From Synechococcales cyanobacterium C42_A2020_086 (GTDB taxonomy: Bacteria; Cyanobacteriota; Cyanobacteriia; Elainellales; Elainellaceae): DNA of 64,000 nt. A program made the translations under genes and the position numbers. Numbering within the stretch: position 1 is the stretch's first letter; the number at the start of each line of letters is the position of its first letter. The stretch spans positions 62,001 to 126,000 of the forward strand of contig JACYLU010000009.1 in the NCBI GenBank assembly GCA_015272325.1, written 5' to 3'. The notes beneath the pieces were generated by a model. It saw nothing but the letters and a program-made list of their open reading frames with translations, was not told the origin of the DNA and searched no databases. This document shows positions 1-64,000 of this stretch, piece after piece.

Positions 1-735
1 CTCTGCCTCCAGCAAGCAGAACTGGATCGAACGAGGAAACTCCCGATCGAGAATCAGAAACTTGGCGATGCCTGTAGGGCTGATGCGGCGCTGGCGTTTG
101 CGATACATCTCATAGCCGCTGGCAGATTTGAGCAGGGCAATCCACTGCAATTCGTCGAGGGCAGTGCCGACAAAGTTCACCGACGGCAGCAGGATAAAGT
201 ACTTCACATCAAGAATGCGAGCCGTCTTATCGGCCCGCTCGATCAGCCGCCCCAAGTAGCCAAAGTGCCAGCCTTCGTTGTGCGACATGGTGGCGCTCAT
301 CACCCCAGCAAACAAATGGCTTGCCATTTTCACTTCCGCGAAAAAACTGGGGAGTTGCAATCGGTGCTTGGCTTCCGAGGCATCCTTCACCATGAGATAA
401 AACAGGTTCACCTGTTCCCACATTTCTGAAGAGATAATTTCCCGCACCGAGCGAGCGTTCTCCCGTGCCAGCCGCAGGCAAGACAGAATTGAGTTGGCAT
501 AATCACTATCAAAGGTCAAAAACTGAATGACCGTTTCTGCCGTTGCTTCACCATAGCGCTCTCTGAAGAGATCCAGATCGCCGGTTGTGCGCACTAGCGG
601 CTCCCACTGCTGGGTCAGCCCTGTCGGCGAATCGAGCGACAGATTCAAATTCACGTCTACAAAGCGAGCGATGTTTTCAGCCCGCTCCACATAGCGATTT
701 AGCCAATAGATGGAATCGGCAACGCGACTCAGCAT
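1..735 (-). CDS. Alpha-E domain protein (DUF403), 3' end outside window
   Basis: The reading frame is open from an ATG at 735-733 to the window edge (245 codons seen, stop missing). The product begins MLSRVADSIYWLNRYVERAE, the typical start of the alpha-E family, all-helical proteins with repeated acidic helices. In known genomes this family sits beside a circularly permuted ATP-grasp protein and a transglutaminase-like protein, and the three are thought to form a peptide synthesis or modification system, but no reaction is established. It starts 23 bp after the stop of the ATP-grasp gene on the same strand, so the two are probably co-transcribed. The family is clear; the function is open. 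Confidence 0.9.
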   Translation of the reverse strand, partial: MLSRVADSIYWLNRYVERAENIARFVDVNLNLSLDSPTGLTQQWEPLVRTTGDLDLFRERYGEATAETVIQFLTFDSDYANSILSCLRLARENARSVREIISSEMWEQVNLFYLMVKDASEAKHRLQLPSFFAEVKMASHLFAGVMSATMSHNEGWHFGYLGRLIERADKTARILDVKYFILLPSVNFVGTALDELQWIALLKSASGYEMYRKRQRRISPTGIAKFLILDREFPRSIQFCLLEAE

Positions 736-758
736 AGACAGGTTACTCCTACTCTTTC

Positions 759-2192
759 CTACTCTTCCACCACCCAGGTATCTTTGCTGCCACCGCCCTG
801 CGAGGAGTTGACGACAAGCGAGCCGCGCTTTAGGGCTACTCGCGTCAGCCCACCCGGATTCACGTAGATCTCTTTGCCATAGAGGATGTAGGGGCGCAAA
901 TCAACGTGGCAGCCCTCGAAGCGGTCGTCAAACAGCGTGGGCACACGGGATAGACAGAGCGTAGGCTGGGCAATGTAGTTGCGGGGGGCCGCTTTGATCC
1001 GCTCGGCAAAGTCCGCTCGCTGCTCGGGTGTAGCATGGGGACCCACCAGCATCCCGTAGCCGCCGGACTCACCCGCCGCCTTCACCACCAGTTTGTCGAG
1101 GTTGTGCAGCACATGCTGTTGTTGCTCTGGCTCCCAGCAGAGGTAGGTCGGCACATTCGGCAGAATCTGGTCTTCGCCTAGGTAGTAGCGAATCATCTGC
1201 GGTACATAGGCGTAGATCACCTTGTCGTCGGCGACGCCGGTTCCTAGGGCATTGGCAATGGCGACGCGCCCGGCTCGGTAAACCTCCATCAATCCCGGAA
1301 CACCCAGCAGCGAGTCAGGACGGAAGGCGAGCGGATCGATAAAGACATCGTCGATGCGGCGGTAGATCACGTCTACGCGCTTCAGCCCCTTGGTTGTCCG
1401 CATTTGCAGATAGCCGTCGCTGACGACGAGATCTGAGCCTTCCACTAGCTCTACGCCCATCTGCTGCGCCAGGAAGGAATGCTCGAAATAGGCGGAGTTG
1501 TAGATGCCGGGCGTCAGCACGACAACGGTGGGTTCTGGCAGTCCAGCCGGCGCGAGATTCAGCAGCGTTTCCAGAAGCTGGCTCGCATAATCATCGACCG
1601 GGCGGATATTAACCCGGCTAAACACCTGAGGAAAGGTGGACTTCATCACCCGGCGATTTTCCAGCACGTAGGAAACCCCAGAAGGGCAGCGCAAGTTATC
1701 TTCCAGCACGTACCACTGCCCGTCGCGGTCGCGTACTAGGTCGGTGCCGGTAATGTGACACCAAATACCCTGGGGTGGCTTCAAGCCCATGCAGGGTTTG
1801 AGGAAGCCGGTTGCCGAGTAAATCAGCGCCTCGGGAATCACCTTGTCTTTGAGGATGTTTTGCTCGCTGTAGATGTCTGTGAGAAACAAATTCAGCGCCT
1901 GAATTCGCTGCTTCAAGCCAGACTCTAGCCACTCCCACTCCCGCGCCGAGACAATGCGGGGAATGATATCAAAGGGGAGAATTCGCTCGGTACCCTGCTC
2001 ATCGCTGTAGACGTTAAAGGTAACTCCCAGCTTAAACAGAGCATTTTGCGCTGCCTGCTGCCGCTGCTGCAGTTCCTCCATCGACAGCGAGTTAATCCGC
2101 TCGATCAGCAATTTAGCCTCGGGACGCGGTTGCCCCGGAGCCAGAAACAGCTCATCGTAAAAATCGCCTGGATCGTACTGGTCAAATTGCAC
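759..2192 (-). CDS. Circularly permuted ATP-grasp protein (DUF404/DUF407 type)
   Basis: This is a full-length member of the circularly permuted ATP-grasp type 2 family. The conserved opening [16 protein letters not shown] places the start at the GTG at 2192-2190 (477 aa). An in-frame GTG at 2300 would add 36 residues that do not look like the family. Family blocks include [57 protein letters not shown] and [17 protein letters not shown], the last resembling the glycine-rich nucleotide loop of ATP-grasp enzymes. Such enzymes usually join a carboxylate to an amine through an acyl phosphate. The substrate of this branch is unknown. It is first in an operon with the alpha-E gene. Confidence 0.9.
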
Positions 2193-2483
2193 GATGAAAT
2201 GACGCTCGATACTAAAGTGATATACAGTCACCTCATAGGTGAACTGCCCCGTCTGAAGCTGATAGCAATGAAGGTGATTTTGCGCCCTTTCTCCTACCAC
2301 TTCAAACCAAGACCATTACCCAACCATACCGACAGGGATGACCTGACCGACTGGACTAAAGGCTATTTTTAGCTTTAGTCACATTAAGCTCGATTAAGCC
2401 TAATGAATAGACGTTGAATCAACCTGCTGACTGTAGCTCAAGATACAAAACGAGAGACAAAAGGGACCCACTCAGGCTTCTGA

Positions 2484-3224
2484 ATGACCCACTCGTTGTC
2501 ACGTTGGCTCACCCCGTCGGACTCAGGGTTTAACCACCCATTACGCCGTATGACTTACATCTTGAACAATCCGGGCATTGTCTGGGGATTGCTGCTGGAG
2601 CACCTGTCCATGACCTGCTTGACTCTGGTCATTGCGGTGCTGGTGGCGCTGCCGCTGGCGCTGCTCATTACCCGCTTCCATTGGCTAAGCGTCCCCGTCC
2701 TTGGCACTTTGGGGATTTTGTACACCGTCCCTAGCCTAGCGCTGATCATTCTGCTCGTACCGCTGTTTGGGCTAAACGCCTGGTCGGTGATTGTGGCGAT
2801 GGTGGCCTACGCTCAGGTGATCTTGGTGCGCAGCCTTGTCGTGGGGCTGCAATCAATTCCGCCGGCTGTGCTAGAAGCGGCTCGCGGCATGGGCATGAGC
2901 CACTGGCAGCGCTGGTGGCAGGTGCAGGTGCCCTTAATTTTGCCGATTTTTCTGGCAGGGCTGCGGATTGCGGCCATCGTCACGATTGCTATTGCTACTA
3001 TTGGCGCTAAGTTTAATGCCGGCGGATTGGGGACGCTGCTGTTCGACGGCATTGCTCAGTCCGGGCGCTACGACAAGATCTGGGCAGGCGCAATTACTGT
3101 GTCGCTGCTGGCCTTTGCCATCAACGGTGCCTTGCTAGCACTGGAACACGTTACCAATCCAGCTACGCGCATTCGCCGCAGCCTGCGCCGCTCTCGATCT
3201 GCCGGACTGCCGCAGCTAGGATAA
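2484..3224 (+). CDS. ABC transporter permease, OpuBB/ProW type
   Basis: Integral membrane permease of the glycine betaine/choline/proline ABC importer family, 246 aa from the first ATG. The ATG at 2550 (MTYILNNPGIVWGLLLEH) fits the usual family start better and would give 224 aa. About five hydrophobic segments are visible. The loop EAARGMGMSHWQRWWQVQVP carries the EAA-type motif that docks the ATPase. In bacteria such a permease normally sits with an ATPase, a binding protein and often a second permease. None of these is nearby: the gene stands alone between the divergent ATP-grasp gene and convergent fabI. Its partners must be encoded elsewhere if it is functional. The substrate is not determined. 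Confidence 0.85.
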   Translation: MTHSLSRWLTPSDSGFNHPLRRMTYILNNPGIVWGLLLEHLSMTCLTLVIAVLVALPLALLITRFHWLSVPVLGTLGILYTVPSLALIILLVPLFGLNAWSVIVAMVAYAQVILVRSLVVGLQSIPPAVLEAARGMGMSHWQRWWQVQVPLILPIFLAGLRIAAIVTIAIATIGAKFNAGGLGTLLFDGIAQSGRYDKIWAGAITVSLLAFAINGALLALEHVTNPATRIRRSLRRSRSAGLPQLG

Positions 3225-3231
3225 ACCGCTT

Positions 3232-4029
3232 TCAAGACGCGCTGCCCGCTTCAGACATGCCCATGATTTCGTAGCCGGCGTCAACGTAGAGGATCTGCCC
3301 GGTGATGCCGCTGGCGAGATCGCTACACAAAAAAGCAGCCGCGTTGCCGACTTCCAGTTGAGTCACCGTGCGCCGCAGCGGAGCTACCTTCTCGACATGG
3401 TGAATCATATCCAGAATGCCACCTACGGCCGAAGAAGCCAGCGTGCGAATCGGTCCGGCTGAGATGGCATTCACTCGAATATTTTGCGGTCCCAGTTCTG
3501 CGGCGAGATAGCGGACGTTCATTTCTAGAGCCGCCTTAGCGATCCCCATCGTGTTGTAGTTGGGGATCACTTTGACTCCACCTAAATAGGTGAGGGTGAC
3601 GATACTGCCGCCCCCGGTCATTAGCGGCTTTGCGGCTCGGCTGAGACTCAGCAGTGAGTAAGCGCTAATGTCGAGCGCTAGAGCAAAGTCCTGCCGCGAC
3701 ACGCTGCTAAAGTCGCCGCTCAAAGATTCCTTCGTAGCAAAGGCCAGACAGTGAATCAAGATATCGAGCTTGCCCCACTTGTCGCGCACGGTGTCGAAGG
3801 TCTGCTGCACCTGCGCATCGTCTTGGACATTACACGGCAGAAACAAGCTGGGCTGCAAGGGTTCAACCAGCTCCGCTACTTTTTTTTCCATCCGCCCTTT
3901 ATCATCGGGCAAATAGGTAACGCCGATGTTCGCACCGGCGGCATGGAGCTGCTGCGCAATTCCCCAGGCAATGGAACGATTGTTGGCAATCCCCGTTACC
4001 AGGGCATTTTTTCCAGTCAGATTTAACAT
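3232..4029 (-). CDS. fabI: Enoyl-[acyl-carrier-protein] reductase (NADH), FabI
   Basis: FabI reduces trans-2-enoyl-ACP to acyl-ACP, the last step of each type II fatty acid elongation cycle, in the cytoplasm. The 265-residue protein is of normal length. It shows the N-terminal nucleotide-binding segment GIANNRSIAWGIA, the substrate-side tyrosine Y148 in LTYLGG, and the catalytic Y158-x6-K165 pair in YNTMGIAKAALE. The C-terminal SDLASGITGQILYVDAGY is diagnostic for FabI rather than for a general short-chain dehydrogenase. The ATG at 4029 gives the usual MLNLTGKNALVTG start. It converges on the permease gene and diverges from ntcA across a 456-bp spacer. Confidence 0.97.
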   Translation of the reverse strand: MLNLTGKNALVTGIANNRSIAWGIAQQLHAAGANIGVTYLPDDKGRMEKKVAELVEPLQPSLFLPCNVQDDAQVQQTFDTVRDKWGKLDILIHCLAFATKESLSGDFSSVSRQDFALALDISAYSLLSLSRAAKPLMTGGGSIVTLTYLGGVKVIPNYNTMGIAKAALEMNVRYLAAELGPQNIRVNAISAGPIRTLASSAVGGILDMIHHVEKVAPLRRTVTQLEVGNAAAFLCSDLASGITGQILYVDAGYEIMGMSEAGSAS

Positions 4030-4311
4030 GACACTTTACTCACCGTTGCACGGCACTCTATCAACATGAACTCTTTCGCATTAGGAGAATACTGAAAAAT
4101 GGGGGCATAAGGATAGTAGGAGCTTGAGTCGCTGCTGTGGCAGGTGGCACTCTACTGAGTTGCAATCGTTTTGCGACCAGCTTGGCCTCGCCGTGGAAGC
4201 GGCAAGGGCGACTGACGACTCGCGGACTCCTCTGTTGAACGTTTTAATCCCATCTCGCAAGCAGAATTTGACAACAAAATTAAGCTCAGACCAACCCATC
4301 GCTGCACTTAT

Positions 4312-4325
4312 GTAGCAACTGCTAC
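4312..4325 (+). promoter_or_regulatory. NtcA-binding site upstream of ntcA
   Basis: GTAGCAACTGCTAC matches the NtcA consensus GTA-N8-TAC exactly. It is a perfect inverted repeat, GTAGCA and TGCTAC around a two-base centre. It lies 160 bp before the ntcA start codon and 24 bp before a TA-N3-T -10 element, close to the 22-23 bp spacing of class II NtcA-activated promoters. This supports positive autoregulation, which is known for ntcA in other cyanobacteria. Confidence 0.85.
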
Positions 4326-4349
4326 AAAAAACTATCTCAAAGTTAAGTT

Positions 4350-4355
4350 TAGTGT
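4350..4355 (+). promoter_or_regulatory. -10 element of the NtcA-activated ntcA promoter
   Basis: TAGTGT fits TA-N3-T and lies 24 bp downstream of the NtcA box at 4312-4325, the arrangement expected where NtcA replaces the -35 contact. The transcript would have a leader of about 125 nt. Confidence 0.6.
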
Positions 4356-4485
4356 TTTAAAGTCAGAGGTTGATCACAGTATCATGTGTGGATGAAAACA
4401 TTTTTTCTGACGTCTTTTGACTTAGGTAGTAAGCTTAACGAATAACTTTGATAGGGTCTCTTTCACGCCGGCTGGGGATAAAGGC

Positions 4486-5157
4486 ATGGTAGCGTTACAA
4501 GATAAACCGTTGGCGAATGTGTTCCGGCAACTCAGCGGTAGTGCCTTTCCACCTGTCGTGGAAACCTATGAGCGCGGTAAAACCATCTTCTTTCCGGGTG
4601 ATCCAGCCGAGCGGGTTTACTTCCTACTGCGAGGGGCAGTCAAGTTGTCCCGTGTCTACGAAGCGGGTGAAGAAATTACAGTGGCTCTGCTGCGAGAAAA
4701 CAGTGTCTTTGGTGTCCTGTCGCTGATCACCGGGCAGCGAGCCGATCGCTTCTATCACGCTGTGGCGTTTACTCCGGTAGAGCTGCTGTCGATCCCGATT
4801 GAGCAAGTCGAAAAGGCGCTGAAGGAAAATCCTGAACTGTCGATGATTATGTTGCAGGGCCTATCGTCGCGGATTCTGCAAACCGAGATGATGATCGAAA
4901 CCTTGGCTCACCGCGATATGGGATCTCGCTTAGTCAGCTTTCTGCTGATCCTGTGTCGCGACTTTGGCGTTCCTGCTTCTGACGGCATCACGATTGACCT
5001 GAAGCTGTCCCATCAGGCGATTGCGGAAGCGATTGGCTCGACCCGCGTCACGGTGACTCGCTTGCTGGGCGACCTGCGGCAAGACAAGATGATCTCCATC
5101 CACAAAAAGAAGATCACGGTCCACAATCCCGTGACCCTCAGCCAGCAGTTTACCTAA
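4486..5157 (+). CDS. ntcA: Global nitrogen regulator NtcA (CRP/FNR family)
   Basis: NtcA is the cyanobacterial transcription factor that senses 2-oxoglutarate and controls nitrogen assimilation genes. The 223-residue product has the standard length. Residues 1-125 form the effector-binding jelly roll, followed by the dimer helix and a C-terminal helix-turn-helix at about 174-197 ([21 protein letters not shown]). The known 2-oxoglutarate contacts R88, R129 and E134 are all present at their usual positions. The ATG at 4486 is preceded by a purine-rich GGGGATAAAGG. A perfect NtcA box lies upstream, so the gene probably activates itself. It converges on the last gene of the phototaxis operon. Confidence 0.98.
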
Positions 5158-5236
5158 CACGCCCTAGCGTACCCCCATCACAATCGGGCATCACAGTCAG
5201 GTCGCCCGAGAACGCCAAACAGGTCGCTCAGTTCCT

Positions 5237-5740
5237 TTAGACCGGATGCCCCACCCGCATGGCCTGCTGCAAATCTAGGAGCAAGATCGATATGGTTCTA
5301 TCCAACTGCGGCAGCATCGCTACATGCTGAGCGACGCCTCGCAGCGACTGCTGGTAAGACCGTGGCAGGCAACGCACTGCCGAGAGCGGGAGTTCCATCA
5401 GTGTGGGTGGCTCATCCACTGCAATGGCACAGGGCGCAGTAGATTCGAGCTGAGCGACAATAAGAAACGAGCCAGGACGACGGTTAGTGGAGGCAGTTTG
5501 GCTAGATGGCTGCTGTTGAGGCAGTAGGGCGTGCAGTTCTAGTAAAACTAGCGGCTGATTGTCTAGGTAAACAATACCACTCTGGTCTGACGCGCCGCCT
5601 TGAGCAAAACAACGCTGCGTCACTCGGACAACCGCAGCCACAGGCAACGCCAACAAACAGCCTGAAATTGAGAAGACGATTGCCCGACAAACGTCGACGG
5701 TTGATGGGCTGAGCGATGATGAGGGGATCGAGGAAGGCAT
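5237..5740 (-). CDS. CheW-like coupling protein, last gene of the phototaxis operon
   Basis: Small CheW-domain protein (167 aa). Residues about 19-155 show the CheW fold pattern: IVFSISGCLLALPVAAVVRV, then GIVYLDNQPLVLLELHALL, then a C-terminal segment after a proline/serine-rich insert at about 75-90. CheW proteins link chemoreceptors to the kinase CheA. It follows pixL on the same strand with a 34-bp gap and is the last of six genes in the operon. The second CheW protein of the operon (PixI) is larger, so this one may serve a different receptor or balance the array. The N-terminal 15 residues are serine-rich and of no known role. Confidence 0.8.
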   Translation of the reverse strand: MPSSIPSSSLSPSTVDVCRAIVFSISGCLLALPVAAVVRVTQRCFAQGGASDQSGIVYLDNQPLVLLELHALLPQQQPSSQTASTNRRPGSFLIVAQLESTAPCAIAVDEPPTLMELPLSAVRCLPRSYQQSLRGVAQHVAMLPQLDRTISILLLDLQQAMRVGHPV

Positions 5741-5774
5741 AGATTCTCTAAAACAGAATATTGCAGCAGGGCAG

Positions 5775-8700
5775 CTAGCTTTGACTCAGTGCCGACTCTA
5801 GATTGGCAGCCAGCAGATGCGAGACGGTGTCCAGCAGTTCCTTGTCTGTGTAGGGTTTAGTCAAATAACCTGTTGCTCCCAATTCCAATGCCAGTTGACG
5901 ATACTTGCTTCCGCTGCGGGAGGTCAGCATGACAACAGGGACGTTTGGTAGTTGGGTATCGCGGCGGAATTGGCTCAGGAATTCAAACCCATTGAGGCGG
6001 GGCATCTCTACATCACAAATAATTAGCTCAACCTGAGACTGCTGACGGAGAAATTGCAGAGCTGCTAGACCATCCGGCGCTTGGGAAACCTGATAGCCAG
6101 CTTTTTGTAACGTGAGAGTCAGAGTTTGACGAAGCGTCAGAGAATCATCGACTAGCAGAATGTGAGGTGCGTGCAGGTGGGGTGAAGGCAACCGCGCTTC
6201 AGGGTGGGAAGGAGTAGGCAAGGCTTTGGAGGCAGCATCCCACTGCAGTCGAGCCGGATCGGGCTGGGCTGCTTTCTGGGTTAGAACTTCCACGTCAATT
6301 GCTAGAGCGAGCTGGCTACTCGTCAAAATACAGCATCCGTAGACGAAAGGCGGCGGAACGATGGCAGTACCTAGAGGTCGAATGACTAATTCCTGTTCTC
6401 CAAGCACTTGATCAACCTGTAGACCTATTAATCCAGACAGGCTATTCAAAAGCACAATATACGAAGGAGAGGTTTCAGGCGTCTGCGAATCTGAAAGGTG
6501 TAAGCGAGTGGTGTCGCTCGCCTGAATCAATTCGGAGAAGCGCCGCACCGCAATTGCCAACTCTTCGCCGCCTTTGTACCAATGCAGCAATCGCTGCTGC
6601 CGATCAAAAATCTTGAGTTGATTGGCATCAGGAATGATGACCTGTTCAACATATTCCACTGGAAATGCGTACGTTAGCGCACCACTTTGACAGACGAGCA
6701 GTTTGGCAATGGTAATCGAAAGCGGGATGGAAAGGGAAAAAACCGTTCCTGCTTGAGGTGTGAAATCAACCGATACCGAGCCATTCAAAGCCTGCAACTG
6801 AGAACGAACGACATCTAAACCGATTCCTCGACCCGATAGATCGCTTAACTGCGATGCCGTTGAGAATCCTGGCTCAAACATCAGTGAAAGCAGTTGAGGC
6901 GTAGTGAGCTGATGCACCTCTTCTGAGCTAACCCAATTGAGTTCAATGGCGCGTTGGGCAATCCGTTGCAGGTCAATCCCACGCCCATCATCTTTGACCT
7001 GAATCACAGTGCGGTTCCCGCGATGATAGGCCTTGATCTCGATTGTGCCGGTTTCCGGCTTGCCATTGGCTCGACGAATGTCTGGCGATTCAATTCCGTG
7101 ATCAAATGCATTGCGCACCAAATGCAGCAGCGGGTCATACAGCTTATCTACAATGGATTTATCAACCAAAACCTGAGTACCGCTAAGCACTAGCTCCACA
7201 GATTTCTGGTAAGCAGAAGATAACTGCCTAAGCACCTGCGAAAATCGGCGTAATAATTCATCAAGAGGCTGCATGCGAGCAGCTGTTAAGTCATCGCGTA
7301 CATGGGTGAGTAACCGCTGCTGCATCTCCAAAGTGTGACGAGAGAATTGTGAGGCTTGGGCAACAAGTTCTGCCAGAGTTTCGAGTTCCAGACTCTGATT
7401 CAGAACGGTCTGCACATACACATGCAAATCTCCGTAGCGGTCCATTTCTAAAGCATCAAACTCAGCCAGCATAGCCGGTGAACTGCCTGTGGCATACGCG
7501 GTGGTTATTGAATGGTGATGGATTGAGTCGCTACTCTTTTGACGCTGTTCAATCAAGAATCGATCGGCCCAATCTCGCAAATCGTAAAGGGTTTGCTGAT
7601 GCTGTTGCAGTTGTAGGAGGAGCCGCTGAACCATGGAGTGCAGTTTCTCCGTCTCTACAGACTGTTGGTTCTGGTTAATCAACAGCTCACCTGCTAAATG
7701 ATTGAGTCGCTCTAGCTGAGCCAGTTCAACGCGCACAGGGGTTGATCCAACCACAGAGCGAGCAGATCCTGTGGCGCGGTCTACCGTAGAAGTACAGAAT
7801 TCAACACCGGAGTCACCAGTCGCTAAAGGCTGAACCGGAACGGCGGAGGATAAGTTAGTGTATTGCTGTGATGAAGATAATGCAGCAGTTGAACTATCGG
7901 CTGAACTATCGGCTGAACTATCGGTAGAGTGCTTGGTAAAAGCACCAGTAGAACTATTGGATTGAATAAGAGATTGAGTAATATCGTGTGCAGTAGGTAT
8001 AGGGGCAGAGGACATAGAAAATTGATTAGCCGATTGATTAGGTTCCTCACTGCCGACTTGAGCAGGTCCAATTTGCTTCTCTGTTGCACTCTCTCTAGAT
8101 TCTTTAAATTCTTGCTTAGTGGGTTGATCTAGCTCGATGTGACCAAACAATTGCTCTAGACTCAGTTCAGGCGATAGATCGAGTGATTGATCGGCGGGTG
8201 ACTCAGAGCACACCTCGTTTGAGGGAAATGGCTCTGATGGCGGCGCATGGAGTTCAGGTTCAGCAGCGGGTGGAGCAGCTGCCAAAGAGGTCGACTCGGC
8301 CAGAGAGCCGTGCGAATCGCCTTGTTGCGGCAGCGGGGTTGAATTTGTGATGCTATCGCCGGCAGCGGAGTCATCACTGTGGCGTTGTCCGATCCAGGTC
8401 AAGAGGTAAGATGCCGTTGCATTCAGCTGTCGAACGCACCAGTACAGCCATTGCTGCGGATGAATTTCCGTCAACAACAATTCCATGAGTGGAGAACGCT
8501 GCGGTTTAGCCATGGCAGCCGTTGCATCAACCGCCTTGATGGGTTGAGCTGTGTCTACCGCTGCTCTAGCAACCATTTCCTGTGTTGCCCTCGGACTTGT
8601 AGGTAAATCGTGGGAATCAGCCATGAAGTCTGGAGGTTGGGTGTGCCCTAAAGCAAGTTGCTGTAAAGCGGGAGAGGGAGACCCTCCAGAACTGCGATCC

Positions 8701-9422
8701 CCTGCTAACACGGCGGTTCTGCCGTGCGAGAAGTCAGCTAAAGCCAGTTGAGCAATCTCCAACACCCGATCAGGACAGCAATTGAGTGCCGCTAACGTGG
8801 TGCGGGCAATGTCGGCAAATCCTGGTAAATTCAAAGATTCTGCCAGCCCTTCAAACACTTCGGCTTGAGTGCGCAGCGTTGCCTCTAATTGGGCAGGTGT
8901 CTCGGTTAATGCCTGCTGTATGGTGGCAAGGCGTTGGCTGACTCCGATCTCAAACATCGATTGCACCATGTCAAATCCCAGATCGGCAGATGTGGGCAGG
9001 GGTGCATCTTGACCAAAGCGATCTCCGAGCTTGGTTTGCAGTTGCACAATAACGGTGGCTGCCCGATTCAGAATTTCGGATTCATCAATTTGCCGTCCCA
9101 TTAGCTCGGCGGTGAGCAAAAGGCGCAGACACTCGTATCCAGCGAATAGCAGGTTCTCTAGCTCGGCATCAATGACTACTTGCGGGTCATACAACGCTTT
9201 GAAAACATCTTCTAGCAAATGGGCGACAGTTTTGATGGCCTCCAGTTCCACACTGGCTGCAGCTCCCTTAAGCGTGTGGGCAGCACGCATCAGCTCATGT
9301 ACGGTTGCCTTGCTGCGGTTTTCTCTCAGGTTCAACACACCCTGCTCAATAGTTTGTAGCAAATCCTGAGCTTCAGTCCGAAAGTAAACGTAGCTCTGAT
9401 TGCGAATAGGATCAGCCGTCAT
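5775..9422 (-). CDS. pixL: CheA-type hybrid histidine kinase, PixL-like
   Basis: Chemotaxis-type kinase of 1215 aa that would phosphorylate the operon's CheY-like regulators in response to the receptor PixJ. Domains in order: Hpt with phosphoacceptor H49 (MRAAHTLKGAAAS), a second helical segment to about 230, a long serine/proline-rich linker (about 240-560), the P3 dimer domain (about 565-740), HATPase with N box N771 (LVRNAFDHGIES) and G boxes DDGRGID and GRGIGLDVV, the CheW-like P5 domain (about 900-1050), and a C-terminal receiver (about 1086-1205) with phospho-acceptor D1137. This CheA-receiver fusion is typical of cyanobacterial taxis operons. The linker contains a 12-bp tandem repeat. 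It follows pixJ with an 85-bp gap. Confidence 0.92.
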   Translation of the reverse strand: MTADPIRNQSYVYFRTEAQDLLQTIEQGVLNLRENRSKATVHELMRAAHTLKGAAASVELEAIKTVAHLLEDVFKALYDPQVVIDAELENLLFAGYECLRLLLTAELMGRQIDESEILNRAATVIVQLQTKLGDRFGQDAPLPTSADLGFDMVQSMFEIGVSQRLATIQQALTETPAQLEATLRTQAEVFEGLAESLNLPGFADIARTTLAALNCCPDRVLEIAQLALADFSHGRTAVLAGDRSSGGSPSPALQQLALGHTQPPDFMADSHDLPTSPRATQEMVARAAVDTAQPIKAVDATAAMAKPQRSPLMELLLTEIHPQQWLYWCVRQLNATASYLLTWIGQRHSDDSAAGDSITNSTPLPQQGDSHGSLAESTSLAAAPPAAEPELHAPPSEPFPSNEVCSESPADQSLDLSPELSLEQLFGHIELDQPTKQEFKESRESATEKQIGPAQVGSEEPNQSANQFSMSSAPIPTAHDITQSLIQSNSSTGAFTKHSTDSSADSSADSSTAALSSSQQYTNLSSAVPVQPLATGDSGVEFCTSTVDRATGSARSVVGSTPVRVELAQLERLNHLAGELLINQNQQSVETEKLHSMVQRLLLQLQQHQQTLYDLRDWADRFLIEQRQKSSDSIHHHSITTAYATGSSPAMLAEFDALEMDRYGDLHVYVQTVLNQSLELETLAELVAQASQFSRHTLEMQQRLLTHVRDDLTAARMQPLDELLRRFSQVLRQLSSAYQKSVELVLSGTQVLVDKSIVDKLYDPLLHLVRNAFDHGIESPDIRRANGKPETGTIEIKAYHRGNRTVIQVKDDGRGIDLQRIAQRAIELNWVSSEEVHQLTTPQLLSLMFEPGFSTASQLSDLSGRGIGLDVVRSQLQALNGSVSVDFTPQAGTVFSLSIPLSITIAKLLVCQSGALTYAFPVEYVEQVIIPDANQLKIFDRQQRLLHWYKGGEELAIAVRRFSELIQASDTTRLHLSDSQTPETSPSYIVLLNSLSGLIGLQVDQVLGEQELVIRPLGTAIVPPPFVYGCCILTSSQLALAIDVEVLTQKAAQPDPARLQWDAASKALPTPSHPEARLPSPHLHAPHILLVDDSLTLRQTLTLTLQKAGYQVSQAPDGLAALQFLRQQSQVELIICDVEMPRLNGFEFLSQFRRDTQLPNVPVVMLTSRSGSKYRQLALELGATGYLTKPYTDKELLDTVSHLLAANLESALSQS
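7891..7926 (-). repeat. 12-bp tandem repeat in the pixL linker
   Basis: The unit GAACTATCGGCT (plus-strand reading) occurs three times in a row, the last copy differing in its final base. It encodes an SADS repeat in the disordered linker of the kinase. It keeps the reading frame, so copy-number change would alter only linker length. Confidence 0.85.
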
Positions 9423-9507
9423 GGGAGATAGAAATGGGGAAATAACGCAGTAATCAGGAGGCGAAAGGCGCAGTACTAGTGTCTCTCATTGATCTTTTTG
9501 TTTGACC

Positions 9508-12500
9508 CTAGTTGACTTTGAACTGTCCGACACTAGCCTGAAGCATTTCGGCTGTTGCCAGCAGCTCTTGGAACGATGCAGAAATTTGGGTGGCATCGGC
9601 TGAGGTTTGGGCGGCAATGGCAGACACATCGCTCATCGCATGAATCACTGCCTGCGACTGATGCGTTTGGGTTTGCGTTGCCTGGGTAATCTCTTGAACC
9701 AATTGACTGATTTGAGTTGTTGCCGTCATGATGGCATTCAAGCTCTGCCGAGTCTCGTTAACTAGGGTCGTCCCATTCACCACCTGTTCGATTCCCAGGT
9801 CCATAGCTGACGCAACGGCGCTCGTTTCTGTTTGGATCTCTTGCACTAGCTTTTCAATCTCGGTGGTTGCTTCCGCCGATTGCCGCGCCAGTGACCGCAC
9901 TTCATCAGCAACTACTGCAAATCCTCGGCCGTACTCTCCTGCTCGTGTCGCTTCAATAGCCGCATTCAGCGCTAGCAGTTGGGTTTGTGTGGTGAAGTTG
10001 CTAATCAGGTTGACAACCTTGGAAATTTTCTGTGATGATTCGCTGAGCCGTTTGATTTTTTTACTGGTTTCCGCAACGGTCTCTCGAATATTCAAGATTC
10101 CATCGACCGTACGGTTCATGGCAGCATCTCCTGCTTGAACGATTTCATTGGCTTGCTGAACCGCCAAATTCACCTGCTGCGCGTTTGATGCTACCGCTTG
10201 GGTGGAGTCCACCATTGTTTGAATTCGCTGCAATGCTTGAGTCACTTCTTGCAATTCTTGTTGAACTTGCTGGGACAAACGAGCAATTGCCGCTCCGCTT
10301 TCTTGAGAGGTCTGACCCATCTGACTTGCCGCAGTTTGCACCTGCGTCACAATTTTACGCAGGCTTTGAATGGTGTTGTTGTAGGCATCGGCTACGGTTC
10401 CTACTTCATCTTCCGTGAGCGGTGCACGAACGGTTAAATCGCCTTGAAGAGCTGGTCTGACCGCTGTGAGAAGCTGTACCACATGACGTTGAATCTGCTC
10501 TTTGCCTTCTTTCTCCCGTGCAATGGCTAAAGCTCCTTCTCGCGCCTGCGTTTGGAGCTGCTCTAGGTATTCTGCCTGCTGGAGTGCCAATCCTAGTTGA
10601 GAGGCAATCTGCATTAGCAATCGGACTTCGCCATCTTGCCATTCTCTAGGTTCGCTGTGCTGAAACGCCGACAGCAGCCCCCACAGCTTTTGCCCCTGGA
10701 AGATGGCAACCACAGCACAGGCTCTGAAGCCAAAGTATTCTAAGGCCTCCACGTGGCAGTCCGTCATGCCTGCTTGGTAGATATCATTCGCCACCAGAAC
10801 TTCATTGTTGCGGAAGCGTCCTCCCTGATGTTCCTGCAGATAGGGATCTTCCCAGGCAGCACCAACCAAGCTGGGATAGTCGCCTACTTTCGACTCAGCG
10901 ATAATATCGCCATAATAATCTGGACGGAATTTGTAAACCGCAACTCGCTCAATGCCCAGCAGTTTGCGAACTTCCTGAGCTGCCGTGTCAAACACGACCT
11001 CCAACTCCGTGGTTTTGCGAATTTTATCAATCACCTTAGCCAGAGCCTTTTGCCCTTCTGCCTCTCGGGCGATTTGCTGGTTGCGGGCTTTGAGCTGTTC
11101 TAGATATTCTACCTGCTGCAGAGCAACCCCCAGCTGAGTGGCAACCTGCATCATCAGCTTGACTTCCGCTTCCTCCCAATGACGCGGCCCTGTGTTCTGG
11201 AACGCCGAAAGCAATCCCCAGAGCTGATCGCCCCGAAAGATCGCAACAACGGCACAAGCTTTGACGTCGAAGAATTCTAGCGCTTGAATGTGGCAATCCG
11301 TCAGGGGACGTTTGGGCTTTTGCAGATTGAACTGCCCATTCTCCCAGATTGTTTCTCCTTCATGAATATCATCTACAACTAAAGCATCGTTGTTCAGGAA
11401 GCGGCCACCTTTGTGCTCTGCCAAGTAGGGATCTTCCCAGCCACTGCCCACTAGTTTCCGCCAGCCCCCCAATTCTGCCTCATGGACAAAGTCCCCGAAG
11501 AAGTCAGGGCGGAATTTGTAAATTGTGACTCGCTCTACGTTCAGCAAGCGGCGCACTTCCTGCGTCGTGGTTGAGAAGATCTTATCCAAGTCGAGGGACT
11601 GGCGAATTTGGCTAATGACCTTCGCTACCGTCTTTTGTTGTTCCAGGACGCGATTAAAGTGCTGTAGCTGAGTCTGCGTTTGTTCGATCAATAGCCCTTG
11701 CCGCAAAGCACTGGTGAATTGGGACGCAATTCGCTTAACCAAATGGATTTCATGCTCTTGCCACTCTCGGGGTCCATCGCATTGATGAATGCAGAGTAAT
11801 CCCCAAAGCTCTGTACCTCGCAGTAGCGGCACAATCAGATTGGCTCTAACCTGGAATCGGGAGAGAACATCAATATGGCAAGCGCTCAGATCGGCATTGT
11901 AGATATCAGCCACTGCTTGAATCCGCCCTTCCTGGTATTTATCAGCAAACTGATTGCCAAAGCAGTGGTCATGAATCTTGGCCGCAATGGCTGAGGAATA
12001 GCTTGGGTTGACATCTTCTGCCACAAACTCGCCGTCATCGTAGCCTGAGTCCGGATCGAACCGAAACACACCAACCCGATCAGCTTTGAGAAACTGGCGT
12101 ACTTCTCGCACCGTCGTATTGAAAATACTGGTGAGATCGAGCGAATGGCGAATTCGATCGACTATCTTGGTGAGGAGTCGCTCTTGGTCGAGTTGCAATT
12201 GCAGTTGATTCTGCACATCTGCGGTTTGTAGCCCTAGTACCAACTCCACCGTAATTTGATAGAGCAAGCTGACTTCCGATTCTTGCCATTGACGCGGTTT
12301 GCTGCACTGGTGCGCAACAAGCAGCCCCCATATCTTGTCATTCACGATGACCGGCAGTGCCACACTCGCTTTAATCTGAAACTTTTCCCAAAGCTGCATC
12401 TGGTAAGGCGAGGATTGCACCTGAGCGGTATCTTCGATGTCAATGACCTGTTTCTGCTTGTACTCGGTTGCACAGTTGAATCCAAAGCAATGAACAGGCA

Positions 12501-13260
12501 AGGATTCATGAAGAGAAGGGGTCCATCCGCTGGCCAACGCCTCAGCTTCTACCTTGCCTTGCGTTTCCCCTTCAAAGCGAACGAGCAGCACGCGATCACT
12601 CTGCAGGATTGTCTGTACGCGACTGACTGCTGTTTTGAACAAGTCGTGCAGGGTCGTTGCCTGTCGCATCTCTTGGGCGATGGCCCATGCCCATTGCCGC
12701 ATCACCTTGAGTTGTTGCTGCACGGCGGTGTTATCGCGATCGGCAAATCCGTGATGGGCGCTTTGCAGCAGTTTCACAATCTGTTGCAGGCTCTCTCGCA
12801 AGTGTGGCTGGCTGAGCGTTCCAGATTTCTCTAGCTCGGTTTTTAGAGTCAGGATAGCAGCAGCAGTTTTATGAATATCCAGGCTACTGTCAGCTGTCGG
12901 AGCACTGACCCGTTTGCTGGAGCTGTTGACACTAGCCGCATTCTGTGATCCATTAGAACTACCATTGGCTCCATTAGAACTAATGGTGGGGATGGTAGAA
13001 CTGAGGGTAGAACTAGCATTCCCATTGCCCTGAGGATGCGTGCCCATCTCCGGCGCTCCGATGGAATGGGGTATAGCGACGGGCTGAACGCTACTGCGCT
13101 CACCTTGAGAAAACGGGTTGACCAACGGCTGACTATTGCTCTGAAACCCATTCGCCGCCGTTGTAGGGTGCTGCATAGGTTCAGAGTCTTGTTCAAACAA
13201 GCTGAAGAGGTCTTGAGTAACCGTGTCCGCAGAGGAAGGAGTGGGGTAGAAGCGCGTCAT
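9508..13260 (-). CDS. pixJ: Multi-GAF cyanobacteriochrome methyl-accepting chemoreceptor, PixJ-like
   Basis: Soluble chemoreceptor of 1250 aa and likely photoreceptor for phototaxis. After a low-complexity N terminus (1-130) come four GAF domains at about 205-345, 375-520, 560-718 and 755-898. GAF2 has a DHCF motif (D431-F434) and the canonical chromophore Cys461-His462, as in dual-cysteine DXCF cyanobacteriochromes (blue/green type). GAF3 (Cys656-His657) and GAF4 (Cys835-His836) have only the canonical cysteine plus WEDPYL, as in red/green types. GAF1 lacks the canonical cysteine. A HAMP-like segment (about 926-975) and the signalling hairpin tip ([20 protein letters not shown], about 1096-1115) follow. 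No transmembrane segment is seen, so the array would be cytoplasmic. Confidence 0.93.
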
Positions 13261-13329
13261 AGTTTAACTGTGGCTGAGGTAGTGGGAAATCGGTTTGGGT
13301 TGCAAGCCAGGGAACCAGATGGCAATAAC

Positions 13330-14223
13330 TCAACGCCCATCGCCGGTTGCATCCCGGAAGCGATAGCGGTGCAAGCATGGATCTTGGATTAAGGCATTGA
13401 CATCTAGAACCAAGCTGCTGGAACGAGTCAGATAACCCTGGATAAATGGCATCAGCCGAGGCGAAAACAACTCAACTGAAGCTGGCTGCATTTGGCTGAG
13501 GCTATGTTGCTCAATATCCATAATCTGAGGAACCACAATGCCTAGTAAGGTGTGCTCGGCTTCAATCACAATCGTGTAAAAGATTCGGGAAGCATTGAGG
13601 GTAATCGGATGAGTTTCACCCAAGCCCAACTGCAGCCCCAAATCAACCAGCCATAGGATCTCGCCGCGGCAGTTGTAGATGCCCAGAACACAGTCCGGCA
13701 TGCTGGGAACGGGCAAAATTGCTGCTACCGGCACCTTTAGGACCTCTTTGATGCAGTTCACCGGCAGCAGTGCTGTCTCATCGCGATTGAAATAGAAGCG
13801 CAAAAATTTCTCGGCTTCGGGAGCTTCCTGAGAACTGAGTCCAGGGGTAGTCTCAGGGACATCATCGCTCGTCAACCATGACGGGGTGGTTCTACCTTGC
13901 CCTTGATGCAACCAATTCTGCAAGGAGGTGGGCGCTGCTAGCTGAATGTCCTGCTTCCAAGCTGGTGCAGCTTGCCCCCGCTGTTGACCGTAGACTTTGA
14001 CTGCTCTAATGTCCTCCGGCAACGCGGTCAAACAATCCTGAATCCAGCCGATGACCGTGTGAGCGTCAGGAGTCTGATCTGCCTCTAGCAGGATCCCTAG
14101 ACAATTCTGCTTGCGAGCGACCTTGACGTGAATGCCGGCTGTGTTAAATCGCTGTCTCAGCAGAGCGGCAATGGCTTCGAGATCCCCTGCTTGGGCCAGC
14201 TCTACTAGAGAATGCTGCAGCAT
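13330..14223 (-). CDS. pixI: CheW-like protein with N-terminal cyanobacterial domain, PixI-like
   Basis: Coupling protein of 297 aa. The C-terminal half (about 137-285) is a CheW domain: EKFLRFYFNRDETALLPVNC, then CVLGIYNCRGEILWLVDLG, then the segment around LLGIVVPQIMDIEQHSL. The N-terminal 90 residues (LAQAGDLEAIAALLRQRF ... VKVYGQQRG) match a short domain I know from the N termini of many unrelated cyanobacterial proteins, of unknown role. The extra domain makes it nearly twice the size of CheW. It lies 4 bp from pixH and 69 bp from pixJ in the same direction, supporting a role in coupling PixJ to PixL. Confidence 0.85.
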   Translation of the reverse strand: MLQHSLVELAQAGDLEAIAALLRQRFNTAGIHVKVARKQNCLGILLEADQTPDAHTVIGWIQDCLTALPEDIRAVKVYGQQRGQAAPAWKQDIQLAAPTSLQNWLHQGQGRTTPSWLTSDDVPETTPGLSSQEAPEAEKFLRFYFNRDETALLPVNCIKEVLKVPVAAILPVPSMPDCVLGIYNCRGEILWLVDLGLQLGLGETHPITLNASRIFYTIVIEAEHTLLGIVVPQIMDIEQHSLSQMQPASVELFSPRLMPFIQGYLTRSSSLVLDVNALIQDPCLHRYRFRDATGDGR

Positions 14224-14227
14224 CGTC

Positions 14228-14593
14228 TTATCCCTTAAGCAATTGACGAACGGTTTGCAGCAGTTCTTGATGGTTCACCGGCTTGGGCAAATAGGCATCT
14301 GCCCCCAACATGCTGCCCCACATTTTGTCTGCCTCTGTATTTTTAGTGGAGCACATCACGACGGGAATAGAGCCAGTTGCGGAATTGGCTTTCAGTTCAC
14401 GGCACAGCTCAAAACCACTTTGTCCTGGCAGAATGACGTCTAGCACAATCAGGTCGGGCTTGTGTAAATGCAGCTTTTCTTGGGCTTCCTCACCACTTTT
14501 AACGTTGACGACGGTGAGACCCGCCTGCCGCAAGTAGGTGCTCAGCAATTCTGCTTCGGTTAGGGAATCTTCGACTAACAACACAGTACTCAT
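14228..14593 (-). CDS. pixH: CheY-like response regulator, PixH-like
   Basis: Single receiver domain of 121 aa. The start at 14593 (MSTVLLVEDSLTEAELLSTYL) gives a canonical receiver. The frame remains open to 14644 but that would overlap pixG and add 17 unrelated residues. Acidic pocket E8-D9, phospho-acceptor D52 in LIVLDVILPG and the conserved lysine in LPKPVNH are present. In cyanobacterial taxis operons this regulator pairs with the PATAN-domain regulator PixG to steer type IV pilus motors. It lies between pixG (10-bp gap) and pixI (4-bp gap). Confidence 0.92.
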   Translation of the reverse strand: MSTVLLVEDSLTEAELLSTYLRQAGLTVVNVKSGEEAQEKLHLHKPDLIVLDVILPGQSGFELCRELKANSATGSIPVVMCSTKNTEADKMWGSMLGADAYLPKPVNHQELLQTVRQLLKG

Positions 14594-14603
14594 AGGATTA
14601 GCG

Positions 14604-15815
14604 CTAAGAGAAACTAAACTTTGTGACGCTGGGGCTGGATTCATCCAAGGGAAGGGAAGGAGACAGACTCGTCGCTAGATGCTTGCGAATCACCGCTAGT
14701 ACCTTGTCGGTCTGAATTGGCTTGGCTAAAAAATCTGACGCACCAACCACTTTGGCGCGGACTCGATCAACGATGCCATCATTTCCTGTCAAGATGACAA
14801 TTGGCGTGTTCTTGAAGGCGGAAACCCGTCGGATTTGAGCGCAGATTTCGTAGCCGTTGGCGATGGGCATAACTAAATCGAGGAAAATCAGATCGGGTTT
14901 GCGTTCTAGCAACATTGGCAGAGCGAGCAGCGAATCTTGGACACCGACGAAGCGATAGCCAGCTGCCACTAGGATTTGCTCTAGGGATTGGCAAAGCTGA
15001 ATGCTGTCATCGATGCAGAAAATGAGGGGCTGAGCGGTCGTAGATCCTGCTTTTGAGAGCAGTTCAGCTTTTGGAGGTGACGCATAGGGATTTGGAAAGT
15101 CGGCAACCGGGTGCAGAGTGATCAGGCCTTGCTTCAGATAGGGCAAGAAGGAACGAGTCACCGTTAAGGGATCTCGCTTCATCAACACGGCTAGTTCTCG
15201 GAGAGTAGTCCGACCATTCAGCATTTTCTCCAAGGCAACGTAACTGTTCGAGGACGTACGCTGCTGTAATGTTGCTGCGTCCTTCATGTGAGGCGCTAGG
15301 TTGGGAGAATAGGGCGACAGTCCAAGACTGCACCAGTTTTGCCAGAGCTGCTGAGCTTTGCTCAGAGTCTGATCGAGATTGAAAACAGCGAGGGGTTCTC
15401 CTAGATTCACCTGCTGGTCTACGGTGCAGGTCACCTGTTCGCTGAAGCCAAAGCTCTGAAAGATATCGAAGAGCACCTCTAGAACAGCTTGCTCGCTGAG
15501 GGCCACCGCTTGCTCTCGCGTCATTTGCTGGCGTTTCACCAGTATGGCAATCGCTGTATATTCCCAGTAATCTGTCATTTCCGACTCTCGCAACTGGATT
15601 GTTTTGGAGTCTAATTCGGGACAGATATGATTGAGCAGTCGATACCAGCGCCGGAATCGATGCTCTCCCCCATCGGCCCAAACAAAACGCCCTAGGCGGA
15701 AGTAGAGATTCCAGGCTGGGCTGGTGTGTGATCTCACTGTCAACCGACCTGTAAAATGTGATCGATTAGCCTGCTGGAATTGATGCACCAGCCGCTCAAG
15801 CGTTAACCTTTCCAC
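14604..15815 (-). CDS. pixG: PATAN-domain response regulator, PixG/PatA-like
   Basis: First gene of the phototaxis operon, 403 aa. Residues 1-70 and onward form a PATAN/DUF4388-type domain (FTGRLTVRSH ... WNLYFRLGRFVWADGG). A helical middle part includes a winged-helix-like stretch near 195-235. A receiver domain (about 263-380) has phospho-acceptor D313 (LIFLDLVMP) and K365. PatA-type regulators are known to act on pilus motor ATPases in phototaxis and on heterocyst pattern in Anabaena; the operon context favours phototaxis. The start is a GTG at 15815. An inverted repeat lies about 450 bp upstream. Confidence 0.9.
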   Translation of the reverse strand: MERLTLERLVHQFQQANRSHFTGRLTVRSHTSPAWNLYFRLGRFVWADGGEHRFRRWYRLLNHICPELDSKTIQLRESEMTDYWEYTAIAILVKRQQMTREQAVALSEQAVLEVLFDIFQSFGFSEQVTCTVDQQVNLGEPLAVFNLDQTLSKAQQLWQNWCSLGLSPYSPNLAPHMKDAATLQQRTSSNSYVALEKMLNGRTTLRELAVLMKRDPLTVTRSFLPYLKQGLITLHPVADFPNPYASPPKAELLSKAGSTTAQPLIFCIDDSIQLCQSLEQILVAAGYRFVGVQDSLLALPMLLERKPDLIFLDLVMPIANGYEICAQIRRVSAFKNTPIVILTGNDGIVDRVRAKVVGASDFLAKPIQTDKVLAVIRKHLATSLSPSLPLDESSPSVTKFSFS

Positions 15816-16264
15816 AATCTTTCACTCTCATCAAAGCAGTTGATTGCAATACTTTGCTTAGCAGGGAACGTTACCGTTTTCGGTACTTGCTAGAGTCATC
15901 ATTGCAATGCAGTGGATCCCTACACTTGCAGAAGCTCACCTGTTCTTTCCAGCAGCATGCCATCCGCTATCTAACGGAAATATCTAAGAGAATCACAGGA
16001 ATGCAAGTTATCTGGGGATAATCTAATGCTTGTGATCCAGCTCCTTCCACCGTGGTATCACGGAGGCTATTAGCGCTTTATCTGCTGTTTTATTTACGCA
16101 TGTGAGATTCTACTGGTAACTTCTTAGACTATTGAAATGTTTGCGCATCTGTTTTGAGTTGTTTTGAATGTTGTTTGAATAATATGCTCGGCTGGCTTGA
16201 TCTGGAAAATCACGCTCTGTGCCCTTTGCCCAATCATCGGCAGCAAGCATGAAATGCAGTCAGA

Positions 16265-16292
16265 ATAGATGTATATAAACGGCTACATCTAT
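16265..16292. promoter_or_regulatory. Inverted repeat, possible operator
   Basis: ATAGATGTA and TACATCTAT form perfect 9-bp arms around a 10-bp spacer. The arms are AT-rich and there is no T-run, so it looks more like a protein-binding site than a terminator. It lies between divergent signalling operons. No regulator can be named. Confidence 0.45.
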
Positions 16293-16350
16293 CGATGTCT
16301 ATACCTTTTCGAAGGTCCCATAGTTTTAGTTGGTGCTCTTGTTGGTGAAA

Positions 16351-16407
16351 AGCGTAGAAAAAAGCGTAGAAAAATAGTCTATTGATAGTCAATTTTGATA
16401 GTCAATT
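16351..16407. repeat. Two short tandem duplications
   Basis: AGCGTAGA is repeated with period 12 (16351 and 16363), then TTGATAGTCAATT occurs twice in a row (16382-16394 and 16395-16407). Both lie upstream of the coiled-coil gene and look like replication-slippage products. Confidence 0.8.
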
Positions 16408-16538
16408 TCAAGTCGCATACAAGGTCATACGCAATTCGCATATTAGGATACCCATGATGTCCTGAGAAAGAACATTCAATACAAGTACCGACAGCTGCAC
16501 TATGATTGGGGTAGGCATCACTTTACTGAATAGCAACC

Positions 16539-17717
16539 GTGACGCTTACCGAACTTGACCAACTTTTGCTCGATTGGCAACGAAAGCTGGAGCTAGCGAG
16601 TCAAAATCTTCTGGATCTGCAAAATTTGCCGACCTATCAACGATTGGCAGGAGAAGGGGGATTTACCAAAGCGCCGTTGACTGGCGCAACAGCAAAAGCG
16701 GTAGAGCCGGCCCTGAAAGCAATGGATGACTTGTTTCAGCACTTTGCTCTGCTGGCTCAAACCATTGAACGCGCCCTATTTCTGCGGCGACAGATCAATA
16801 CCATTTGGGGCACCGATCCACGTATAGATAACATAGTTCAGATTCTGACTCAAAAATCAGTTCAGCTGTCTGTGGTGTCGTTGCCATTGTCTCAACGGGG
16901 ACTGCTGAGCGAGGCTGAGCAAGGCTACTATGTAACACCAAGCAGCTTATTAGCAGCCATGCAGTCTGCTTTTGACCTGGCACGTGATCAGGTGTTAGCG
17001 GTTGATCATGCCTGGGCGACTCTAGAAGCCAAATTGCTGGATGCCACGAGCGCAATCCAAGAATTAGAGGCAGAAGGGGCCACTCTAGACGCAGCCAAAA
17101 CGACCCTGAGTGCCCTCCAAGACCGCATTCTCTCGGATCCGTTGGGCGTACAAGAGGAATTTGAGACAACTGTTGCACCACTCATTGACCAAGCCCGGCA
17201 GCGCCTGAACGAAGAAAAACATCGACAGCAGACTCTAGAAGCAGAACTGGCCTTGGCGCGGCAGCAGTTGCAAAACCTGCAAGCTATGGTGCATCAAGCC
17301 ACTAGCCTCGGTGCCGAAACAGCCGAGAAAATCCAAGAGCCGCCAGAACCTTTACCCGAGGTGAATTTAACGGCACTAGAGCAATGGTTAAGCCGCCTGG
17401 AAACAAAATGTGCAGAGGGGGCAATAGGTCCAACCCAGGTTGGGCTGCGGAATTGGAGGCGGCAAGTCGAGCAGGCTATGACCACGACTCAGATGACCCT
17501 TGCAGCTCATACCCAAGTGCTACAGCATCGGCAGGAATTGCGGGGACGCCTAGAAGCGCTTCAGGCGAAAGCCCTTGCTCGTGGTGTTGCAGAAGACATC
17601 ACCTTAGTTCAGGCTGCAGCTCAAGCTCACCAGTTGCTCTATTCCCGCCCGACCGATTTGAAGCAAGCAGCTGATTGGGTGAGTCGCTATGAACGCTGGT
17701 TGAATCAGGGGTGTTGA
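16539..17717 (+). CDS. Coiled-coil protein of unknown function at head of the PknG cluster
   Basis: Protein of 392 aa starting at a GTG (VTLTELDQLLLDWQ). I do not recognise a catalytic domain. It is almost entirely helical, with long heptad-like stretches at about 150-260 (DEKHRQQTLEAELALARQQL-type) and 290-390. There is no signal peptide or transmembrane segment, so it should be cytoplasmic. It precedes the PknG-like kinase gene by 252 bp on the same strand, a gap that contains tandem duplications and could carry a separate promoter. Its place beside kinase, phosphatase, FHA and VWA genes suggests a scaffold or substrate, which is inference only. Confidence 0.75.
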   Translation: MTLTELDQLLLDWQRKLELASQNLLDLQNLPTYQRLAGEGGFTKAPLTGATAKAVEPALKAMDDLFQHFALLAQTIERALFLRRQINTIWGTDPRIDNIVQILTQKSVQLSVVSLPLSQRGLLSEAEQGYYVTPSSLLAAMQSAFDLARDQVLAVDHAWATLEAKLLDATSAIQELEAEGATLDAAKTTLSALQDRILSDPLGVQEEFETTVAPLIDQARQRLNEEKHRQQTLEAELALARQQLQNLQAMVHQATSLGAETAEKIQEPPEPLPEVNLTALEQWLSRLETKCAEGAIGPTQVGLRNWRRQVEQAMTTTQMTLAAHTQVLQHRQELRGRLEALQAKALARGVAEDITLVQAAAQAHQLLYSRPTDLKQAADWVSRYERWLNQGC

Positions 17718-17826
17718 ATAAGTGGGCTAATTTTTTCGGCATTCAGGTGCGTCTCATCCGTAATTCGGTGGTTGTACTGTGTAGAGAGTAGTGACGCCGC
17801 TTCTTCTCTTCATCATTGAATTAGGT

Positions 17827-17887
17827 CTACAGATATCTACAGATATTTTATAGATGTTGGTGAAATTTTTATAGATGTTGGTGAAAT
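17827..17887. repeat. Tandem duplications upstream of the PknG-like gene
   Basis: CTACAGATAT occurs twice in a row (17827-17846). A 20-bp segment beginning TTTATAGATG and ending GTGAAAT is then repeated with period 21 (17847-17866 and 17868-17887). The block ends 82 bp before the kinase start, within its likely promoter or leader. Confidence 0.85.
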
Positions 17888-17969
17888 CCTAAAGTTAGGT
17901 TGTCAGTCCGGTCGCACAAAAAATGAATACGAACCGCAGTTAGCGATTGAAACGTCACTCAGCATCCCT

Positions 17970-20132
17970 ATGACAACGGAATCCTGTAAACGTCCCAACT
18001 GCAACGGCACCATTGATGAGGGTTACTGTGACACATGCGGTATGGCTGCCGTCGCCACCCTCTCTGGGAGTTTGATAGACCAGATTGAGCAAAGCAGTGC
18101 CCCTGTTTCGAGTTCTTTCTCGGTTAGCAGTCGTTCTCGAGGGTCGCGGCGCACCCGTTCGGTTTCGCAGAGCAACCGCAATCCTTTAGGTGCCGGTTTG
18201 GTTTCTCTCCCTGACCTGCCTTCCACAGAGCCTGAGAAGCTGCTGCTGAGCGATCCCAAAGTTCCCGAGAACAAGCGATTTTGCAGTCGATGCGAGGGAG
18301 CGCTCCGGCGCGAACAAGGCTTTTGCAGCCAGTGTGGTCAGAAGTATTCCTTCATGCCTTCCCTAAAAGCGGGCGATATTGTTGCCGATCAATACGAAGT
18401 GAAGGGCGCAATTGCCTATGGAGGTCTAGGCTGGATTTATTTGGGGTTTGATCGGCTGCTGAGCCGCTATGTCGTGTTGAAGGGATTACTGAACACCGAA
18501 GACGAAGCTAGTGCAGCTGTTGCCGTTGCCGAACGCCAATTTCTGGCAACCGTAAAACATCCTAATATTGTTGGTATTTATAACTTTGTGAATCATGGTG
18601 GTGAAGGTTTCATCATCATGGAATATGTAGGTGGGAAAACGCTTAAGGAGATTCGTAAACAACGGGGACCGTTGCCTGTTGCAGAAGCTATTGCCTATAT
18701 CCACCGTATCCTTAACGCCTTTGCTTATTTGCACAGCCAGGGGCTAGTTTATTGCGACTTCAAGCCCGATAACGTCATGGTAGAAGGAGGCGATGTCAAA
18801 CTCATCGACATGGGCGGTGTGCGGCGTCTTGATGACCGAGATGGGGATATCTACGGAACAGTTGGATATTCCGCTCCTGAGGTGGCTGCGGTAGGTCCTT
18901 CCGTTGCGTCGGATTTATTTACTGTTGGTCGCACATTGGCAGTGCTGTTGACCAGCATCCCTGGCTTTAGCCAAGAATACCAATACACCTTGCCTACGCC
19001 TCTAGCGGAGCCATTGTTTGCCCAACAGGAATCCCTCTATCGATTTTTACTCAAAGCAACGGCGTACCACCCAGAGGATCGGTTTCAGTCTGCCGACGAA
19101 ATGGCGGAACAGTTGCTTGGCGTTTTGCGAGAGACAGTTGCCCTGGAAACGGCCACTCCACGTCCGGCAGTTAGCCATGTGTTTGCCGACGATCCGCTTG
19201 CTTTTACGGCTAGTCCCGATTTGGCTCCCATCACCGCTAGCCCCGAGCATGTGCCGCTGCCGCTGCTCGATACCACCGACCCAGCATTTAATGCATTAAT
19301 TCCAGTCCTTGCTATTCCTCAGCCCGAGCAGCGAAACGCCAAACTGAAGCAGGTTGTCGAGCAGTTTCCAGAGTCGATTGAAGCGATGCTGCAATGGGCA
19401 AAAAGCAGCATGGATCTAGGACACAACACCGAAGCAGAGCAGATTTTGCGGGATATTGAAGCGAAGGATATCTGGGATTGGCGAGTGCTCTGGTATCGCG
19501 GTCGGCTCGACTTAGCCCAAGGTACTCCCAGCACCGCTCAGGACAATTTTGATCGGGTCTATACGGAGTTGCCAGGAGAACTTGCGCCTAAGCTGGCTCT
19601 AGCCATTGCTGCTGAGCACGCCAAACAGCTCACCCGGGCGATTGAACTCTATGACCGCATCTCGCGAACGGATTCCAACTATGTTTCAGCCAGTTTTGGG
19701 CTAGCTCGCTGTCAGTTTATGCAGGGCAATCGCTCGGCTGCGATATCAGCCTTGGAGCGAGTTCCTCCTCGCTCTAGCCTGTATCTGCGAGCGCGCATAG
19801 AAGCAGCACGACTACTGACTGATGCCCAAATCGCGCCTCCTCAAGTGCACGACCTCCAACAGGCAGCAGCAATTATTGAATCTCTCACCCTAAATGGTGC
19901 AGACCGCTATCGTTTGGTGCGGCAAGTGTTTGAAACAGCATTGCAGTTGATCACCAGTAAAGTACTGACTCCAGATTCCTCTGTGCATCTACTCGGACAG
20001 TCACTAGAAGAGGTGAAATTGAGACTGGGATTAGAGAAGGCGCTGCGAAATTTAGCACATCTAGCAACCGGAGATGAAAAAATTTGGCTGGTTGATGAAG
20101 CCAACCGTGTGCGTCCAAAAACCCTGTTTTGA
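17970..20132 (+). CDS. pknG: Serine/threonine protein kinase, PknG type with zinc ribbons and TPR tail
   Basis: Soluble kinase of 720 aa closely resembling actinobacterial PknG. Two cysteine clusters precede the kinase: C6, C11, C20, C23 and a rubredoxin-like C105-x2-C108 with C119-x2-C122. The segment GDIVADQYEVKGAIAYGGLGW matches PknG. The kinase (about 138-390) has ATP lysine K171, partner E188, catalytic D263 in YCDFKPDN and D280 in DMGG. There is no arginine before the catalytic aspartate, so it is a non-RD kinase like PknG, and DFG is replaced by DMG. A TPR-like helical region fills about 450-720. In mycobacteria PknG phosphorylates the FHA protein GarA; here an FHA gene lies three genes downstream. 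The ATG at 17970 is the only plausible start. Confidence 0.95.
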   Translation: MTTESCKRPNCNGTIDEGYCDTCGMAAVATLSGSLIDQIEQSSAPVSSSFSVSSRSRGSRRTRSVSQSNRNPLGAGLVSLPDLPSTEPEKLLLSDPKVPENKRFCSRCEGALRREQGFCSQCGQKYSFMPSLKAGDIVADQYEVKGAIAYGGLGWIYLGFDRLLSRYVVLKGLLNTEDEASAAVAVAERQFLATVKHPNIVGIYNFVNHGGEGFIIMEYVGGKTLKEIRKQRGPLPVAEAIAYIHRILNAFAYLHSQGLVYCDFKPDNVMVEGGDVKLIDMGGVRRLDDRDGDIYGTVGYSAPEVAAVGPSVASDLFTVGRTLAVLLTSIPGFSQEYQYTLPTPLAEPLFAQQESLYRFLLKATAYHPEDRFQSADEMAEQLLGVLRETVALETATPRPAVSHVFADDPLAFTASPDLAPITASPEHVPLPLLDTTDPAFNALIPVLAIPQPEQRNAKLKQVVEQFPESIEAMLQWAKSSMDLGHNTEAEQILRDIEAKDIWDWRVLWYRGRLDLAQGTPSTAQDNFDRVYTELPGELAPKLALAIAAEHAKQLTRAIELYDRISRTDSNYVSASFGLARCQFMQGNRSAAISALERVPPRSSLYLRARIEAARLLTDAQIAPPQVHDLQQAAAIIESLTLNGADRYRLVRQVFETALQLITSKVLTPDSSVHLLGQSLEEVKLRLGLEKALRNLAHLATGDEKIWLVDEANRVRPKTLF

Positions 20133-20175
20133 ACTCATCTTCGATGGCTTAACTTATCGAGGATACTCAGTCAGT

Positions 20176-20190
20176 ATATGTCTTACATAT
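20176..20190. promoter_or_regulatory. Small inverted repeat before the PP2C gene
   Basis: ATATGT and ACATAT flank a three-base centre in the AT-rich 144-bp gap between kinase and phosphatase genes. It could be an operator or a chance palindrome. It is close to, but does not fit, an NtcA box (spacing is 7, not 8). Confidence 0.3.
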
Positions 20191-20276
20191 CTTAATGGAT
20201 GATCAAATATATTATTCAATGAATCTGTTCAACAAGGCTCTATAAATTGTAATTCTTCAGTAAACATGGCTGACTC

Positions 20277-21353
20277 ATGCTGATCTCTGAGTGTCCAATC
20301 TGCCAGGCAGTGATACAACCGTTGGATCGCTTTTGCGAAGCCTGTGGTAATGCGCTGGCGGTAGTTAGCACTGTCTCATGCTGCCCTCGATGTCAAGCAC
20401 CGGGCGATGCCATTGACTCAGAAGGATACTGCGGGCAGTGCGGCTTCCAGGTGAATTGCAGCAGGTCGCGGGAGCCAGATGACCGGGTGGAATTAACTCT
20501 GGGTTTTTCACTGGCCGGTATCAGCGATCGAGGCTTAGTCCATACCCGCAATGAAGATGCAATTGCTCTTGCCTCTGTTGATGGCACGTCCATTCTGGTG
20601 GTTTGCGATGGAGTTTCGAGTTCCCTTAATCCCCACATGGCCTCACAGACCGCTGCTCAAACGATCTGTCAGGTGCTAACGGCAACAGCGCCATCTGGCA
20701 TCCATCCAACTTCTGCTCTTCAAAGAGCGATGGCTCAAGCTCAGGCAGCCGTTGCGGCCCTCGCACCTGTCAAATTCTACGATGCCAAACACAACAATGC
20801 CAGATACAACGGCAGACTGGACGAGATGACAACCCTGCTCGATCCCCCTTCCACTACAGGAGTTGCCGCTATAGTGCAGGCGGGCATGGCAACCATTGGC
20901 TGGCTGGGTGATAGTCGTGCTTACTGGGTTCCGGCAAGAAGGGCTGACCGAGCAGCGGCTGGACAAGGAGCAGATCATTCCGCAGCGCAACAGCTCACGG
21001 AAGATGACTCCTGGATCAATACTCAGGCTAGAGAAGGACAAGGAGCAGAGGCATCAGAGGCATCTCATGCTCATGTGATTACGCGCTGGCTAGGAGCCGA
21101 TGCCCCCAACTCGAACCCCTCGATTCTAACCGTTCACCTGCGCGATCCAGGATACCTGATTCTTTGTTCTGACGGCCTGTGGAACTATTTACAAGATGCT
21201 GCCCATCTCGCCAACTTGCTGGCATCTGCCATGCAGGCCAACGCGAATTCTGGCGCAGCGGAACTGGCTCAACACTTGGTGAATTATGCGCGATCACAAG
21301 GTGGATACGACAACATTACCGTGGCTATTTTTGTTGCCTCACTTGTTGCTTAA
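20277..21353 (+). CDS. PP2C-type protein phosphatase with N-terminal zinc ribbons
   Basis: Metal-dependent serine/threonine phosphatase of 358 aa, probable antagonist of the neighbouring kinase. The N terminus has repeated CxxC pairs (C6/C9, C20/C23, C36/C39, C52/C55) that can form two zinc ribbons like those in the kinase and FHA proteins of this cluster. The PP2C domain (about 75-355) has RNEDA near 92, VVCDGVSS, GWLGDSRAYW, LCSDGLWNYL and YDNITVAIF, so all main metal-binding aspartates are present. A low-complexity insert (about 220-260) separates the central motifs. The shared zinc ribbons suggest the three proteins bind the same partner or each other. Confidence 0.93.
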   Translation: MLISECPICQAVIQPLDRFCEACGNALAVVSTVSCCPRCQAPGDAIDSEGYCGQCGFQVNCSRSREPDDRVELTLGFSLAGISDRGLVHTRNEDAIALASVDGTSILVVCDGVSSSLNPHMASQTAAQTICQVLTATAPSGIHPTSALQRAMAQAQAAVAALAPVKFYDAKHNNARYNGRLDEMTTLLDPPSTTGVAAIVQAGMATIGWLGDSRAYWVPARRADRAAAGQGADHSAAQQLTEDDSWINTQAREGQGAEASEASHAHVITRWLGADAPNSNPSILTVHLRDPGYLILCSDGLWNYLQDAAHLANLLASAMQANANSGAAELAQHLVNYARSQGGYDNITVAIFVASLVA

Positions 21354-21375
21354 TAGATGAACCTGGAGTCTTGCA

Positions 21376-22656
21376 ATGGAACCTCAATTTACCGCAGAAG
21401 TCTTTCAAAATCCTTACCTGCCCCAAGGTGCCAAAGACGTGAACGCGATTATGACGATCACATTGGTGGGCAATGACAGCGCAGTAACTCACTCCTCCGG
21501 GCACTTGTTTGGCATCATTTGTGATGTGTCCGGATCTATGGGGGGACTCAAAATTCAGGCGGCTAAGGCGGCTATGGCGAGGGTAGTGACCTTGCTGCCC
21601 GAGGATAGCGCTTTTTTTATTGTCACAGGATCAAGCACTGCCCGCTTGATAGTGCCCGTGATGACCGCTACCCCCAGCAATAAACAAGAAGCAATCGCTG
21701 CCATTAACAACGTCACAGCCAACGGGGGCACTTTAATGTCGACGTGGCTCACGGCTGCGCTACGCGAGTTTCAAACTAGGCCAACCGCCATTCGGCAGGC
21801 ACTCTTGTTGACCGATGGCATGAATGACGATTCAGATGAAAACGCCTTGGCGGCAATCCTAAAACAGTGCGAAGGTGTCTTTCAGTGCGACTGTCGAGGA
21901 GTGGGCACCGACTGGCGAGTAGCTCAACTGCAGAGAATTGCGGACAAGCTGTTGGGTACAACCGATATCATTCCCGATGCTAGCGGATTAGAGGCTGACT
22001 TTCAGGCGATCTTGCAAAAAGCCCTGACCAAGACTATCAGCGATGTCCATCTGCGGTTGTGGACCCCGCAGGGAGCCAAGGTGTTGTTCTGTAAACAGGT
22101 CAGTCCGACGATTGTGGATTTGACGGGTCGGGCCAAACCGGTGAAGCCACAGGTGGTAGACTACCCGACCGGCTCGTGGAGCGTCAACGAACCGCGTGAC
22201 TATCATTTTTGTATTGAAGTCCCCGCTGGCAATGTGGGAGATGAGATGCTGGCAGGGCGGGCGAGCTTGGTGTGTTGGATCAACGAGGTTGAAACCAAAA
22301 TTAGTGAAGCTCGGATTTTGGCAACCTGGACCGACAATGAAGCGCTATCTGCCAAAATCGACCGCCGGGTAGCCCACTACACCGGACAAGCAGAACTCGC
22401 TCAGGTGATTCAAGAGGGGATGGAGGCTCGCGCTCGCGGCAACGTTGATGTGGCTACTGCTAAACTCGGGCGGGCCGTCCAGCTTGCCCATGAATCGGGC
22501 AACGAGTCTACGGCGAAACTGCTGCGAAACGTCGTGGATGTGGAAGATGCCTCCACGGGTACAGTGCGTCTGAAACGAGATGTTGCTAAGGCAGATGCCA
22601 TGGCGCTAGAAACCCGCTCTACAAAAACCACCCGCATTCCTAAAGACCCATCTTAG
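21376..22656 (+). CDS. VWA domain protein of the PknG cluster
   Basis: Cytoplasmic von Willebrand factor A protein of 426 aa. The VWA domain (about 40-220) has a complete metal-ion adhesion site beginning D50-V-S52-G-S54, followed by the conserved threonine region (NGGTLMSTW) and LLTDGMND. The middle resembles a beta-sandwich and the C terminus is helical. It ends in a Thr/Ser-rich tail (ETRSTKTTRIP), a conceivable kinase target and FHA ligand, though that is inference. The ATG at 21376 follows CTGGAG and lies 22 bp after the phosphatase gene, so co-transcription is likely. VWA proteins usually organise protein complexes. Confidence 0.9.
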   Translation: MEPQFTAEVFQNPYLPQGAKDVNAIMTITLVGNDSAVTHSSGHLFGIICDVSGSMGGLKIQAAKAAMARVVTLLPEDSAFFIVTGSSTARLIVPVMTATPSNKQEAIAAINNVTANGGTLMSTWLTAALREFQTRPTAIRQALLLTDGMNDDSDENALAAILKQCEGVFQCDCRGVGTDWRVAQLQRIADKLLGTTDIIPDASGLEADFQAILQKALTKTISDVHLRLWTPQGAKVLFCKQVSPTIVDLTGRAKPVKPQVVDYPTGSWSVNEPRDYHFCIEVPAGNVGDEMLAGRASLVCWINEVETKISEARILATWTDNEALSAKIDRRVAHYTGQAELAQVIQEGMEARARGNVDVATAKLGRAVQLAHESGNESTAKLLRNVVDVEDASTGTVRLKRDVAKADAMALETRSTKTTRIPKDPS

Positions 22657-22749
22657 GTAGGACTCAGCACTCGCAAGTAAGTTGATTGCATTCCATTTTT
22701 TATCTCACCGCTTTCTATTTCACCTCCCTTTACTCCTTGGATCACTGTG

Positions 22750-23574
22750 ATGGCTACTTATCCTTGCCCCAAAGGACATGACTCGACCGAAGCCGATTAC
22801 TGTTCAGAATGTGGTGCAAAAATGCAAGTGGTAACCCCTGCCTCGGACGAGACGGTCTCGAATGCCCCTCCACTACGGCAATCTGAACAAAGGCTTATCT
22901 GCCCCGACTGCACAACCCCCCATGACCTAGCAGTGGGTAACTATTGCGAAATCTGTGGTTACAACTTTGCGACCGGTGCTCATGGAGAACTGCCGGTGCA
23001 ACAGGCTAGTTTTGCCGTCAGCACTGCTGGCAGGTCTACTGCCCTAGACAATTCGGCAGATTCGTTAGCCGATGCCGCTGCAGTCACCTCTGTGGCATCC
23101 CATGTGGCACCCCAGGTTGAGTTGGAGGGGGAGTCTAATTCTGGATCTGACCCTTCCAACCGCCTGTCGAGACAAGACGGACTCCCCGTGCAGACATTAC
23201 CCACCTCTGCAACGGGTTGGGTTGCTGTGATATCCGTCGATCCAGCATTACGTAGTGCCCATAGCCCCCCTGCTCCTGACCAGCCAGCCATCGCACTTCC
23301 CTTGGAAAAACCGATTAATCTAATTGGTCGCACCAGCGAAAAGCGGGCTATTTATCCTGACGTTGCTCTCGACTTCGACAATGCTGTTTCTTACCGCCAC
23401 GGACTGCTGATAGTCCAATCTGAAGATTGTCTGCTCTTCCGCGATATTGGCTCCTCGAACGGAACCCGAATTAACGGCACCGAAGCCACCGTGATGGCTG
23501 ACATCCCGCTGCACCACCACGATGAATTAACGCTTGGACATTGGACCAAAATTCAAATTTGCAGGAGTCAGTGA
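22750..23574 (+). CDS. FHA domain protein with zinc ribbons, GarA-like role possible
   Basis: Forkhead-associated protein of 274 aa that should bind phosphothreonine. The start is the ATG at 22750; the GTG immediately before it is less likely. Two zinc ribbons occupy residues 1-75 (CPKGH ... YCSECG and CPDCTTPH ... YCEICG). A linker of about 110 residues leads to the FHA domain (about 180-270), which keeps the GR turn (NLIGRTS), the Ser/His segment (VSYRHGLL) and the GSSNGTRING loop. In mycobacteria the FHA protein GarA is the target of PknG and controls 2-oxoglutarate use. GarA lacks zinc ribbons, so this would be a variant. It ends 2 bp before the membrane protein gene. Confidence 0.93.
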   Translation: MATYPCPKGHDSTEADYCSECGAKMQVVTPASDETVSNAPPLRQSEQRLICPDCTTPHDLAVGNYCEICGYNFATGAHGELPVQQASFAVSTAGRSTALDNSADSLADAAAVTSVASHVAPQVELEGESNSGSDPSNRLSRQDGLPVQTLPTSATGWVAVISVDPALRSAHSPPAPDQPAIALPLEKPINLIGRTSEKRAIYPDVALDFDNAVSYRHGLLIVQSEDCLLFRDIGSSNGTRINGTEATVMADIPLHHHDELTLGHWTKIQICRSQ

Positions 23575-23576
23575 AC

Positions 23577-24950
23577 ATGACAACGCAAACAGCACCGCTC
23601 AAGCCTGTTCGCACCCTGACCACACCGCAATTGCTGAAAGCGGGACTATACGTGACTTGGGGAGCCAGTGCATTGATGCTGATCAGCGCCATTGCCGGCA
23701 TCCAAGCTCAGCGCAACGGGCTACAGGCTGTTACCCAAAGGGCAATTCCCAACGTGATCGTGGCGCAGCGTCTCAAAACAGCTATGACTGATATTGACTC
23801 AATTGTCGCCAATCAGCTGTTGAAGGATTCCTTGACCGTGAGTTCGGCTGATCAAGAAGATTACATGACCCGACGAGGAGAACTAGCCGAACGAATAGTG
23901 TTGGCGGCTCGTAATCTGTCCCTGGGTGATGCTGAGCAGAAACCCCTGGAAAGTATTTTGCTGAATTTTAACGACTACATTGCTCAGGCGGAACGGGCCC
24001 GGTTTGCCAAAGAGCGAGGTGATCAGGTGGCAATGCTAACCGCCTACCGTCAGGCTAGTCGAATTCTAGATGAAAAACTTCTACCCGCCGCTGACGAATT
24101 TGCCCAGGTGAATGAAACAGCGTTGGAGAGGAATTATCGAGAGGCGCAGACTGCAGCCTATTGGCTGCGGGGAGCAATTCTGCTTTCTGGGCTGTCGCTG
24201 CTGATCGCTCTAGTTGCCTTACAGTTCTTTTTGGCTCGCCGCACCCGCCGCACCTTCAATCCAGCACTGGTAGCTGCAACGGCCATTGCCATCGTGTTTA
24301 TAGGACACACTCTAACATTGATGTCAACGTCACAGACACTGCGATATTTGCGCGAAGATGTCTATGAATCTATTCGCCTGCTACGGCTAGGACGGGTACA
24401 TCTCTATCAAGCCGATGGAGCTAAAAGCCGCTTTCTGCTCGATAAGGTGCTATCCACTCAGCACGAAACGGCATTTTACCAGCATATTAATCAAGTTCTC
24501 ACCTTACCAGATGCCACTTCCTTAGACGCCGTTATTGATGCGTTCCAAGTGGAGCAGACAACACTAGGCATGACTGGGTACCTCGCCGAGTCGCTATATC
24601 GGGCAACCTCTCCTGAAGAGCGCACAGCACTGTTAGTTATGATGAGGGATTACGCTCAGTACCTCCAGATCAACCAGCAAATTCGGCAACTAGCGCTGAG
24701 CGGACAGCAAGACGCCGCCATTGCTCTCAGTACTGGGCAGAGACCAGGGCAATCTCAATGGGCATTTGACCAACTGCTCGATAACAATGAGAAAGCTCGC
24801 GAGATTTACGTTGCCCGATTTGAGCGGGGCACTAGTGATACTCTCCAATCGCTTGACGGCTTTGAAGCCAGAGCAGCAATCAGTATGGCCTTTGTCGCCC
24901 TGCTCATCCTCCTAGGCTTGCGTCCGCGCTTGCGAGAGTATTTCATCTAA
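23577..24950 (+). CDS. Four-TM membrane sensor, GlnX-like
   Basis: Membrane protein of 457 aa. The ATG at 23577 follows AGGAG by 9 nt and comes 2 bp after the FHA stop; the frame is open to 23541 but that would overlap the FHA gene. Hydrophobic segments at about 20-42, 197-217, 228-250 and 433-450 give four membrane passes, with two helical extracytoplasmic domains (about 43-195 and 255-430) resembling four-helix-bundle sensor domains. This topology is that of GlnX, the membrane partner of PknG in actinobacteria, which reads amino-acid binding by GlnH. No binding-protein gene follows. The GlnX assignment rests on topology and neighbourhood and needs a profile comparison. Confidence 0.85.
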   Translation: MTTQTAPLKPVRTLTTPQLLKAGLYVTWGASALMLISAIAGIQAQRNGLQAVTQRAIPNVIVAQRLKTAMTDIDSIVANQLLKDSLTVSSADQEDYMTRRGELAERIVLAARNLSLGDAEQKPLESILLNFNDYIAQAERARFAKERGDQVAMLTAYRQASRILDEKLLPAADEFAQVNETALERNYREAQTAAYWLRGAILLSGLSLLIALVALQFFLARRTRRTFNPALVAATAIAIVFIGHTLTLMSTSQTLRYLREDVYESIRLLRLGRVHLYQADGAKSRFLLDKVLSTQHETAFYQHINQVLTLPDATSLDAVIDAFQVEQTTLGMTGYLAESLYRATSPEERTALLVMMRDYAQYLQINQQIRQLALSGQQDAAIALSTGQRPGQSQWAFDQLLDNNEKAREIYVARFERGTSDTLQSLDGFEARAAISMAFVALLILLGLRPRLREYFI

Positions 24951-25080
24951 ACTCGATCACCTAACTCAACCGGTTAACGGAAGGTTCAGTGAATCGGGTC
25001 GGTCCAGAGGGTTACTTCTAGTGCCCTGCCCTCTAACTCAACTAACCTCTGCTCAGGATGAGGTTAAGAGCAACTCTAGC

Positions 25081-25332
25081 CTAGCTCTGCGGCTGAGTGC
25101 CCAAAGGTCGATCACTGCCGCCAGCATCCTCGTGAGGGGTACGCTGCCATTTGCCATCAGCACCGCGCACAAAATGCTCGTTACATTCAATAGTTTGCCA
25201 AGCTACACGCTTAGCAGCTTCCTCATCGTGGCTGTTTTCCAAGAAGCTATTGTAGGCTGCAATAAACAGATTCTGAGCGTCTTCGGGTAGCGATTCTTTG
25301 ATTTCTTGGGGCAACGTATCCTGCGTCAACAT
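25081..25332 (-). CDS. ChaB-domain protein
   Basis: Small protein of 83 aa. The block LPQEIKESLPEDAQNLFIAAYNSF ... A.RVAWQTIE fits the ChaB family (LPxxI, LP..AQ, A..AW). The start at 25332 is chosen because AGGAG lies 6 nt before it; an ATG two codons upstream sits directly against that ribosome binding site. ChaB was first described as a cation transport regulator in E. coli, but its role is not settled. The C-terminal 20 residues are charged and probably disordered. It is convergent with the GlnX-like gene and followed upstream by another small gene on the same strand. Confidence 0.85.
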   Translation of the reverse strand: MLTQDTLPQEIKESLPEDAQNLFIAAYNSFLENSHDEEAAKRVAWQTIECNEHFVRGADGKWQRTPHEDAGGSDRPLGTQPQS

Positions 25333-25407
25333 GGACATCTCCTTGCTGTTCGGTATTGAAGGTTAGAAACTTTGATTTACTGGAGCGATGTAGATTAGCC
25401 GCTGGAT

Positions 25408-25788
25408 TTACCACCACGTGCGTTCGCCGTTCTCGTCTACTCGTGCCTGCCGAATCGTATCTGAAATTTCTTCGGCATCCTTAACGTGATGCAGCGCTTT
25501 TTGAGAACCATCTGGCTCATCAACTACAAAATAGGTTGGTACAACAATGTGCTCTCCCGTGATATCTGGTGCATCTACGGCAACTTGTTGTGCCTTTTCC
25601 TCCAGCGATTTTGATTCATCAATGCGATCGCCCGGGTTCACGGTGAGGTTATTGCCTTGGCGCTCTAACTCGGCTTTCTGAGCCTGTTTCTGCCGAGGAT
25701 CCACCTCTTCGGGGGACATGGGCTGCTTCGTCACTCGCTGCTCTTGATTTTCTTGATGCTCTGGATTAGTCGCGTGATTCTGACTCAT
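25408..25788 (-). CDS. Small hydrophilic protein of unknown function
   Basis: I do not recognise the family. The ATG at 25788 (MSQNHATNPEHQENQEQ) gives 126 aa; an in-frame TTG at 25839 would add 17 residues. The first 75 residues are rich in Gln, Glu, Lys and Asn and likely disordered. The last 50 (GEHIVVPTYFVVDEPDGSQKALHHVKDAEEISDTIRQA) look like a small folded unit. It lies 75 bp upstream of the ChaB-like gene on the same strand. The two may be stress-related small proteins in one transcript. Only the coding status is supported. Confidence 0.65.
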   Translation of the reverse strand: MSQNHATNPEHQENQEQRVTKQPMSPEEVDPRQKQAQKAELERQGNNLTVNPGDRIDESKSLEEKAQQVAVDAPDITGEHIVVPTYFVVDEPDGSQKALHHVKDAEEISDTIRQARVDENGERTWW

Positions 25789-26093
25789 GATTTCAAGCCC
25801 CGTATCTTTATCTGGACGTCGTGAAACAATATGCGGCAATTCTAAAAATTAAAAACCACCTGATACCTCCCTCAAATGAAAGAACTCTGCCTCAGAGTTT
25901 TGCGCTGCAACTCTGTCCTACGGACTCCATGTTTAAGGAAGCAAGCTCTGACTTTTGAATGAGGTCTTTGACGATAGCCTGTGCAAAGGTTGAAAAGGTA
26001 TTTTCAGCCGCTAAAAGCTGTGAATCGTTAGCAGGTGAAAAATCCAGAGATACGAGCTATACAGAGTCGATTACAAAATACGGAGAACGAGCA

Positions 26094-26450
26094 ATGAATG
26101 GGCTACGACCCCTCAAACTACTGCAATTTCTCATCACGGGTTGCATGATTATCAGTCTGGCGCTGCTGCCGGGAACGATTTTTACTCCTGCGGCAGTGGC
26201 TGATACTGCGCCTCGGATTATTCAAGCTGAGAGAAATGATCTCGATGCTGCAACCATTAAGCGCATTCAAGAGCGAGCTGAAGATTTGGGAGATGGTGCT
26301 GAACGCGATATTGGTGATACAGGTCTGAAGAATCTGCGTAAACTGCCCGAGAATGTTCCTGAAACGCTGGATTTGATAAAGCGCCAGCGTTTTGGCGGCG
26401 AAACCGATGTACCAGCTGAAAAGCGAATGGCTAATCCTGAGCGACAATAA
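26094..26450 (+). CDS. Small exported protein of unknown function
   Basis: The ATG at 26094 follows CGGAGA at good spacing and gives 118 aa (the frame extends to 25959 without a better start). The N terminus is a clear signal peptide: positive MNGLRPLKLL, a hydrophobic core to about residue 33, then an AVA-DTA-type cleavage site. The mature part of about 80 residues is charged and helical, with RNDLDAATIKRIQERAEDLG and a C-terminal block rich in Arg and Glu. No cysteine remains, so it is not a lipoprotein. A family of short cyanobacterial exported proteins looks similar, but I cannot name it. A possible terminator follows. Confidence 0.8.
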   Translation: MNGLRPLKLLQFLITGCMIISLALLPGTIFTPAAVADTAPRIIQAERNDLDAATIKRIQERAEDLGDGAERDIGDTGLKNLRKLPENVPETLDLIKRQRFGGETDVPAEKRMANPERQ

Positions 26451-26500
26451 TTCTATCTGAATCGGCGAACGCATTTACAGCAAAAGTAGCTTTACGGACG

Positions 26501-26540
26501 AACGGGCAGATCATTTAGATTTAATCTGCTCGTTTGGCAT
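26501..26540 (+). terminator. Possible terminator after the small exported protein gene
   Basis: AACGGGCAGAT pairs with ATCTGCTCGTT (11 bp with one G-U pair) around a 12-nt loop, followed by a T-rich stretch. It lies between convergent genes and could end the plus-strand transcript. Confidence 0.55.
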
Positions 26541-26622
26541 TTATTTTGCGTTTAATTTATTTTTTATCTAACAGTTTGTTTGATGCTTTACTTTGTGATT
26601 CTTTTTGCTGTTCTACGTAGAG

Positions 26623-27945
26623 CTAAACTGACCCAACGGCAACGGTAGCTGCCAAATCTGTTGCGCTTTCGGGACCCACAAGCGAGACATAGGGTTGAGT
26701 TAAATAGCGCTGTATGGCTTGCTGAATGTCCTCAGCCGTGACAGCAGCAACACTCTGCTGAAACTGCTCGTCGAAATCAACGCCGAGGTTGAGGGTTTCA
26801 TACCAGCCAAAGATCTGGGCAATCTGGGCATTGCTTTGTTTGCCTAGGGCATATTGTCCCAGCAGCTTGTTTTTAGCGGTTTGCAACTCTTCGGGGGTCA
26901 GCAGTTCGCGATGTAGCCGATCGACCTCGTGATGCAGCCCTTCTAAGGCAATGGCCGCATTCTCGGGAGCCGTGCCAATGTACATTACAAAGTGAGAAGT
27001 ATCCAAGCGGGTGGGGTAAAAGGCGGAGACATCATAGGCTAGGCCACGCTTTTCCCGCAGCTCCACAAACAGCCGACTCGATAGCCCATTTCCTAAGTAG
27101 GTATTGAGCAGTTTTAAGGCAATGTGGTCTGCCTCTTGCACCGATGCGGCTAGATAGCCTAGCATCACAATTGCCTGCTGGGTGTCTTGAACAGTGACCG
27201 CTCGTTCGGGTTGCGGCAACACGGGCGGCAAGGACAAATGCGGTAACGGCAAGGGTTGCCCATTGAACTGAGGAGCCTGCCAATCGCCAAATACCCGATC
27301 GACCAGAGCAATAGCATCGTCTGGAGAAATTCGCCCCACAATGCTGATCACGCTGTTATCGGGGCGAAAGTAGGTCTGGTGATAACGCTGCAGGGCTTCC
27401 CGATCAAGCTCGGCAACCGTGGCTTCGGTGCCCAAGCTCGGCATTGCATAGGGATGATTGCGATAGAGAATCTGCCGCAGTTGGGTATTAGCAACGGCAA
27501 AGGGCTGTTCCTGCATCGAGCGAATGCCTTGCAATGCCAGCCGCCGCTCCAGCTCTACTTCCTCGACCGGAAAGGACGGAGAGCGCACTAGCTCCCCCAG
27601 AAGCGCCAGCATCTCAGGGAAATCTGCCGAAACGGTCTTGAGGCTAAGCAAGCAATAGTCGGGAGCGGCATCAGCTCCTAGACTAGCGCCCACCGACTCC
27701 ACCCGCTCTGCAATCTCCTGCGACGACAGCTGTTCCGTACCCTTGGTGATCACCGCCGACAGCAAATGAGACAGTCCGGCTTGTTCTAGAGGTTCATAAC
27801 GCCCTCCAGCTCGGATATAAAGCCGGGCGGCCACAATATCTGCTGCCGCGTTTTCCACCGTCAGAACCACCATGCCGTTGTCTAGCAGAGCGCGGTGGAC
27901 TGTGCGATTTTGCAGAGTATGGGGAGTGATCTGTTGAATCGTCAT
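26623..27945 (-). CDS. M16 peptidase family protein, inactive-type subunit
   Basis: Insulinase/processing-peptidase family protein of 440 aa. The position of the zinc motif HxxEH reads HLLSA (GLSHLLSAVITKGTEQL), so the catalytic glutamate and second histidine are lost. The family's C-terminal substrate arginine/tyrosine region is present (RGLAYDVSAFYPT). In bacteria and mitochondria such inactive subunits pair with an active one. The partner is the adjacent upstream gene (22-bp gap, same strand). The pair probably degrades or processes peptides in the cytoplasm or periplasm; no signal peptide is visible. Confidence 0.93.
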   Translation of the reverse strand: MTIQQITPHTLQNRTVHRALLDNGMVVLTVENAAADIVAARLYIRAGGRYEPLEQAGLSHLLSAVITKGTEQLSSQEIAERVESVGASLGADAAPDYCLLSLKTVSADFPEMLALLGELVRSPSFPVEEVELERRLALQGIRSMQEQPFAVANTQLRQILYRNHPYAMPSLGTEATVAELDREALQRYHQTYFRPDNSVISIVGRISPDDAIALVDRVFGDWQAPQFNGQPLPLPHLSLPPVLPQPERAVTVQDTQQAIVMLGYLAASVQEADHIALKLLNTYLGNGLSSRLFVELREKRGLAYDVSAFYPTRLDTSHFVMYIGTAPENAAIALEGLHHEVDRLHRELLTPEELQTAKNKLLGQYALGKQSNAQIAQIFGWYETLNLGVDFDEQFQQSVAAVTAEDIQQAIQRYLTQPYVSLVGPESATDLAATVAVGSV

Positions 27946-27967
27946 GAAATCATCCTAGCGTTCTGGG

Positions 27968-29287
27968 TCAAGTGGGTTGCAGCACCACTGCTCCATAGCG
28001 CATCGGCGAGAGGTACTGACTAGCCAACTGCTGCAAGTCCTCGGGCTGCAGTGATTGCACTATCCTAGGATAGGCCATAGCAAGTTCGGGTTGGGCGATG
28101 GTGCTGTAGTAGCCATACAGCCCTGCCAACTGGCTCGATGTTTCCGTTGAAAACGCATAGTCGTTACAGAGGAGCCGCTGGTAGCGAGCCAGCTCTGCAG
28201 CCGTGGGAGGAGTCATTGCCAGTTCCGAAAGCCGGTCGCCAATAATCGCTTCGACCGCATCAAGGTGTTTTGGATCGAGCCAGGCCGTCAGGGTAAATAG
28301 GCTAGAGTCTTGCTGCAGCGAAAAGCCGCTGCTAATGTCTTGCACCAGATGACGTTCTTCCCGCAGCTCACGCACCAATCGAGAGGAACGCCCACCTGCC
28401 AGCAGCACCGACAGCACATCCAGCCCATAGGCACTGGGCAGATGCTCAATGCCAGGACCCACCCAACCTAGCATCAGACGAGCCAGCCCCAAGCGTGGCA
28501 ACTCCAACACCTGCCGTCGAATCTCGGTGAGCGGCGGTTCAGCATCAACATGAGCTGGTGGACAGTCGGCACAGCTAGGAAACTGAGCAAAGGCGCGATT
28601 CAACAATTCCAGCGTTGGCTCCCAGGCCACATCGCCCACCACGACAACGGTCATATTCTCAGGCTGGTAGTGGGCCCGATGAAAACAACGCATTTCTTGG
28701 GGCGAGCGCTCGAGCAACCCGGCTGGCTCTCCCAAAATGGGGCGACCGTAAGGATGGTGCCGGTACAGCGTCTCTAGCAGCACCTGAAACCCCAGCGCAT
28801 CGGGATCGTCTAGCGATTGGCGAATTTCTTCGAGCACCACATCTCGCTCTAGATCAAACTCGGCGTCGGGAATGGTGGCATGAAGCAACAAATCGGCAAG
28901 ATGGGGCAGCGTCTCGGGCAGATCGGAGGCAGCAGTGCTGATGTAGAAGTGAGCGTAGTCGTGGCTCGTGGCCGCATTCGTGACCCCACCCCGACTTTCA
29001 ATGATGTGGTCGAAGTGGCCGGGCGGCAGTTGTTCGGTGCCCTTGAAGATCATATGTTCCAAGAAATGCGCCATCCCGAACCAGGGTTCAGGCTCCTGGG
29101 CTGCCCCTGCCCTCACCCAGACATCGACCGTGACAACCGGAGTAACGGGCACCTGCTGATGAATCACCAATAGCCCGTTATCCAATCTGAAGCGGTGAGC
29201 TGGAAAACTCTCGACATCAAGAAATTCTGTTTTCAGAAGTGCAACCAAGCGACTTCCCTTCCGTAAGATTGAAGTGCGTAATTTCAC
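27968..29287 (-). CDS. M16 zinc peptidase, catalytic subunit
   Basis: Zinc-dependent processing peptidase of 439 aa with an intact HxxEH motif (HFLEHMIFKGTEQLPPGHFD) and the downstream zinc-ligand glutamate region (ERDVVLEEIRQSLDD). The start is a GTG at 29287; a TTG 13 codons further in is an alternative, and the first homologous residues begin near LKTEFLDVESFPAHRF. Its C-terminal half has the R/Y region REERHLVQDISSGFS. It lies just upstream of the inactive M16 gene, so a heterodimer is expected, as known for bacterial M16B pairs. Confidence 0.94.
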   Translation of the reverse strand: MKLRTSILRKGSRLVALLKTEFLDVESFPAHRFRLDNGLLVIHQQVPVTPVVTVDVWVRAGAAQEPEPWFGMAHFLEHMIFKGTEQLPPGHFDHIIESRGGVTNAATSHDYAHFYISTAASDLPETLPHLADLLLHATIPDAEFDLERDVVLEEIRQSLDDPDALGFQVLLETLYRHHPYGRPILGEPAGLLERSPQEMRCFHRAHYQPENMTVVVVGDVAWEPTLELLNRAFAQFPSCADCPPAHVDAEPPLTEIRRQVLELPRLGLARLMLGWVGPGIEHLPSAYGLDVLSVLLAGGRSSRLVRELREERHLVQDISSGFSLQQDSSLFTLTAWLDPKHLDAVEAIIGDRLSELAMTPPTAAELARYQRLLCNDYAFSTETSSQLAGLYGYYSTIAQPELAMAYPRIVQSLQPEDLQQLASQYLSPMRYGAVVLQPT

Positions 29288-29544
29288 TATCCTAGCGCCT
29301 TTTGCTCCAGAATTGGAGCTTTATGCAAATTGAGGACAACTGCCATGCTGCCTTTGCATCCCCAGAGATACGCAAACCTGTGACCCTGGGCAGAATGTTG
29401 TGGGATTCGCTGATCATCGGTGCGGTTTTTACGGACTTTTGGGCAACCTAAACCAGATGGTTCCCAAGGCTGAAATCAAGATGTTCTCCCCGCGAACAGC
29501 ATCGAGTAGCCGCAGCCACCTTTGACCATATAAGAACTTTACCG

Positions 29545-31014
29545 ATGGGGCAAGTGGACATGCAAGGATGGAACGACCCGCTAAACGTTCGACGACCGTC
29601 TCAAATCATCTCCACGACCCAGGAGGTGAATCGAGACACCACTCCACTAATGCCACAAGTGATGTCACAAGCGATGCCACCAGACCCGGCTCCAGACAGT
29701 GCCCAGGACAAGATTCGCCAGCAGTTTGATTACGGTCCCTACCCGCGCATTCCGCTAGACACTTCTCCCAAAGGGGACTACAACGATTTGTTTCGGCATA
29801 GTCTGGTGACGGCGGCCTATCTGCGGCATCGTCGGGTTGTGGACACACACGACAAGGTGATCCTAGATGCTGGCTGTGGGTCAGGCTACAAGGCGCTGGT
29901 GCTCGCTCTGGCGAATCCGGGAGCCAAAATTGTCGGTATTGATCTGTCGGAAAAATCAGTGGAGCTGGCGCGGCAGCGGTTGCAGTTTCATGGGGTTGAG
30001 AATGCCGAATTTTACCCGCTGAAACTGGAGCAGGTCGGCGAGCTGGGGCTGGAGTTCGACTACATTAACTGCGATGAGGTGCTGTATCTGCTCCCCGATC
30101 CGGCGGCCGGGCTGCGGGCAATGAAATCGGTGCTGAAACCCGATGGCATTCTGCGCACGAATCTGCACAGCCTCTATCAGCGCTTTTTGTTCTACCGCGC
30201 CCAAACCCTATTCCAGTTTCTCGGCTTACTCGACACCCCACCTGGAGACCTGGAGGAAACCGTCGTCATTGAAACGATGAATGCCCTCAAGAACGACGTC
30301 CGGCTCAAAGCAGAAACCTGGATGGGACGAAATCTAGAACAGATTACCCCCGACAAAATGAAAGAGTATCTAGGGGCCAATTTTCTGCTGATTGGCGATA
30401 CCGGCTACACGATTCCCCAACTGTTTGCCTTGCTAGAGCAGGTGGATTTGGAGTTCGTCAGTATGGTGGAGTGGCGGCATTGGGACGTTACGGAATTGTT
30501 TCAAGACCCGGATAATCTGCCCGCGTTTTGGGGCATGAGTTTGGCGACCGCCTCAATTCAGGAAAGGCTGCATGTCTTTGAGCTGCTCCATCCCGTGAAT
30601 CGTCTGCTGGATTTCTGGTGCGCCCATCCTGGACCCGCTGGGGTGCCTGTAGACGACTGGAGTGACGCTGAATGGCAGACGGCAGTTGTGCATCTGCATC
30701 CGCAGTTGAGAACCGCCGACTTGAAAGATGATCTAATCCGCTGCATCCAAACCGCCAAGCCCTTCGAAATTAGCCGCTTTGTGACGCTGCCCACCTTGGC
30801 TCCCGTGCTGCTAGAAGCCAGCGTGGCCGCCTGTTTGCTGCCGCTCTGGGATGGACCCCAGCCGATTCAAGCCCTAGCTGAGCGATACCGACAGGTGCGC
30901 CCCGTCGATCCGGTAACGCTGGAACCCGTATTGGCGGCGGATGCGCTGGTGGCGGTACGAGAGATGCTGAATCGGCTCGATGCGTTCTTGTATGTGCTGC
31001 TGGAATCGGCCTAG
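29545..31014 (+). CDS. Class I SAM-dependent methyltransferase next to pilin
   Basis: Protein of 489 aa. Motif I is LDAGCGSGYKALVLA (about 110-125), followed by IVGIDLSEKSVELARQRL and INCDEVLYLLPDP, which are motifs II and III of a class I methyltransferase. A leader of about 50 residues and the block QFDYGPYPRIPLDTSPKGDYN precede it. The C-terminal 200 residues (LLHPVNRLLDFWCAHPG ...) are a separate domain I cannot name. Methylated substrate is unknown. It is 110 bp upstream of the pilin gene on the same strand. A role in modifying pilin or a pilus glycan is a reasonable guess from context but not shown by the sequence. Confidence 0.88.
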   Translation: MGQVDMQGWNDPLNVRRPSQIISTTQEVNRDTTPLMPQVMSQAMPPDPAPDSAQDKIRQQFDYGPYPRIPLDTSPKGDYNDLFRHSLVTAAYLRHRRVVDTHDKVILDAGCGSGYKALVLALANPGAKIVGIDLSEKSVELARQRLQFHGVENAEFYPLKLEQVGELGLEFDYINCDEVLYLLPDPAAGLRAMKSVLKPDGILRTNLHSLYQRFLFYRAQTLFQFLGLLDTPPGDLEETVVIETMNALKNDVRLKAETWMGRNLEQITPDKMKEYLGANFLLIGDTGYTIPQLFALLEQVDLEFVSMVEWRHWDVTELFQDPDNLPAFWGMSLATASIQERLHVFELLHPVNRLLDFWCAHPGPAGVPVDDWSDAEWQTAVVHLHPQLRTADLKDDLIRCIQTAKPFEISRFVTLPTLAPVLLEASVAACLLPLWDGPQPIQALAERYRQVRPVDPVTLEPVLAADALVAVREMLNRLDAFLYVLLESA

Positions 31015-31124
31015 CTCAGGCTAGAAAATTTTTACTGGGGTTGATATGAAAGCAAAAGCAGGTGGGCAAGTTATATCCAGGAGTTAGAAATCAGTACCCC
31101 GCAACTCAAGGAGACGATTCACCT

Positions 31125-31595
31125 ATGAAGTCCGAATTAAAAGCAAAATTTTTGCAGCACCTGCTCAGCAAAAAGCAAGAAAACGAAGGATTCACCCTGA
31201 TTGAACTGCTGGTGGTGATCATCATCATCGGGATTCTGGCGGCAATTGCTCTGCCTTCCTTCCTCAACCAGGCCAACAAAGCTCGCCAGTCGGAAGCTCA
31301 AACCTACGTGGGATCTATCAACCGGGCACAGCAGGCATTCTACCTGGAAAAGCAAACCTTCACCAACCAGCTCTCGAGCTTGGAACTGGGCATCCGCTCC
31401 AACACCGACTTCTACACCTACACCATTCCCGAGGGCACTACAGCTACCGCTCTGGCAAACGCACAGCCGAAGGGCGCGCTGAGAGGCTATGCCGGTCGAG
31501 TGTGGCTGGGACTGGCAAGCGGCAACGCTACTACCCTAGCGAAAGTGTGTGAAGGCAACACGGGTGCAGTCCCGAACTGCCCTGTTGGCACCTGA
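31125..31595 (+). CDS. pilA: Type IV major pilin-like protein
   Basis: Prepilin of 156 aa. The ATG at 31125 follows AAGGAGA; the frame is open to 31062 but lacks a ribosome site there. Leader of 22 residues ends in Gly22, cleavage before Phe23 (FTLIELLVVIIIIGILAAIA), with the conserved Glu at mature position 5. The hydrophobic helix is followed by a globular part with two C-terminal cysteines (KVCEGNTGAVPNC) that can form the usual disulfide loop. Type IV pili drive twitching motility and phototaxis in cyanobacteria, so this gene links functionally to the pix operon. A strong terminator follows directly. Confidence 0.95.
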   Translation: MKSELKAKFLQHLLSKKQENEGFTLIELLVVIIIIGILAAIALPSFLNQANKARQSEAQTYVGSINRAQQAFYLEKQTFTNQLSSLELGIRSNTDFYTYTIPEGTTATALANAQPKGALRGYAGRVWLGLASGNATTLAKVCEGNTGAVPNCPVGT

Positions 31596-31618
31596 TGCAT
31601 TCAAATTCTTAAACGTGT

Positions 31619-31657
31619 AAGGCTACTGGGATTCCCTGGTAGCCTTCCCGGTTTTTT
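31619..31657 (+). terminator. Rho-independent terminator after the pilin gene
   Basis: AAGGCTAC pairs with GTAGCCTT, extended by two G-U and two G-C pairs to about 12 bp, loop of four bases, then CCCGG and a run of six T. It begins 24 bp after the pilin stop. It would insulate the abundant pilin transcript from the glycosyltransferase genes. Confidence 0.88.
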
Positions 31658-31768
31658 AGGGTAAGGAGGTGGGAGATGAGCCAAAAACGATTCCTTCACT
31701 CGCAGGACGAGTAGTGCATTACCTTAAGATGAAGGGAATGCTAGGGCGATGAAGATCTGTGGACATCG

Positions 31769-34048
31769 GTGGACATCGCGGCGATGGGTGGGGCTTTGCA
31801 CTTCGATCAGTTTGACTTGTTGACCCGTCAGGCGGCACTAGCACTGGCCGCTGGGCAGTATAAGGACGCAGCAGCAGCCTACGAAGAGTTAGTGGCCGTA
31901 CAGCCCGACGTGATCAGTCACCGCTGGCGGCTGGGGCTTGCCTATGCGCTGCAGGGGTTTGAAGCAGAAGCACAGATGGTCTGGTCGCTGTCGCTAGCGG
32001 AGATCGAGTCGGAGCAGCCGGAACAGCACGAGGCAAGTGCACAAGAGCTGCTGCAACTCCTGCTTTCAACCGCCGCCGAGCAACAGACGCAAGCAGCTTA
32101 CCTCACCGCTTGGCGGTTGCGGCAGCAGATCCGCGAGCTGGACCCGACGCATCTGGAAAACCTGATTCAGCTGGTGCAGCTTTCGGTTCACTTAGAGCAG
32201 CATCCGGGTGAAGTGCTGGTGCAAACCGGGTTAACTGAACTGCTCAAAACGGCTGCCATTTCGCCCGAGCAAGCAGAGACGCTGTCAAATCAACTGCTAG
32301 AGCTGTTGCGCTTGCTGCTCGATCAGGCGTACGAGCATCTCGCCGTCTACGATTTCGCCGAAGCCAGTGCGCTTCATATTCGAGATAGAGCAGCGCTAGA
32401 GCAGGTGATTCAGTCCCGCGTTCACCACATTGCCTATGTGATGAAGTATGTGGTTCCTGCCTGCCGTCTAGCGGAGGTGGTGCGGCAATGCAACCCTAGC
32501 TCGCTGTGGGCGCTGCGATTTCTCAGTATTTTCTACCGCTTCAATCATCAGTATGCGCAGTCGATCCAGACGGCCCAGCGCTATGTTGAACTGTGTCAAA
32601 CCCGAACTGAGCGGCTCGTGGGCAATGCCCTGCTGTTGCAAGCCCTTGTGCGGGCCGGCAGCGATTGGCAGTCTGCCTTTGCCGTGTATGAACAACAACG
32701 AGCACTGCTACACGACTGGCTGCACGATGAGCCAACTCCTACAAATATAAACGCCGATGAGCCGCCCGATATTACGCTATTCACGGTGTCTTTCTGCAAT
32801 TTTCCCTACTTCGTAGACGCGCCACAGCAAATTCGTCCGCTGCAAAATCAAGTTGCGCAGCGCTATCAGCAGCAATTAGTTGCCCATTTTAATCAGCAGC
32901 ACGGAGCCGGGGCTTGGCAGCGCCGTTTTGCTCCACGCCGTCCGACCTCTAGCCGTAAAGTGCTGCGGATTGGCTATATTTGCCGATTTTTTCAGCGGCA
33001 TTCCGTGGGCTGGCTGGCACGCTGGCTGCTGCACTATCACGACCGCGAGCAGTTTGACATTTACACCTACCACATTCAGCGAGCCGAGGTGGATGCTTTC
33101 GGGCAGCGCTGGTTTGTGGACCCCGTGACTCGCGCCTGCTGCTTTAGCGGTGACGATCTGGGCGTCGCTCAGGCCATTTACGACGACGAGATTGATATTT
33201 TGGTCGATCTTGATAGCCTGACGGTCGATCAAACCTGCGGCGTCATGGCGCTGAAGCCCGCTCCGATCCAAGTTTCCTGGCTCGGACTCGATGCCACCGG
33301 GCTACCCACGATCGATTACTTTATTGCCGATCCCTATGTGCTGCCCGAGTCGGCTCAAAACTACTACCAAGAACGCATCTGGCGCTTGCCTCACACCTAT
33401 ATTGCCGTCGATGGCTTTGAAGTCGGCATTCCCTCGCTGCGGCGGGCCGACCTGGAAATTCCTGAAAACGCGGTTATCTACTTCAGCTCTCAGACCGCGC
33501 TCAAGCGCCACCCCGATACGGTGCGCCTGCAAATGCGTATTCTGAAGGCAGTGCCCCACAGCTATTTTTTGATCAAGGGCTTTGGCGATCAGCAAGGCGT
33601 GCAGGCTTTATTTGAAGCCATTGCGACCGAGGAAGGCGTCTCCCCAGAACGGCTGCGGTTTCTACCTTCTGCCCCCAGCGAAGAAACCCACCGCGCCGAT
33701 CTCGCCATTGCCGATGTGGTGCTGGATACCTATCCCTACAACGGAGCCACGACAACACTGGAAACCCTGTGGATGGGCATTCCGCTCGTGACTCGGGTGG
33801 GGCAACAGTTTGCCGCCCGCAACAGCTACACAATGATGATCAATGCCGGCATTACCGAAGGTATTGCTTGGACTGATCAGGAATACATCGACTGGGGCAT
33901 TCGTTTGGGGCAAGATGTGGAATTACGGCAGCAGATTAGCTGGCAATTACATCAGTCGCGCCAAACCTCGCCGCTGTGGAATGCCAAGCAGTTTGCTCAA
34001 GACATGGAACGTGCCTATCTAGAAATGTGGCAGCAGTACTGCGAATAG
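31769..34048 (+). CDS. OGT-like (GT41/SPINDLY) glycosyltransferase with TPR-like N terminus, copy 1
   Basis: Protein of up to 759 aa related to O-linked N-acetylglucosamine transferases. The annotated start is a GTG; the ATG five codons on (31784) is an alternative. Residues 1-365 are helical and TPR-like. The C-terminal half (about 390-750) is the GT41 catalytic region: RIGYICRFFQRHSVGWLARW, DEIDILVDLD, PIQVSWLGLDATGLPTIDYF, YFSSQTALKRHPDTV and IADVVLDTYPYNGATTTLE. Such enzymes add sugars to Ser/Thr of proteins. Position right after the pilin gene makes pilin a likely acceptor, which is inference. A second copy follows 33 bp later. Confidence 0.93.
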   Translation: MDIAAMGGALHFDQFDLLTRQAALALAAGQYKDAAAAYEELVAVQPDVISHRWRLGLAYALQGFEAEAQMVWSLSLAEIESEQPEQHEASAQELLQLLLSTAAEQQTQAAYLTAWRLRQQIRELDPTHLENLIQLVQLSVHLEQHPGEVLVQTGLTELLKTAAISPEQAETLSNQLLELLRLLLDQAYEHLAVYDFAEASALHIRDRAALEQVIQSRVHHIAYVMKYVVPACRLAEVVRQCNPSSLWALRFLSIFYRFNHQYAQSIQTAQRYVELCQTRTERLVGNALLLQALVRAGSDWQSAFAVYEQQRALLHDWLHDEPTPTNINADEPPDITLFTVSFCNFPYFVDAPQQIRPLQNQVAQRYQQQLVAHFNQQHGAGAWQRRFAPRRPTSSRKVLRIGYICRFFQRHSVGWLARWLLHYHDREQFDIYTYHIQRAEVDAFGQRWFVDPVTRACCFSGDDLGVAQAIYDDEIDILVDLDSLTVDQTCGVMALKPAPIQVSWLGLDATGLPTIDYFIADPYVLPESAQNYYQERIWRLPHTYIAVDGFEVGIPSLRRADLEIPENAVIYFSSQTALKRHPDTVRLQMRILKAVPHSYFLIKGFGDQQGVQALFEAIATEEGVSPERLRFLPSAPSEETHRADLAIADVVLDTYPYNGATTTLETLWMGIPLVTRVGQQFAARNSYTMMINAGITEGIAWTDQEYIDWGIRLGQDVELRQQISWQLHQSRQTSPLWNAKQFAQDMERAYLEMWQQYCE

Positions 34049-34081
34049 CATTGATGATGATTCTGAGCATAATTTTTTGAT

Positions 34082-36313
34082 ATGATTTCTGGCTCACCAA
34101 TCGAATTACAGCAACAGGCTGCTGCCGCACTGCAGAACGGCAATTACACTAGCGCCATCCAGCACTATGAAGCCCTCATCGCCGCTCAGCCCCAGGAGCG
34201 TGGGCACTACTGGCATCTAGGATTAGCGTACCTGCTACAGGGCGAAGAAGCAGCCGCCCAGATGACCTGGCTACTGGTATTAGCCGACGCCAATGAGTCC
34301 GATGCGGCTCTCTGGACCGCCGAACTTGCTCAGCTCCTCGAATCCGAAGCGCACCGCCAAATGGACGCTGGTCGTCTCGATCGAGCTTGGGGACTATGGC
34401 ACCACCGCCACCAGCTCAATCCACTCGATGCGACGCCGCTCCTGCAAGCACTACAGGTAGCCCTCCACGACGAGGGGTTGCTGGAGATGACACTGCTGCA
34501 CTCGGAACTCATCGAAGCGCTGCAAGCGGCCGCTCCCCAGAGCCTCGATCATGAACTGGTCATGGAAGTATTGTCAGCGCTGTTGGCCAAAAACCTGCCG
34601 CATCCGGTGATCCTGGAAGTGGTAAGTGCCTGTTTACCGCAGGTGCAGCATTATGGACCGCATCGTCAATGCCTGCTGCCGCTACTGCGCCAGTGTGCTG
34701 AGCATCTGGGCTACACCGTCAAAGATCGAGCACTTGCCTGCCGCTATGGAGAGATCTGTTTGCAGCTTGCTCCTCGGGATGCGGCAACTCTGTCGCTGCT
34801 GGCATACCTCTACCCGTTCACTCAGGAATATGACAAAGCCATCGAGTGTGCTCGTCAATCCTATGGGCTGGCTGAAACTGCTGAAGAAAAACTTCTCGGT
34901 CACGCTCTGCTGCTGCGTACGTTGATCCACGCCGGCAACCACTGGCCGGAAGCAGCTCTTCTGTTTGAGCAGCAGCACACTCTGCTTCGGGAGTGGCTAC
35001 AATCTGGACTGCTGAATCCCGAAGCTCCGCCGAGCCTGGCCCTGCTGACTTCGTCGTTCTTTCCCTTCCCTTACCTAGCTGATGCACCCCAGATCCAGCG
35101 GTCCCTGCAAAATCAAGTAGCGCAGCGTTGTCAGGCTGGCATCGAAGCCCATCTGGCGCAGCAGTTGGGAGCAGACTACCGCACGCAGTTGTTTCCGCTG
35201 CGTTCCCGATTGCCCAGTACTCGCATGCTGCGCATTGCCTACCTGTCCGGGCATTTTCGGCGTCACTCGATTGGCTGGCTATCGCGCTGGCTGTTTCAGC
35301 ATCATGACCCGGAGCGGTTTGAGGTATATGCTTATTTTCTGCAATCGCCGGTGGATGACTTCGGGCAGCGCTGGTTTGTGGACTGGGCAACCCGTGCCTG
35401 CTGCTTTGAGGGGCATGTCCAGGGCATCGCTCAAGCCATCTACGAGGATGAAATTGATATTTTGATCGATGTTGATACGGTCAGCAGTCAGCCCGCCTGT
35501 GCTGTCATGGCGCTGAAGCCTGCTCCGGTTCAAGTTTCCTGGCTAGGACTCGATGCATCCGGGTTACCTGCCATAGACTACTTCCTTGCCGATCCCTATG
35601 TGTTGCCCGAGTCGGCTCAGGACTATTACCAGGAACGCATCTGGCGCTTGCCTCACACCTACATTGCCGTCGATGGCTTCGAGGTGGGAACACCAACTCT
35701 GCGCCGCGATCATTTGGGTATTCCAGGTGATGCTGTGATCTACTTCAGTGCTCAGGCTGCCTTCAAGCGTCATCCGGATACGGTGCGGGCGCAGATGCGT
35801 ATTCTGAAGTCGGTGCCCCACAGCTATTTCTTGATCAAAGGCGTGGGCGATCAGGCAGCTATGCAGCAGTTTTTTGTAGACCTTGCTGCCAGCGAAGGCG
35901 TCTCGCCAGATCGGCTGCGGTTTTTGCCAATTGTGGAGTCGGAAGAAACTCACCGCGCCAATCTCGCCATTGCCGATGTGGTGCTGGATACCTATCCCTA
36001 TAACGGAGCCACGACAACGCTGGAAACCCTGTGGATGGGCGTTCCGCTCGTGACCCGGGTAGGACAGCAGTTCACCGCTCGCAACAGCTACACAATGATG
36101 ATCAACGCCGGCATCACCGAGGGCATTGCCTGGACCGAGGAGGAATACGTGAACTGGGGCATTCGCCTAGGGATGGATCCTGCTCTGCGGCAGCAAATTT
36201 CCTGGCGACTGAAGCGATCTCGGCAAACTGCCCCTCTATGGAATGCCCGCCAATTTACTCGCGACATAGAAGCCGCCTACGAGCAGATGTGGCAGCAGAG
36301 AGGTCAGCACTAG
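34082..36313 (+). CDS. OGT-like (GT41/SPINDLY) glycosyltransferase with TPR-like N terminus, copy 2
   Basis: Paralogue of the preceding gene, 743 aa from an ATG at 34082. The same layout holds: TPR-like helices (about 1-365) and GT41 region with RIAYLSGHFRRHSIGWLSRW, DEIDILIDVD, PVQVSWLGLDASGLPAIDYF, YFSAQAAFKRHPDTV and IADVVLDTYPYNGATTTLE. The catalytic halves of the two copies are nearly the same over long DNA stretches, while the N-terminal halves differ strongly. This suggests different acceptor recognition with the same sugar transfer. Both genes are probably one transcript started between the pilin terminator and 31769. Confidence 0.93.
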   Translation: MISGSPIELQQQAAAALQNGNYTSAIQHYEALIAAQPQERGHYWHLGLAYLLQGEEAAAQMTWLLVLADANESDAALWTAELAQLLESEAHRQMDAGRLDRAWGLWHHRHQLNPLDATPLLQALQVALHDEGLLEMTLLHSELIEALQAAAPQSLDHELVMEVLSALLAKNLPHPVILEVVSACLPQVQHYGPHRQCLLPLLRQCAEHLGYTVKDRALACRYGEICLQLAPRDAATLSLLAYLYPFTQEYDKAIECARQSYGLAETAEEKLLGHALLLRTLIHAGNHWPEAALLFEQQHTLLREWLQSGLLNPEAPPSLALLTSSFFPFPYLADAPQIQRSLQNQVAQRCQAGIEAHLAQQLGADYRTQLFPLRSRLPSTRMLRIAYLSGHFRRHSIGWLSRWLFQHHDPERFEVYAYFLQSPVDDFGQRWFVDWATRACCFEGHVQGIAQAIYEDEIDILIDVDTVSSQPACAVMALKPAPVQVSWLGLDASGLPAIDYFLADPYVLPESAQDYYQERIWRLPHTYIAVDGFEVGTPTLRRDHLGIPGDAVIYFSAQAAFKRHPDTVRAQMRILKSVPHSYFLIKGVGDQAAMQQFFVDLAASEGVSPDRLRFLPIVESEETHRANLAIADVVLDTYPYNGATTTLETLWMGVPLVTRVGQQFTARNSYTMMINAGITEGIAWTEEEYVNWGIRLGMDPALRQQISWRLKRSRQTAPLWNARQFTRDIEAAYEQMWQQRGQH

Positions 36314-36330
36314 TCCACTGAAGTCAAGGC

Positions 36331-36383
36331 ACTTTTTCAAATTTTTTCAAATTGAGATTTCAGAAAATTTGAGATTTCAAATT
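36331..36383. repeat. AT-rich short direct repeats
   Basis: TTTTTTCAAA and GAGATTTCA-type segments are each repeated in the 80-bp gap between convergent glycosyltransferase and VOC genes. They resemble the small tandem duplications seen elsewhere in the window. Confidence 0.6.
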
Positions 36384-36393
36384 AAACATCCGT

Positions 36394-36807
36394 TCAGGAC
36401 GCAAAAATGGCTTCATCCTGTTGGAATGCTTTGAACTCTAGCGCATTGCCACTGGGATCGAGAAAAAACATCGTTGCCTGCTCACCCACTTCGCCCTGAA
36501 AGCGGATATATGGCTCGATGATGAAGGAAATTTCGTGCTGTCGTAGCCGCTCGGCCAACGCCTGCCACTGTTCCATTTCTAGGATCACGCCCCAATGACG
36601 CACGGGCACCGATTGACCATCGACGGCATTCGTCGGGACGGGTTGAGAGTCTGAACACAGATGGGCTGTGAGCTGATGCCCAAAGAAGTTAAAGTCAATC
36701 CAGTTGGCTGAGGTCCGCCCGACAGCACAGCCCAACACGGTTTCGTAGAAGTGGCGAGTGGTTTGCAGGTCGGTAACGGGAAAAGCGAGGTGAAACGGTC
36801 TAATCAT
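36394..36807 (-). CDS. VOC (glyoxalase/dioxygenase superfamily) protein
   Basis: Vicinal oxygen chelate family protein of 137 aa with the usual two-beta-alpha-beta-beta-beta-module pattern. Metal-ligand candidates are H6 (FHLAFPVTDL), H72 in VRHWGVILEM and the C-terminal glutamate in FFLDPSGNALEFKAF. The sequence is close to a branch of VOC dioxygenase-like proteins that take part in ring cleavage or unknown reactions, so substrate cannot be given. The start ATG at 36807 is clear. It is a single gene, convergent with the glycosyltransferase pair. Confidence 0.88.
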   Translation of the reverse strand: MIRPFHLAFPVTDLQTTRHFYETVLGCAVGRTSANWIDFNFFGHQLTAHLCSDSQPVPTNAVDGQSVPVRHWGVILEMEQWQALAERLRQHEISFIIEPYIRFQGEVGEQATMFFLDPSGNALEFKAFQQDEAIFAS

Positions 36808-37158
36808 AGCGATTCTTCGTGAGATGATGACCCGATGGTCTATGATGACATTTTCTTAACGGACAGTGCAGACAGGGCAATGTTGCCTAAGATAGACCGG
36901 AGTCAAGGGCTAGGTAGAGAGCAGACCAAGTCAACGAAGGCAGAGGATGGGATAGACGTGCCGATGGATGCGCCCTTCACCCCTACCTAGAGAGACCGCA
37001 CGATTGTGCCCTAGTCAGGCTAAGTCGCAAAACTAATCGCAAAACTAAAGATTTATTGAAATAACGATCTGCTTCCTATAGAGTGCGCTATATATGGCGC
37101 TTTATATTCGCGTTTCTGCCTAGAAAACGCTACATCTGAATAATGAGGCTCAGCAAAC
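36808..37158. other. Intergenic region before the desaturase-like gene
   Basis: A 351-bp spacer between divergent genes. It holds a 12-bp tandem duplication (TCGCAAAACTAA at 37025-37036 and 37037-37048) and an AT-rich stretch around 37085-37115 that may contain the promoter of the desaturase-like gene. No gene or RNA was recognised. Confidence 0.55.
37025..37048. repeat. 12-bp tandem duplication
   Basis: TCGCAAAACTAA is present twice without a gap, about 110 bp before the desaturase-like start codon. Confidence 0.9.
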
Positions 37159-38169
37159 ATGCTCTGGAGATACACCTGGCGGGATAGTATCCCGTTGACG
37201 ATTACGTTGGGTCAATTGGGTCTAAATATCTGGCTAGCTGCCACTTGGGACAACCGTTCTCTATGGGAAAACCTACTCTTCATGCCTATTTGCGTTTTTT
37301 TATTCTGGTACAACGGATTAGTGGCAAGCCACAACTTTGTGCATACGCCTTGGTTTAAGTCCGATCGGTTAAATCAGCTCTACTTAATTCTCAATTCGAT
37401 CAACATCGGGCTGCCGATGGTGCATTACAGCTGCGAACATTTCAAACACCACCGCTATGGCAATGACCGCCCCGATGCTCAGGGTCGTACCCTTGATCCC
37501 ACCTCAACCTTTGCTGGCGGTAAAAATGGACAGCACGAGCATCCGGTGTCCTACTGTACGCTGGGTCCCTTTCGCATGGATTTTCTGGCCACAGTGCATG
37601 AGGCCCGCAAGAAAGGCGAGACGAAGCAGCTTTGCTTGGAACTGACGGCTTGTGTCCTGGGTCTGCTGCTGTTTCTGGCGATGTCATGGCACTATGTTCT
37701 AGCGATGCTGCTGCCAACGCTCTATTTCGGTTGGGTATTAGAGCATCTAGAGAACTATTACGAGCACTTTGGCGGCATTCCCGAGGATCGCTACGCCAAC
37801 TCCACGAGCTACTATGGTCGCCTCTATAATCTTCTGTTCTGCAACGAAGGCTATCACCAAGAGCATCACCTGCGTCCCGGCGTACATTGGTCGAAGCGGG
37901 AGCAGGTGCGGCTAGAATTGCAAGAGAGTTTAAACCGACCGCATCGCGTGATTTTACGCTTCCCGCCCACACTCGCCTGGTTGGACCATCAGCGAATTGT
38001 GCGTCAGTATATGCAGCCTGAGGTTGCTCCAGCCCTTGCTACCCTCGATGGTCTGCCCGATCTGCTGCCCAGTGATTTGCCCGATTTGCTAGCCAACGAT
38101 TTGCTATCCAATGGTTTGTCCAACAGCTTGTCTGAGGGCTTAGTGACGTCTGAGGTCGTGGTGTCTTGA
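37159..38169 (+). CDS. Membrane fatty acid desaturase-like protein
   Basis: Integral membrane di-iron protein of 336 aa with histidine boxes HNFVH (about 59-63), HFKHH (about 94-98) and HQEHH (about 233-237), plus a further histidine in HLENYYEHFG. Hydrophobic segments flank the boxes, as in the membrane fatty acid desaturase/hydroxylase superfamily. The N terminus is shorter than in acyl-lipid desaturases such as DesA or DesC, and substrate could be a lipid, carotenoid or alkane. The last 45 residues are an unusual run of Leu-, Asp- and Ser-rich short repeats (DLL, NGL, EGL) after the conserved domain. It is not in an operon. Confidence 0.88.
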   Translation: MLWRYTWRDSIPLTITLGQLGLNIWLAATWDNRSLWENLLFMPICVFLFWYNGLVASHNFVHTPWFKSDRLNQLYLILNSINIGLPMVHYSCEHFKHHRYGNDRPDAQGRTLDPTSTFAGGKNGQHEHPVSYCTLGPFRMDFLATVHEARKKGETKQLCLELTACVLGLLLFLAMSWHYVLAMLLPTLYFGWVLEHLENYYEHFGGIPEDRYANSTSYYGRLYNLLFCNEGYHQEHHLRPGVHWSKREQVRLELQESLNRPHRVILRFPPTLAWLDHQRIVRQYMQPEVAPALATLDGLPDLLPSDLPDLLANDLLSNGLSNSLSEGLVTSEVVVS

Positions 38170-38272
38170 GACGGCGAGCCTTAATAGAAATCAACCCGCT
38201 GAGTTCACTCTAGGGTAGACTGAGGAACTGCGCGGGAAGAACTGCACCCTAGCTCCTCTACAATCAGCAATC

Positions 38273-38311
38273 GATTGTCAACTAGATTGTCAACTACTAG
38301 ATTGTCAACTA
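38273..38311. repeat. Three copies of a 12-bp repeat
   Basis: GATTGTCAACTA occurs at 38273-38284, 38285-38296 and 38300-38311, the last after a three-base offset. It lies 57 bp before the aldo/keto reductase start and could act as a repeated binding site or be slippage. Confidence 0.9.
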
Positions 38312-38367
38312 AATGTAAATCAAAATCAAATGTAAGTGGCTCAGCTCTCCGTTCAGCACCTCCATCG

Positions 38368-39363
38368 ATGACCACGCCAAGTTCTCCACAAACCAGTCGT
38401 CACCTCTCATTGCCAATCATGGGATGTGGGACTTGGGCTTGGGGAAACCGACTGCTCTGGGGCTACACCCCGGCAATGGACGGCGAGCTACAGTCTGTGT
38501 TCAATCTCTGTGTTAGCCAGGGCGTGACGCTGTTTGACACGGGCGATTCCTACGGCACGGGGCGCTTGAACGGGCAAAGTGAACGCCTTTTAGGACAGTT
38601 TGCCAAAGCTTATGTCGGTCCGGGTCAGGAGTCCATTTGCTTGGCAACCAAACTGGCAGCCTATCCGTGGCGGCTCACTCGCCAGTCGATGGTGGCGGCA
38701 GGCAAGGCATCAGCGCAACGGCTCGGGCGACCGATTGATCTCGTGCAGATGCATTGGTCTACCGCCAACTATGCCCCGTGGCAGGAGGGTGCCCTGCTCG
38801 ATGGGCTGGCTGATCTCTACGAGCAGGGGCTGGCCAGGGGTGTGGGCCTATCGAACTACGGACCAAAGCGCCTGCAGGTCGTCTATCGTCGCTTTGCCGA
38901 GCGGGGCGTGCCAATCACCAGCTTGCAGGTGCAGTATTCGCTGCTATCAACCTATCCGGTGACCGAACTGGACCTGAAAACTGTGTGTGATTCCCTGGGA
39001 ATTCGCTTGATCGCCTATAGCCCACTGGCATTGGGGCTATTGACCGGCAAGTATCGCGAACGGTCACTGCCAAAAGGCATTCGGGGGGTGCTGTTTCGCC
39101 AATTGCTGCCCAGCATTCAGCCGTTATTGCATGATTTGCAAACCCTAGCAGACACCTATCAAAAAACCATGGTGCAGGTGGCGCTGAACTGGTGCATCTG
39201 CAAAGGTGCAATTCCGATTCCGGGAGCCAAAACCGTTGCCCAAGCCCAGGAGAATTTAGGAGCGCTGGGATGGCAGCTCACTGCGGCAGACGTTGAAGCG
39301 CTAGATCAAACCGCCGCTCGACTCGACAAAAAAATGGTGCAAAATATCTTTCAAACTCGCTGA
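38368..39363 (+). CDS. Aldo/keto reductase
   Basis: NADPH-dependent oxidoreductase of 331 aa from the ATG at 38368. The frame runs back to a TTG at 38275, but that part is encoded by the tandem repeats and is unlike the family. The catalytic set is visible: Asp and Tyr in LFDTGDSYGTG, Lys in CLATKLAAYPW and His in LVQMHWS. The C-terminal GAIPIPGAKTVAQAQENLGAL binds the cofactor phosphate. The family has many small carbonyl substrates and the specific one cannot be read. It converges with the PadR regulator gene with a 29-bp gap. Confidence 0.93.
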   Translation: MTTPSSPQTSRHLSLPIMGCGTWAWGNRLLWGYTPAMDGELQSVFNLCVSQGVTLFDTGDSYGTGRLNGQSERLLGQFAKAYVGPGQESICLATKLAAYPWRLTRQSMVAAGKASAQRLGRPIDLVQMHWSTANYAPWQEGALLDGLADLYEQGLARGVGLSNYGPKRLQVVYRRFAERGVPITSLQVQYSLLSTYPVTELDLKTVCDSLGIRLIAYSPLALGLLTGKYRERSLPKGIRGVLFRQLLPSIQPLLHDLQTLADTYQKTMVQVALNWCICKGAIPIPGAKTVAQAQENLGALGWQLTAADVEALDQTAARLDKKMVQNIFQTR

Positions 39364-39392
39364 ATGCCAGCACCGCTACTGTAGCTTGGCTG

Positions 39393-39941
39393 TTACAGAG
39401 ACGGAGACTCGGACCGCAACTCAGCTATCATCTGCATCAACCAGTCTAAATAAAGCTGTTCTCGCTGAATGGCGAACTCTACAACATATCGCCGCAGTTG
39501 CTGTTCGCGACTGCCGGAACCTGCGGTCAGTAATTTCTTCGCCACAGCCTGACAGTGCGCCAAGGCTTCGCGGCGGGCGGCTTGCTGCTGCTCCAGCAAC
39601 GTCACAATATCGGCATTCGGCAGGTTGGCGGCAAAGTGGAGTTGCACTAGCAGCGGGTCGCGAATCACCGGCAGCGGTTGAAACGAATGCAGCCACCGTT
39701 GCAGGGCCATTCTGCCGCCTTCGGTGACGGAATAGACCTTGCGGTTGGGCCGATCAGGCTGCACTTCCACTTGGCACGCGATCCAGCCCTGCTGCTCGAG
39801 TTTGTCGAGGGTGCGGTAGATCTGCGCCTGATCGGCTGGCCAGAGATGGGCAATGGCATCGTCAAACCAACTTGTTTTCAGGTCATAGCCAGTCATGGGC
39901 TGCTGCTCGAGTAGCCCTAGAATGACATACGCCAGGGACAT
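39393..39941 (-). CDS. PadR family transcriptional regulator
   Basis: Repressor-type regulator of 182 aa. The winged helix-turn-helix is at residues 1-80 (ILGLLEQQPMTGYDLKTSW, AQIYRTLDKLEQQGWIA, VYSVTEGGRMALQRWL). The C-terminal half is a helical dimerisation domain like that of the AphA/Vir branch. The ATG at 39941 is preceded by GGAGG at 7 nt spacing. It is divergent from the small gene at 40128 with a perfect palindrome between them, the usual layout of a PadR regulator with its operator. PadR proteins often sense phenolic or other small toxic compounds. Confidence 0.94.
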   Translation of the reverse strand: MSLAYVILGLLEQQPMTGYDLKTSWFDDAIAHLWPADQAQIYRTLDKLEQQGWIACQVEVQPDRPNRKVYSVTEGGRMALQRWLHSFQPLPVIRDPLLVQLHFAANLPNADIVTLLEQQQAARREALAHCQAVAKKLLTAGSGSREQQLRRYVVEFAIQREQLYLDWLMQMIAELRSESPSL

Positions 39942-40019
39942 GGACGGACCTCCGAACGGTTTTCCGAATCGATGGGTACGCTAAGCCGTACTGTGGACAG
40001 CTATACGCTGCTAAGCAAA

Positions 40020-40043
40020 TTATATATGATTAATCATATATAA
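40020..40043. promoter_or_regulatory. Perfect 24-bp palindrome, likely PadR operator
   Basis: The half-site TTATATATGATT is followed without a gap by its exact reverse complement, giving 24 bp of perfect dyad symmetry. It lies 79 bp before the PadR start and 85 bp before the start of the divergent gene. It has no T-run and would form no useful terminator for either gene. It is the best operator candidate in the window and can control both genes at once. Confidence 0.8.
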
Positions 40044-40127
40044 GATTCGTCTTGCATGGAGGTCTTGTGGAATCCGCTTGAAGGCAGCTTGAAAACGACC
40101 AGTCTTACTGATCTAGGAGACCCAATC

Positions 40128-40541
40128 ATGATTTCAACGTTATCTGCCACAATGCATCCTCAGATTGCTCAGCTAGTTGACCTGCGCCATGCGCTACTGT
40201 CGCTCCATCAAGCGCTGATTACAGTAGAGCGAGATGCCTACGAGCGCTTCTATGGTCGGGTTTCCAGCGAAAAACTCTTGCAGCTCCTGATCGATCATCC
40301 TCAGTTTGACTGGCTGCACCGACTCTCGGAGCTGATCGTGCAAATCGACACTGCCCTACAGGCTGACGATCCCATCACGCCGGCAACGGCAGAGTCGTTG
40401 ATTGCTGCCGCTGATGCACTCCTGACTCCAGCTGAAGACGGAATGGGCTTTGCTCGCCAGTACTTCAAGGCGCTGCAGCGGGACCCAGCGGTGGTGATGG
40501 CTCACGCCACGGTTGTTCCGTTGCTCAGCGTTGAATCATAG
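40128..40541 (+). CDS. Small protein of unknown function divergent from PadR
   Basis: Protein of 137 aa. The ATG at 40128 follows AGGAGA at 9 nt; the frame extends to 40056, which lacks a ribosome site and would place the start very near the palindrome. The product is mostly helical (LRHALLSLHQALITVERDAYERFYG, LSELIVQIDTALQ) with no membrane segment or known catalytic motif. Several histidines and acidic residues occur in the first helices. I do not recognise its family. Sharing an operator with a PadR regulator suggests that it acts in the response which that regulator controls. A good terminator follows. Confidence 0.8.
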   Translation: MISTLSATMHPQIAQLVDLRHALLSLHQALITVERDAYERFYGRVSSEKLLQLLIDHPQFDWLHRLSELIVQIDTALQADDPITPATAESLIAAADALLTPAEDGMGFARQYFKALQRDPAVVMAHATVVPLLSVES

Positions 40542-40631
40542 GCATTGACCCATAAGCGTTGAACGATCAACCACTCATTCTGAGCCAGTTCACTGACCTA
40601 ATCCGTTCACTCAGTTGGTTCACTGATTCAG

Positions 40632-40664
40632 CGACCTGCTTTTTAAGGCGGGTCGTTTTTTTTT
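40632..40664 (+). terminator. Rho-independent terminator after the PadR-linked gene
   Basis: CGACCTGC pairs with GCGGGTCG (8 bp, one G-U) around a short loop and is followed by nine T. It lies 91 bp after the stop codon at 40541. Confidence 0.85.
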
Positions 40665-40787
40665 AGACCTCGTTCGTGATCTGTAGTGATTTCCTAGACA
40701 GATCTCTAGATTGCAGCAATGCCGTCATCACCCAACCGCGTCCCTCGATCTGTGTCAACATACATTAAGACATGCGGCAAGACCTAC

Positions 40788-40820
40788 AGTAAGACACAGT
40801 AAGTAGTAAGACACAGTAAG
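40788..40820. repeat. 16-bp tandem duplication
   Basis: AGTAAGACACAGTAAG occurs at 40788-40803 and again at 40805-40820. The second copy ends 19 bp before the hydrolase start and therefore overlaps its leader or ribosome binding region. Confidence 0.9.
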
Positions 40821-40839
40821 ACAGTCGTACGGCCACCTC

Positions 40840-41904
40840 ATGACTCAGTTTTCCTATAGCCCGCCTTGGTGGCTCCGCAACGGATTAGCGATGACGCTAT
40901 ACACCGCGCTGCGAGTTAGCCGCCGCTGGGAAACCCTGACGGTTGAGCCTGAACCCACCTATCAGCCGCAGCTCTTCTCAGGGGCAGATGGTGTGCCGAT
41001 TTTTGGGAAAATCGCAATGCCGCAGCAGCCTGAGGGCAAGCTCAAGGGCACTATTGTTGGTACCTACGGCATTACTGGCAGTTTAGAAGATCAATGGTTT
41101 CTGAAGATTTTAGGGCGCAAGGCAGTGGCTCAGGGCTACGCCGTAGTTTTGTTCGACTGGCGAGCCCACGGCAAAACGGCAGAGCTATCACCCACCCTCA
41201 CCTCGGATGGGCTGTATGAAGGCGAAGACTTTGTTCGGATTGCCGCTCAAGCCAAGATGCTGGGCTGTCCGGCTCCCTTCTGGTTTACGGGCTACTCGCT
41301 GGGTGGGCAGTTGGCGTTGTGGGCAGTCAAGACGGCACAAACTCTACCGTTTTGGGGCGGCGATCTCGATCTGGCGGAGGCAGAGCTGGGCGGCGGAGCG
41401 GTTATCTGCCCGAGCCTAGACTCCACCCGCTCCTTGACCTATCTAGTGAACGATCGCTGGGGGCGTCAGCTAGAACAAGCCATTACCCGCCAACTAAAAA
41501 AGTTGGCCTGGCGGCTCCACCAACACTATCCCGACGAGATCGACGAAGCGACTCTAGAGCGGGTGCATAGCATCTGGACCTTTGACCAAGAACTGGTCAT
41601 TCCCCGCTTGGGCTTCTCCTCAGTTGAGGAGTATTATGCCGCTAGCAGCCCGCTGCACCAGTTGCCTCACCTCCAAAAGCCAACGCTGATTCTCTATGCG
41701 GCCGACGATCCGCTGTTCGATCCAACGATCGTGCCCGATTTACAGGCAGCCTGTGCTGGTAATCCGGCGATTGATCTAGTGTTAACGGCTTACGGCGGAC
41801 ATGTGGGCTATCTCAGCAGTGCTGCCTGCCAGCGGCAATACAACGATCCGGATCCGTGGTGGGCCTGGAATCGCATTTTGCAGTGGATACAGTCCCACTT
41901 TTGA
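40840..41904 (+). CDS. Alpha/beta hydrolase
   Basis: Alpha/beta hydrolase of 354 aa related to the YheT-type branch. The nucleophile elbow is GYSLGG (near 155), the acid is probably Asp in AADDPLFDP (near 290) and the base His in GGHVGYL (near 327). The segment FDWRAHGKT precedes the elbow as usual. There is no signal peptide; the first 30 residues carry a weak amphipathic stretch. Substrate unknown, most likely a short or medium chain ester. It is a single gene, 298 bp after the PadR-linked gene and 197 bp before the first HU gene. Confidence 0.9.
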   Translation: MTQFSYSPPWWLRNGLAMTLYTALRVSRRWETLTVEPEPTYQPQLFSGADGVPIFGKIAMPQQPEGKLKGTIVGTYGITGSLEDQWFLKILGRKAVAQGYAVVLFDWRAHGKTAELSPTLTSDGLYEGEDFVRIAAQAKMLGCPAPFWFTGYSLGGQLALWAVKTAQTLPFWGGDLDLAEAELGGGAVICPSLDSTRSLTYLVNDRWGRQLEQAITRQLKKLAWRLHQHYPDEIDEATLERVHSIWTFDQELVIPRLGFSSVEEYYAASSPLHQLPHLQKPTLILYAADDPLFDPTIVPDLQAACAGNPAIDLVLTAYGGHVGYLSSAACQRQYNDPDPWWAWNRILQWIQSHF

Positions 41905-42049
41905 TGTCACTGCTGTGATGTCACCGTTGCTTGACCCAGCTCAATATTGCCCGAGCAAAAAATACCTCAGCTAAAATTAGATAAAAAAGATAAAAAAACG
42001 GCAAAGGATCGAAAAACTGAGATCAAAACGACGCGCTCTCGAAATTGCT

Positions 42050-42069
42050 GAACTATAATTCACGGCGAT
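42050..42069 (+). promoter_or_regulatory. Promoter segment of the first HU gene
   Basis: GAACTATAATTCACGGCGAT contains a consensus TATAAT at 42054-42059. The same 20-bp segment with four changes precedes the second HU gene at 43218-43237. No good -35 box is visible at 17 bp. Transcription would start near 42066, giving a leader of about 35 nt. Confidence 0.6.
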
Positions 42070-42101
42070 GTTGTATCTAACGTTCAGCCTGTGGAAAAGC
42101 T

Positions 42102-42434
42102 ATGAACAAAAGTGAGTTGATTGATTCGGTGGCCGCTAAAGCCTCGGTGTCCAAGAAAGAAGCCGATGCGGTTGTTAGCGCAATGATGGATTCAATTATG
42201 GAAGCCGTTGCAGGTGGGAGCAAGGTTACCTTGGTGGGCTTCGGCACCTTTGAGGCACGGGATCGCCAAGCCCGCGAGGGACGTAACCCCAGCACCGGGC
42301 AGCCCTTGCAAATTCCGGCAACGCGCGTCCCCGCCTTTTCAGCTGGGAAGCTATTCAAAGATAAAGTGGCTCCCGGCAACACGCAGAATGCTTCTGCCAG
42401 CGCCAAGCAGTCAACTGCGAAAGCCAAAAAATAG
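42102..42434 (+). CDS. hup: HU family DNA-binding protein with basic tail, copy 1
   Basis: Nucleoid protein of 110 aa. Residues 1-90 are a complete HU domain: MNKSELIDSVAAKASVSKKEADAVV helices, TLVGFGTFEARDRQAREGRNP and the beta-arm with PATRVPAFSAGKLFK. The last 20 residues (NTQNASASAKQSTAKAKK) are a Lys/Ala/Ser-rich tail not present in copy 2. HU bends and packs DNA. It is followed 26 bp later by the DUF938 gene in the same direction. Confidence 0.96.
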   Translation: MNKSELIDSVAAKASVSKKEADAVVSAMMDSIMEAVAGGSKVTLVGFGTFEARDRQAREGRNPSTGQPLQIPATRVPAFSAGKLFKDKVAPGNTQNASASAKQSTAKAKK

Positions 42435-42460
42435 CGTCTCGTCAGGGCGGCGGCAATCCT

Positions 42461-43144
42461 ATGAGTTTGGATGCACGACAATTTGCTCCTGCCACTCAGC
42501 GTAATCGAGAGCCGATTCTGCGAGTGCTGCTAGAGGTGCTCCCTCCTAGCGGTACAGTTCTAGAAATTTCTAGCGGCACCGGAGAACACGCGATTTACTT
42601 TGCTCCTCGTCTTGCACCGCGCCTTTGGCTGCCTTCAGACCCTGATGCATCGGCACGAGCAAGTATCGCAGCTTGGCGAGAGCAGGAACCGTCCGAAACT
42701 CTGTATCCGCCTCTTGCCCTAGATGTGCGGGAACCTTGCTGGCCGGTAGAGTCTGCCTGTGGGCAACTCTCAACCGATCTGACAACCGATGCGACAGTCA
42801 GGGTCTTACCCGACTTTAGCCGTTATCCCATCACTGCCATTGTGAATATCAATATGATTCACATTGCGCCTTGGTCAGCCTGCTTGGGGCTAATGGCAGG
42901 AGCGAGGCGAATTTTACCGACAGGCGGCGTGCTCTATCTCTACGGACCCTTCAAACAAAATGGTCGACACACAGCCGATAGCAATGCGGCATTCGATACC
43001 GGACTGCAACTGCAAAATCCGGAGTGGGGCGTTCGCGATCTAGAAGCGGTGGTGGCGGCTGCCCAAGCTCAGCAGTTCCAATTCGTTAAAACCTATACCA
43101 TGCCAGCTCATAATCTCTCCGTCGTGTTTCAGAAATCACCTTAG
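42461..43144 (+). CDS. DUF938 / SAM-dependent methyltransferase-like protein
   Basis: Protein of 227 aa of the DUF938 family. It has a methyltransferase-like motif I (VLEISSGTGEHAIYFAPRL) and the family's INMIHIAPW block, then LYLYGPFKQNGRHTADSNAAFD. Family members have the class I methyltransferase fold, but a substrate is not established. It is 26 bp after the first HU gene and probably co-transcribed with it. A second HU gene with its own promoter follows 124 bp later. Confidence 0.92.
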   Translation: MSLDARQFAPATQRNREPILRVLLEVLPPSGTVLEISSGTGEHAIYFAPRLAPRLWLPSDPDASARASIAAWREQEPSETLYPPLALDVREPCWPVESACGQLSTDLTTDATVRVLPDFSRYPITAIVNINMIHIAPWSACLGLMAGARRILPTGGVLYLYGPFKQNGRHTADSNAAFDTGLQLQNPEWGVRDLEAVVAAAQAQQFQFVKTYTMPAHNLSVVFQKSP

Positions 43145-43200
43145 GCTGCAACGATTTGCAACTTTAGGACGCTGCTGTAGAAAACTTTGTAAAATCTGAA

Positions 43201-43220
43201 TTCAACCGCCGAAAGTTGAA
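43201..43220. promoter_or_regulatory. Inverted repeat overlapping the second HU promoter
   Basis: TTCAAC and GTTGAA flank an 8-bp centre. The left arm sits where the -35 box would be for TACAAT at 43222-43227. A protein bound here could block or help this promoter. Confidence 0.45.
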
Positions 43221-43237
43221 CTACAATGCTGGGCGAT
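43218..43237 (+). promoter_or_regulatory. Promoter segment of the second HU gene
   Basis: GAACTACAATGCTGGGCGAT, with -10 TACAAT at 43222-43227, matches the promoter segment of the first HU gene at 16 of 20 positions. This indicates that the gene was duplicated with its control region or that both are read by the same regulator. Confidence 0.6.
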
Positions 43238-43268
43238 TGATCATTATTTACTTTTGGGTATTCCACTC

Positions 43269-43544
43269 ATGAACAAAGGCGAATTAGTTGATGCTATTGC
43301 TGAGAAAACTCAAGCTACGAAGAAGGAAGCAGACGCTGTACTTACGGCTGTAATCGAATCGATCATGGAAGCAGTTGCAGCTGGAGACAAAGTAACGCTA
43401 GTTGGCTTCGGGACGTTTGAACCGCGCCAGCGTTCGGCTCGGGAGGGTAGAAATCCGCAAACTGGAAAAGCCCTGAAAATTCCAGCAACGACGGTTCCCG
43501 CTTTCTCGGCAGGCAAGCAGTTTAAAGAAAAAGTAAGCGGCTGA
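43269..43544 (+). CDS. hup: HU family DNA-binding protein, copy 2
   Basis: HU protein of 91 aa, the usual size, from the ATG at 43269 (five extra in-frame codons upstream are unlikely to be used). It has MNKGELVDAIAEKTQATKKEADAVL, TLVGFGTFEPRQRSAREGRNP and PATTVPAFSAGKQFKEKV. It lacks the basic tail of copy 1. Two HU genes so close together with similar promoters are unusual, since many cyanobacteria have one. Confidence 0.96.
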   Translation: MNKGELVDAIAEKTQATKKEADAVLTAVIESIMEAVAAGDKVTLVGFGTFEPRQRSAREGRNPQTGKALKIPATTVPAFSAGKQFKEKVSG

Positions 43545-43981
43545 GGGTTCTGTGGGTTGACCCGTTGGACCGAGTCGTTTAGCTGCGGTTTTAGTAGCAA
43601 TTCTGGTCGAGTACATTTTGAGTTGCGCATTAAGCGGCTGTTCCTGGCAAAACTATACTAGTGCTGGGGCAGCCGCAATGATGTTGGTTGGTCGATGTTG
43701 TTTAGCAAATGGGACTCGGTCGAGGGGGTAGGGTCGAGGATTCCAGGAGTGACTGAGGGAGATTCTCTAGTCAGGCTGCAAGAGGCAGGGGAATGAATCC
43801 GGCTAGAGATGAGTCAGGTGCGGCAAGGTTATCTATAACCAGCGGTGGCGTTTTGTGCCCCAAAGCGGCAATAGATTTGGCAGAATAGGGTGGAGTTCTC
43901 GCTCCCGGCTGGATCGATCCTGGGTGCACGGATGCGCTATCCTAGTTAAGCCATTTTCGCTATTTTTAATTACTGTTAAGC
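43545..43981. other. Intergenic region between HU and sigma factor genes
   Basis: A 437-bp spacer, purine-rich in its middle part (around 43720-43820). I see no gene, strong terminator or RNA in it. The promoter of the sigma factor gene probably lies near 43930-43975, where the sequence becomes AT-rich. Confidence 0.5.
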
Positions 43982-44863
43982 ATGGCGCTGCCATGCCCTA
44001 TTGCTATGACTGTTGATTCGATTCGTGACTACCTCCGCGCCATTGGTAAAACACCGCTGCTTTCTCCAGCCGAAGAACTTGAGCTGGCTCGAGCGGTGCA
44101 AACCATGCTGCCTTTACTAGAGCTGGAGCATCCCACACCCGAGCAGTTGTCCCTGATCAAGCGGGGCAAGCGCGCCAAAAACAAAATGATTCAAGCCAAC
44201 TTGCGTCTGGTCGTGACCATTGCCAAGAAGTACCAGAATCGCGGTCTCGATCTCATGGATCTTGTCCAAGAGGGCAACCTTGGGCTAGAGCGAGCCGTAG
44301 AAAAATTTGACCCAGCCAAAGGCTACAAATTCTCGACCTATGCTTACTGGTGGGTGCGTCAGGGAATGACTCGAGCGTTACAGATTGATGCCCGCACCAT
44401 TCGTCTGCCGGTGCATGTGCAGGAAAAGCTCAGCAAAATTAAAACTCAAACTCGCACCTTGACGGTAAAGTTAGGACGCAAACCTAACGCCGACGAATTG
44501 GCAGCGGCACTGAGTATGAGTGTGGAAGAATTGCGGAACCTGCTAGCCCAACAGCGACGTTGTGCTTCGTTAGATGCCTTGATTGGCCAGGAGCAAGAAA
44601 CGCGCCTCGGCGATCTGATTCCCGATGAGCAGCAGCAACAGCAGATGGAAACCATGGCCCTGCGCGATCAGTGTCAGCAATACCTAACCTGTCTGAATGA
44701 TAAAGAACGAGAGTTGATTGTACTGCGCTATGGGCTACAGGATGGCAAACACCGTAGCCTAGCGGAAGTGGGGGAAGTCTTTGGGGTCTCTCGCGAGCGC
44801 GTGCGGCAGATTGAGGTCAAGGCGATGAAGAAACTGCGGCAGCATGCTAATCTGTCTGCCTAA
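43982..44863 (+). CDS. Group 2 RNA polymerase sigma factor
   Basis: Sigma-70 family factor of 293 aa. Region 1.2 is DSIRDYLRAIGKTPLLSPAEELELA; region 2 is NLRLVVTIAKKYQNRGLDLMDL ... KFSTYAYWWVRQGMTRA; region 3 follows; region 4.2 is SLAEVGEVFGVSRERVRQIE. The protein lacks region 1.1 and is a little shorter than the SigB/SigD type factors, so a specific letter is not assigned. The start may be the ATG at 43982 or that at 44006 (MTVDSIRDYL). Group 2 factors serve stress or light-dependent promoters and are not essential. A hairpin follows. Confidence 0.94.
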   Translation: MALPCPIAMTVDSIRDYLRAIGKTPLLSPAEELELARAVQTMLPLLELEHPTPEQLSLIKRGKRAKNKMIQANLRLVVTIAKKYQNRGLDLMDLVQEGNLGLERAVEKFDPAKGYKFSTYAYWWVRQGMTRALQIDARTIRLPVHVQEKLSKIKTQTRTLTVKLGRKPNADELAAALSMSVEELRNLLAQQRRCASLDALIGQEQETRLGDLIPDEQQQQQMETMALRDQCQQYLTCLNDKERELIVLRYGLQDGKHRSLAEVGEVFGVSRERVRQIEVKAMKKLRQHANLSA

Positions 44864-45370
44864 TTGCTGCTCGTTTGTTTTCTAGTGATAGGGATCGGTC
44901 CCGATCTGCTAATGATCGGGTCTATTTCATCGAGGGTGTTGATGGTGCTCCGAGACAGTGTGTATTCCTTACAATAAGACAGTGAGACACGGGCGCAAAC
45001 CAGTCATGTCGGGCGACATCGACTCCGGTCCGTTCAAATCATTGGATGCAACTGTTCATAGACCCATCAATGCTGAGACGGAGGGGCACTGACTGATGCC
45101 GTGTTGCCTAGGAGTACAAGCCAGTTATGGGTGGGAGTGATTCTCTCACTCATAGCAATATTCGAGGCTAGTCACGCTGGTCAGGATAGAAACACGATTA
45201 TGTCATAGAGGCGGAAATTTCACCCTCCATATTTACTCCATACTCATAAGAGCATTGCAGCCAACTTTACAACAAACTTAGGTTGCTAAGATTTGAAGCA
45301 ATTAGAACACTCACTTCTGCAAATAGGAAATAGAATAAATTCAATATGATTTATTTTCGGTTCTAAAAAA
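44864..45370. other. Intergenic region after the sigma factor gene
   Basis: A 507-bp spacer. Its first 60 bp hold the terminator-like hairpin; the rest has no credible frame on either strand. The last 100 bp are AT-rich and should contain the promoter of the basic DNA-binding protein gene. A small RNA cannot be excluded, but nothing is recognisable. Confidence 0.5.
44900..44926 (+). terminator. Terminator-like hairpin after the sigma factor gene
   Basis: CCCGATC and GATCGGG pair perfectly around a seven-base loop and are followed by a short T-rich stretch (TCTATTTC). The hairpin is 37 bp after the stop codon. Confidence 0.6.
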
Positions 45371-45913
45371 ATGGCAGCAGCTCGCAAACAAGCCAAATCC
45401 TCAAGCATCTCAAAGTCCGCTATCGATCAAGTTGGTTCCTTCTTGCAGGATTTGTCCGTCAAACCCAAGCAAGAAATGTCCATTCGGGAAGCCATCGACC
45501 AGCTTCGGGATCCCATTCAAGAGGCTCTAGCGAAGGGCTACAACTATGAGGACATCGTGGCAATTCTGGTTGAACAGGGCATCCCAACAACAGCAACAAC
45601 TGTGAAGCGGTATGTGTCACTAGGTCGTGGTCGCAGCCGCAAAAAAACGGCTGGAAGCAAACCTCGGGGACGACGTCCTCGCAGTCAGTCTGTTGAGCTT
45701 CCCAACGAGGAGGCGGGTACTCCTGTAGAACCTCCCAAAGTCACACGAGGACGACGCAAATCAACAGTGGAAAGTGCTGCTCCCGCCGAGGCTGAACCTC
45801 CCGTAGAGCAGGATCTAGAGCAGAGTCCACCCAAACGAGGACGGGGGGCACGTTCTTCTACCCCCTCTACAGCCCGATCAACCTCCACCCGAGGGCGCAA
45901 AAAGACGAGCTAG
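45371..45913 (+). CDS. DNA-binding protein with helical domain and basic RGR-rich tail
   Basis: Protein of 180 aa with two parts. Residues about 30-85 (MSIREAIDQLRDPIQEALAKGYNYEDIVAIL ... TTVKRYV) resemble the small helical DNA-binding domain seen in plasmid mobilisation and KfrA/MobC-like proteins. Residues 88-180 are low-complexity, with repeated RGRRP, RGRRKS, RGRGARS and RGRKK motifs that look like AT-hooks, separated by acidic and proline-rich stretches. The whole is strongly basic, like histone-H1-type nucleoid proteins. The function is not known. An ATG just after a run of A begins it. It is a single gene. Confidence 0.82.
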   Translation: MAAARKQAKSSSISKSAIDQVGSFLQDLSVKPKQEMSIREAIDQLRDPIQEALAKGYNYEDIVAILVEQGIPTTATTVKRYVSLGRGRSRKKTAGSKPRGRRPRSQSVELPNEEAGTPVEPPKVTRGRRKSTVESAAPAEAEPPVEQDLEQSPPKRGRGARSSTPSTARSTSTRGRKKTS

Positions 45914-46061
45914 GGATGATGCTGACCATTCCATCGCTTGGGCTTCAGGATGTGGCTGAGTCATGCTCCTGACTAGCTGCGTTTGGCTGGCCGTTTAGTG
46001 TCGTAGCACCATCAGCGCGCTTGATTGATGACTCAATCGCCATGAGTGCGATGACGCTCTG

Positions 46062-46103
46062 TATCTAACCTGATGTGTATCTAGCCTGATGTAAACCTGA
46101 TGT
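46062..46103. repeat. Imperfect tandem repeats
   Basis: TATCTAACCTGATGT and TATCTAGCCTGATGT are repeated with period 16, followed by a shortened copy AACCTGATGT. They lie between convergent DNA-binding-protein and stress-protein genes. Confidence 0.85.
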
Positions 46104-46123
46104 AAAAATTCACTCTTGCTACC

Positions 46124-46549
46124 TCAGCGGACAACGAGCACCGGGCAGGGAGCATGGCGAACCACATATTCAGTGACTGAACCAAATAAGAAGGGACTGA
46201 CACCACGCTCGTCGTGGGTCGGCATCACGATCAAATCAACCGACTTGCTTTTGGCATACTGAATGATTTCTGTTTCAGGATTGCCAATTACGACATGAAT
46301 ATCAGCTCCTTCATACCCTAATTCTTTCAGCTTTTGCTGCAACGCTGCTTCGACGCGCTGTTCTCGGCTTTCGTCAGTTGCCGTATGCCAAATTACCGCT
46401 GGATCCGTGGGGTGCAGAATGGGGAGCACATAAAAGAGGTGTAGTTGCGTGACATCCTCGACGAATTCTCGGGCAACCATCAACGCTGCATCGGCGGCCT
46501 CAGAAAAATCGAGAGGAATCATGACGTTCTGTTTTTTTAACCAATTCAT
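46124..46549 (-). CDS. Universal stress protein (UspA family)
   Basis: Cytoplasmic stress protein of 141 aa. It has the N-terminal strand NVMIPLDFSEAADAALMVA and the C-terminal ATP-binding pattern MPTHDERGVSPFLFGSVTEYVVRHAPCPVLVV. The Gly-x9-Gly-Ser signature is present in slightly changed form (THDERG ... FGS), so nucleotide binding is likely. It is a single gene, and the divergent spacer to the next small gene is 363 bp. Confidence 0.95.
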   Translation of the reverse strand: MNWLKKQNVMIPLDFSEAADAALMVAREFVEDVTQLHLFYVLPILHPTDPAVIWHTATDESREQRVEAALQQKLKELGYEGADIHVVIGNPETEIIQYAKSKSVDLIVMPTHDERGVSPFLFGSVTEYVVRHAPCPVLVVR

Positions 46550-46912
46550 TGGGTTGTCCTCGTTTGGTGTATGACCGGTAGAGTGAACTATAAGCGGTTT
46601 ATATCAGGAATGGTGTACCCGTAGCCTAATTCGGCGTAGGTTTCGGGTGTCCCCCTTCAGGAGTTAGCAATATTGGCAGTGATAGACAACTGTATCCTGG
46701 GAAAGGCGGGTCAACTGACTCTACTCACCGCAATCAAGCTCATCAAGAATTAGGAGATAGAAGGATGGCACTAGGCACTCGAGTCGGGCAACGATTCTAG
46801 AAATGCTGCTTATCCCATCCATGCATTTCATGCGTTGAAGTGAGATCGAGAACTTCCTAGAGTAGTTCTATGCGATCTTGTTCATCCAGAGCAGTTTGCT
46901 AATGAGGTTCCT
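46550..46912. other. Intergenic region upstream of the stress protein gene
   Basis: A 363-bp spacer with no gene, terminator or strong repeat that I can support. It should hold the promoter of the stress protein gene on the minus strand. Confidence 0.5.
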
Positions 46913-47134
46913 ATGAGTCGCTTTCCTCTAGACACTTTTCTAGACAATCCCCGAGTTCGTCTCCACGATCTAGATACTCTGGCTCTGCTGAAAGCATTGC
47001 TCCACACAGCAAGACGTTTCTGGACGTTCAGCCAATTCCACGGGGAATATCAGTCCACGCCAGTGTGGGAACGCTACGCCAAATTCTCAGCGGTCGCTAG
47101 GTGGCAGGAAGGGAGGAGACCAGCAAAAGAGTAG
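46913..47134 (+). CDS. Short hypothetical protein
   Basis: A frame of 73 aa starting at an ATG preceded by GAGG. The product (MSRFPLDTFLDNPRVRLHDL ...) has a helical middle (LDTLALLKALLHTARRFW) and a basic end (EGRRPAKE). There is no known domain, signal peptide or membrane segment. Neighbours are on the other strand. It may be real but can equally be a chance frame. Confidence 0.4.
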   Translation: MSRFPLDTFLDNPRVRLHDLDTLALLKALLHTARRFWTFSQFHGEYQSTPVWERYAKFSAVARWQEGRRPAKE

Positions 47135-47217
47135 CGGGGAAGAGGAAAATTCGGATAATTAATTGTCTGCTTATCTTGTCTGCTCATCCCCCTACCTGCA
47201 TCTGGATGGGCCGCTCC

Positions 47218-48831
47218 TCAGTGCGGTCCTGTTTCTGTTGCCACTTGCTCGGTTGAGGTAGGCATTTGCCCCGAGGTAAGACGCTGCCAATAATCCTTGA
47301 GATCAGCCGCAACTTCGTTCGATAAAATGTAGCAGCCAATCAGATTGGGAATTGCCATAGAGAAAAACATCATGTCGCTGAAATCAATGACCGTTGATAG
47401 GCTAGCAATCGGTCCTAAAAACGTGAAAAACAGATAGATCAGCTTGAATATAACTAGCCGATTGACACCAAACAAATAGGTCCACGCTTGAACGCCGTAG
47501 TAACTCCAGGACAAGATGGTAGAAAAGGCAAACAGAAAGACTGCAATGCTTAAGACTACCGGAAACCAGCCAATCACGGAAGCGAATGCCTGCGATGTTA
47601 GGGCGACACCGCTCAACTCAGAATTGGTGGTTTGATAGGCTCCAGTAATCACAATGACTAGGGCAGTCAAGTTGCAGATGCAGATGGTGTCAATAAACGG
47701 TTCGAGTAAAGCCACAATGCCTTCACGCACGGGTTCGTCGGTGCGAGCAGCAGAATGGGCTGTGGCGGCCGAGCCAGCTCCTGCTTCGTTCGAAAAAGTG
47801 GCTCGACGAATTCCCTGTACCATAGTCCCAACAATGCCGCCGGCCACTGCTGTCGGTGCAAAAGCTTCCCGAATCACAGTGCCAATGGCGCTAGGCACAG
47901 CAGGCAAATTGACCAGCAGAATCCATAGACAGGCTATGCCATAAAGCAACGCCATAGCAGGCACTAGTTTCTCGGCTACCGCTCCAATGCGACGGATGCC
48001 GCCCAAGATAACCACACCAGACAAAACCGCCAAGATTAAACCAAAGAGCCAGTTAGGCAACCCAGGCCATAGATTGGTCATGGCCACATAGGCCTGATTA
48101 GACTGAAACATATTGGGCGCGCCCAGGCTAGCCGGAATCGTCACTAAGGCAAACAGTACGGCCAGTCCTCGCCCTAGGGAACCCATGCCTTGGTGGGTCA
48201 ACCCTCGCGTCAGGTAATAGGCAGGTCCCCCCAAGATTGTGCCATCCTCTAGCACCCGCCGATATTTGACGCCTAAAGTACATTCCACGAATTTAGTAGT
48301 CATGCCAAACAGCCCAGACAGCGTCAGCCAAACCATGGCTCCGGGACCACCGAGCTGAATAGCCACCGCCACACCGGCAATGTTGCCTAAGCCAACGGTT
48401 CCAGATAGGGCTGTAGACAGAGCCTGAAAATGGGAAACTTCTCCATCGTCATGGGGATCATCGTATTTGCCGCGCACAACATCAATGGCATGTTTAAACG
48501 CACGGAAATTGATAAAGCCCATGCGAAACGTAAAGTAAATGCCCGCAGCAATCAGCCACAGCACAATTAGCGGAAATCCGTTTTCACCTCCTACCGGAAA
48601 GAAAAAGACGTCTGACAGCACGTTAACGATTGCTGCAAATCCTGTATTGAGGGTTTCTAGAAATCCATCCGGGGCTGAATCGGGTTGCTGCGCCAGTGCC
48701 CGCAGCGGAATGAGCAGTAGAAATCCCACCACTAGGGCAGCGGTCGATCTAGCCTTAGCAAGTACGAATATCGCCACACGAATAGGGGGACTACTTGGCT
48801 TTATAAAGTGCTTTTGAGTTTTTCCAAACAT
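47218..48831 (-). CDS. Alanine/glycine:cation symporter (AGCS family)
   Basis: Sodium-coupled amino acid carrier of 537 aa. The N-terminal 45 residues include a hydrophobic segment (AALVVGFLLLIPLRALA) that may be a signal or an extra helix. The family core shows FQALSTALSGTVGLGNIAGVAVAIQLGGPG, FSNEAGAGSAATAHSAARTDEPVREG and about ten membrane segments. Carriers of this family bring in alanine, glycine or similar amino acids with Na+ or H+. It stands alone, and the 613-bp region before it separates it from the manganese catalase gene. Confidence 0.95.
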   Translation of the reverse strand: MFGKTQKHFIKPSSPPIRVAIFVLAKARSTAALVVGFLLLIPLRALAQQPDSAPDGFLETLNTGFAAIVNVLSDVFFFPVGGENGFPLIVLWLIAAGIYFTFRMGFINFRAFKHAIDVVRGKYDDPHDDGEVSHFQALSTALSGTVGLGNIAGVAVAIQLGGPGAMVWLTLSGLFGMTTKFVECTLGVKYRRVLEDGTILGGPAYYLTRGLTHQGMGSLGRGLAVLFALVTIPASLGAPNMFQSNQAYVAMTNLWPGLPNWLFGLILAVLSGVVILGGIRRIGAVAEKLVPAMALLYGIACLWILLVNLPAVPSAIGTVIREAFAPTAVAGGIVGTMVQGIRRATFSNEAGAGSAATAHSAARTDEPVREGIVALLEPFIDTICICNLTALVIVITGAYQTTNSELSGVALTSQAFASVIGWFPVVLSIAVFLFAFSTILSWSYYGVQAWTYLFGVNRLVIFKLIYLFFTFLGPIASLSTVIDFSDMMFFSMAIPNLIGCYILSNEVAADLKDYWQRLTSGQMPTSTEQVATETGPH

Positions 48832-49444
48832 AGAGTCGAAACAATCGAGGATGAATTGAGTTGCCGGAGAATAACCTCAAGAATGATGGTCACTCGTTAA
48901 ATCATCAGAGTTAAAGAGGGTTAAAGAGGTTGAAGCAGACTCTGAGCCATCATAGGACTCAACAAACGGGTTAAAAGTTCACAGATAACCCTGGCGAGCG
49001 GTTACTGCTACAAAGTCTGCTACTCCACTAGAAATTCCTAGAACTCGACCATTCCTTCGTAGCTTCCTGCCTTGAAGACAATAGCAGAGGAGGCGATCTA
49101 GAAAATCGTACGGTGCCCCTCACGACCCGGCAGCGTTTGCAAATTCCGGTTAGAGTAAAAGGTTTTACAAAAGCAGAACATCTATCGTTGGAGAGAATTT
49201 TGAGAGTTTTATAGTTGCAATGCCAGCGCTCAGTTTGACCTCAATTTAGGTTGCAAATGATCTGCATCTGAACGTATCGGACTCAATGGCACGAGTTATT
49301 TCTTAGGAGGCAGGTTGTCTCCAGACGCTTCTCCTAAACTGTGGGGTATTGCTTCTCCAAGCCGCACTTGTCACGATTACTGATTGCTTACCTCAGCGTT
49401 GCGCTAAGTCCATCACAAAAGATCCCCTACGAGGAGACAATGCT
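48832..49444. other. Long intergenic region between divergent symporter and catalase genes
   Basis: A 613-bp spacer. It includes a 10-bp duplication (GTTAAAGAGG at 48910-48919 and 48920-48929) in the symporter leader. The right part, up to 49444, contains an open frame without coding character that runs into the catalase. No RNA was recognised. Confidence 0.5.
48910..48929. repeat. 10-bp tandem duplication
   Basis: GTTAAAGAGG is present twice without a gap about 80 bp upstream of the symporter gene. Confidence 0.85.
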
Positions 49445-50137
49445 ATGTTTTTTCACAAGAAAGATCCGATCCACGTCGTTAATATTGACTCTGCTCATCC
49501 CCGATTTGCTCAACTCTTGCTTGAACAGTTCGGAGGTGCTACAGGGGAATTAACGGCAGCTCTACAATACTGGGTGCAGTCCTTTCACTGCGAGCATCCT
49601 GGTATCCGCGACATGCTGCAAGATATCGCCGTCGAGGAGTTTGGTCACTTAGAAATGGTCGGTAAATTGATTGAGGCACACACCAAAAACGTTGATCAAA
49701 CTGAAGCGTTCAAAAGCACCTTGTTTGCCGTTCGCGGCATGGGTCCCCATTTTCTAGACAGCCAGGGCGTTTCCTGGACTGCCGCCTACATCAACGAGGG
49801 AGGTGATGTGGTACGCGACCTGCGGGCTAATATTGGAGCCGAGGCCGGTGCTCGCCAAACCTACGAATCTTTGATTAAACTCGCGCCCGATGAGGGAACT
49901 AAGAAGACCCTAGTTCACCTGCTGACGCGGGAAATTTCCCACACGCAGATGTTTATGAAGGCGTTGGACTCGCTAGGTAAGTTGACCGATCCCCTCTTCG
50001 GCAATGTTCAACCTGATGAGACGGTCGATATTTACTACAACCTGTCGCAAAATGGACAGGATGAGCGCGGTCCGTGGAATTCAGAACCAACGTTCCGCTA
50101 CATTGCCGACCCGATGCAAGAGCAGCAAAAGCGTTAG
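49445..50137 (+). CDS. Manganese (non-haem) catalase
   Basis: Di-manganese catalase of 230 aa that breaks down hydrogen peroxide. The ATG at 49445 follows GAGGAGA at about 9 nt; the open frame to 49349 adds unrelated residues, and an out-of-frame ATG lies at 49440. Metal ligand regions are visible: Glu in GGATGELTAALQY, Glu-x2-His in AVEEFGHLEM, Glu in IGAEAGARQTY and His in TREISHTQM. The length fits the shorter bacterial type. It stands alone, and the WG-repeat lipoprotein gene is convergent with it. Confidence 0.94.
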   Translation: MFFHKKDPIHVVNIDSAHPRFAQLLLEQFGGATGELTAALQYWVQSFHCEHPGIRDMLQDIAVEEFGHLEMVGKLIEAHTKNVDQTEAFKSTLFAVRGMGPHFLDSQGVSWTAAYINEGGDVVRDLRANIGAEAGARQTYESLIKLAPDEGTKKTLVHLLTREISHTQMFMKALDSLGKLTDPLFGNVQPDETVDIYYNLSQNGQDERGPWNSEPTFRYIADPMQEQQKR

Positions 50138-50321
50138 TCCTCTGGTTTAGTGCCCTGGTATTGACAGAACGGATGAAACGCCTCGGTTGCTGACCTTGGT
50201 GCCAACCCTCTACCCAGGAAAGTAAGAGGCAACGCATAAAGGGCTGGAGGTCTACGGACGTTCCAGTCCTTTGCAAGCAGATAGCCACTTTATGAAGAAC
50301 AGGTATGGGGCATAGCCTCCG

Positions 50322-51497
50322 CTACTGCGGGCGACTGAGAAATGCCCCTGCCGAATTGATATAGCGCCACTGATTACCGTTCTGCACCCAAGCCCAGCCT
50401 TCAGAGAACGCACCAACGTTGTCAAACTGAGGTGCAATTTGCAGCTTGCCGGCAGGATTAATGTAGCCCATGCGACCATCGAGCTTGACGGCAGCCAGAC
50501 CCTCAGAAAAGTCCGAGGCGTAGTCAAATCGCGGTTCAATGACCAGTTCTCCCGACAGATCAACATAGCCCCAGCGGTTTCCTACCATGACGGCTGCCAA
50601 TCCTTCCGAAAAATCCGAGGCAAAGTCGAATCGCGGCTCAATAACCGCTGCTCCAGCGGAGTTGATATAGCCCCATTGGCTTCCCTGCCGGACGCGAGCG
50701 AACCCATTAGAGAACCGGAAAGCCCCATCGTATTGGGGTGAAATCACCACTTGTCCTGCATGGTTGATGTAGCCCCAACGGTCGTTGATGCGAACCACAG
50801 CGAGAGATTCCGAAAAACTCCAGGCATCCTGAAATTGTGGCGGCAGCACCCACTCTCCCTGACGATTGATATAGCCATACTGGTCATTGAGCTTGACGGC
50901 AGCGACCCCTTCTGCAAAATCCGTTGCTAGGGTAAATTGCGGCGGAATGACCCACTCGCCTCCATTGTCGAGATAGCCATAGCCTCTGCCGGTTCGCACC
51001 ACGGCTAACCCTTCAGAGTACAGTCCGGCACTAGCAAATTGGGGATCCACAATGATGTCTCCGGTGCGATCCATATAGCCGTAAAAGTCAGTGACCCGAA
51101 TGACAGCTCGCTGCTCTGAGAAGGCCGACACACCATCAAAGGCAGAATCCACGGCAATTTTTTCCTGCCCATTGGGATCGATATAGACATACTGTTCGCC
51201 AATTCGCACTGCTGCTAAGCCTTCTGAGAAGTCAGAGGCAAAATCGAATTGCAGAATTGAAGCGTCCATAGCAGTAGCGACCAATAACGAATCGGACTGG
51301 ATTGTATCGTGCCCTTGGTTAGCTGCAGCACCGGGGGCAGTTGAAACTGGAGCAAGCTGAGCCGCACGATTGGTTGCAGGAGCGCAGCTCACTAGCCCAA
51401 GTAGTAAGCCTGCACCTAGACATCCCAGCCTAGCCCACGCAGATGAGGAAGAAATGGCCATGAAGAGAAGATGAGAGGAATAGAGGAGGCGTATCAT
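50322..51497 (-). CDS. WG-repeat lipoprotein
   Basis: Secreted repeat protein of 391 aa. The N terminus has a lipoprotein signal peptide ending in LVSC (Cys38 from the first ATG at 51497; the ATG at 51461 would also give a working signal). Nine repeats of about 36-40 residues follow, each with F..ASDFSEGLAAV and ending in YGYI..G or WGYI..G, the WG (KWG) repeat. Such repeats form beta-propeller or sheet-like folds used for binding. No catalytic residues are seen. It is probably tethered to the membrane. It is divergent from tsaB, sharing a 73-bp spacer. Confidence 0.92.
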   Translation of the reverse strand: MIRLLYSSHLLFMAISSSSAWARLGCLGAGLLLGLVSCAPATNRAAQLAPVSTAPGAAANQGHDTIQSDSLLVATAMDASILQFDFASDFSEGLAAVRIGEQYVYIDPNGQEKIAVDSAFDGVSAFSEQRAVIRVTDFYGYMDRTGDIIVDPQFASAGLYSEGLAVVRTGRGYGYLDNGGEWVIPPQFTLATDFAEGVAAVKLNDQYGYINRQGEWVLPPQFQDAWSFSESLAVVRINDRWGYINHAGQVVISPQYDGAFRFSNGFARVRQGSQWGYINSAGAAVIEPRFDFASDFSEGLAAVMVGNRWGYVDLSGELVIEPRFDYASDFSEGLAAVKLDGRMGYINPAGKLQIAPQFDNVGAFSEGWAWVQNGNQWRYINSAGAFLSRPQ

Positions 51498-51570
51498 TTA
51501 GGAGGATAACTAGAGGATAACCTTCCTCTCGGGTTACTGCTGGCTCACCTCTATCTCTTCATTCTCTTCA

Positions 51571-52281
51571 TTGATCTCTTCCGTGCAAGACCCAAACCGC
51601 TATGCCTTGGCACTCCATACGACCAGTGCTGATTTGGGGCTGGCTCTTAGCAACTTTGCCGATGCGCCGCGCTGCCAAACCTGGGACCTAGGGCGTGATG
51701 TGTCTAACTATTTACATCTGTATTTGGCTAAATTTTTGCAGCCGCAATCCTGGACTGATCTTGACTTTCTAGCGGTAGCCAACGGTCCGGGCGGCTTTAC
51801 CAGCACACGATTGGGCGTGGTGACTGCCCGCACCCTAGCTCAACAGCTCGATCTGCCGCTGTTTGCCATCTCTACCTTGGCGGCTGTCGCCTGGGCAGAA
51901 TATCGAGCAGGCAGAATTCCTAGTGCTGCCTATGAGGCCCACGCTCTGGACTCAGCAAACTCCTGCGACATTGCTGTATACATGCCAGCGCATCGAGGTG
52001 AACTCCACGGTGCTATCTACCGCATTGCAGCGTTGCATCCCCATGCGGATACCGACCCAACCGTAACGCTGGTGACGTGTCTAGGCGATGCCGTGTGGAC
52101 TCCCGACCAGTGGCAGCAAACCTTGACCGACTGGCCACGTCCCTGCCAGCAAGTGCAGGCGATGAGTCATCTGGGACATACAGCGTTCGCTCTGCTAGAG
52201 CTAGCCTATCACCAGTGGCAACGAGGGCAGCGTCCCCATTGGTCTGAGGTGCTGCCAATCTATGGTCAAAGTCCGGTCTAG
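51571..52281 (+). CDS. tsaB: tRNA threonylcarbamoyladenosine biosynthesis protein TsaB
   Basis: TsaB (YeaZ) helps TsaD to add the threonylcarbamoyl group to A37 of tRNAs that read ANN codons. The protein is up to 236 aa; the start is a TTG at 51571 or a GTG at 51583, and neither has a clear ribosome site. The ASKHA-fold pattern is present: ALALHTTSADLGLALS, then FLAVANGPGGFTSTRLGVVTARTLAQQLDLPLFAISTLA. The central insert (about 115-150) is longer than usual. Its stop codon overlaps that of the convergent permease gene: both share CTAG at 52278-52281. Confidence 0.92.
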   Translation: MISSVQDPNRYALALHTTSADLGLALSNFADAPRCQTWDLGRDVSNYLHLYLAKFLQPQSWTDLDFLAVANGPGGFTSTRLGVVTARTLAQQLDLPLFAISTLAAVAWAEYRAGRIPSAAYEAHALDSANSCDIAVYMPAHRGELHGAIYRIAALHPHADTDPTVTLVTCLGDAVWTPDQWQQTLTDWPRPCQQVQAMSHLGHTAFALLELAYHQWQRGQRPHWSEVLPIYGQSPV

Positions 52282-53414
52282 CGTTGGGTGCTGCGGGGAT
52301 CTAGGGCATCGCGCAAACCGTCGCCTAACAGGTTAAACGCCAGAATCGTCAGCATAATCAGAATGGCAGGCGACCAAACCAGCCAGGGCTGTAGCACCAG
52401 AATCGAGGCATTGGTAGCCAGCGACAACATGTTGCCCCAAGAGGGATCGGGGGGTTTAATTCCATAGCCAATTAAACTCAGCACCGCCTCCGCCACAATA
52501 AAGCTGGGAATGGTCAGAGTGGCAGCAATCACCAGATAGGTGGCGGTTTGGGGCAGCACATGTCGCAGGATGATGTAGGTTGGCCCACCCCCCATCACCT
52601 TGGCGGCCTGAACAAACTCCCGAGTCTTAATGGACAACACCTGACCACGAATCACGCGAGCCAAGCCAGACCAACCCACAAACGACGTGATCAGCGTAAT
52701 CAGCAAAAACTGCTGGGAACTGCTGAGATTTGCGGGCAGCACAGCCGCTAGTGCTAGCAGCAGGTAGATGCCGGGAATCGTCATCAAGACCTCTACGACG
52801 CGCATCAGCACTGCATCGACAATGCCGCCAAAGTAGCCAGAAATACCGCCCACCAGCATTCCTATCGGAAACGAAAAAGCCACCCCCACAATGCCGATAA
52901 ATAGGCTAATGCGCCCGCCGTAAATCAACCGGCTCAACTGATCGCGGGCTTGCTCGTCGGTACCTAGCAGATTCAGTCTGCCTTCGCCAAGGGTGCCAAA
53001 CAGGTGCAAATTGCCTTTGAAGCCGGGAAATAGCTCGATTTCCTGAATCTGCGGGTCGCTCAAGGATAGGCGGGTTGGCAGTGGCAGCCGCACTCGGAAC
53101 CAGCGGTATTCCTCGCCGCGCACCAATAAGCGAATGGGGGAAGGCTGAGTGCGATCCACCTTCAGCTCTCGCTCGCCCGTTTCCAAGCTGACGGGTCCTT
53201 GCGTAGTTGGGTAAACATGCGGCCCGATAAACTGCCCCTGGGCATCGCGCCAGTAAATGTGTGTGGGCGGCAGCAGCGAACCATCGAGTTGCGATTGTAG
53301 GGGATCATAGGGCGCGACAAATTCAGCAAAAATCACCACCAGATACAGGACCAGGAGCACCGCTGCCCCAAATCGCGCCAAGTTGTTCCGTTTCAGTTTC
53401 TGCCACCAGTTCAT
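52278..53414 (-). CDS. ABC transporter permease, OppC/DppC type
   Basis: Permease of a peptide or nickel-type ABC importer, 378 aa. After the first membrane segment (ARFGAAVLLVLYLVVIFAEFVAPYDPL) there is an insert of about 100 residues outside the membrane, then the usual GTDEQARDQLSRLIYGGRISL start of the permease core with five more segments and the EAA-like loop FVQAAKVMGGGPTYIILRHVLP. Length is above the typical 300 because of the insert. The other transporter parts (OppB, ATPases, binding protein) are not nearby. The substrate is unknown. Confidence 0.93.
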   Translation of the reverse strand: MNWWQKLKRNNLARFGAAVLLVLYLVVIFAEFVAPYDPLQSQLDGSLLPPTHIYWRDAQGQFIGPHVYPTTQGPVSLETGERELKVDRTQPSPIRLLVRGEEYRWFRVRLPLPTRLSLSDPQIQEIELFPGFKGNLHLFGTLGEGRLNLLGTDEQARDQLSRLIYGGRISLFIGIVGVAFSFPIGMLVGGISGYFGGIVDAVLMRVVEVLMTIPGIYLLLALAAVLPANLSSSQQFLLITLITSFVGWSGLARVIRGQVLSIKTREFVQAAKVMGGGPTYIILRHVLPQTATYLVIAATLTIPSFIVAEAVLSLIGYGIKPPDPSWGNMLSLATNASILVLQPWLVWSPAILIMLTILAFNLLGDGLRDALDPRSTQR

Positions 53415-53594
53415 ACGCCCACACTGCCAGAATCTTCTCTAAATTCTAGGGCAGTCTCTGCCAACTCAGCCGGTGTCGCGACCGCTCCATCTCACCTATC
53501 TGAAACGGAAAAACCAGGAAAGCGTGTTCCCTGGCAGTGTGCAAATTGGTCACAGCCCAAACGTTAGTCTTTGAATCTAAAGACTAAAGTGATC

Positions 53595-53855
53595 CTAAAG
53601 GGTGCCTGTGTTGGTGAGTCCCAGAATCACGCCTGCACCCAGCACATGCCCCAGACAGGCAGCACCAATGAAGGCGGGCAAGCTCAGACCCGCAACATCG
53701 GAGATGACGGGGAGACTCGGCCCAACATTGGGGTATTTCACGGTCAGACGAGCAATCAGGATCGCGACAATGTTGCAAGCAATCATGATCAGCCCGATGG
53801 AAGGCGTCCAGTCGGGACTTCTAGAAACCACAGCGAGTAGCGTTGAAGTGAACAA
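53595..53855 (-). CDS. psaK: Photosystem I reaction centre subunit PsaK
   Basis: PsaK is a small membrane subunit at the edge of photosystem I that links antenna and core. The 86-residue protein has two membrane segments (about 20-40 and 58-82) and the family's ending GHVLGAGVILGLTNTGTL, with IMIACNIVAILIARLTVKYPNVG in the first. The start codon is a TTG: AAGGAGAG stands 6 nt before it, and no ATG or GTG in frame fits. The use of TTG for a highly expressed photosystem gene is unusual. It is alone on the minus strand. Confidence 0.93.
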   Translation of the reverse strand: MFTSTLLAVVSRSPDWTPSIGLIMIACNIVAILIARLTVKYPNVGPSLPVISDVAGLSLPAFIGAACLGHVLGAGVILGLTNTGTL

Positions 53856-53861
53856 GTGCGT

Positions 53862-53869
53862 CTCTCCTT
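53862..53869 (-). promoter_or_regulatory. Ribosome binding site of psaK
   Basis: AAGGAGAG (minus strand) lies 6 nt before a TTG. It is the main evidence that TTG is the psaK start codon. Confidence 0.75.
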
Positions 53870-54141
53870 AAAAAAACAATATGAACGTCGGTAAGATTGC
53901 AAACCTTAAGCTGCACTTCTACCAAAAAACGGAGTCACAGCGGTAACGATTGCATCAATAGTTTACGTTTTGTGCAATCTTGCGAACTATATTCCTGGAA
54001 GAGTTTCCGGCAAACTGAGAAGGAGAAATTGCCTTGAAATTGCCTTAATGATTTGACTTAGAGGTAGCCATTAGGAGTTCGGTGATGTTGCACATCGGGT
54101 ATTGATGTTTCGAGGAGTGCCAAGCAGCTACCAAATCAGCC

Positions 54142-54177
54142 CCCTATCTAGATCCCTATCTAGATCCCTATCTAGAA
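54142..54177. repeat. Three copies of a 12-bp repeat
   Basis: CCCTATCTAGAT occurs three times in a row (last copy ends in AA), between 30 and 65 bp before the ackA start. It lies in the reading frame that precedes the ATG but is unlikely to be translated. Confidence 0.9.
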
Positions 54178-54206
54178 CAGTACCCAGGAGTTCTATCGAG
54201 CAGCTT

Positions 54207-55439
54207 ATGAAAATTCTTGTGATGAACGCCGGATCCAGCAGCCAAAAAAGCTGCCTGTACGAGATCAGCGGAGAAACCCTGCCCGAGTCTCCTCCTGCTC
54301 CCCTCTGGGAAGCCCAGATCGACTGGACCCATCAGCAGAATGTGGCAGAAATGAAGATTAAGACTCTACAGGGTACGGTGCTCAAGCAGGAGGTGCCCTT
54401 TGCATCGCGCGATCCGGTTATCGCTCAGATGTTAGAAACCTTGTGGACAGGCGACACCCAAGTGATTGCCGCCCCCTCAGACATTGATCTGGTTGGGCAT
54501 CGGGTAGTCCACGGGGGGCACAAATATCGAGACAGCACCTGGATTACCCCCGAGGTGAAAGCTGAAATTGCGGATTTGGCAACGCTAGCCCCGGTGCATA
54601 ATCCGGTAAATCTCCAGGGCATTGAGTCCATTGAGCAAATGCTCAGCACCATCCGCCAAGTCGCTGTATTTGATACAGCCTTTCACGCCCGGATGCCCGA
54701 CGCGATGGCTCTGTATCCGGTACCTTACGAATGGTCAGAGAAGGGCATTCGTCGCTACGGCTTTCATGGCACTAGCCACCGCTATTGTGCTCAGCGAGCG
54801 GCCCAAATCCTCGGTCAGCCCCTGAAAGACCTACGCATTGTTACCTGCCACCTCGGCAATGGCTGCTCTCTGGCAGCTGTGCGCAACGGCTATAGCGTGA
54901 ATACTACGATGGGCTTCACTCCCCTTGATGGACTCATGATGGGCAACCGATCTGGCGCAGTGGATCCCAGCATTCTGATCTACCTGATGCGTGAAGCCGG
55001 GTACACTGCCGACGAGCTAGACCATACTCTCAATCAAGAATCGGGCTTGTTAGGTGTGTCCGGCGTCTCCAACGATCTGCGGCTGGTGATGCAGGCCATT
55101 GCAGCCGGCAACTCCCGCGCGCAGCTTGCCCTAGAGATGTATATCCAGCGGTTGCGCCAGTTCATCGGCAGCATGATTGCTAGCCTTGGCGGACTCGACG
55201 TGCTGGTATTTACCGCCGGCGTTGGAGAAAACGCTCCCCATATCCGAGCAGGTGCCTGTGAAGCCTTTGCTTATATGGGGTTGCAGGTAGATCCAGAGAA
55301 GAATGCCAGCTCTCCTCGCGATCAGGACATTGCTACCGCAAACTCCACGGTGCGAGTGCTGGTAATTCACACCCAGGAAGATTGGGCAATTGCCAAGGAG
55401 TGCTGGGAGCTTGCGCAAACAACCTCTCCTGACCGGTAA
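54207..55439 (+). CDS. ackA: Acetate kinase
   Basis: Acetate kinase converts acetyl phosphate and ADP to acetate and ATP. The protein is 410 aa from the ATG at 54207 (MKILVMNAGSSSQKSCLYEI); the open frame upstream is repeat-encoded and unlike the family. It has the ASKHA signatures MNAGSSS, GHRVVHGG, FDTAFHARMPDAMALYPVP, RRYGFHGTSHRYCAQRA, CHLGNGCSLAAV and VFTAGVGENAPHIRA. The product is complete. The partner gene pta is not next to it, unlike in many bacteria. rnhA follows 71 bp later in the same direction, with its own ATG. Confidence 0.97.
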   Translation: MKILVMNAGSSSQKSCLYEISGETLPESPPAPLWEAQIDWTHQQNVAEMKIKTLQGTVLKQEVPFASRDPVIAQMLETLWTGDTQVIAAPSDIDLVGHRVVHGGHKYRDSTWITPEVKAEIADLATLAPVHNPVNLQGIESIEQMLSTIRQVAVFDTAFHARMPDAMALYPVPYEWSEKGIRRYGFHGTSHRYCAQRAAQILGQPLKDLRIVTCHLGNGCSLAAVRNGYSVNTTMGFTPLDGLMMGNRSGAVDPSILIYLMREAGYTADELDHTLNQESGLLGVSGVSNDLRLVMQAIAAGNSRAQLALEMYIQRLRQFIGSMIASLGGLDVLVFTAGVGENAPHIRAGACEAFAYMGLQVDPEKNASSPRDQDIATANSTVRVLVIHTQEDWAIAKECWELAQTTSPDR

Positions 55440-55510
55440 TTCAGGCAACTCTGACCCCATTCGTGGCTTGCGCCTGCTATACTCAGTCGGCAGTTTGGTA
55501 ATCGACTGAA

Positions 55511-56395
55511 ATGACCCGAGCCAGAACCATCCAGAGCATTTATACCGACGGAGCCTGTTCCGGCAATCCGGGCGGTGGCGGTTGGGGCAACGTTATTTAC
55601 TTTAGCGACGGGTCAGTACAAGAACTTGGTGGAGCAGCCGCCCAAACCACAAACAACCGCATGGAGCTACAAGCTGCCATTGCTGCCCTAGAATTTCTGC
55701 TCGCGTCTCAGCAAACTGAACCGGTGACCCTATACACCGACAGCGAGTATGTCAAAAACGGCATCACGCGATGGGTAAAGGGTTGGAAGCAGAAAGGCTG
55801 GAAAACCTCGACAGGCAAGCCGGTGCTCAATCAGGACCTCTGGGAGTTGCTAGACCGACTGTACCAGCAGGTTAAACAGCGAACACCCATCCAGTGGCAG
55901 CATGTGCGGGGTCACTCTGGCGACGCGGGCAACGACCGCTGTGACGCGATTGCTCGGGCCTTTGCACTGGGTCAAACTCCGATTTTGCAACAGGCAACAA
56001 CGGTAGCAAAATCCGAGATCGCGCTGGAATTTGATCCTCACGCCACCAATCAGGTCGCTGCGGAGACGATACAATCCAGGGACAGCAATCTAAAAAATAC
56101 AGTGGGGGCAAACGTTGACTCGGTTATGGTAGATTCGACTGCGCCAGATGTTTCGGATGTGCCTCGCGAAGTCCGAGTGGCACAGCTGCGCAACATGGTA
56201 GAAACCCTGCACATGGCAGATGAAGTTGCTCGACAGGGATACTTGATTACCAGCTCCGAGCTGGCAGACTTAATGGATGTCAACGCCAGTGCAGTCACCA
56301 GTCGAGGCGACAACTGGGTTTGGCGCAACTGGGTTGTGTCCCGAGTGCGGCGCGAAGGCAACCAAATTCTCTGGCAGCTCGAGCGAGTGGATTAG
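55511..56395 (+). CDS. rnhA: Ribonuclease HI with extra C-terminal domain
   Basis: RNase HI cuts the RNA strand of RNA-DNA hybrids. Residues 1-150 form a complete enzyme with catalytic D13 (YTDGACSGNPG), E52 (NRMELQAA), D77 (LYTDSEYV) and D145 (NDRCDAIA), plus the basic protrusion (TRWVKGWKQKGWK). A linker of about 70 residues leads to a C-terminal domain (about 222-294: VAQLRNMVETLHMADEVARQ, ITSSELADLMDVNASAVTSR, NWVVSRVRREGNQILWQLE) that looks like a small helix-turn-helix unit. Classical RNase HI ends near 155 aa, so this is nearly twice that. The extra domain may guide it to DNA or a partner. Confidence 0.95.
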   Translation: MTRARTIQSIYTDGACSGNPGGGGWGNVIYFSDGSVQELGGAAAQTTNNRMELQAAIAALEFLLASQQTEPVTLYTDSEYVKNGITRWVKGWKQKGWKTSTGKPVLNQDLWELLDRLYQQVKQRTPIQWQHVRGHSGDAGNDRCDAIARAFALGQTPILQQATTVAKSEIALEFDPHATNQVAAETIQSRDSNLKNTVGANVDSVMVDSTAPDVSDVPREVRVAQLRNMVETLHMADEVARQGYLITSSELADLMDVNASAVTSRGDNWVWRNWVVSRVRREGNQILWQLERVD

Positions 56396-56420
56396 TGCTG
56401 GTCTCGCCGTCTAGAGCTGT

Positions 56421-57743
56421 CTAGATCCCTGATGCTGTGTCCGGAGGAGCCAAGGGCAGTTTGACGATAAACTCCGCACCTTCGTCCGGTTGGGATGTCA
56501 CTTCTAGCTGCCCTTGATGTTTCTCCACCACAATTTGCCAGGCAATGGATAGACCCAGCCCAGTTCCTTTACCAATGGGTTTAGTTGTGAATAGCGGCTC
56601 AAATAGGCGCGGCTGTACTGTTTCCGGGATGCCAATGCCATTGTCGGCAATGCGAATCACGACCCAATCTGCTTCCAGGGCGGTGGTGATCTGAATTTGA
56701 GGATCAACCGCGTTATGATGTTGCACCATCGACTCTTCCAGGGCATCAATGGCGTTGGCCAGGATGTTCATAAAGACTTGATTGAGCTGCCCCGGATAGC
56801 AGTAAATTTCAGGCAGATTGCCATAGTGCTTAATGACATTAATAGCAGGGCGTTCGCCTTTACCTTTCAGACGATGCTGAAGAATGAGGAGCGTGCTCTC
56901 TAGCCCTTGGTGGACATCAGCCAGCATCTGAATAGACTGATCAGACCGAGAGAATGTGCGCAGCGACACCGTTAGATTCTTGATCCGCTCGGTACCGAGG
57001 GTGATGGAGTTTAGGATTTTGGTAGTGTCCGCTAGGACAAATTCCAGATCAAGCTCCTCGATTGCCTGGGCCAGTCGAGGGGAGGGCTGGGGATATTCCT
57101 GTTGATAGAGCTGCACCAACTCCATCAAGCTAGCAATCGATTCCTGCAATGGCGCAATATTGCTCGCAATAAAATTAATCGGGTTGTTGATTTCATGCGC
57201 TATGCCCGCAATCAGTTCGCCTAGGGTAGACAATTTCTCCTGCTGTACAAGCTGAACTTGGGCTTGCTGCAGGGCGGCGGTCCGCTCACGGACTTGCTGC
57301 TCTAATGACTCGGTCAGGTGTCGCAGTTGGAGATGCACCTGCACCCGAGCCAGCACTTCTTGCTGCTCAAATGGTTTAGGAATGTAGTCTACTGCTCCGA
57401 GGGCAAACCCTTTCACTTTGCTATCACTATCCGCTAGAGCCGTGGTGAAGATCACCGGAATTGCCTGAGTTGCTGGATTTGCCTTCAAACGACGACAGGT
57501 TTCAAAGCCATCAATTCCGGGCATCTGCACATCGAGCAGAATCAGATCAGGAAGAGTTCGCTCGGCTTGAGCTAGAGCACTTTCTCCATCTACGGCTACC
57601 CGAAAGCGCAACCCAGCACTACTTAGGGCGGTAGATAGGATCGACAAATTTGTCGGATTGTCATCCACAATCAGGACAACGTCAGCCTTGGAGTCCGAAG
57701 ACACGGATGGAATAGGGGATGACAGGGATGACATATTCAACAT
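56421..57743 (-). CDS. Receiver-histidine kinase hybrid
   Basis: Soluble signalling protein of 440 aa. A receiver domain (about 20-140; phospho-acceptor Asp in LILLDVQMPG, Lys in IPKPFEQ) comes first, followed by a coiled coil (LEQQVRERTAALQQAQ), HisKA with phospho-His in GIAHEINNPINF and HATPase with NAIDALEE, IADNGIGIP and GKGTGLGLSIAW. This receiver-first layout is common in cyanobacteria; the receiver gates the kinase. A start three codons on (57734) is better spaced from an AGGAG. It follows the larger kinase gene by 64 bp and may form an operon with it. Confidence 0.94.
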   Translation of the reverse strand: MLNMSSLSSPIPSVSSDSKADVVLIVDDNPTNLSILSTALSSAGLRFRVAVDGESALAQAERTLPDLILLDVQMPGIDGFETCRRLKANPATQAIPVIFTTALADSDSKVKGFALGAVDYIPKPFEQQEVLARVQVHLQLRHLTESLEQQVRERTAALQQAQVQLVQQEKLSTLGELIAGIAHEINNPINFIASNIAPLQESIASLMELVQLYQQEYPQPSPRLAQAIEELDLEFVLADTTKILNSITLGTERIKNLTVSLRTFSRSDQSIQMLADVHQGLESTLLILQHRLKGKGERPAINVIKHYGNLPEIYCYPGQLNQVFMNILANAIDALEESMVQHHNAVDPQIQITTALEADWVVIRIADNGIGIPETVQPRLFEPLFTTKPIGKGTGLGLSIAWQIVVEKHQGQLEVTSQPDEGAEFIVKLPLAPPDTASGI

Positions 57744-57807
57744 GCTCCTGGCTTAAAAAAACGGGGGCAACGCTGGCTCTTCAACGTGCGTTTATGATGC
57801 ATCGAGT

Positions 57808-60594
57808 TTATTCTTGGACATGAGATGGCTGAATCAATTGGTCCAGCAGGCTATCTAGACGCTTGAGCTGAAAATGACGGGTGTACTGAGTAAGCTGCTG
57901 AGCAAAAGGAACCAACGGTGGCTCAGCCGCTAACTGTTGAGCAATATCGAGGATGGCTTGAATATCGCCGTCGCGGGTTAAACGGCGAAGCTCCTGCAAA
58001 ATCGCCGGTTCGGGAGCTATCATTGGCGGCACAGGCTCGGCGGGCGTTGGGGACGAGGGCCCAATGGAGTCGGTTGAAGTGGAATAGCGCCATTCTAGGG
58101 GCAGTACCTGTTGCAGCAAGTGCAGTAGAGTGGCTGCCTCCACTGGTTTCGGCAAAAAAGCCTTGGCTCCGGCATCAATACTTTGATCGTAATCCGTTTC
58201 AAACACACTCGCTGATGAGGCAATCACCGGAATAGAGTGCAACGTTGCCGACTGCTGCAGTTGCTGCATGAACTCGAACCCATTCATACCTGGCATCAAT
58301 AGATCCGTGATGATCACATCGGGGGAATGCGCCTCGGCTTGGACTAGCCCTTCTTCGCCGTCACTCGCTTCAATTACTCGAAAGCCAAGTGGTTCCAGGA
58401 GGTTCACAATCACAGATCGGTTTTCCCAGCGATCGTCTACCACGAGAAGCGTGTAGGGGGGACCCGAATAGCCGATCACCATTTTCTGAGTCAGCGGATC
58501 AACGGAAATGGCCCACTCCTGCGCTGCAGCCAAGTCTACCTCAAACCAGAAGCGACTCCCGTGACCCGGTTCACTCTCCACTTCTATTTGGCTATTCATC
58601 AGCGAAACAATTTTTTGGCTAATGGCTAGCCCCAATCCGGTGCCTTCGGCACGCTGCTGCCGATCGCCCACCTGTTCAAACGGCAGGAAGATGGTTTGCA
58701 GTTGCTCTGCTGTCATTCCTACGCCTGTATCGATGACTTCAAATCGCAGGCGATGCTGCCCTAAGGGGGCTGAGGTGGCCCGAGCAACGCGAAAGCAAAC
58801 GCTGCCTTGTTCAGTAAATTTAATGGCATTTCCCAGCAAATTCAGCAGCACTTGCCGCAGGCGCTTTTCGTCTGCTCGTACACTAATAGGCAAATCAGGG
58901 TCGAGCTGAACGGAAAACGCCAGACACTTTTGCTCAGCCCGAATGCGGCATATCTCGGTTACGCTTTCTAGAAACGCCAGCAGGTAAAAATCCACTGGAT
59001 AGAGTTCTAGCTTGCGAGCTTCGATTTTAGCCAGGTCGAGGATGTCATTAATTAAGGTCAGCAAATGAGAGCCACACTGCTGGATGACGTTCACTCCTTG
59101 CTGCCCCTTGTCGGTTAGCGGTTCTGTGCGCTGCAAAATTTGGGCATAGCCGAGGATGCCGTTTAGAGGGGTGCGCAACTCGTGGCTCATATTTGCTAAA
59201 AATTCGCTCTTGGCCTGATTGGCTGCATCGGCGGCGTCCTTAGCGTCTTTCAGTTCAGCAGTGCGTTGTTCGACTCGCTGCTCTAGCTCCAGATTGGACT
59301 GCTCCAGGGCAGTGAAGGAGTCCTGCAACTGTTGGGCCATGCGGTTAAAAGAGTTTGCCAGCAGCCCCAGCTCATGCACCTGCGATTCCTGCACCTGCTG
59401 ATTCCAGTGACCTGCCGCAATAGCCTCCGAGGCTCGGTTCAACCGCAGAATCGGTCGAGCAATCCAGCGAGAGGTATAAATTCCCAGCAGCGTAGCAATG
59501 CCAAGCGCCGCCAAACACAGCAGCATCGTGGTTTCCCGGTTGGCCTTGACTTGAGCCATGAAGTCGGACTCAGGCACGGTTACCACCACCAGCCAATCTA
59601 GCCCATAATCGTCGCGCCACGGCGCTACCTGCACAAATTGCCGCTGGTTATTCAGGCTAAAGTCTAGTTGCTGACTCTGCTGGATGTGGTCTAGGGAGCC
59701 AAAGTGAGTCATGAGATATTCGGCGGTTTCGCGCACAAAGACATCACGGCTGTTAGTCGCAGCGAGTCGCTGGGCTTTTCCGTCCGTTTGGGTGTAAGGC
59801 GGATCAGGATCTGAACTAGCAACGAGTAAGCCATTCCGCTCCAGGATGAATGTGCGACTCGAGGGACTAGCCTGAATCTGCCTCAGAAAATCGCTGATCT
59901 GCGTCAGCCGTTGATCGATTGAAGCAACGCCAATTAAGCGCTGGTTCTCGTCATAGACCGGATGGGAAATCGAGATGGACAGCGGATAGGGAGGGTAGTC
60001 CCAGTTGTAGATGTCCGTCCAGGTCGGTCTTCCAGTTTGCACCACCTGCTCGTACCAAGCGGTCGTTTGAAAGGGGTATTCCGCCGGCGGAAAGGCTTGC
60101 TTGCCCCGATTGCCCTGGTCGTCGGTTTCGTAGAGCCGCACGAGGTTGTCCTGGTAGAGCGTCGGCTCGATCCACTCGATAAAAATCCGCTCATCATCCG
60201 GCAGACGACCGGAGCCAATATAGGTGCCGTTTGTTAACCCCAACAGCACATAGCCAAAATCGAAAGCCTGAGCCTGCTGCCAGAAGAAGCGCCCCACGGA
60301 CTCTCGATCGCGTGGGTCAATTAGCCGTGCGGTTAGCGTGCGGGCATTCACGGCATTGACTCGAACAGCGGTCGTTAGATAGTCATCGAGGTGCTGTTCA
60401 ATGCGGTCGCCAACTTCACGGCGCAGCTGAGAAGCTACATGATTAACAGCCTTCTGCCCATTGCGAAATGACAGATAGCCGACTAGCCCAACGGCTGCAA
60501 AAATTTGCAACACAAACGGAACGACCAAAATCGCACGGAGTGGCAGCTTGTGCAAGCGGTTGGCTTGTGCCTTCTGTGCCGGTGGAACAACCAT
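57808..60594 (-). CDS. Membrane hybrid histidine kinase with Cache sensor
   Basis: Sensor kinase of 928 aa. Segments in order: membrane helix (about 22-45), a dCache-type extracytoplasmic sensor (about 50-335), second membrane helix (about 352-372), HAMP (about 373-426), coiled coil, HisKA with phospho-His in [15 protein letters not shown], HATPase with NAIKFTEQG and [12 protein letters not shown], a receiver with Asp in [12 protein letters not shown], and a helical C-terminal segment of about 70 residues that could be a small phosphotransfer or output unit. The ligand is unknown; Cache domains usually bind small metabolites. It lies 64 bp before the second kinase. Confidence 0.95.
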
Positions 60595-61309
60595 GGGTCC
60601 GAAGCCAATCTGGTAAGACAGGTGCAGTTATGGTCAGTGTTCCCAAATCCTGACCTGCTTGAGTCAAGTTCGCACTTAGCCACTCCAATCTTGCGAAGAC
60701 ATCGTTTGGGGGACAGCGGGATGCTAAACTCTAGCGATTGCTCAAAAGGCAATTTTACCAGGGCCTAGCATTTGCAGTGACTCTGGCTCGGGTTTTCTCC
60801 TGGCTTTGCCTTTTCCCCTACTGATCAATCCTCCCAATAAGATCTCGATGATTTGCCGATGATTCATGAACTCCTGAAATACTGTCCCCAGATTTGAAAT
60901 TTTATGGCATCCTAGACGCAACATCTAGCCCACTACCGAGGACAATGTCCAGGACTCCCACTAGATGAAGAGGTAGAGGAAAAACCAGTGCAGAAAGATA
61001 GAGTCTGCGGCTGGCGGGAGAGCCGAATGGCTCTGCTGAGTTCTGGGAGGGCTGGGTTTCTGAAACTGAGCCGCTGAGAATTGCTGCCTGGGCCGACTGG
61101 TCAGTCTGGGTGAGCTAGATTACCCTGCTAGCAATGGAGCCGTAGTTACGTTTTATTACATTAAGAATGTATAAAAACTAGTTAACAAGTTGAGCATCTA
61201 GGTCTAGGGTGATTTCGCTTCTGGCTGGGATTGCCGAGATGCAGGTTGGAGGAACCGTTCGTTCGTTGAGTCCTTGTGGGATCATTGGCAACTAGGGTCG
61301 AGGTGAGCA
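60595..61309. other. Long intergenic region upstream of dnaA
   Basis: A 715-bp spacer between divergent kinase and dnaA genes. I searched it for DnaA boxes (TTATCCACA and close variants) on both strands and saw none, so it is not recognised as an origin. An AT-rich stretch around 61150-61190 with a small inverted repeat may be the dnaA promoter. A short minus-strand frame at 60742-60924 has no ribosome site and is not called a gene. Confidence 0.55.
61157..61171. promoter_or_regulatory. Inverted repeat in the probable dnaA promoter
   Basis: TACATT and AATGTA flank AAG, followed at once by TATAAA (61170-61175), a possible -10 box. It lies about 140 bp before the dnaA GTG start. It could be an operator. 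Confidence 0.4.
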
Positions 61310-62698
61310 GTGGAAACTAGCCTGGAGAATTTTTGGAATCAGGTTTTGGAGCGGTTGCAGCTCCAGCTCAGTCGGCCGACGTTTGAAACCTGGATCAAAT
61401 CGGCGTCTGCCGAGCGGCTCGACGAAACAACACTGATCATCTGTACGCCTAATCCGTTTGCGCGCAACTGGCTGCAAAAGTACTATGTCAAGACGATTGC
61501 TGATGTCGCCCAAGAAATCCTAGGACGCCCTGTTGAAATTCATATCACGGTGAAACCGGGAGCCGAGCTAGATGGCACCATCACCCCGACTGACATGCTG
61601 TGGCCGCTTCCTGCCGAGGTCCCTGCTGCCGGACCGAGCACAGCTCGCCTACGACAGACGGAACTCAACCCGAAGTACGTTTTTTCCCGCTTTGTGGTGG
61701 GCGCTAATAATCGCATGGCTCATGCGGCGTCGCTGGCGGTAGCTGAATCTCCGGGGCGCGAGTTCAACCCCCTGTTTCTCTGCGGTGGAGTGGGGTTGGG
61801 CAAAACCCATCTGATGCAGGCGATCGGTCATTACCGGCTGGAAATTGACCCCAATTCCCGCATTTTCTATGTCTCCACTGAACAGTTCACCAATGATCTG
61901 ATTTCCGCCATCCGCAAAGATAGTATGCAGAGCTTTCGCGAGCACTACCGCGCTGTGGATGTGCTGTTGGTGGACGATATCCAGTTCATCGAGGGCAAGG
62001 AATATACCCAGGAAGAGTTTTTCCACACCTTTAATACTCTGCATGAGGCAGGTAAACAGGTGGTGCTGGCTTCAGATCGCCCACCAAACCACATTCCGCG
62101 ACTGCAAGAACGGCTCTGCTCGCGTTTCTCCATGGGCTTGATTGCCGATATCCAGCCACCCGATCTCGAAACCCGAATGGCGATTTTGCAAAAGAAAGCT
62201 GAATACGAAAATATGCGGCTGCCACGCGAGGTGATTGAATACATTGCTTCTAGCTACACCTCTAATATTCGAGAATTAGAAGGGGCCCTCATTCGAGCAG
62301 TAGCCTATGTATCAATTTCGGGACTGCCCATGACGGTGGACAATATTTCGCCGGTGCTGAATCCACCGAGCGACCAAGTTGAAGCCTCTCCCGAAACGGT
62401 GATTAATGCGGTGTCTGAAACGTTTGGTGTATCAATTGAAGATTTGAAAGGCAGCTCGCGACGACGGGAAATCAGCGTGGCCCGGCAGATTGGTATGTAT
62501 CTGATGCGTCAACACACTGATCTGAGCCTGCCTAAGATTGGTGAAGTGTTTGGCGGCAAAGACCACACGACGGTGATGTATAGCTGCGAGAAAATTGCTC
62601 AGCAAAAGGAAACCGATCCCGAACTGGCTAGAAACCTGCGGCAGTTGAGCGATCGGATCAGCGTATCGAGCCAAACGCAAAATCAGCCACGCCGTTGA
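61310..62698 (+). CDS. dnaA: Chromosomal replication initiator protein DnaA
   Basis: DnaA of 462 aa, starting at a GTG preceded by GAGGTGAG. Domain I covers 1-84, a short linker follows, the AAA+ domain about 120-335 has Walker A GGVGLGKT (about 159-166) and Walker B LLVDDIQF (D222-D223), and domain IV about 365-450 holds the DnaA signature [15 protein letters not shown]. All catalytic features are present. In several cyanobacteria the gene is not at the origin, and here no DnaA boxes were noticed around it and dnaN is not next to it. Confidence 0.98.
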
Positions 62699-63087
62699 GT
62701 GGCTTTCCCTTGTCGCGAGTTAGCGAATTCTTTATTTACATGTCTTTTGTATTGACAAATCAGTAAATAAATTGCTAGCAACGAATCAGTGTCATCTAGG
62801 GCACTGCAAAAATGTAGTGAAAGCAAAATAATAAATTGAAGATTGGCGCGCTGGCTGCGTGCGCTATCAGGGGAGCGAGACCATTCCAGATGAGCTTGAT
62901 GTTGCTAATACCTGTTACTGATATCCAGGTAGTGCAGGTTGTGGCTGGTGCCAGTTAGCGACAACGTGAATGGTGGAGACATCTAAGCTCTATTTCTTAA
63001 CCTTTGCTTATTGGGACAATCTTAAAGTCCTGGTTAAATATAGAGGCAAAGGTGTGGTGTGACCAGAGGCACGGCTCTGAGTAGTGT
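62699..63087. other. Intergenic region after dnaA
   Basis: A 389-bp spacer. It starts with an AT-rich region containing a 9-bp-arm inverted repeat (TTTATTTAC at 62731-62739 and GTAAATAAA at 62763-62771) and a TTGACA at 62752-62757 between the arms, which could be part of the promoter for the next gene. No DnaA boxes or RNA gene were recognised. Confidence 0.55.
62731..62771. promoter_or_regulatory. AT-rich inverted repeat downstream of dnaA
   Basis: Arms of 9 bp (TTTATTTAC and GTAAATAAA) are separated by 23 bp. The spacer contains TTGACA. No T-run of terminator type follows. It may be a regulatory site for the gene at 63088 or a cruciform-prone element. Confidence 0.4.
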
Positions 63088-64000
63088 ATGACTAGCAAAT
63101 CCTACGAAGCATTCAACAAACCCCTTTGCCCCCCTGATTCCCCGTTTAGAGACTCCCGGTTTCAAGACGAGCCTGTGGCGGAGCTTGACAATGACTCTGC
63201 CGAACTGGATTACTACGGAGCGCAAGTTGCTTCGGGGCAAACCAACTGGTCATCGCACTGGCTGCTCCTCGGACTTAGCCTCTGCTGTGCCCTGGGAGGA
63301 ATGGCTGTTGCGGCGTTTGTTTGGCTGACGTCGCTGCCACCAGTGACTGACTGCGAAAAGGTTTCTTCCCAATCTACCGAGCGGGAACAGCTCTTCTGTG
63401 CTCAGACTGCAGCTCAGTCTGGTGATTTGTCGCACTTGCTAGCAGGTATTGAGTTGGTTGGGCAATGGACCCCAGATCACCCGCTCTACCGCGAAGCCCA
63501 GCAATCGTTAGAAGATTGGTCAAAAACTGTTTTGACTAGGGCCAGGCAAAAGCATGCCCAGAGCGATTTGCAGGGAGCATTAGAGCTGGCGAACCGAATT
63601 CCAGCTAGCAGCCCTCTCTACCAGGAAGCCCAAGCCAAAGTTGCTGAATGGCAACAGCAGCAGCAGCAAGGGGAAGCCATTCGTAGGGCTGCTCAGCACG
63701 CCATGCAGCAGCGCAACTGGGAGGAAGCGTCGCGGCAGATCAGGGCGCTGACGGAGCTAGAAAGTAACTACTGGCAGTTCCAGCAATTTAACGCTCTCTC
63801 GCAACAGTTGCTGGCTGAACGGAAGGCGTGGCAATCGCTGTTGCAGGCTCGCAGCCTAGCCCAAACCAACCGCGCTCAGCAGATCAGCGCTGCCATGACG
63901 CTGGCTAACCAGATCGAGCGCGATACCTATGCTTGGACGGCGGCAGAGGCCAACCTGAAGCAATGGGGCGAAACGCTGCTGAAGGTAGGGGTGCAGCAGT
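63088..64000 (+). CDS. Membrane-anchored helical protein, 3' end outside window
   Basis: The frame starts at an ATG at 63088 and runs to the window edge (304 codons seen). The N-terminal 65 residues are acidic and cytoplasmic; a membrane segment (LLLGLSLCCALGGMAVAAFVW) follows at about residues 60-80. The rest is helical and repeat-like (segments around ELANRIPASSPLYQEAQAKV and QRNWEEASRQIRALTELE recall TPR units). I think this belongs to a family of cyanobacterial membrane proteins sometimes annotated as chromosome segregation ATPase, but no ATPase motif is visible in this part. No frame on the other strand fits. Its role is unknown. Confidence 0.85.
   Translation, partial: MTSKSYEAFNKPLCPPDSPFRDSRFQDEPVAELDNDSAELDYYGAQVASGQTNWSSHWLLLGLSLCCALGGMAVAAFVWLTSLPPVTDCEKVSSQSTEREQLFCAQTAAQSGDLSHLLAGIELVGQWTPDHPLYREAQQSLEDWSKTVLTRARQKHAQSDLQGALELANRIPASSPLYQEAQAKVAEWQQQQQQGEAIRRAAQHAMQQRNWEEASRQIRALTELESNYWQFQQFNALSQQLLAERKAWQSLLQARSLAQTNRAQQISAAMTLANQIERDTYAWTAAEANLKQWGETLLKVGVQQ

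Follow-up and report, generated by a model that had tools for sequence, protein, structure and literature searches.

A PknG and GlnX-family gene cluster of a cyanobacterium recurs across phyla with phosphatase, VWA, FHA and helical proteins

PknG, a kinase familiar above all from the bacteria that cause tuberculosis, has been studied intensively both for its part in virulence and as a regulator of metabolism. The locus at positions 16539 to 24950 of the window (the whole stretch of cyanobacterial DNA that was analysed, 64,000 nucleotides in length) raises the question of whether a PknG-like kinase and the genes beside it form one signalling module, and whether that module repeats the mycobacterial circuit in which PknG acts on the FHA protein GarA. 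An earlier note on this DNA had described six plus-strand genes as a cyanobacterial module of this kind and had suggested a role in carbon and nitrogen balance. All six open reading frames, designated A to F, were located on the plus strand in the ORF list of the window (Table 1). PknG, a GlnX-family receptor, a PP2C phosphatase, a VWA protein, an FHA protein and a helical protein recur jointly across phyla with their key residues kept.

Table 1. Coordinates of the genes and protein features of the cluster in the window
Feature	Position	Strand	Basis
Protein A, mostly helical, 392 aa, GTG start	16539..17717	+	ORF call; family-less
Protein B, PknG kinase: N-terminal Cys4 ribbon, docking-type segment, rubredoxin, kinase, TPR	17970..20132	+	Profile and structure-sequence matches
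B, second, N-terminal Cys4 ribbon: C6, C11, C20, C23	17985..18041	+	Each Cys in 54/54 six-gene loci
B, L-G-x-G-L docking-type segment	18186..18212	+	Aligned to 2PZI; common to M. tuberculosis PknG
B, rubredoxin-like Cys4: C105, C108, C119, C122	18282..18338	+	PF16919
Protein C, PP2C phosphatase, zinc ribbons at N-terminus	20277..21353	+	PF13672, 2.5e-15
Protein D, VWA protein, MIDAS intact, VWA_3_C domain	21376..22656	+	PF13768, PF18571
D, C-terminal stretch: T396, T416, T418, R420	22561..22635	+	Predicted phosphothreonine tail
Protein E, two N-terminal zinc ribbons and FHA domain	22747..23574	+	PF00498, 1.3e-7
Protein F, GlnX-family membrane receptor, four TM, two extracytoplasmic helical bundles	23577..24950	+	NF058618, model

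The intergenic gaps from A-B to E-F measure 252, 144, 22, 90 and 2 bases. The sixth gene more likely starts at ATG 23577, which has AGGAG upstream and lies 2 bases past the FHA stop, than at TTG 23541. Because promoter- and terminator-like sites in the cluster were no commoner than in shuffled sequence, a single transcript is suggested by strand and spacing only. The seven flanking genes scanned comprise a GAF-MCP, CheW and response-regulator set, two M16 peptidases and a methyltransferase. As the note had remarked, no GlnH-type gene was present among the six genes or these flanking genes.

Protein B, described before as PknG-like, is on the evidence of its sequence a full-length PknG. The domains PknG_rubred (PF16919, 5.2e-16), Pkinase (PF00069) and PknG_TPR (PF16918, 1.5e-67) occur in one chain, all above their cut-offs, and residues 72-720 align to M. 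tuberculosis PknG (2PZI, E 1.9e-133), including the PknG-type segment that the note had picked out. In the alignment of 54 six-gene loci the catalytic residues K171, E188, D263, N268 and D280 are kept throughout, as are G76 and L77 of the docking-type segment (L73 in 47/54) and the rubredoxin cysteines C105, C119 and C122 (C108 in 53/54). The N-terminal Cys4 ribbon is an addition to the rubredoxin site and corrects the previous account of the kinase. A regular expression applied to 81 kinases found this ribbon in 72 and the docking segment in 63; the 54-locus alignment is preferred, since it recovers both more fully.

Protein F is, to judge from its profile matches, GlnX-related. It matches the GlnX family model NF058618 over nearly its full length (E 2.1e-67), at 228 bits, short of the cut-off of 250 that is passed by 4 of the 10 strong cyanobacterial GlnX matches, and scores 37.9 bits with the stricter GlnX equivalog NF041460 (cut-off 780). 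NF058618 matches all 45 aligned module receptors and the equivalog model 42 of them. The GlnX-like partner proposed earlier is thus borne out by a sub-cut-off match, and its four transmembrane segments by four hydrophobic segments in the hydropathy profile. The predicted model (pLDDT 94.1, built from the TTG 23541 start) has two extracytoplasmic helical bundles, in agreement with the topology of C. glutamicum GlnX, which is given as four transmembrane segments and two such bundles in an available excerpt of PMC9769921. No Foldseek match of the model had E <= 0.001. A second structural comparison paired the model with NasR at Z 16.1 and with the ligand domains of chemoreceptors at Z about 12; because Z values below about 13 are common among helical bundles, these matches indicate arrangement and not ligand.

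The metal-site aspartates of protein C are present in 53 of the 54 six-gene loci (D94, D111) or in all of them (D299, D345). Zinc ribbons on the PP2C and FHA proteins had been reported in the note; the Pfam models score under cut-off, though the Cys pattern is evident by eye and conserved. The intact MIDAS claimed for the VWA protein was likewise recovered, D50, S52, S54, T119 and D147 being invariant (54/54). Protein D is matched in Pfam by VWA, VWA_2, VWA_3 and VWA_3_C only, a TerY-specific model perhaps not being in the library. Its VWA_3_C domain covers residues 369-415, with T396 inside and T416, T418 and R420 directly beyond; by alignment each of these four residues is present in 54/54 loci, while a crude search had missed the tail in 4 of 64 VWA proteins by cutting it wrongly. 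The T-x-T-x-R tail is a predicted phosphothreonine tail; in the window it reads E-T-R-S-T-K-T, not the exact ETTS motif of OdhI/GarA. Further conserved threonines lie within domains of B, C, D and E. The FHA residues of protein E are kept in 54/54 (R195) or 53/54 (S215, N238) loci. Protein A, a putative scaffold, has no Pfam family match above cut-off. Its AlphaFold model (pLDDT 93.9) consists of long helices and a single beta hairpin, and none of its 228 Foldseek matches (E up to 10) has E <= 0.001. The sole suggestive one, EzrA, is weak (probability 0.90, E 0.21); Pfam EzrA is matched by 1 of 41 protein A homologues (3.9e-4).

The note had staked its single-module reading on joint conservation of the genes and on a relation of the membrane protein to GlnX, and had called for a neighbourhood survey across cyanobacteria; both the conservation and the relation were found. 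The same ten of 145 cyanobacterial genomes contain the strong matches to PknG_TPR (E <= 3.8e-35), GlnX (E <= 2.2e-40) and VWA_3_C. This count excludes genomes whose matches were weaker: for PknG_TPR, 39 of 49 (single matches, at most 31.9 bits, above the Pfam cut-off of 27 in 5 of the 39), and for GlnX, 4 of 14 (at most 30.2 bits). A weak GlnX-family match was also obtained in the B. subtilis control. The C. glutamicum control genome has a GlnX match and no VWA_3_C match.

Relatives elsewhere were obtained with the kinase alignment, a contig search with the GlnX protein alone having confirmed none. The loci surveyed are the best 80 of 568 confirmed relatives and are therefore biased toward kinases resembling that of the window; mycobacteria are absent from them. 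All six genes occur in 52 of these 80 kinase loci and at least five in 63, with at least 11 of the 80 probably repeating contigs already sampled and some others closely related. Where at least 7 kb is available on either side, all six are present in 34 of 42. Six-gene loci among the best 80 of 568 occur in Cyanobacteriota, Acidobacteriota, Actinomycetota, Burkholderiales and others, the phylum labels, taken from record titles, being subject to possible misbinning as many source records are metagenome bins. Calothrix sp. PCC 7103 (locus L087) is one cultured cyanobacterium with the complete set of six. The module is thus present in cyanobacteria, as had been claimed, but is not specific to them.

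Genomes with a seemingly unclustered kinase still carry the VWA_3_C partner (9/9 searched) and GlnX (11/11 searched), although several of these loci end near a contig edge, so that a partner "elsewhere" may lie just beyond it; only L093, L096, L104 and L120, plus L136 and L138 in the GlnX search, are flanked by 7 kb or more in each direction. Among the well-flanked exceptions are two loci with B alone and two with only A and B. The PP2C gene is missing from the well-flanked locus L126, and the stretches examined at G059 and G137 showed no protein A. The main groups of the kinase and VWA trees agree, and the pairwise distances of the six proteins correlate with one another at 0.87 to 0.975, uncorrected for shared ancestry. 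A GlnH-like gene is present in 11/11 actinomycete module loci and in no cyanobacterial locus. The joint recurrence suggests that the known partners of PknG are only part of a wider, older system.

The reading we prefer, to which we give a probability of roughly one half, is a single transferable module in which GlnX senses, PknG phosphorylates the VWA tail, the FHA protein reads it, PP2C erases it and protein A scaffolds. In the signalling circuit that we infer, the two extracytoplasmic bundles of F would sense a small molecule, with GlnH as intermediary wherever its gene exists and unaided in cyanobacteria, and F would engage PknG at the TPR domain, by analogy with the proposal for actinobacteria. 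PknG would phosphorylate the invariant Thr tail of D, autophosphorylated threonines ahead of its docking segment may draw in E, E would read the phosphorylated D tail and C would reset it, with A acting as a candidate scaffold. Excerpts of PMC8546545 describe N-terminal phosphothreonines of actinobacterial PknG that recruit the FHA substrate. With phosphosite (D) and FHA domain (E) on separate proteins, the switch would be intermolecular. Gene linkage is not proof of a physical pathway, and the invariant threonines of the D tail could alternatively serve assembly instead of phosphorylation.

TerY-type triads are VWA-PP2C-kinase trios of envelope and tellurite-stress networks, and the cluster could be such a trio with GlnX merely as its sensor and stress-dependent membrane assembly as its output. 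This is rather unlikely in our estimate, though it has points in its favour: TelA-like genes adjoin the module in 6/11 actinomycete and 2/3 Burkholderiales loci (TelA identity being assigned by Pfam in the four scanned), and a neighbourhood of zinc-ribbon kinase, PP2C and stand-alone vWA genes is known in actinobacteria, as an excerpt of PMC7159879 reports. Against it, protein D is matched only by general VWA models and VWA_3_C. TelA itself was rejected as a core member because it exceeds the cut-off in 0/145 cyanobacterial genomes, with two weak matches.

The proposal of a GarA-like cyanobacterial circuit, with a phosphorylated FHA protein controlling 2-oxoglutarate and nitrogen metabolism, draws on the homology of PknG and GlnX to the actinobacterial pair and on the docking-type segment retained in the kinase. 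It is improbable, and its GarA part fails. Protein E scores 14.7 bits with the OdhI model (cut-off 200), and no conserved Thr lies N-terminal to its FHA domain in the alignment of six-gene loci, the position at which OdhI/GarA has the phosphorylatable ETTS motif according to an excerpt of PMC8546545. Outside the module, an OdhI-like gene is found in each of the 12 actinobacterial genomes searched (above the curated cut-off in three), and the best OdhI match of the window genome reaches 51.9 bits against 200. By these scores and this gene placement protein E is not GarA/OdhI, and the GarA equivalent named in the note had to be given up. The cluster is moreover without GlnH, and VWA_3_C, the marker domain of the module, is missing from 135 of the 145 cyanobacterial genomes, which would be odd for core carbon and nitrogen control.

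An anti-phage defence module based on kinase and phosphatase would suit the patchy distribution, the apparent movement between phyla and the PADLOC kinase and weak PP2C matches, but is very improbable, since the listed kinase matches span the region of the kinase domain, nothing matches A, D, E or F, and the actinomycete copies include an amino-acid-type binding protein. Scarcely credible is a T6SS-type threonine phosphorylation pathway serving a secretion machine (PpkA-PppA-Fha, a kinase, PP2C and FHA trio identical in type), given a GlnX-like receptor and seven scanned flanking genes that include no T6SS gene.

It is possible, and we propose it tentatively, that the actinobacterial GlnH-GlnX-PknG-GarA pathway descends, by trimming and repurposing, from an older mobile module of six parts whose phosphosite and reader were split on a VWA platform. 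In the ancestral form the VWA-tail phosphosite and a separate FHA reader would assemble on the MIDAS-bearing VWA platform under a tandem four-helix receptor, and GarA/OdhI would have joined the two functions in one metabolic switch. Four more proteins are tied here to PknG and GlnX across phyla, actinobacteria included, and supply a candidate substrate, reader and phosphatase; the module offers a route to testing roles of PknG beyond GarA control, and non-pathogenic hosts become available for its study.

No description of the six-gene module was found in the open-access literature; a cyanobacterial PknG homologue is already published. Homologues with rubredoxin were named in Calothrix and Ktedonobacter by Lisa et al. 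in 2021 (PMC8546545), where such proteins were termed mostly restricted to Actinobacteria; in the excerpts available, their gene neighbourhood and GlnX, PP2C, VWA and FHA partners are not described. The PpkA-PppA-Fha pathway differs in receptor and kinase architecture, and the cluster in the window has no adjoining T6SS genes among the seven flanking genes scanned. The actinobacterial neighbourhood (PMC7159879, in excerpt) and the TerY-type triads share the same trio of protein types, whereas the kinase of the window is PknG and is joined by GlnX, FHA and A, with TelA beside some copies only. Closest is the GlnH-GlnX-PknG-GarA/OdhI system of mycobacteria and corynebacteria, which likewise has a full-length PknG with rubredoxin and TPR, pknG-glnX gene linkage and a GlnX-family receptor with four transmembrane segments and two extracytoplasmic bundles. 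In that system GarA/OdhI carries phosphosite and FHA domain in a single protein; the cluster of the window is without GlnH, has an FHA partner other than GarA/OdhI, and adds PP2C, VWA, a zinc-ribbon FHA protein, protein A and an extra kinase ribbon.

The earlier note had read six plus-strand genes of the window as one PknG-type cluster; this reading was borne out and widened, with B a PknG kinase and F a member of the GlnX family (table). The gaps between the genes A to F are 252, 144, 22, 90 and 2 bases when the start of F is placed at ATG 23577, a candidate start preceded by AGGAG. The alignment of B with M. tuberculosis PknG (2PZI) starts at residue 72 and runs through the last residue (E 1.9e-133); B additionally carries an N-terminal Cys4 ribbon, kept in all 54 six-gene loci aligned. 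Divergently upstream, the minus strand at 9508-15815 encodes a chemotaxis-type set: a chemoreceptor with several GAF domains, a protein resembling CheW and a pair of response regulators, one of which has DUF4388. When one of these regulators was used as query against the other module loci, L052 and L062 were the only loci with a match, each partial.

Module genes of the window and binding proteins adjoining GlnX in two fetched loci (L140, L142)
Feature	Position	Strand	Annotation
Six-gene cluster A-B-C-D-E-F	16539-24950	+	ORF and profile annotation
A	1st gene	+	392 residues, mainly helical, matches no known family
B	2nd gene	+	PknG kinase
C	3rd gene	+	zinc-ribbon PP2C phosphatase
D	4th gene	+	VWA protein
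E	5th gene	+	FHA protein with zinc ribbons
F	6th gene	+	membrane protein, GlnX family
Binding protein, Acidimicrobiales	L140:6154-7284		SBP_bac_8 by Pfam
Binding protein, Acidimicrobiales	L142:6031-7221		family other than GlnH

Genome contigs were scanned with a kinase alignment, and the best 80 of 568 relatives were kept as loci and annotated with profiles against ORFs of at least 60 residues; the locus counts of this paragraph refer to these 80, and their taxon labels are our own grouping of record titles. The six-gene grouping is conserved in this neighbourhood survey, complete in 52 loci, with at least five genes in 63. In 20 of the 28 incomplete loci the flank on one or both sides of the kinase is shorter than 7 kb. 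With at least 7 kb on either side the module is complete in 34 of 42; of the other eight, L093 and L096 have only B, L104 and L120 have B together with A, and L126, L134, L136 and L138 have five genes. Complete loci were found in Cyanobacteriota (28/48), Acidobacteriota (7/8), Actinomycetes (11/11), Acidimicrobiales (2/4), Burkholderiales (2/3), Verrucomicrobiota (1/1) and Solirubrobacteraceae (1/1); single records from Dormibacterota, Bacillota, Armatimonadota and an unidentified source hold four or five genes. Records without a metagenome-bin mark include Granulicella rosea, Trinickia fusca, Undibacterium jejuense, Actinoplanes, Nocardioides and Kribbella. The gene orders are rotations (ABCDEF, CDEFAB, DEFABC, FABCDE), and A or F lies on the opposite strand in three loci. 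For nine loci with the kinase alone or with A only, the genome was searched for partners; VWA_3_C is present in the same genome for all nine, and GlnX for these and for two Acidimicrobiales loci lacking F (11/11). One cyanobacterial module has two additional ORFs between its genes for PP2C and VWA (L071:7015-8594), of which the first looks ParA-like by eye.

The one-module claim is supported by co-occurrence among 145 genomes of the class. Strong matches to GlnX NF058618 (E ≤ 2.2e-40) and PknG_TPR (E ≤ 3.8e-35), and matches to VWA_3_C, were each found in ten genomes, and these are the identical ten, spanning five families. The chance of two independent random ten-genome sets coinciding is 1.2e-15, a guide only, since the genomes are related. 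Weak matches to GlnX (4 genomes) and PknG_TPR (39, five of them above the Pfam cut-off) were left out of the count. Because VWA_3_C (PF18571) is confined to these ten of the 145, it is usable as a module marker. All of A to F are present in eight of the ten, once divided between two contigs; the stretches fetched from the genomes G059 and G137 showed no protein A. In a wider phylum sample, 6/386 genomes had a GlnX match at E ≤ 1e-20. Four of these six lie outside the 145; VWA, FHA and A adjoin GlnX in each, the kinase is present in all and PP2C was seen in three. G191, from another class of the phylum, has two differing copies of the VWA-FHA-GlnX-A segment (L068, L069), one in a complete module of rotated order and the other on a contig of only 4.5 kb.

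Kinase and VWA trees, built from 37 of the 54 six-gene loci, match in their main groups, with cyanobacteria together and actinobacteria together. In both trees, at 100/100, the Burkholderiales join a member of a different class from the window's phylum; between the trees the row of Verrucomicrobia and two rows of acidobacteria change place, and long branches were flagged. Our reading is that the module moves as one unit. TelA-like genes adjoin eight of the best 80 loci: with AAA ATPase genes upstream of GlnX in six actinomycetes (L145, L147-L151; Nocardioides, Kribbella and relatives), and ahead of the module in two Burkholderiales (L131, L137). For those lineages this is a hint of a role in envelope or stress physiology, but not one that holds generally.

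The kinase and receptor families are known: PMC8546545 already reports a cyanobacterial PknG homologue, and a broad GlnX family model is maintained by NCBI curators. The wider arrangement was not found described in open-access literature.

The model of F (pLDDT 94.1) has four transmembrane helices and two extracytoplasmic helical bundles. Its top structural neighbour is NasR (Z 16.1 across 276 residues), a nitrate sensor, and it also resembles the ligand domains of chemoreceptors for amino acids and organic acids (Z about 12); this predicted likeness is one of shape and says nothing on the ligand. The predicted topology is that of C. glutamicum GlnX, confirmed there by fusions (PMC9769921). 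In D, T416, T418 and R420 at the chain end, directly after the VWA_3_C domain, are invariant (54/54 loci), as is T396 within that domain; where threonines are conserved in B, C and E, they are inside domains, unlike the D tail. Phosphothreonine is the ligand of FHA domains. In actinobacterial PknG, autophosphorylated N-terminal threonines draw in the FHA substrate (PMC8546545). From these points we infer a circuit in which F would be the sensor, B would phosphorylate the D tail, E would read the phosphorylated tail, C would remove the phosphate and A would act as scaffold.

The earlier note had likened E to GarA, which was not borne out, and no result spoke for its suggested circuit of carbon/nitrogen balance. 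The OdhI model was searched in 18 module-bearing genomes. All 12 actinobacterial genomes have a match (E ≤ 2.4e-35) distant from the module kinase, three passing the curated cut-off; the best E in the six others was only 2.6e-15, and the best match in the window genome scored 51.9 bits, where the cut-off is 200. E as GarA was rejected because the OdhI-like gene lies elsewhere in 12/12 actinobacterial genomes and no conserved threonine N-terminal to the FHA domain of E was found in the alignment. Since PknG_rubred is single in 17/18 genomes (double in one, the second copy just above cut-off), one PknG probably serves both module and GarA/OdhI outputs in actinobacteria.

Binding-protein queries gave no match in any cyanobacterial, acidobacterial or Burkholderiales locus of the best 80. 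A GlnH-like gene adjoins GlnX in the Solirubrobacteraceae and Dormibacterota loci, and in two of four Acidimicrobiales loci a binding protein of different type stands beside GlnX (table), which suggests that the receptor may have been retuned there. C. glutamicum, taken as control, has GlnX, as the module does, but no VWA_3_C match, unlike the module, and thus keeps only part of it. Of all the GlnH-like genes, two were scanned with Pfam, and both are SBP_bac_3. A glnX-glnH-pknG operon is published (PMC6069109); since in 11/11 actinomycete loci GlnX and A flank a GlnH-like gene, the known operon is there embedded in the larger module.
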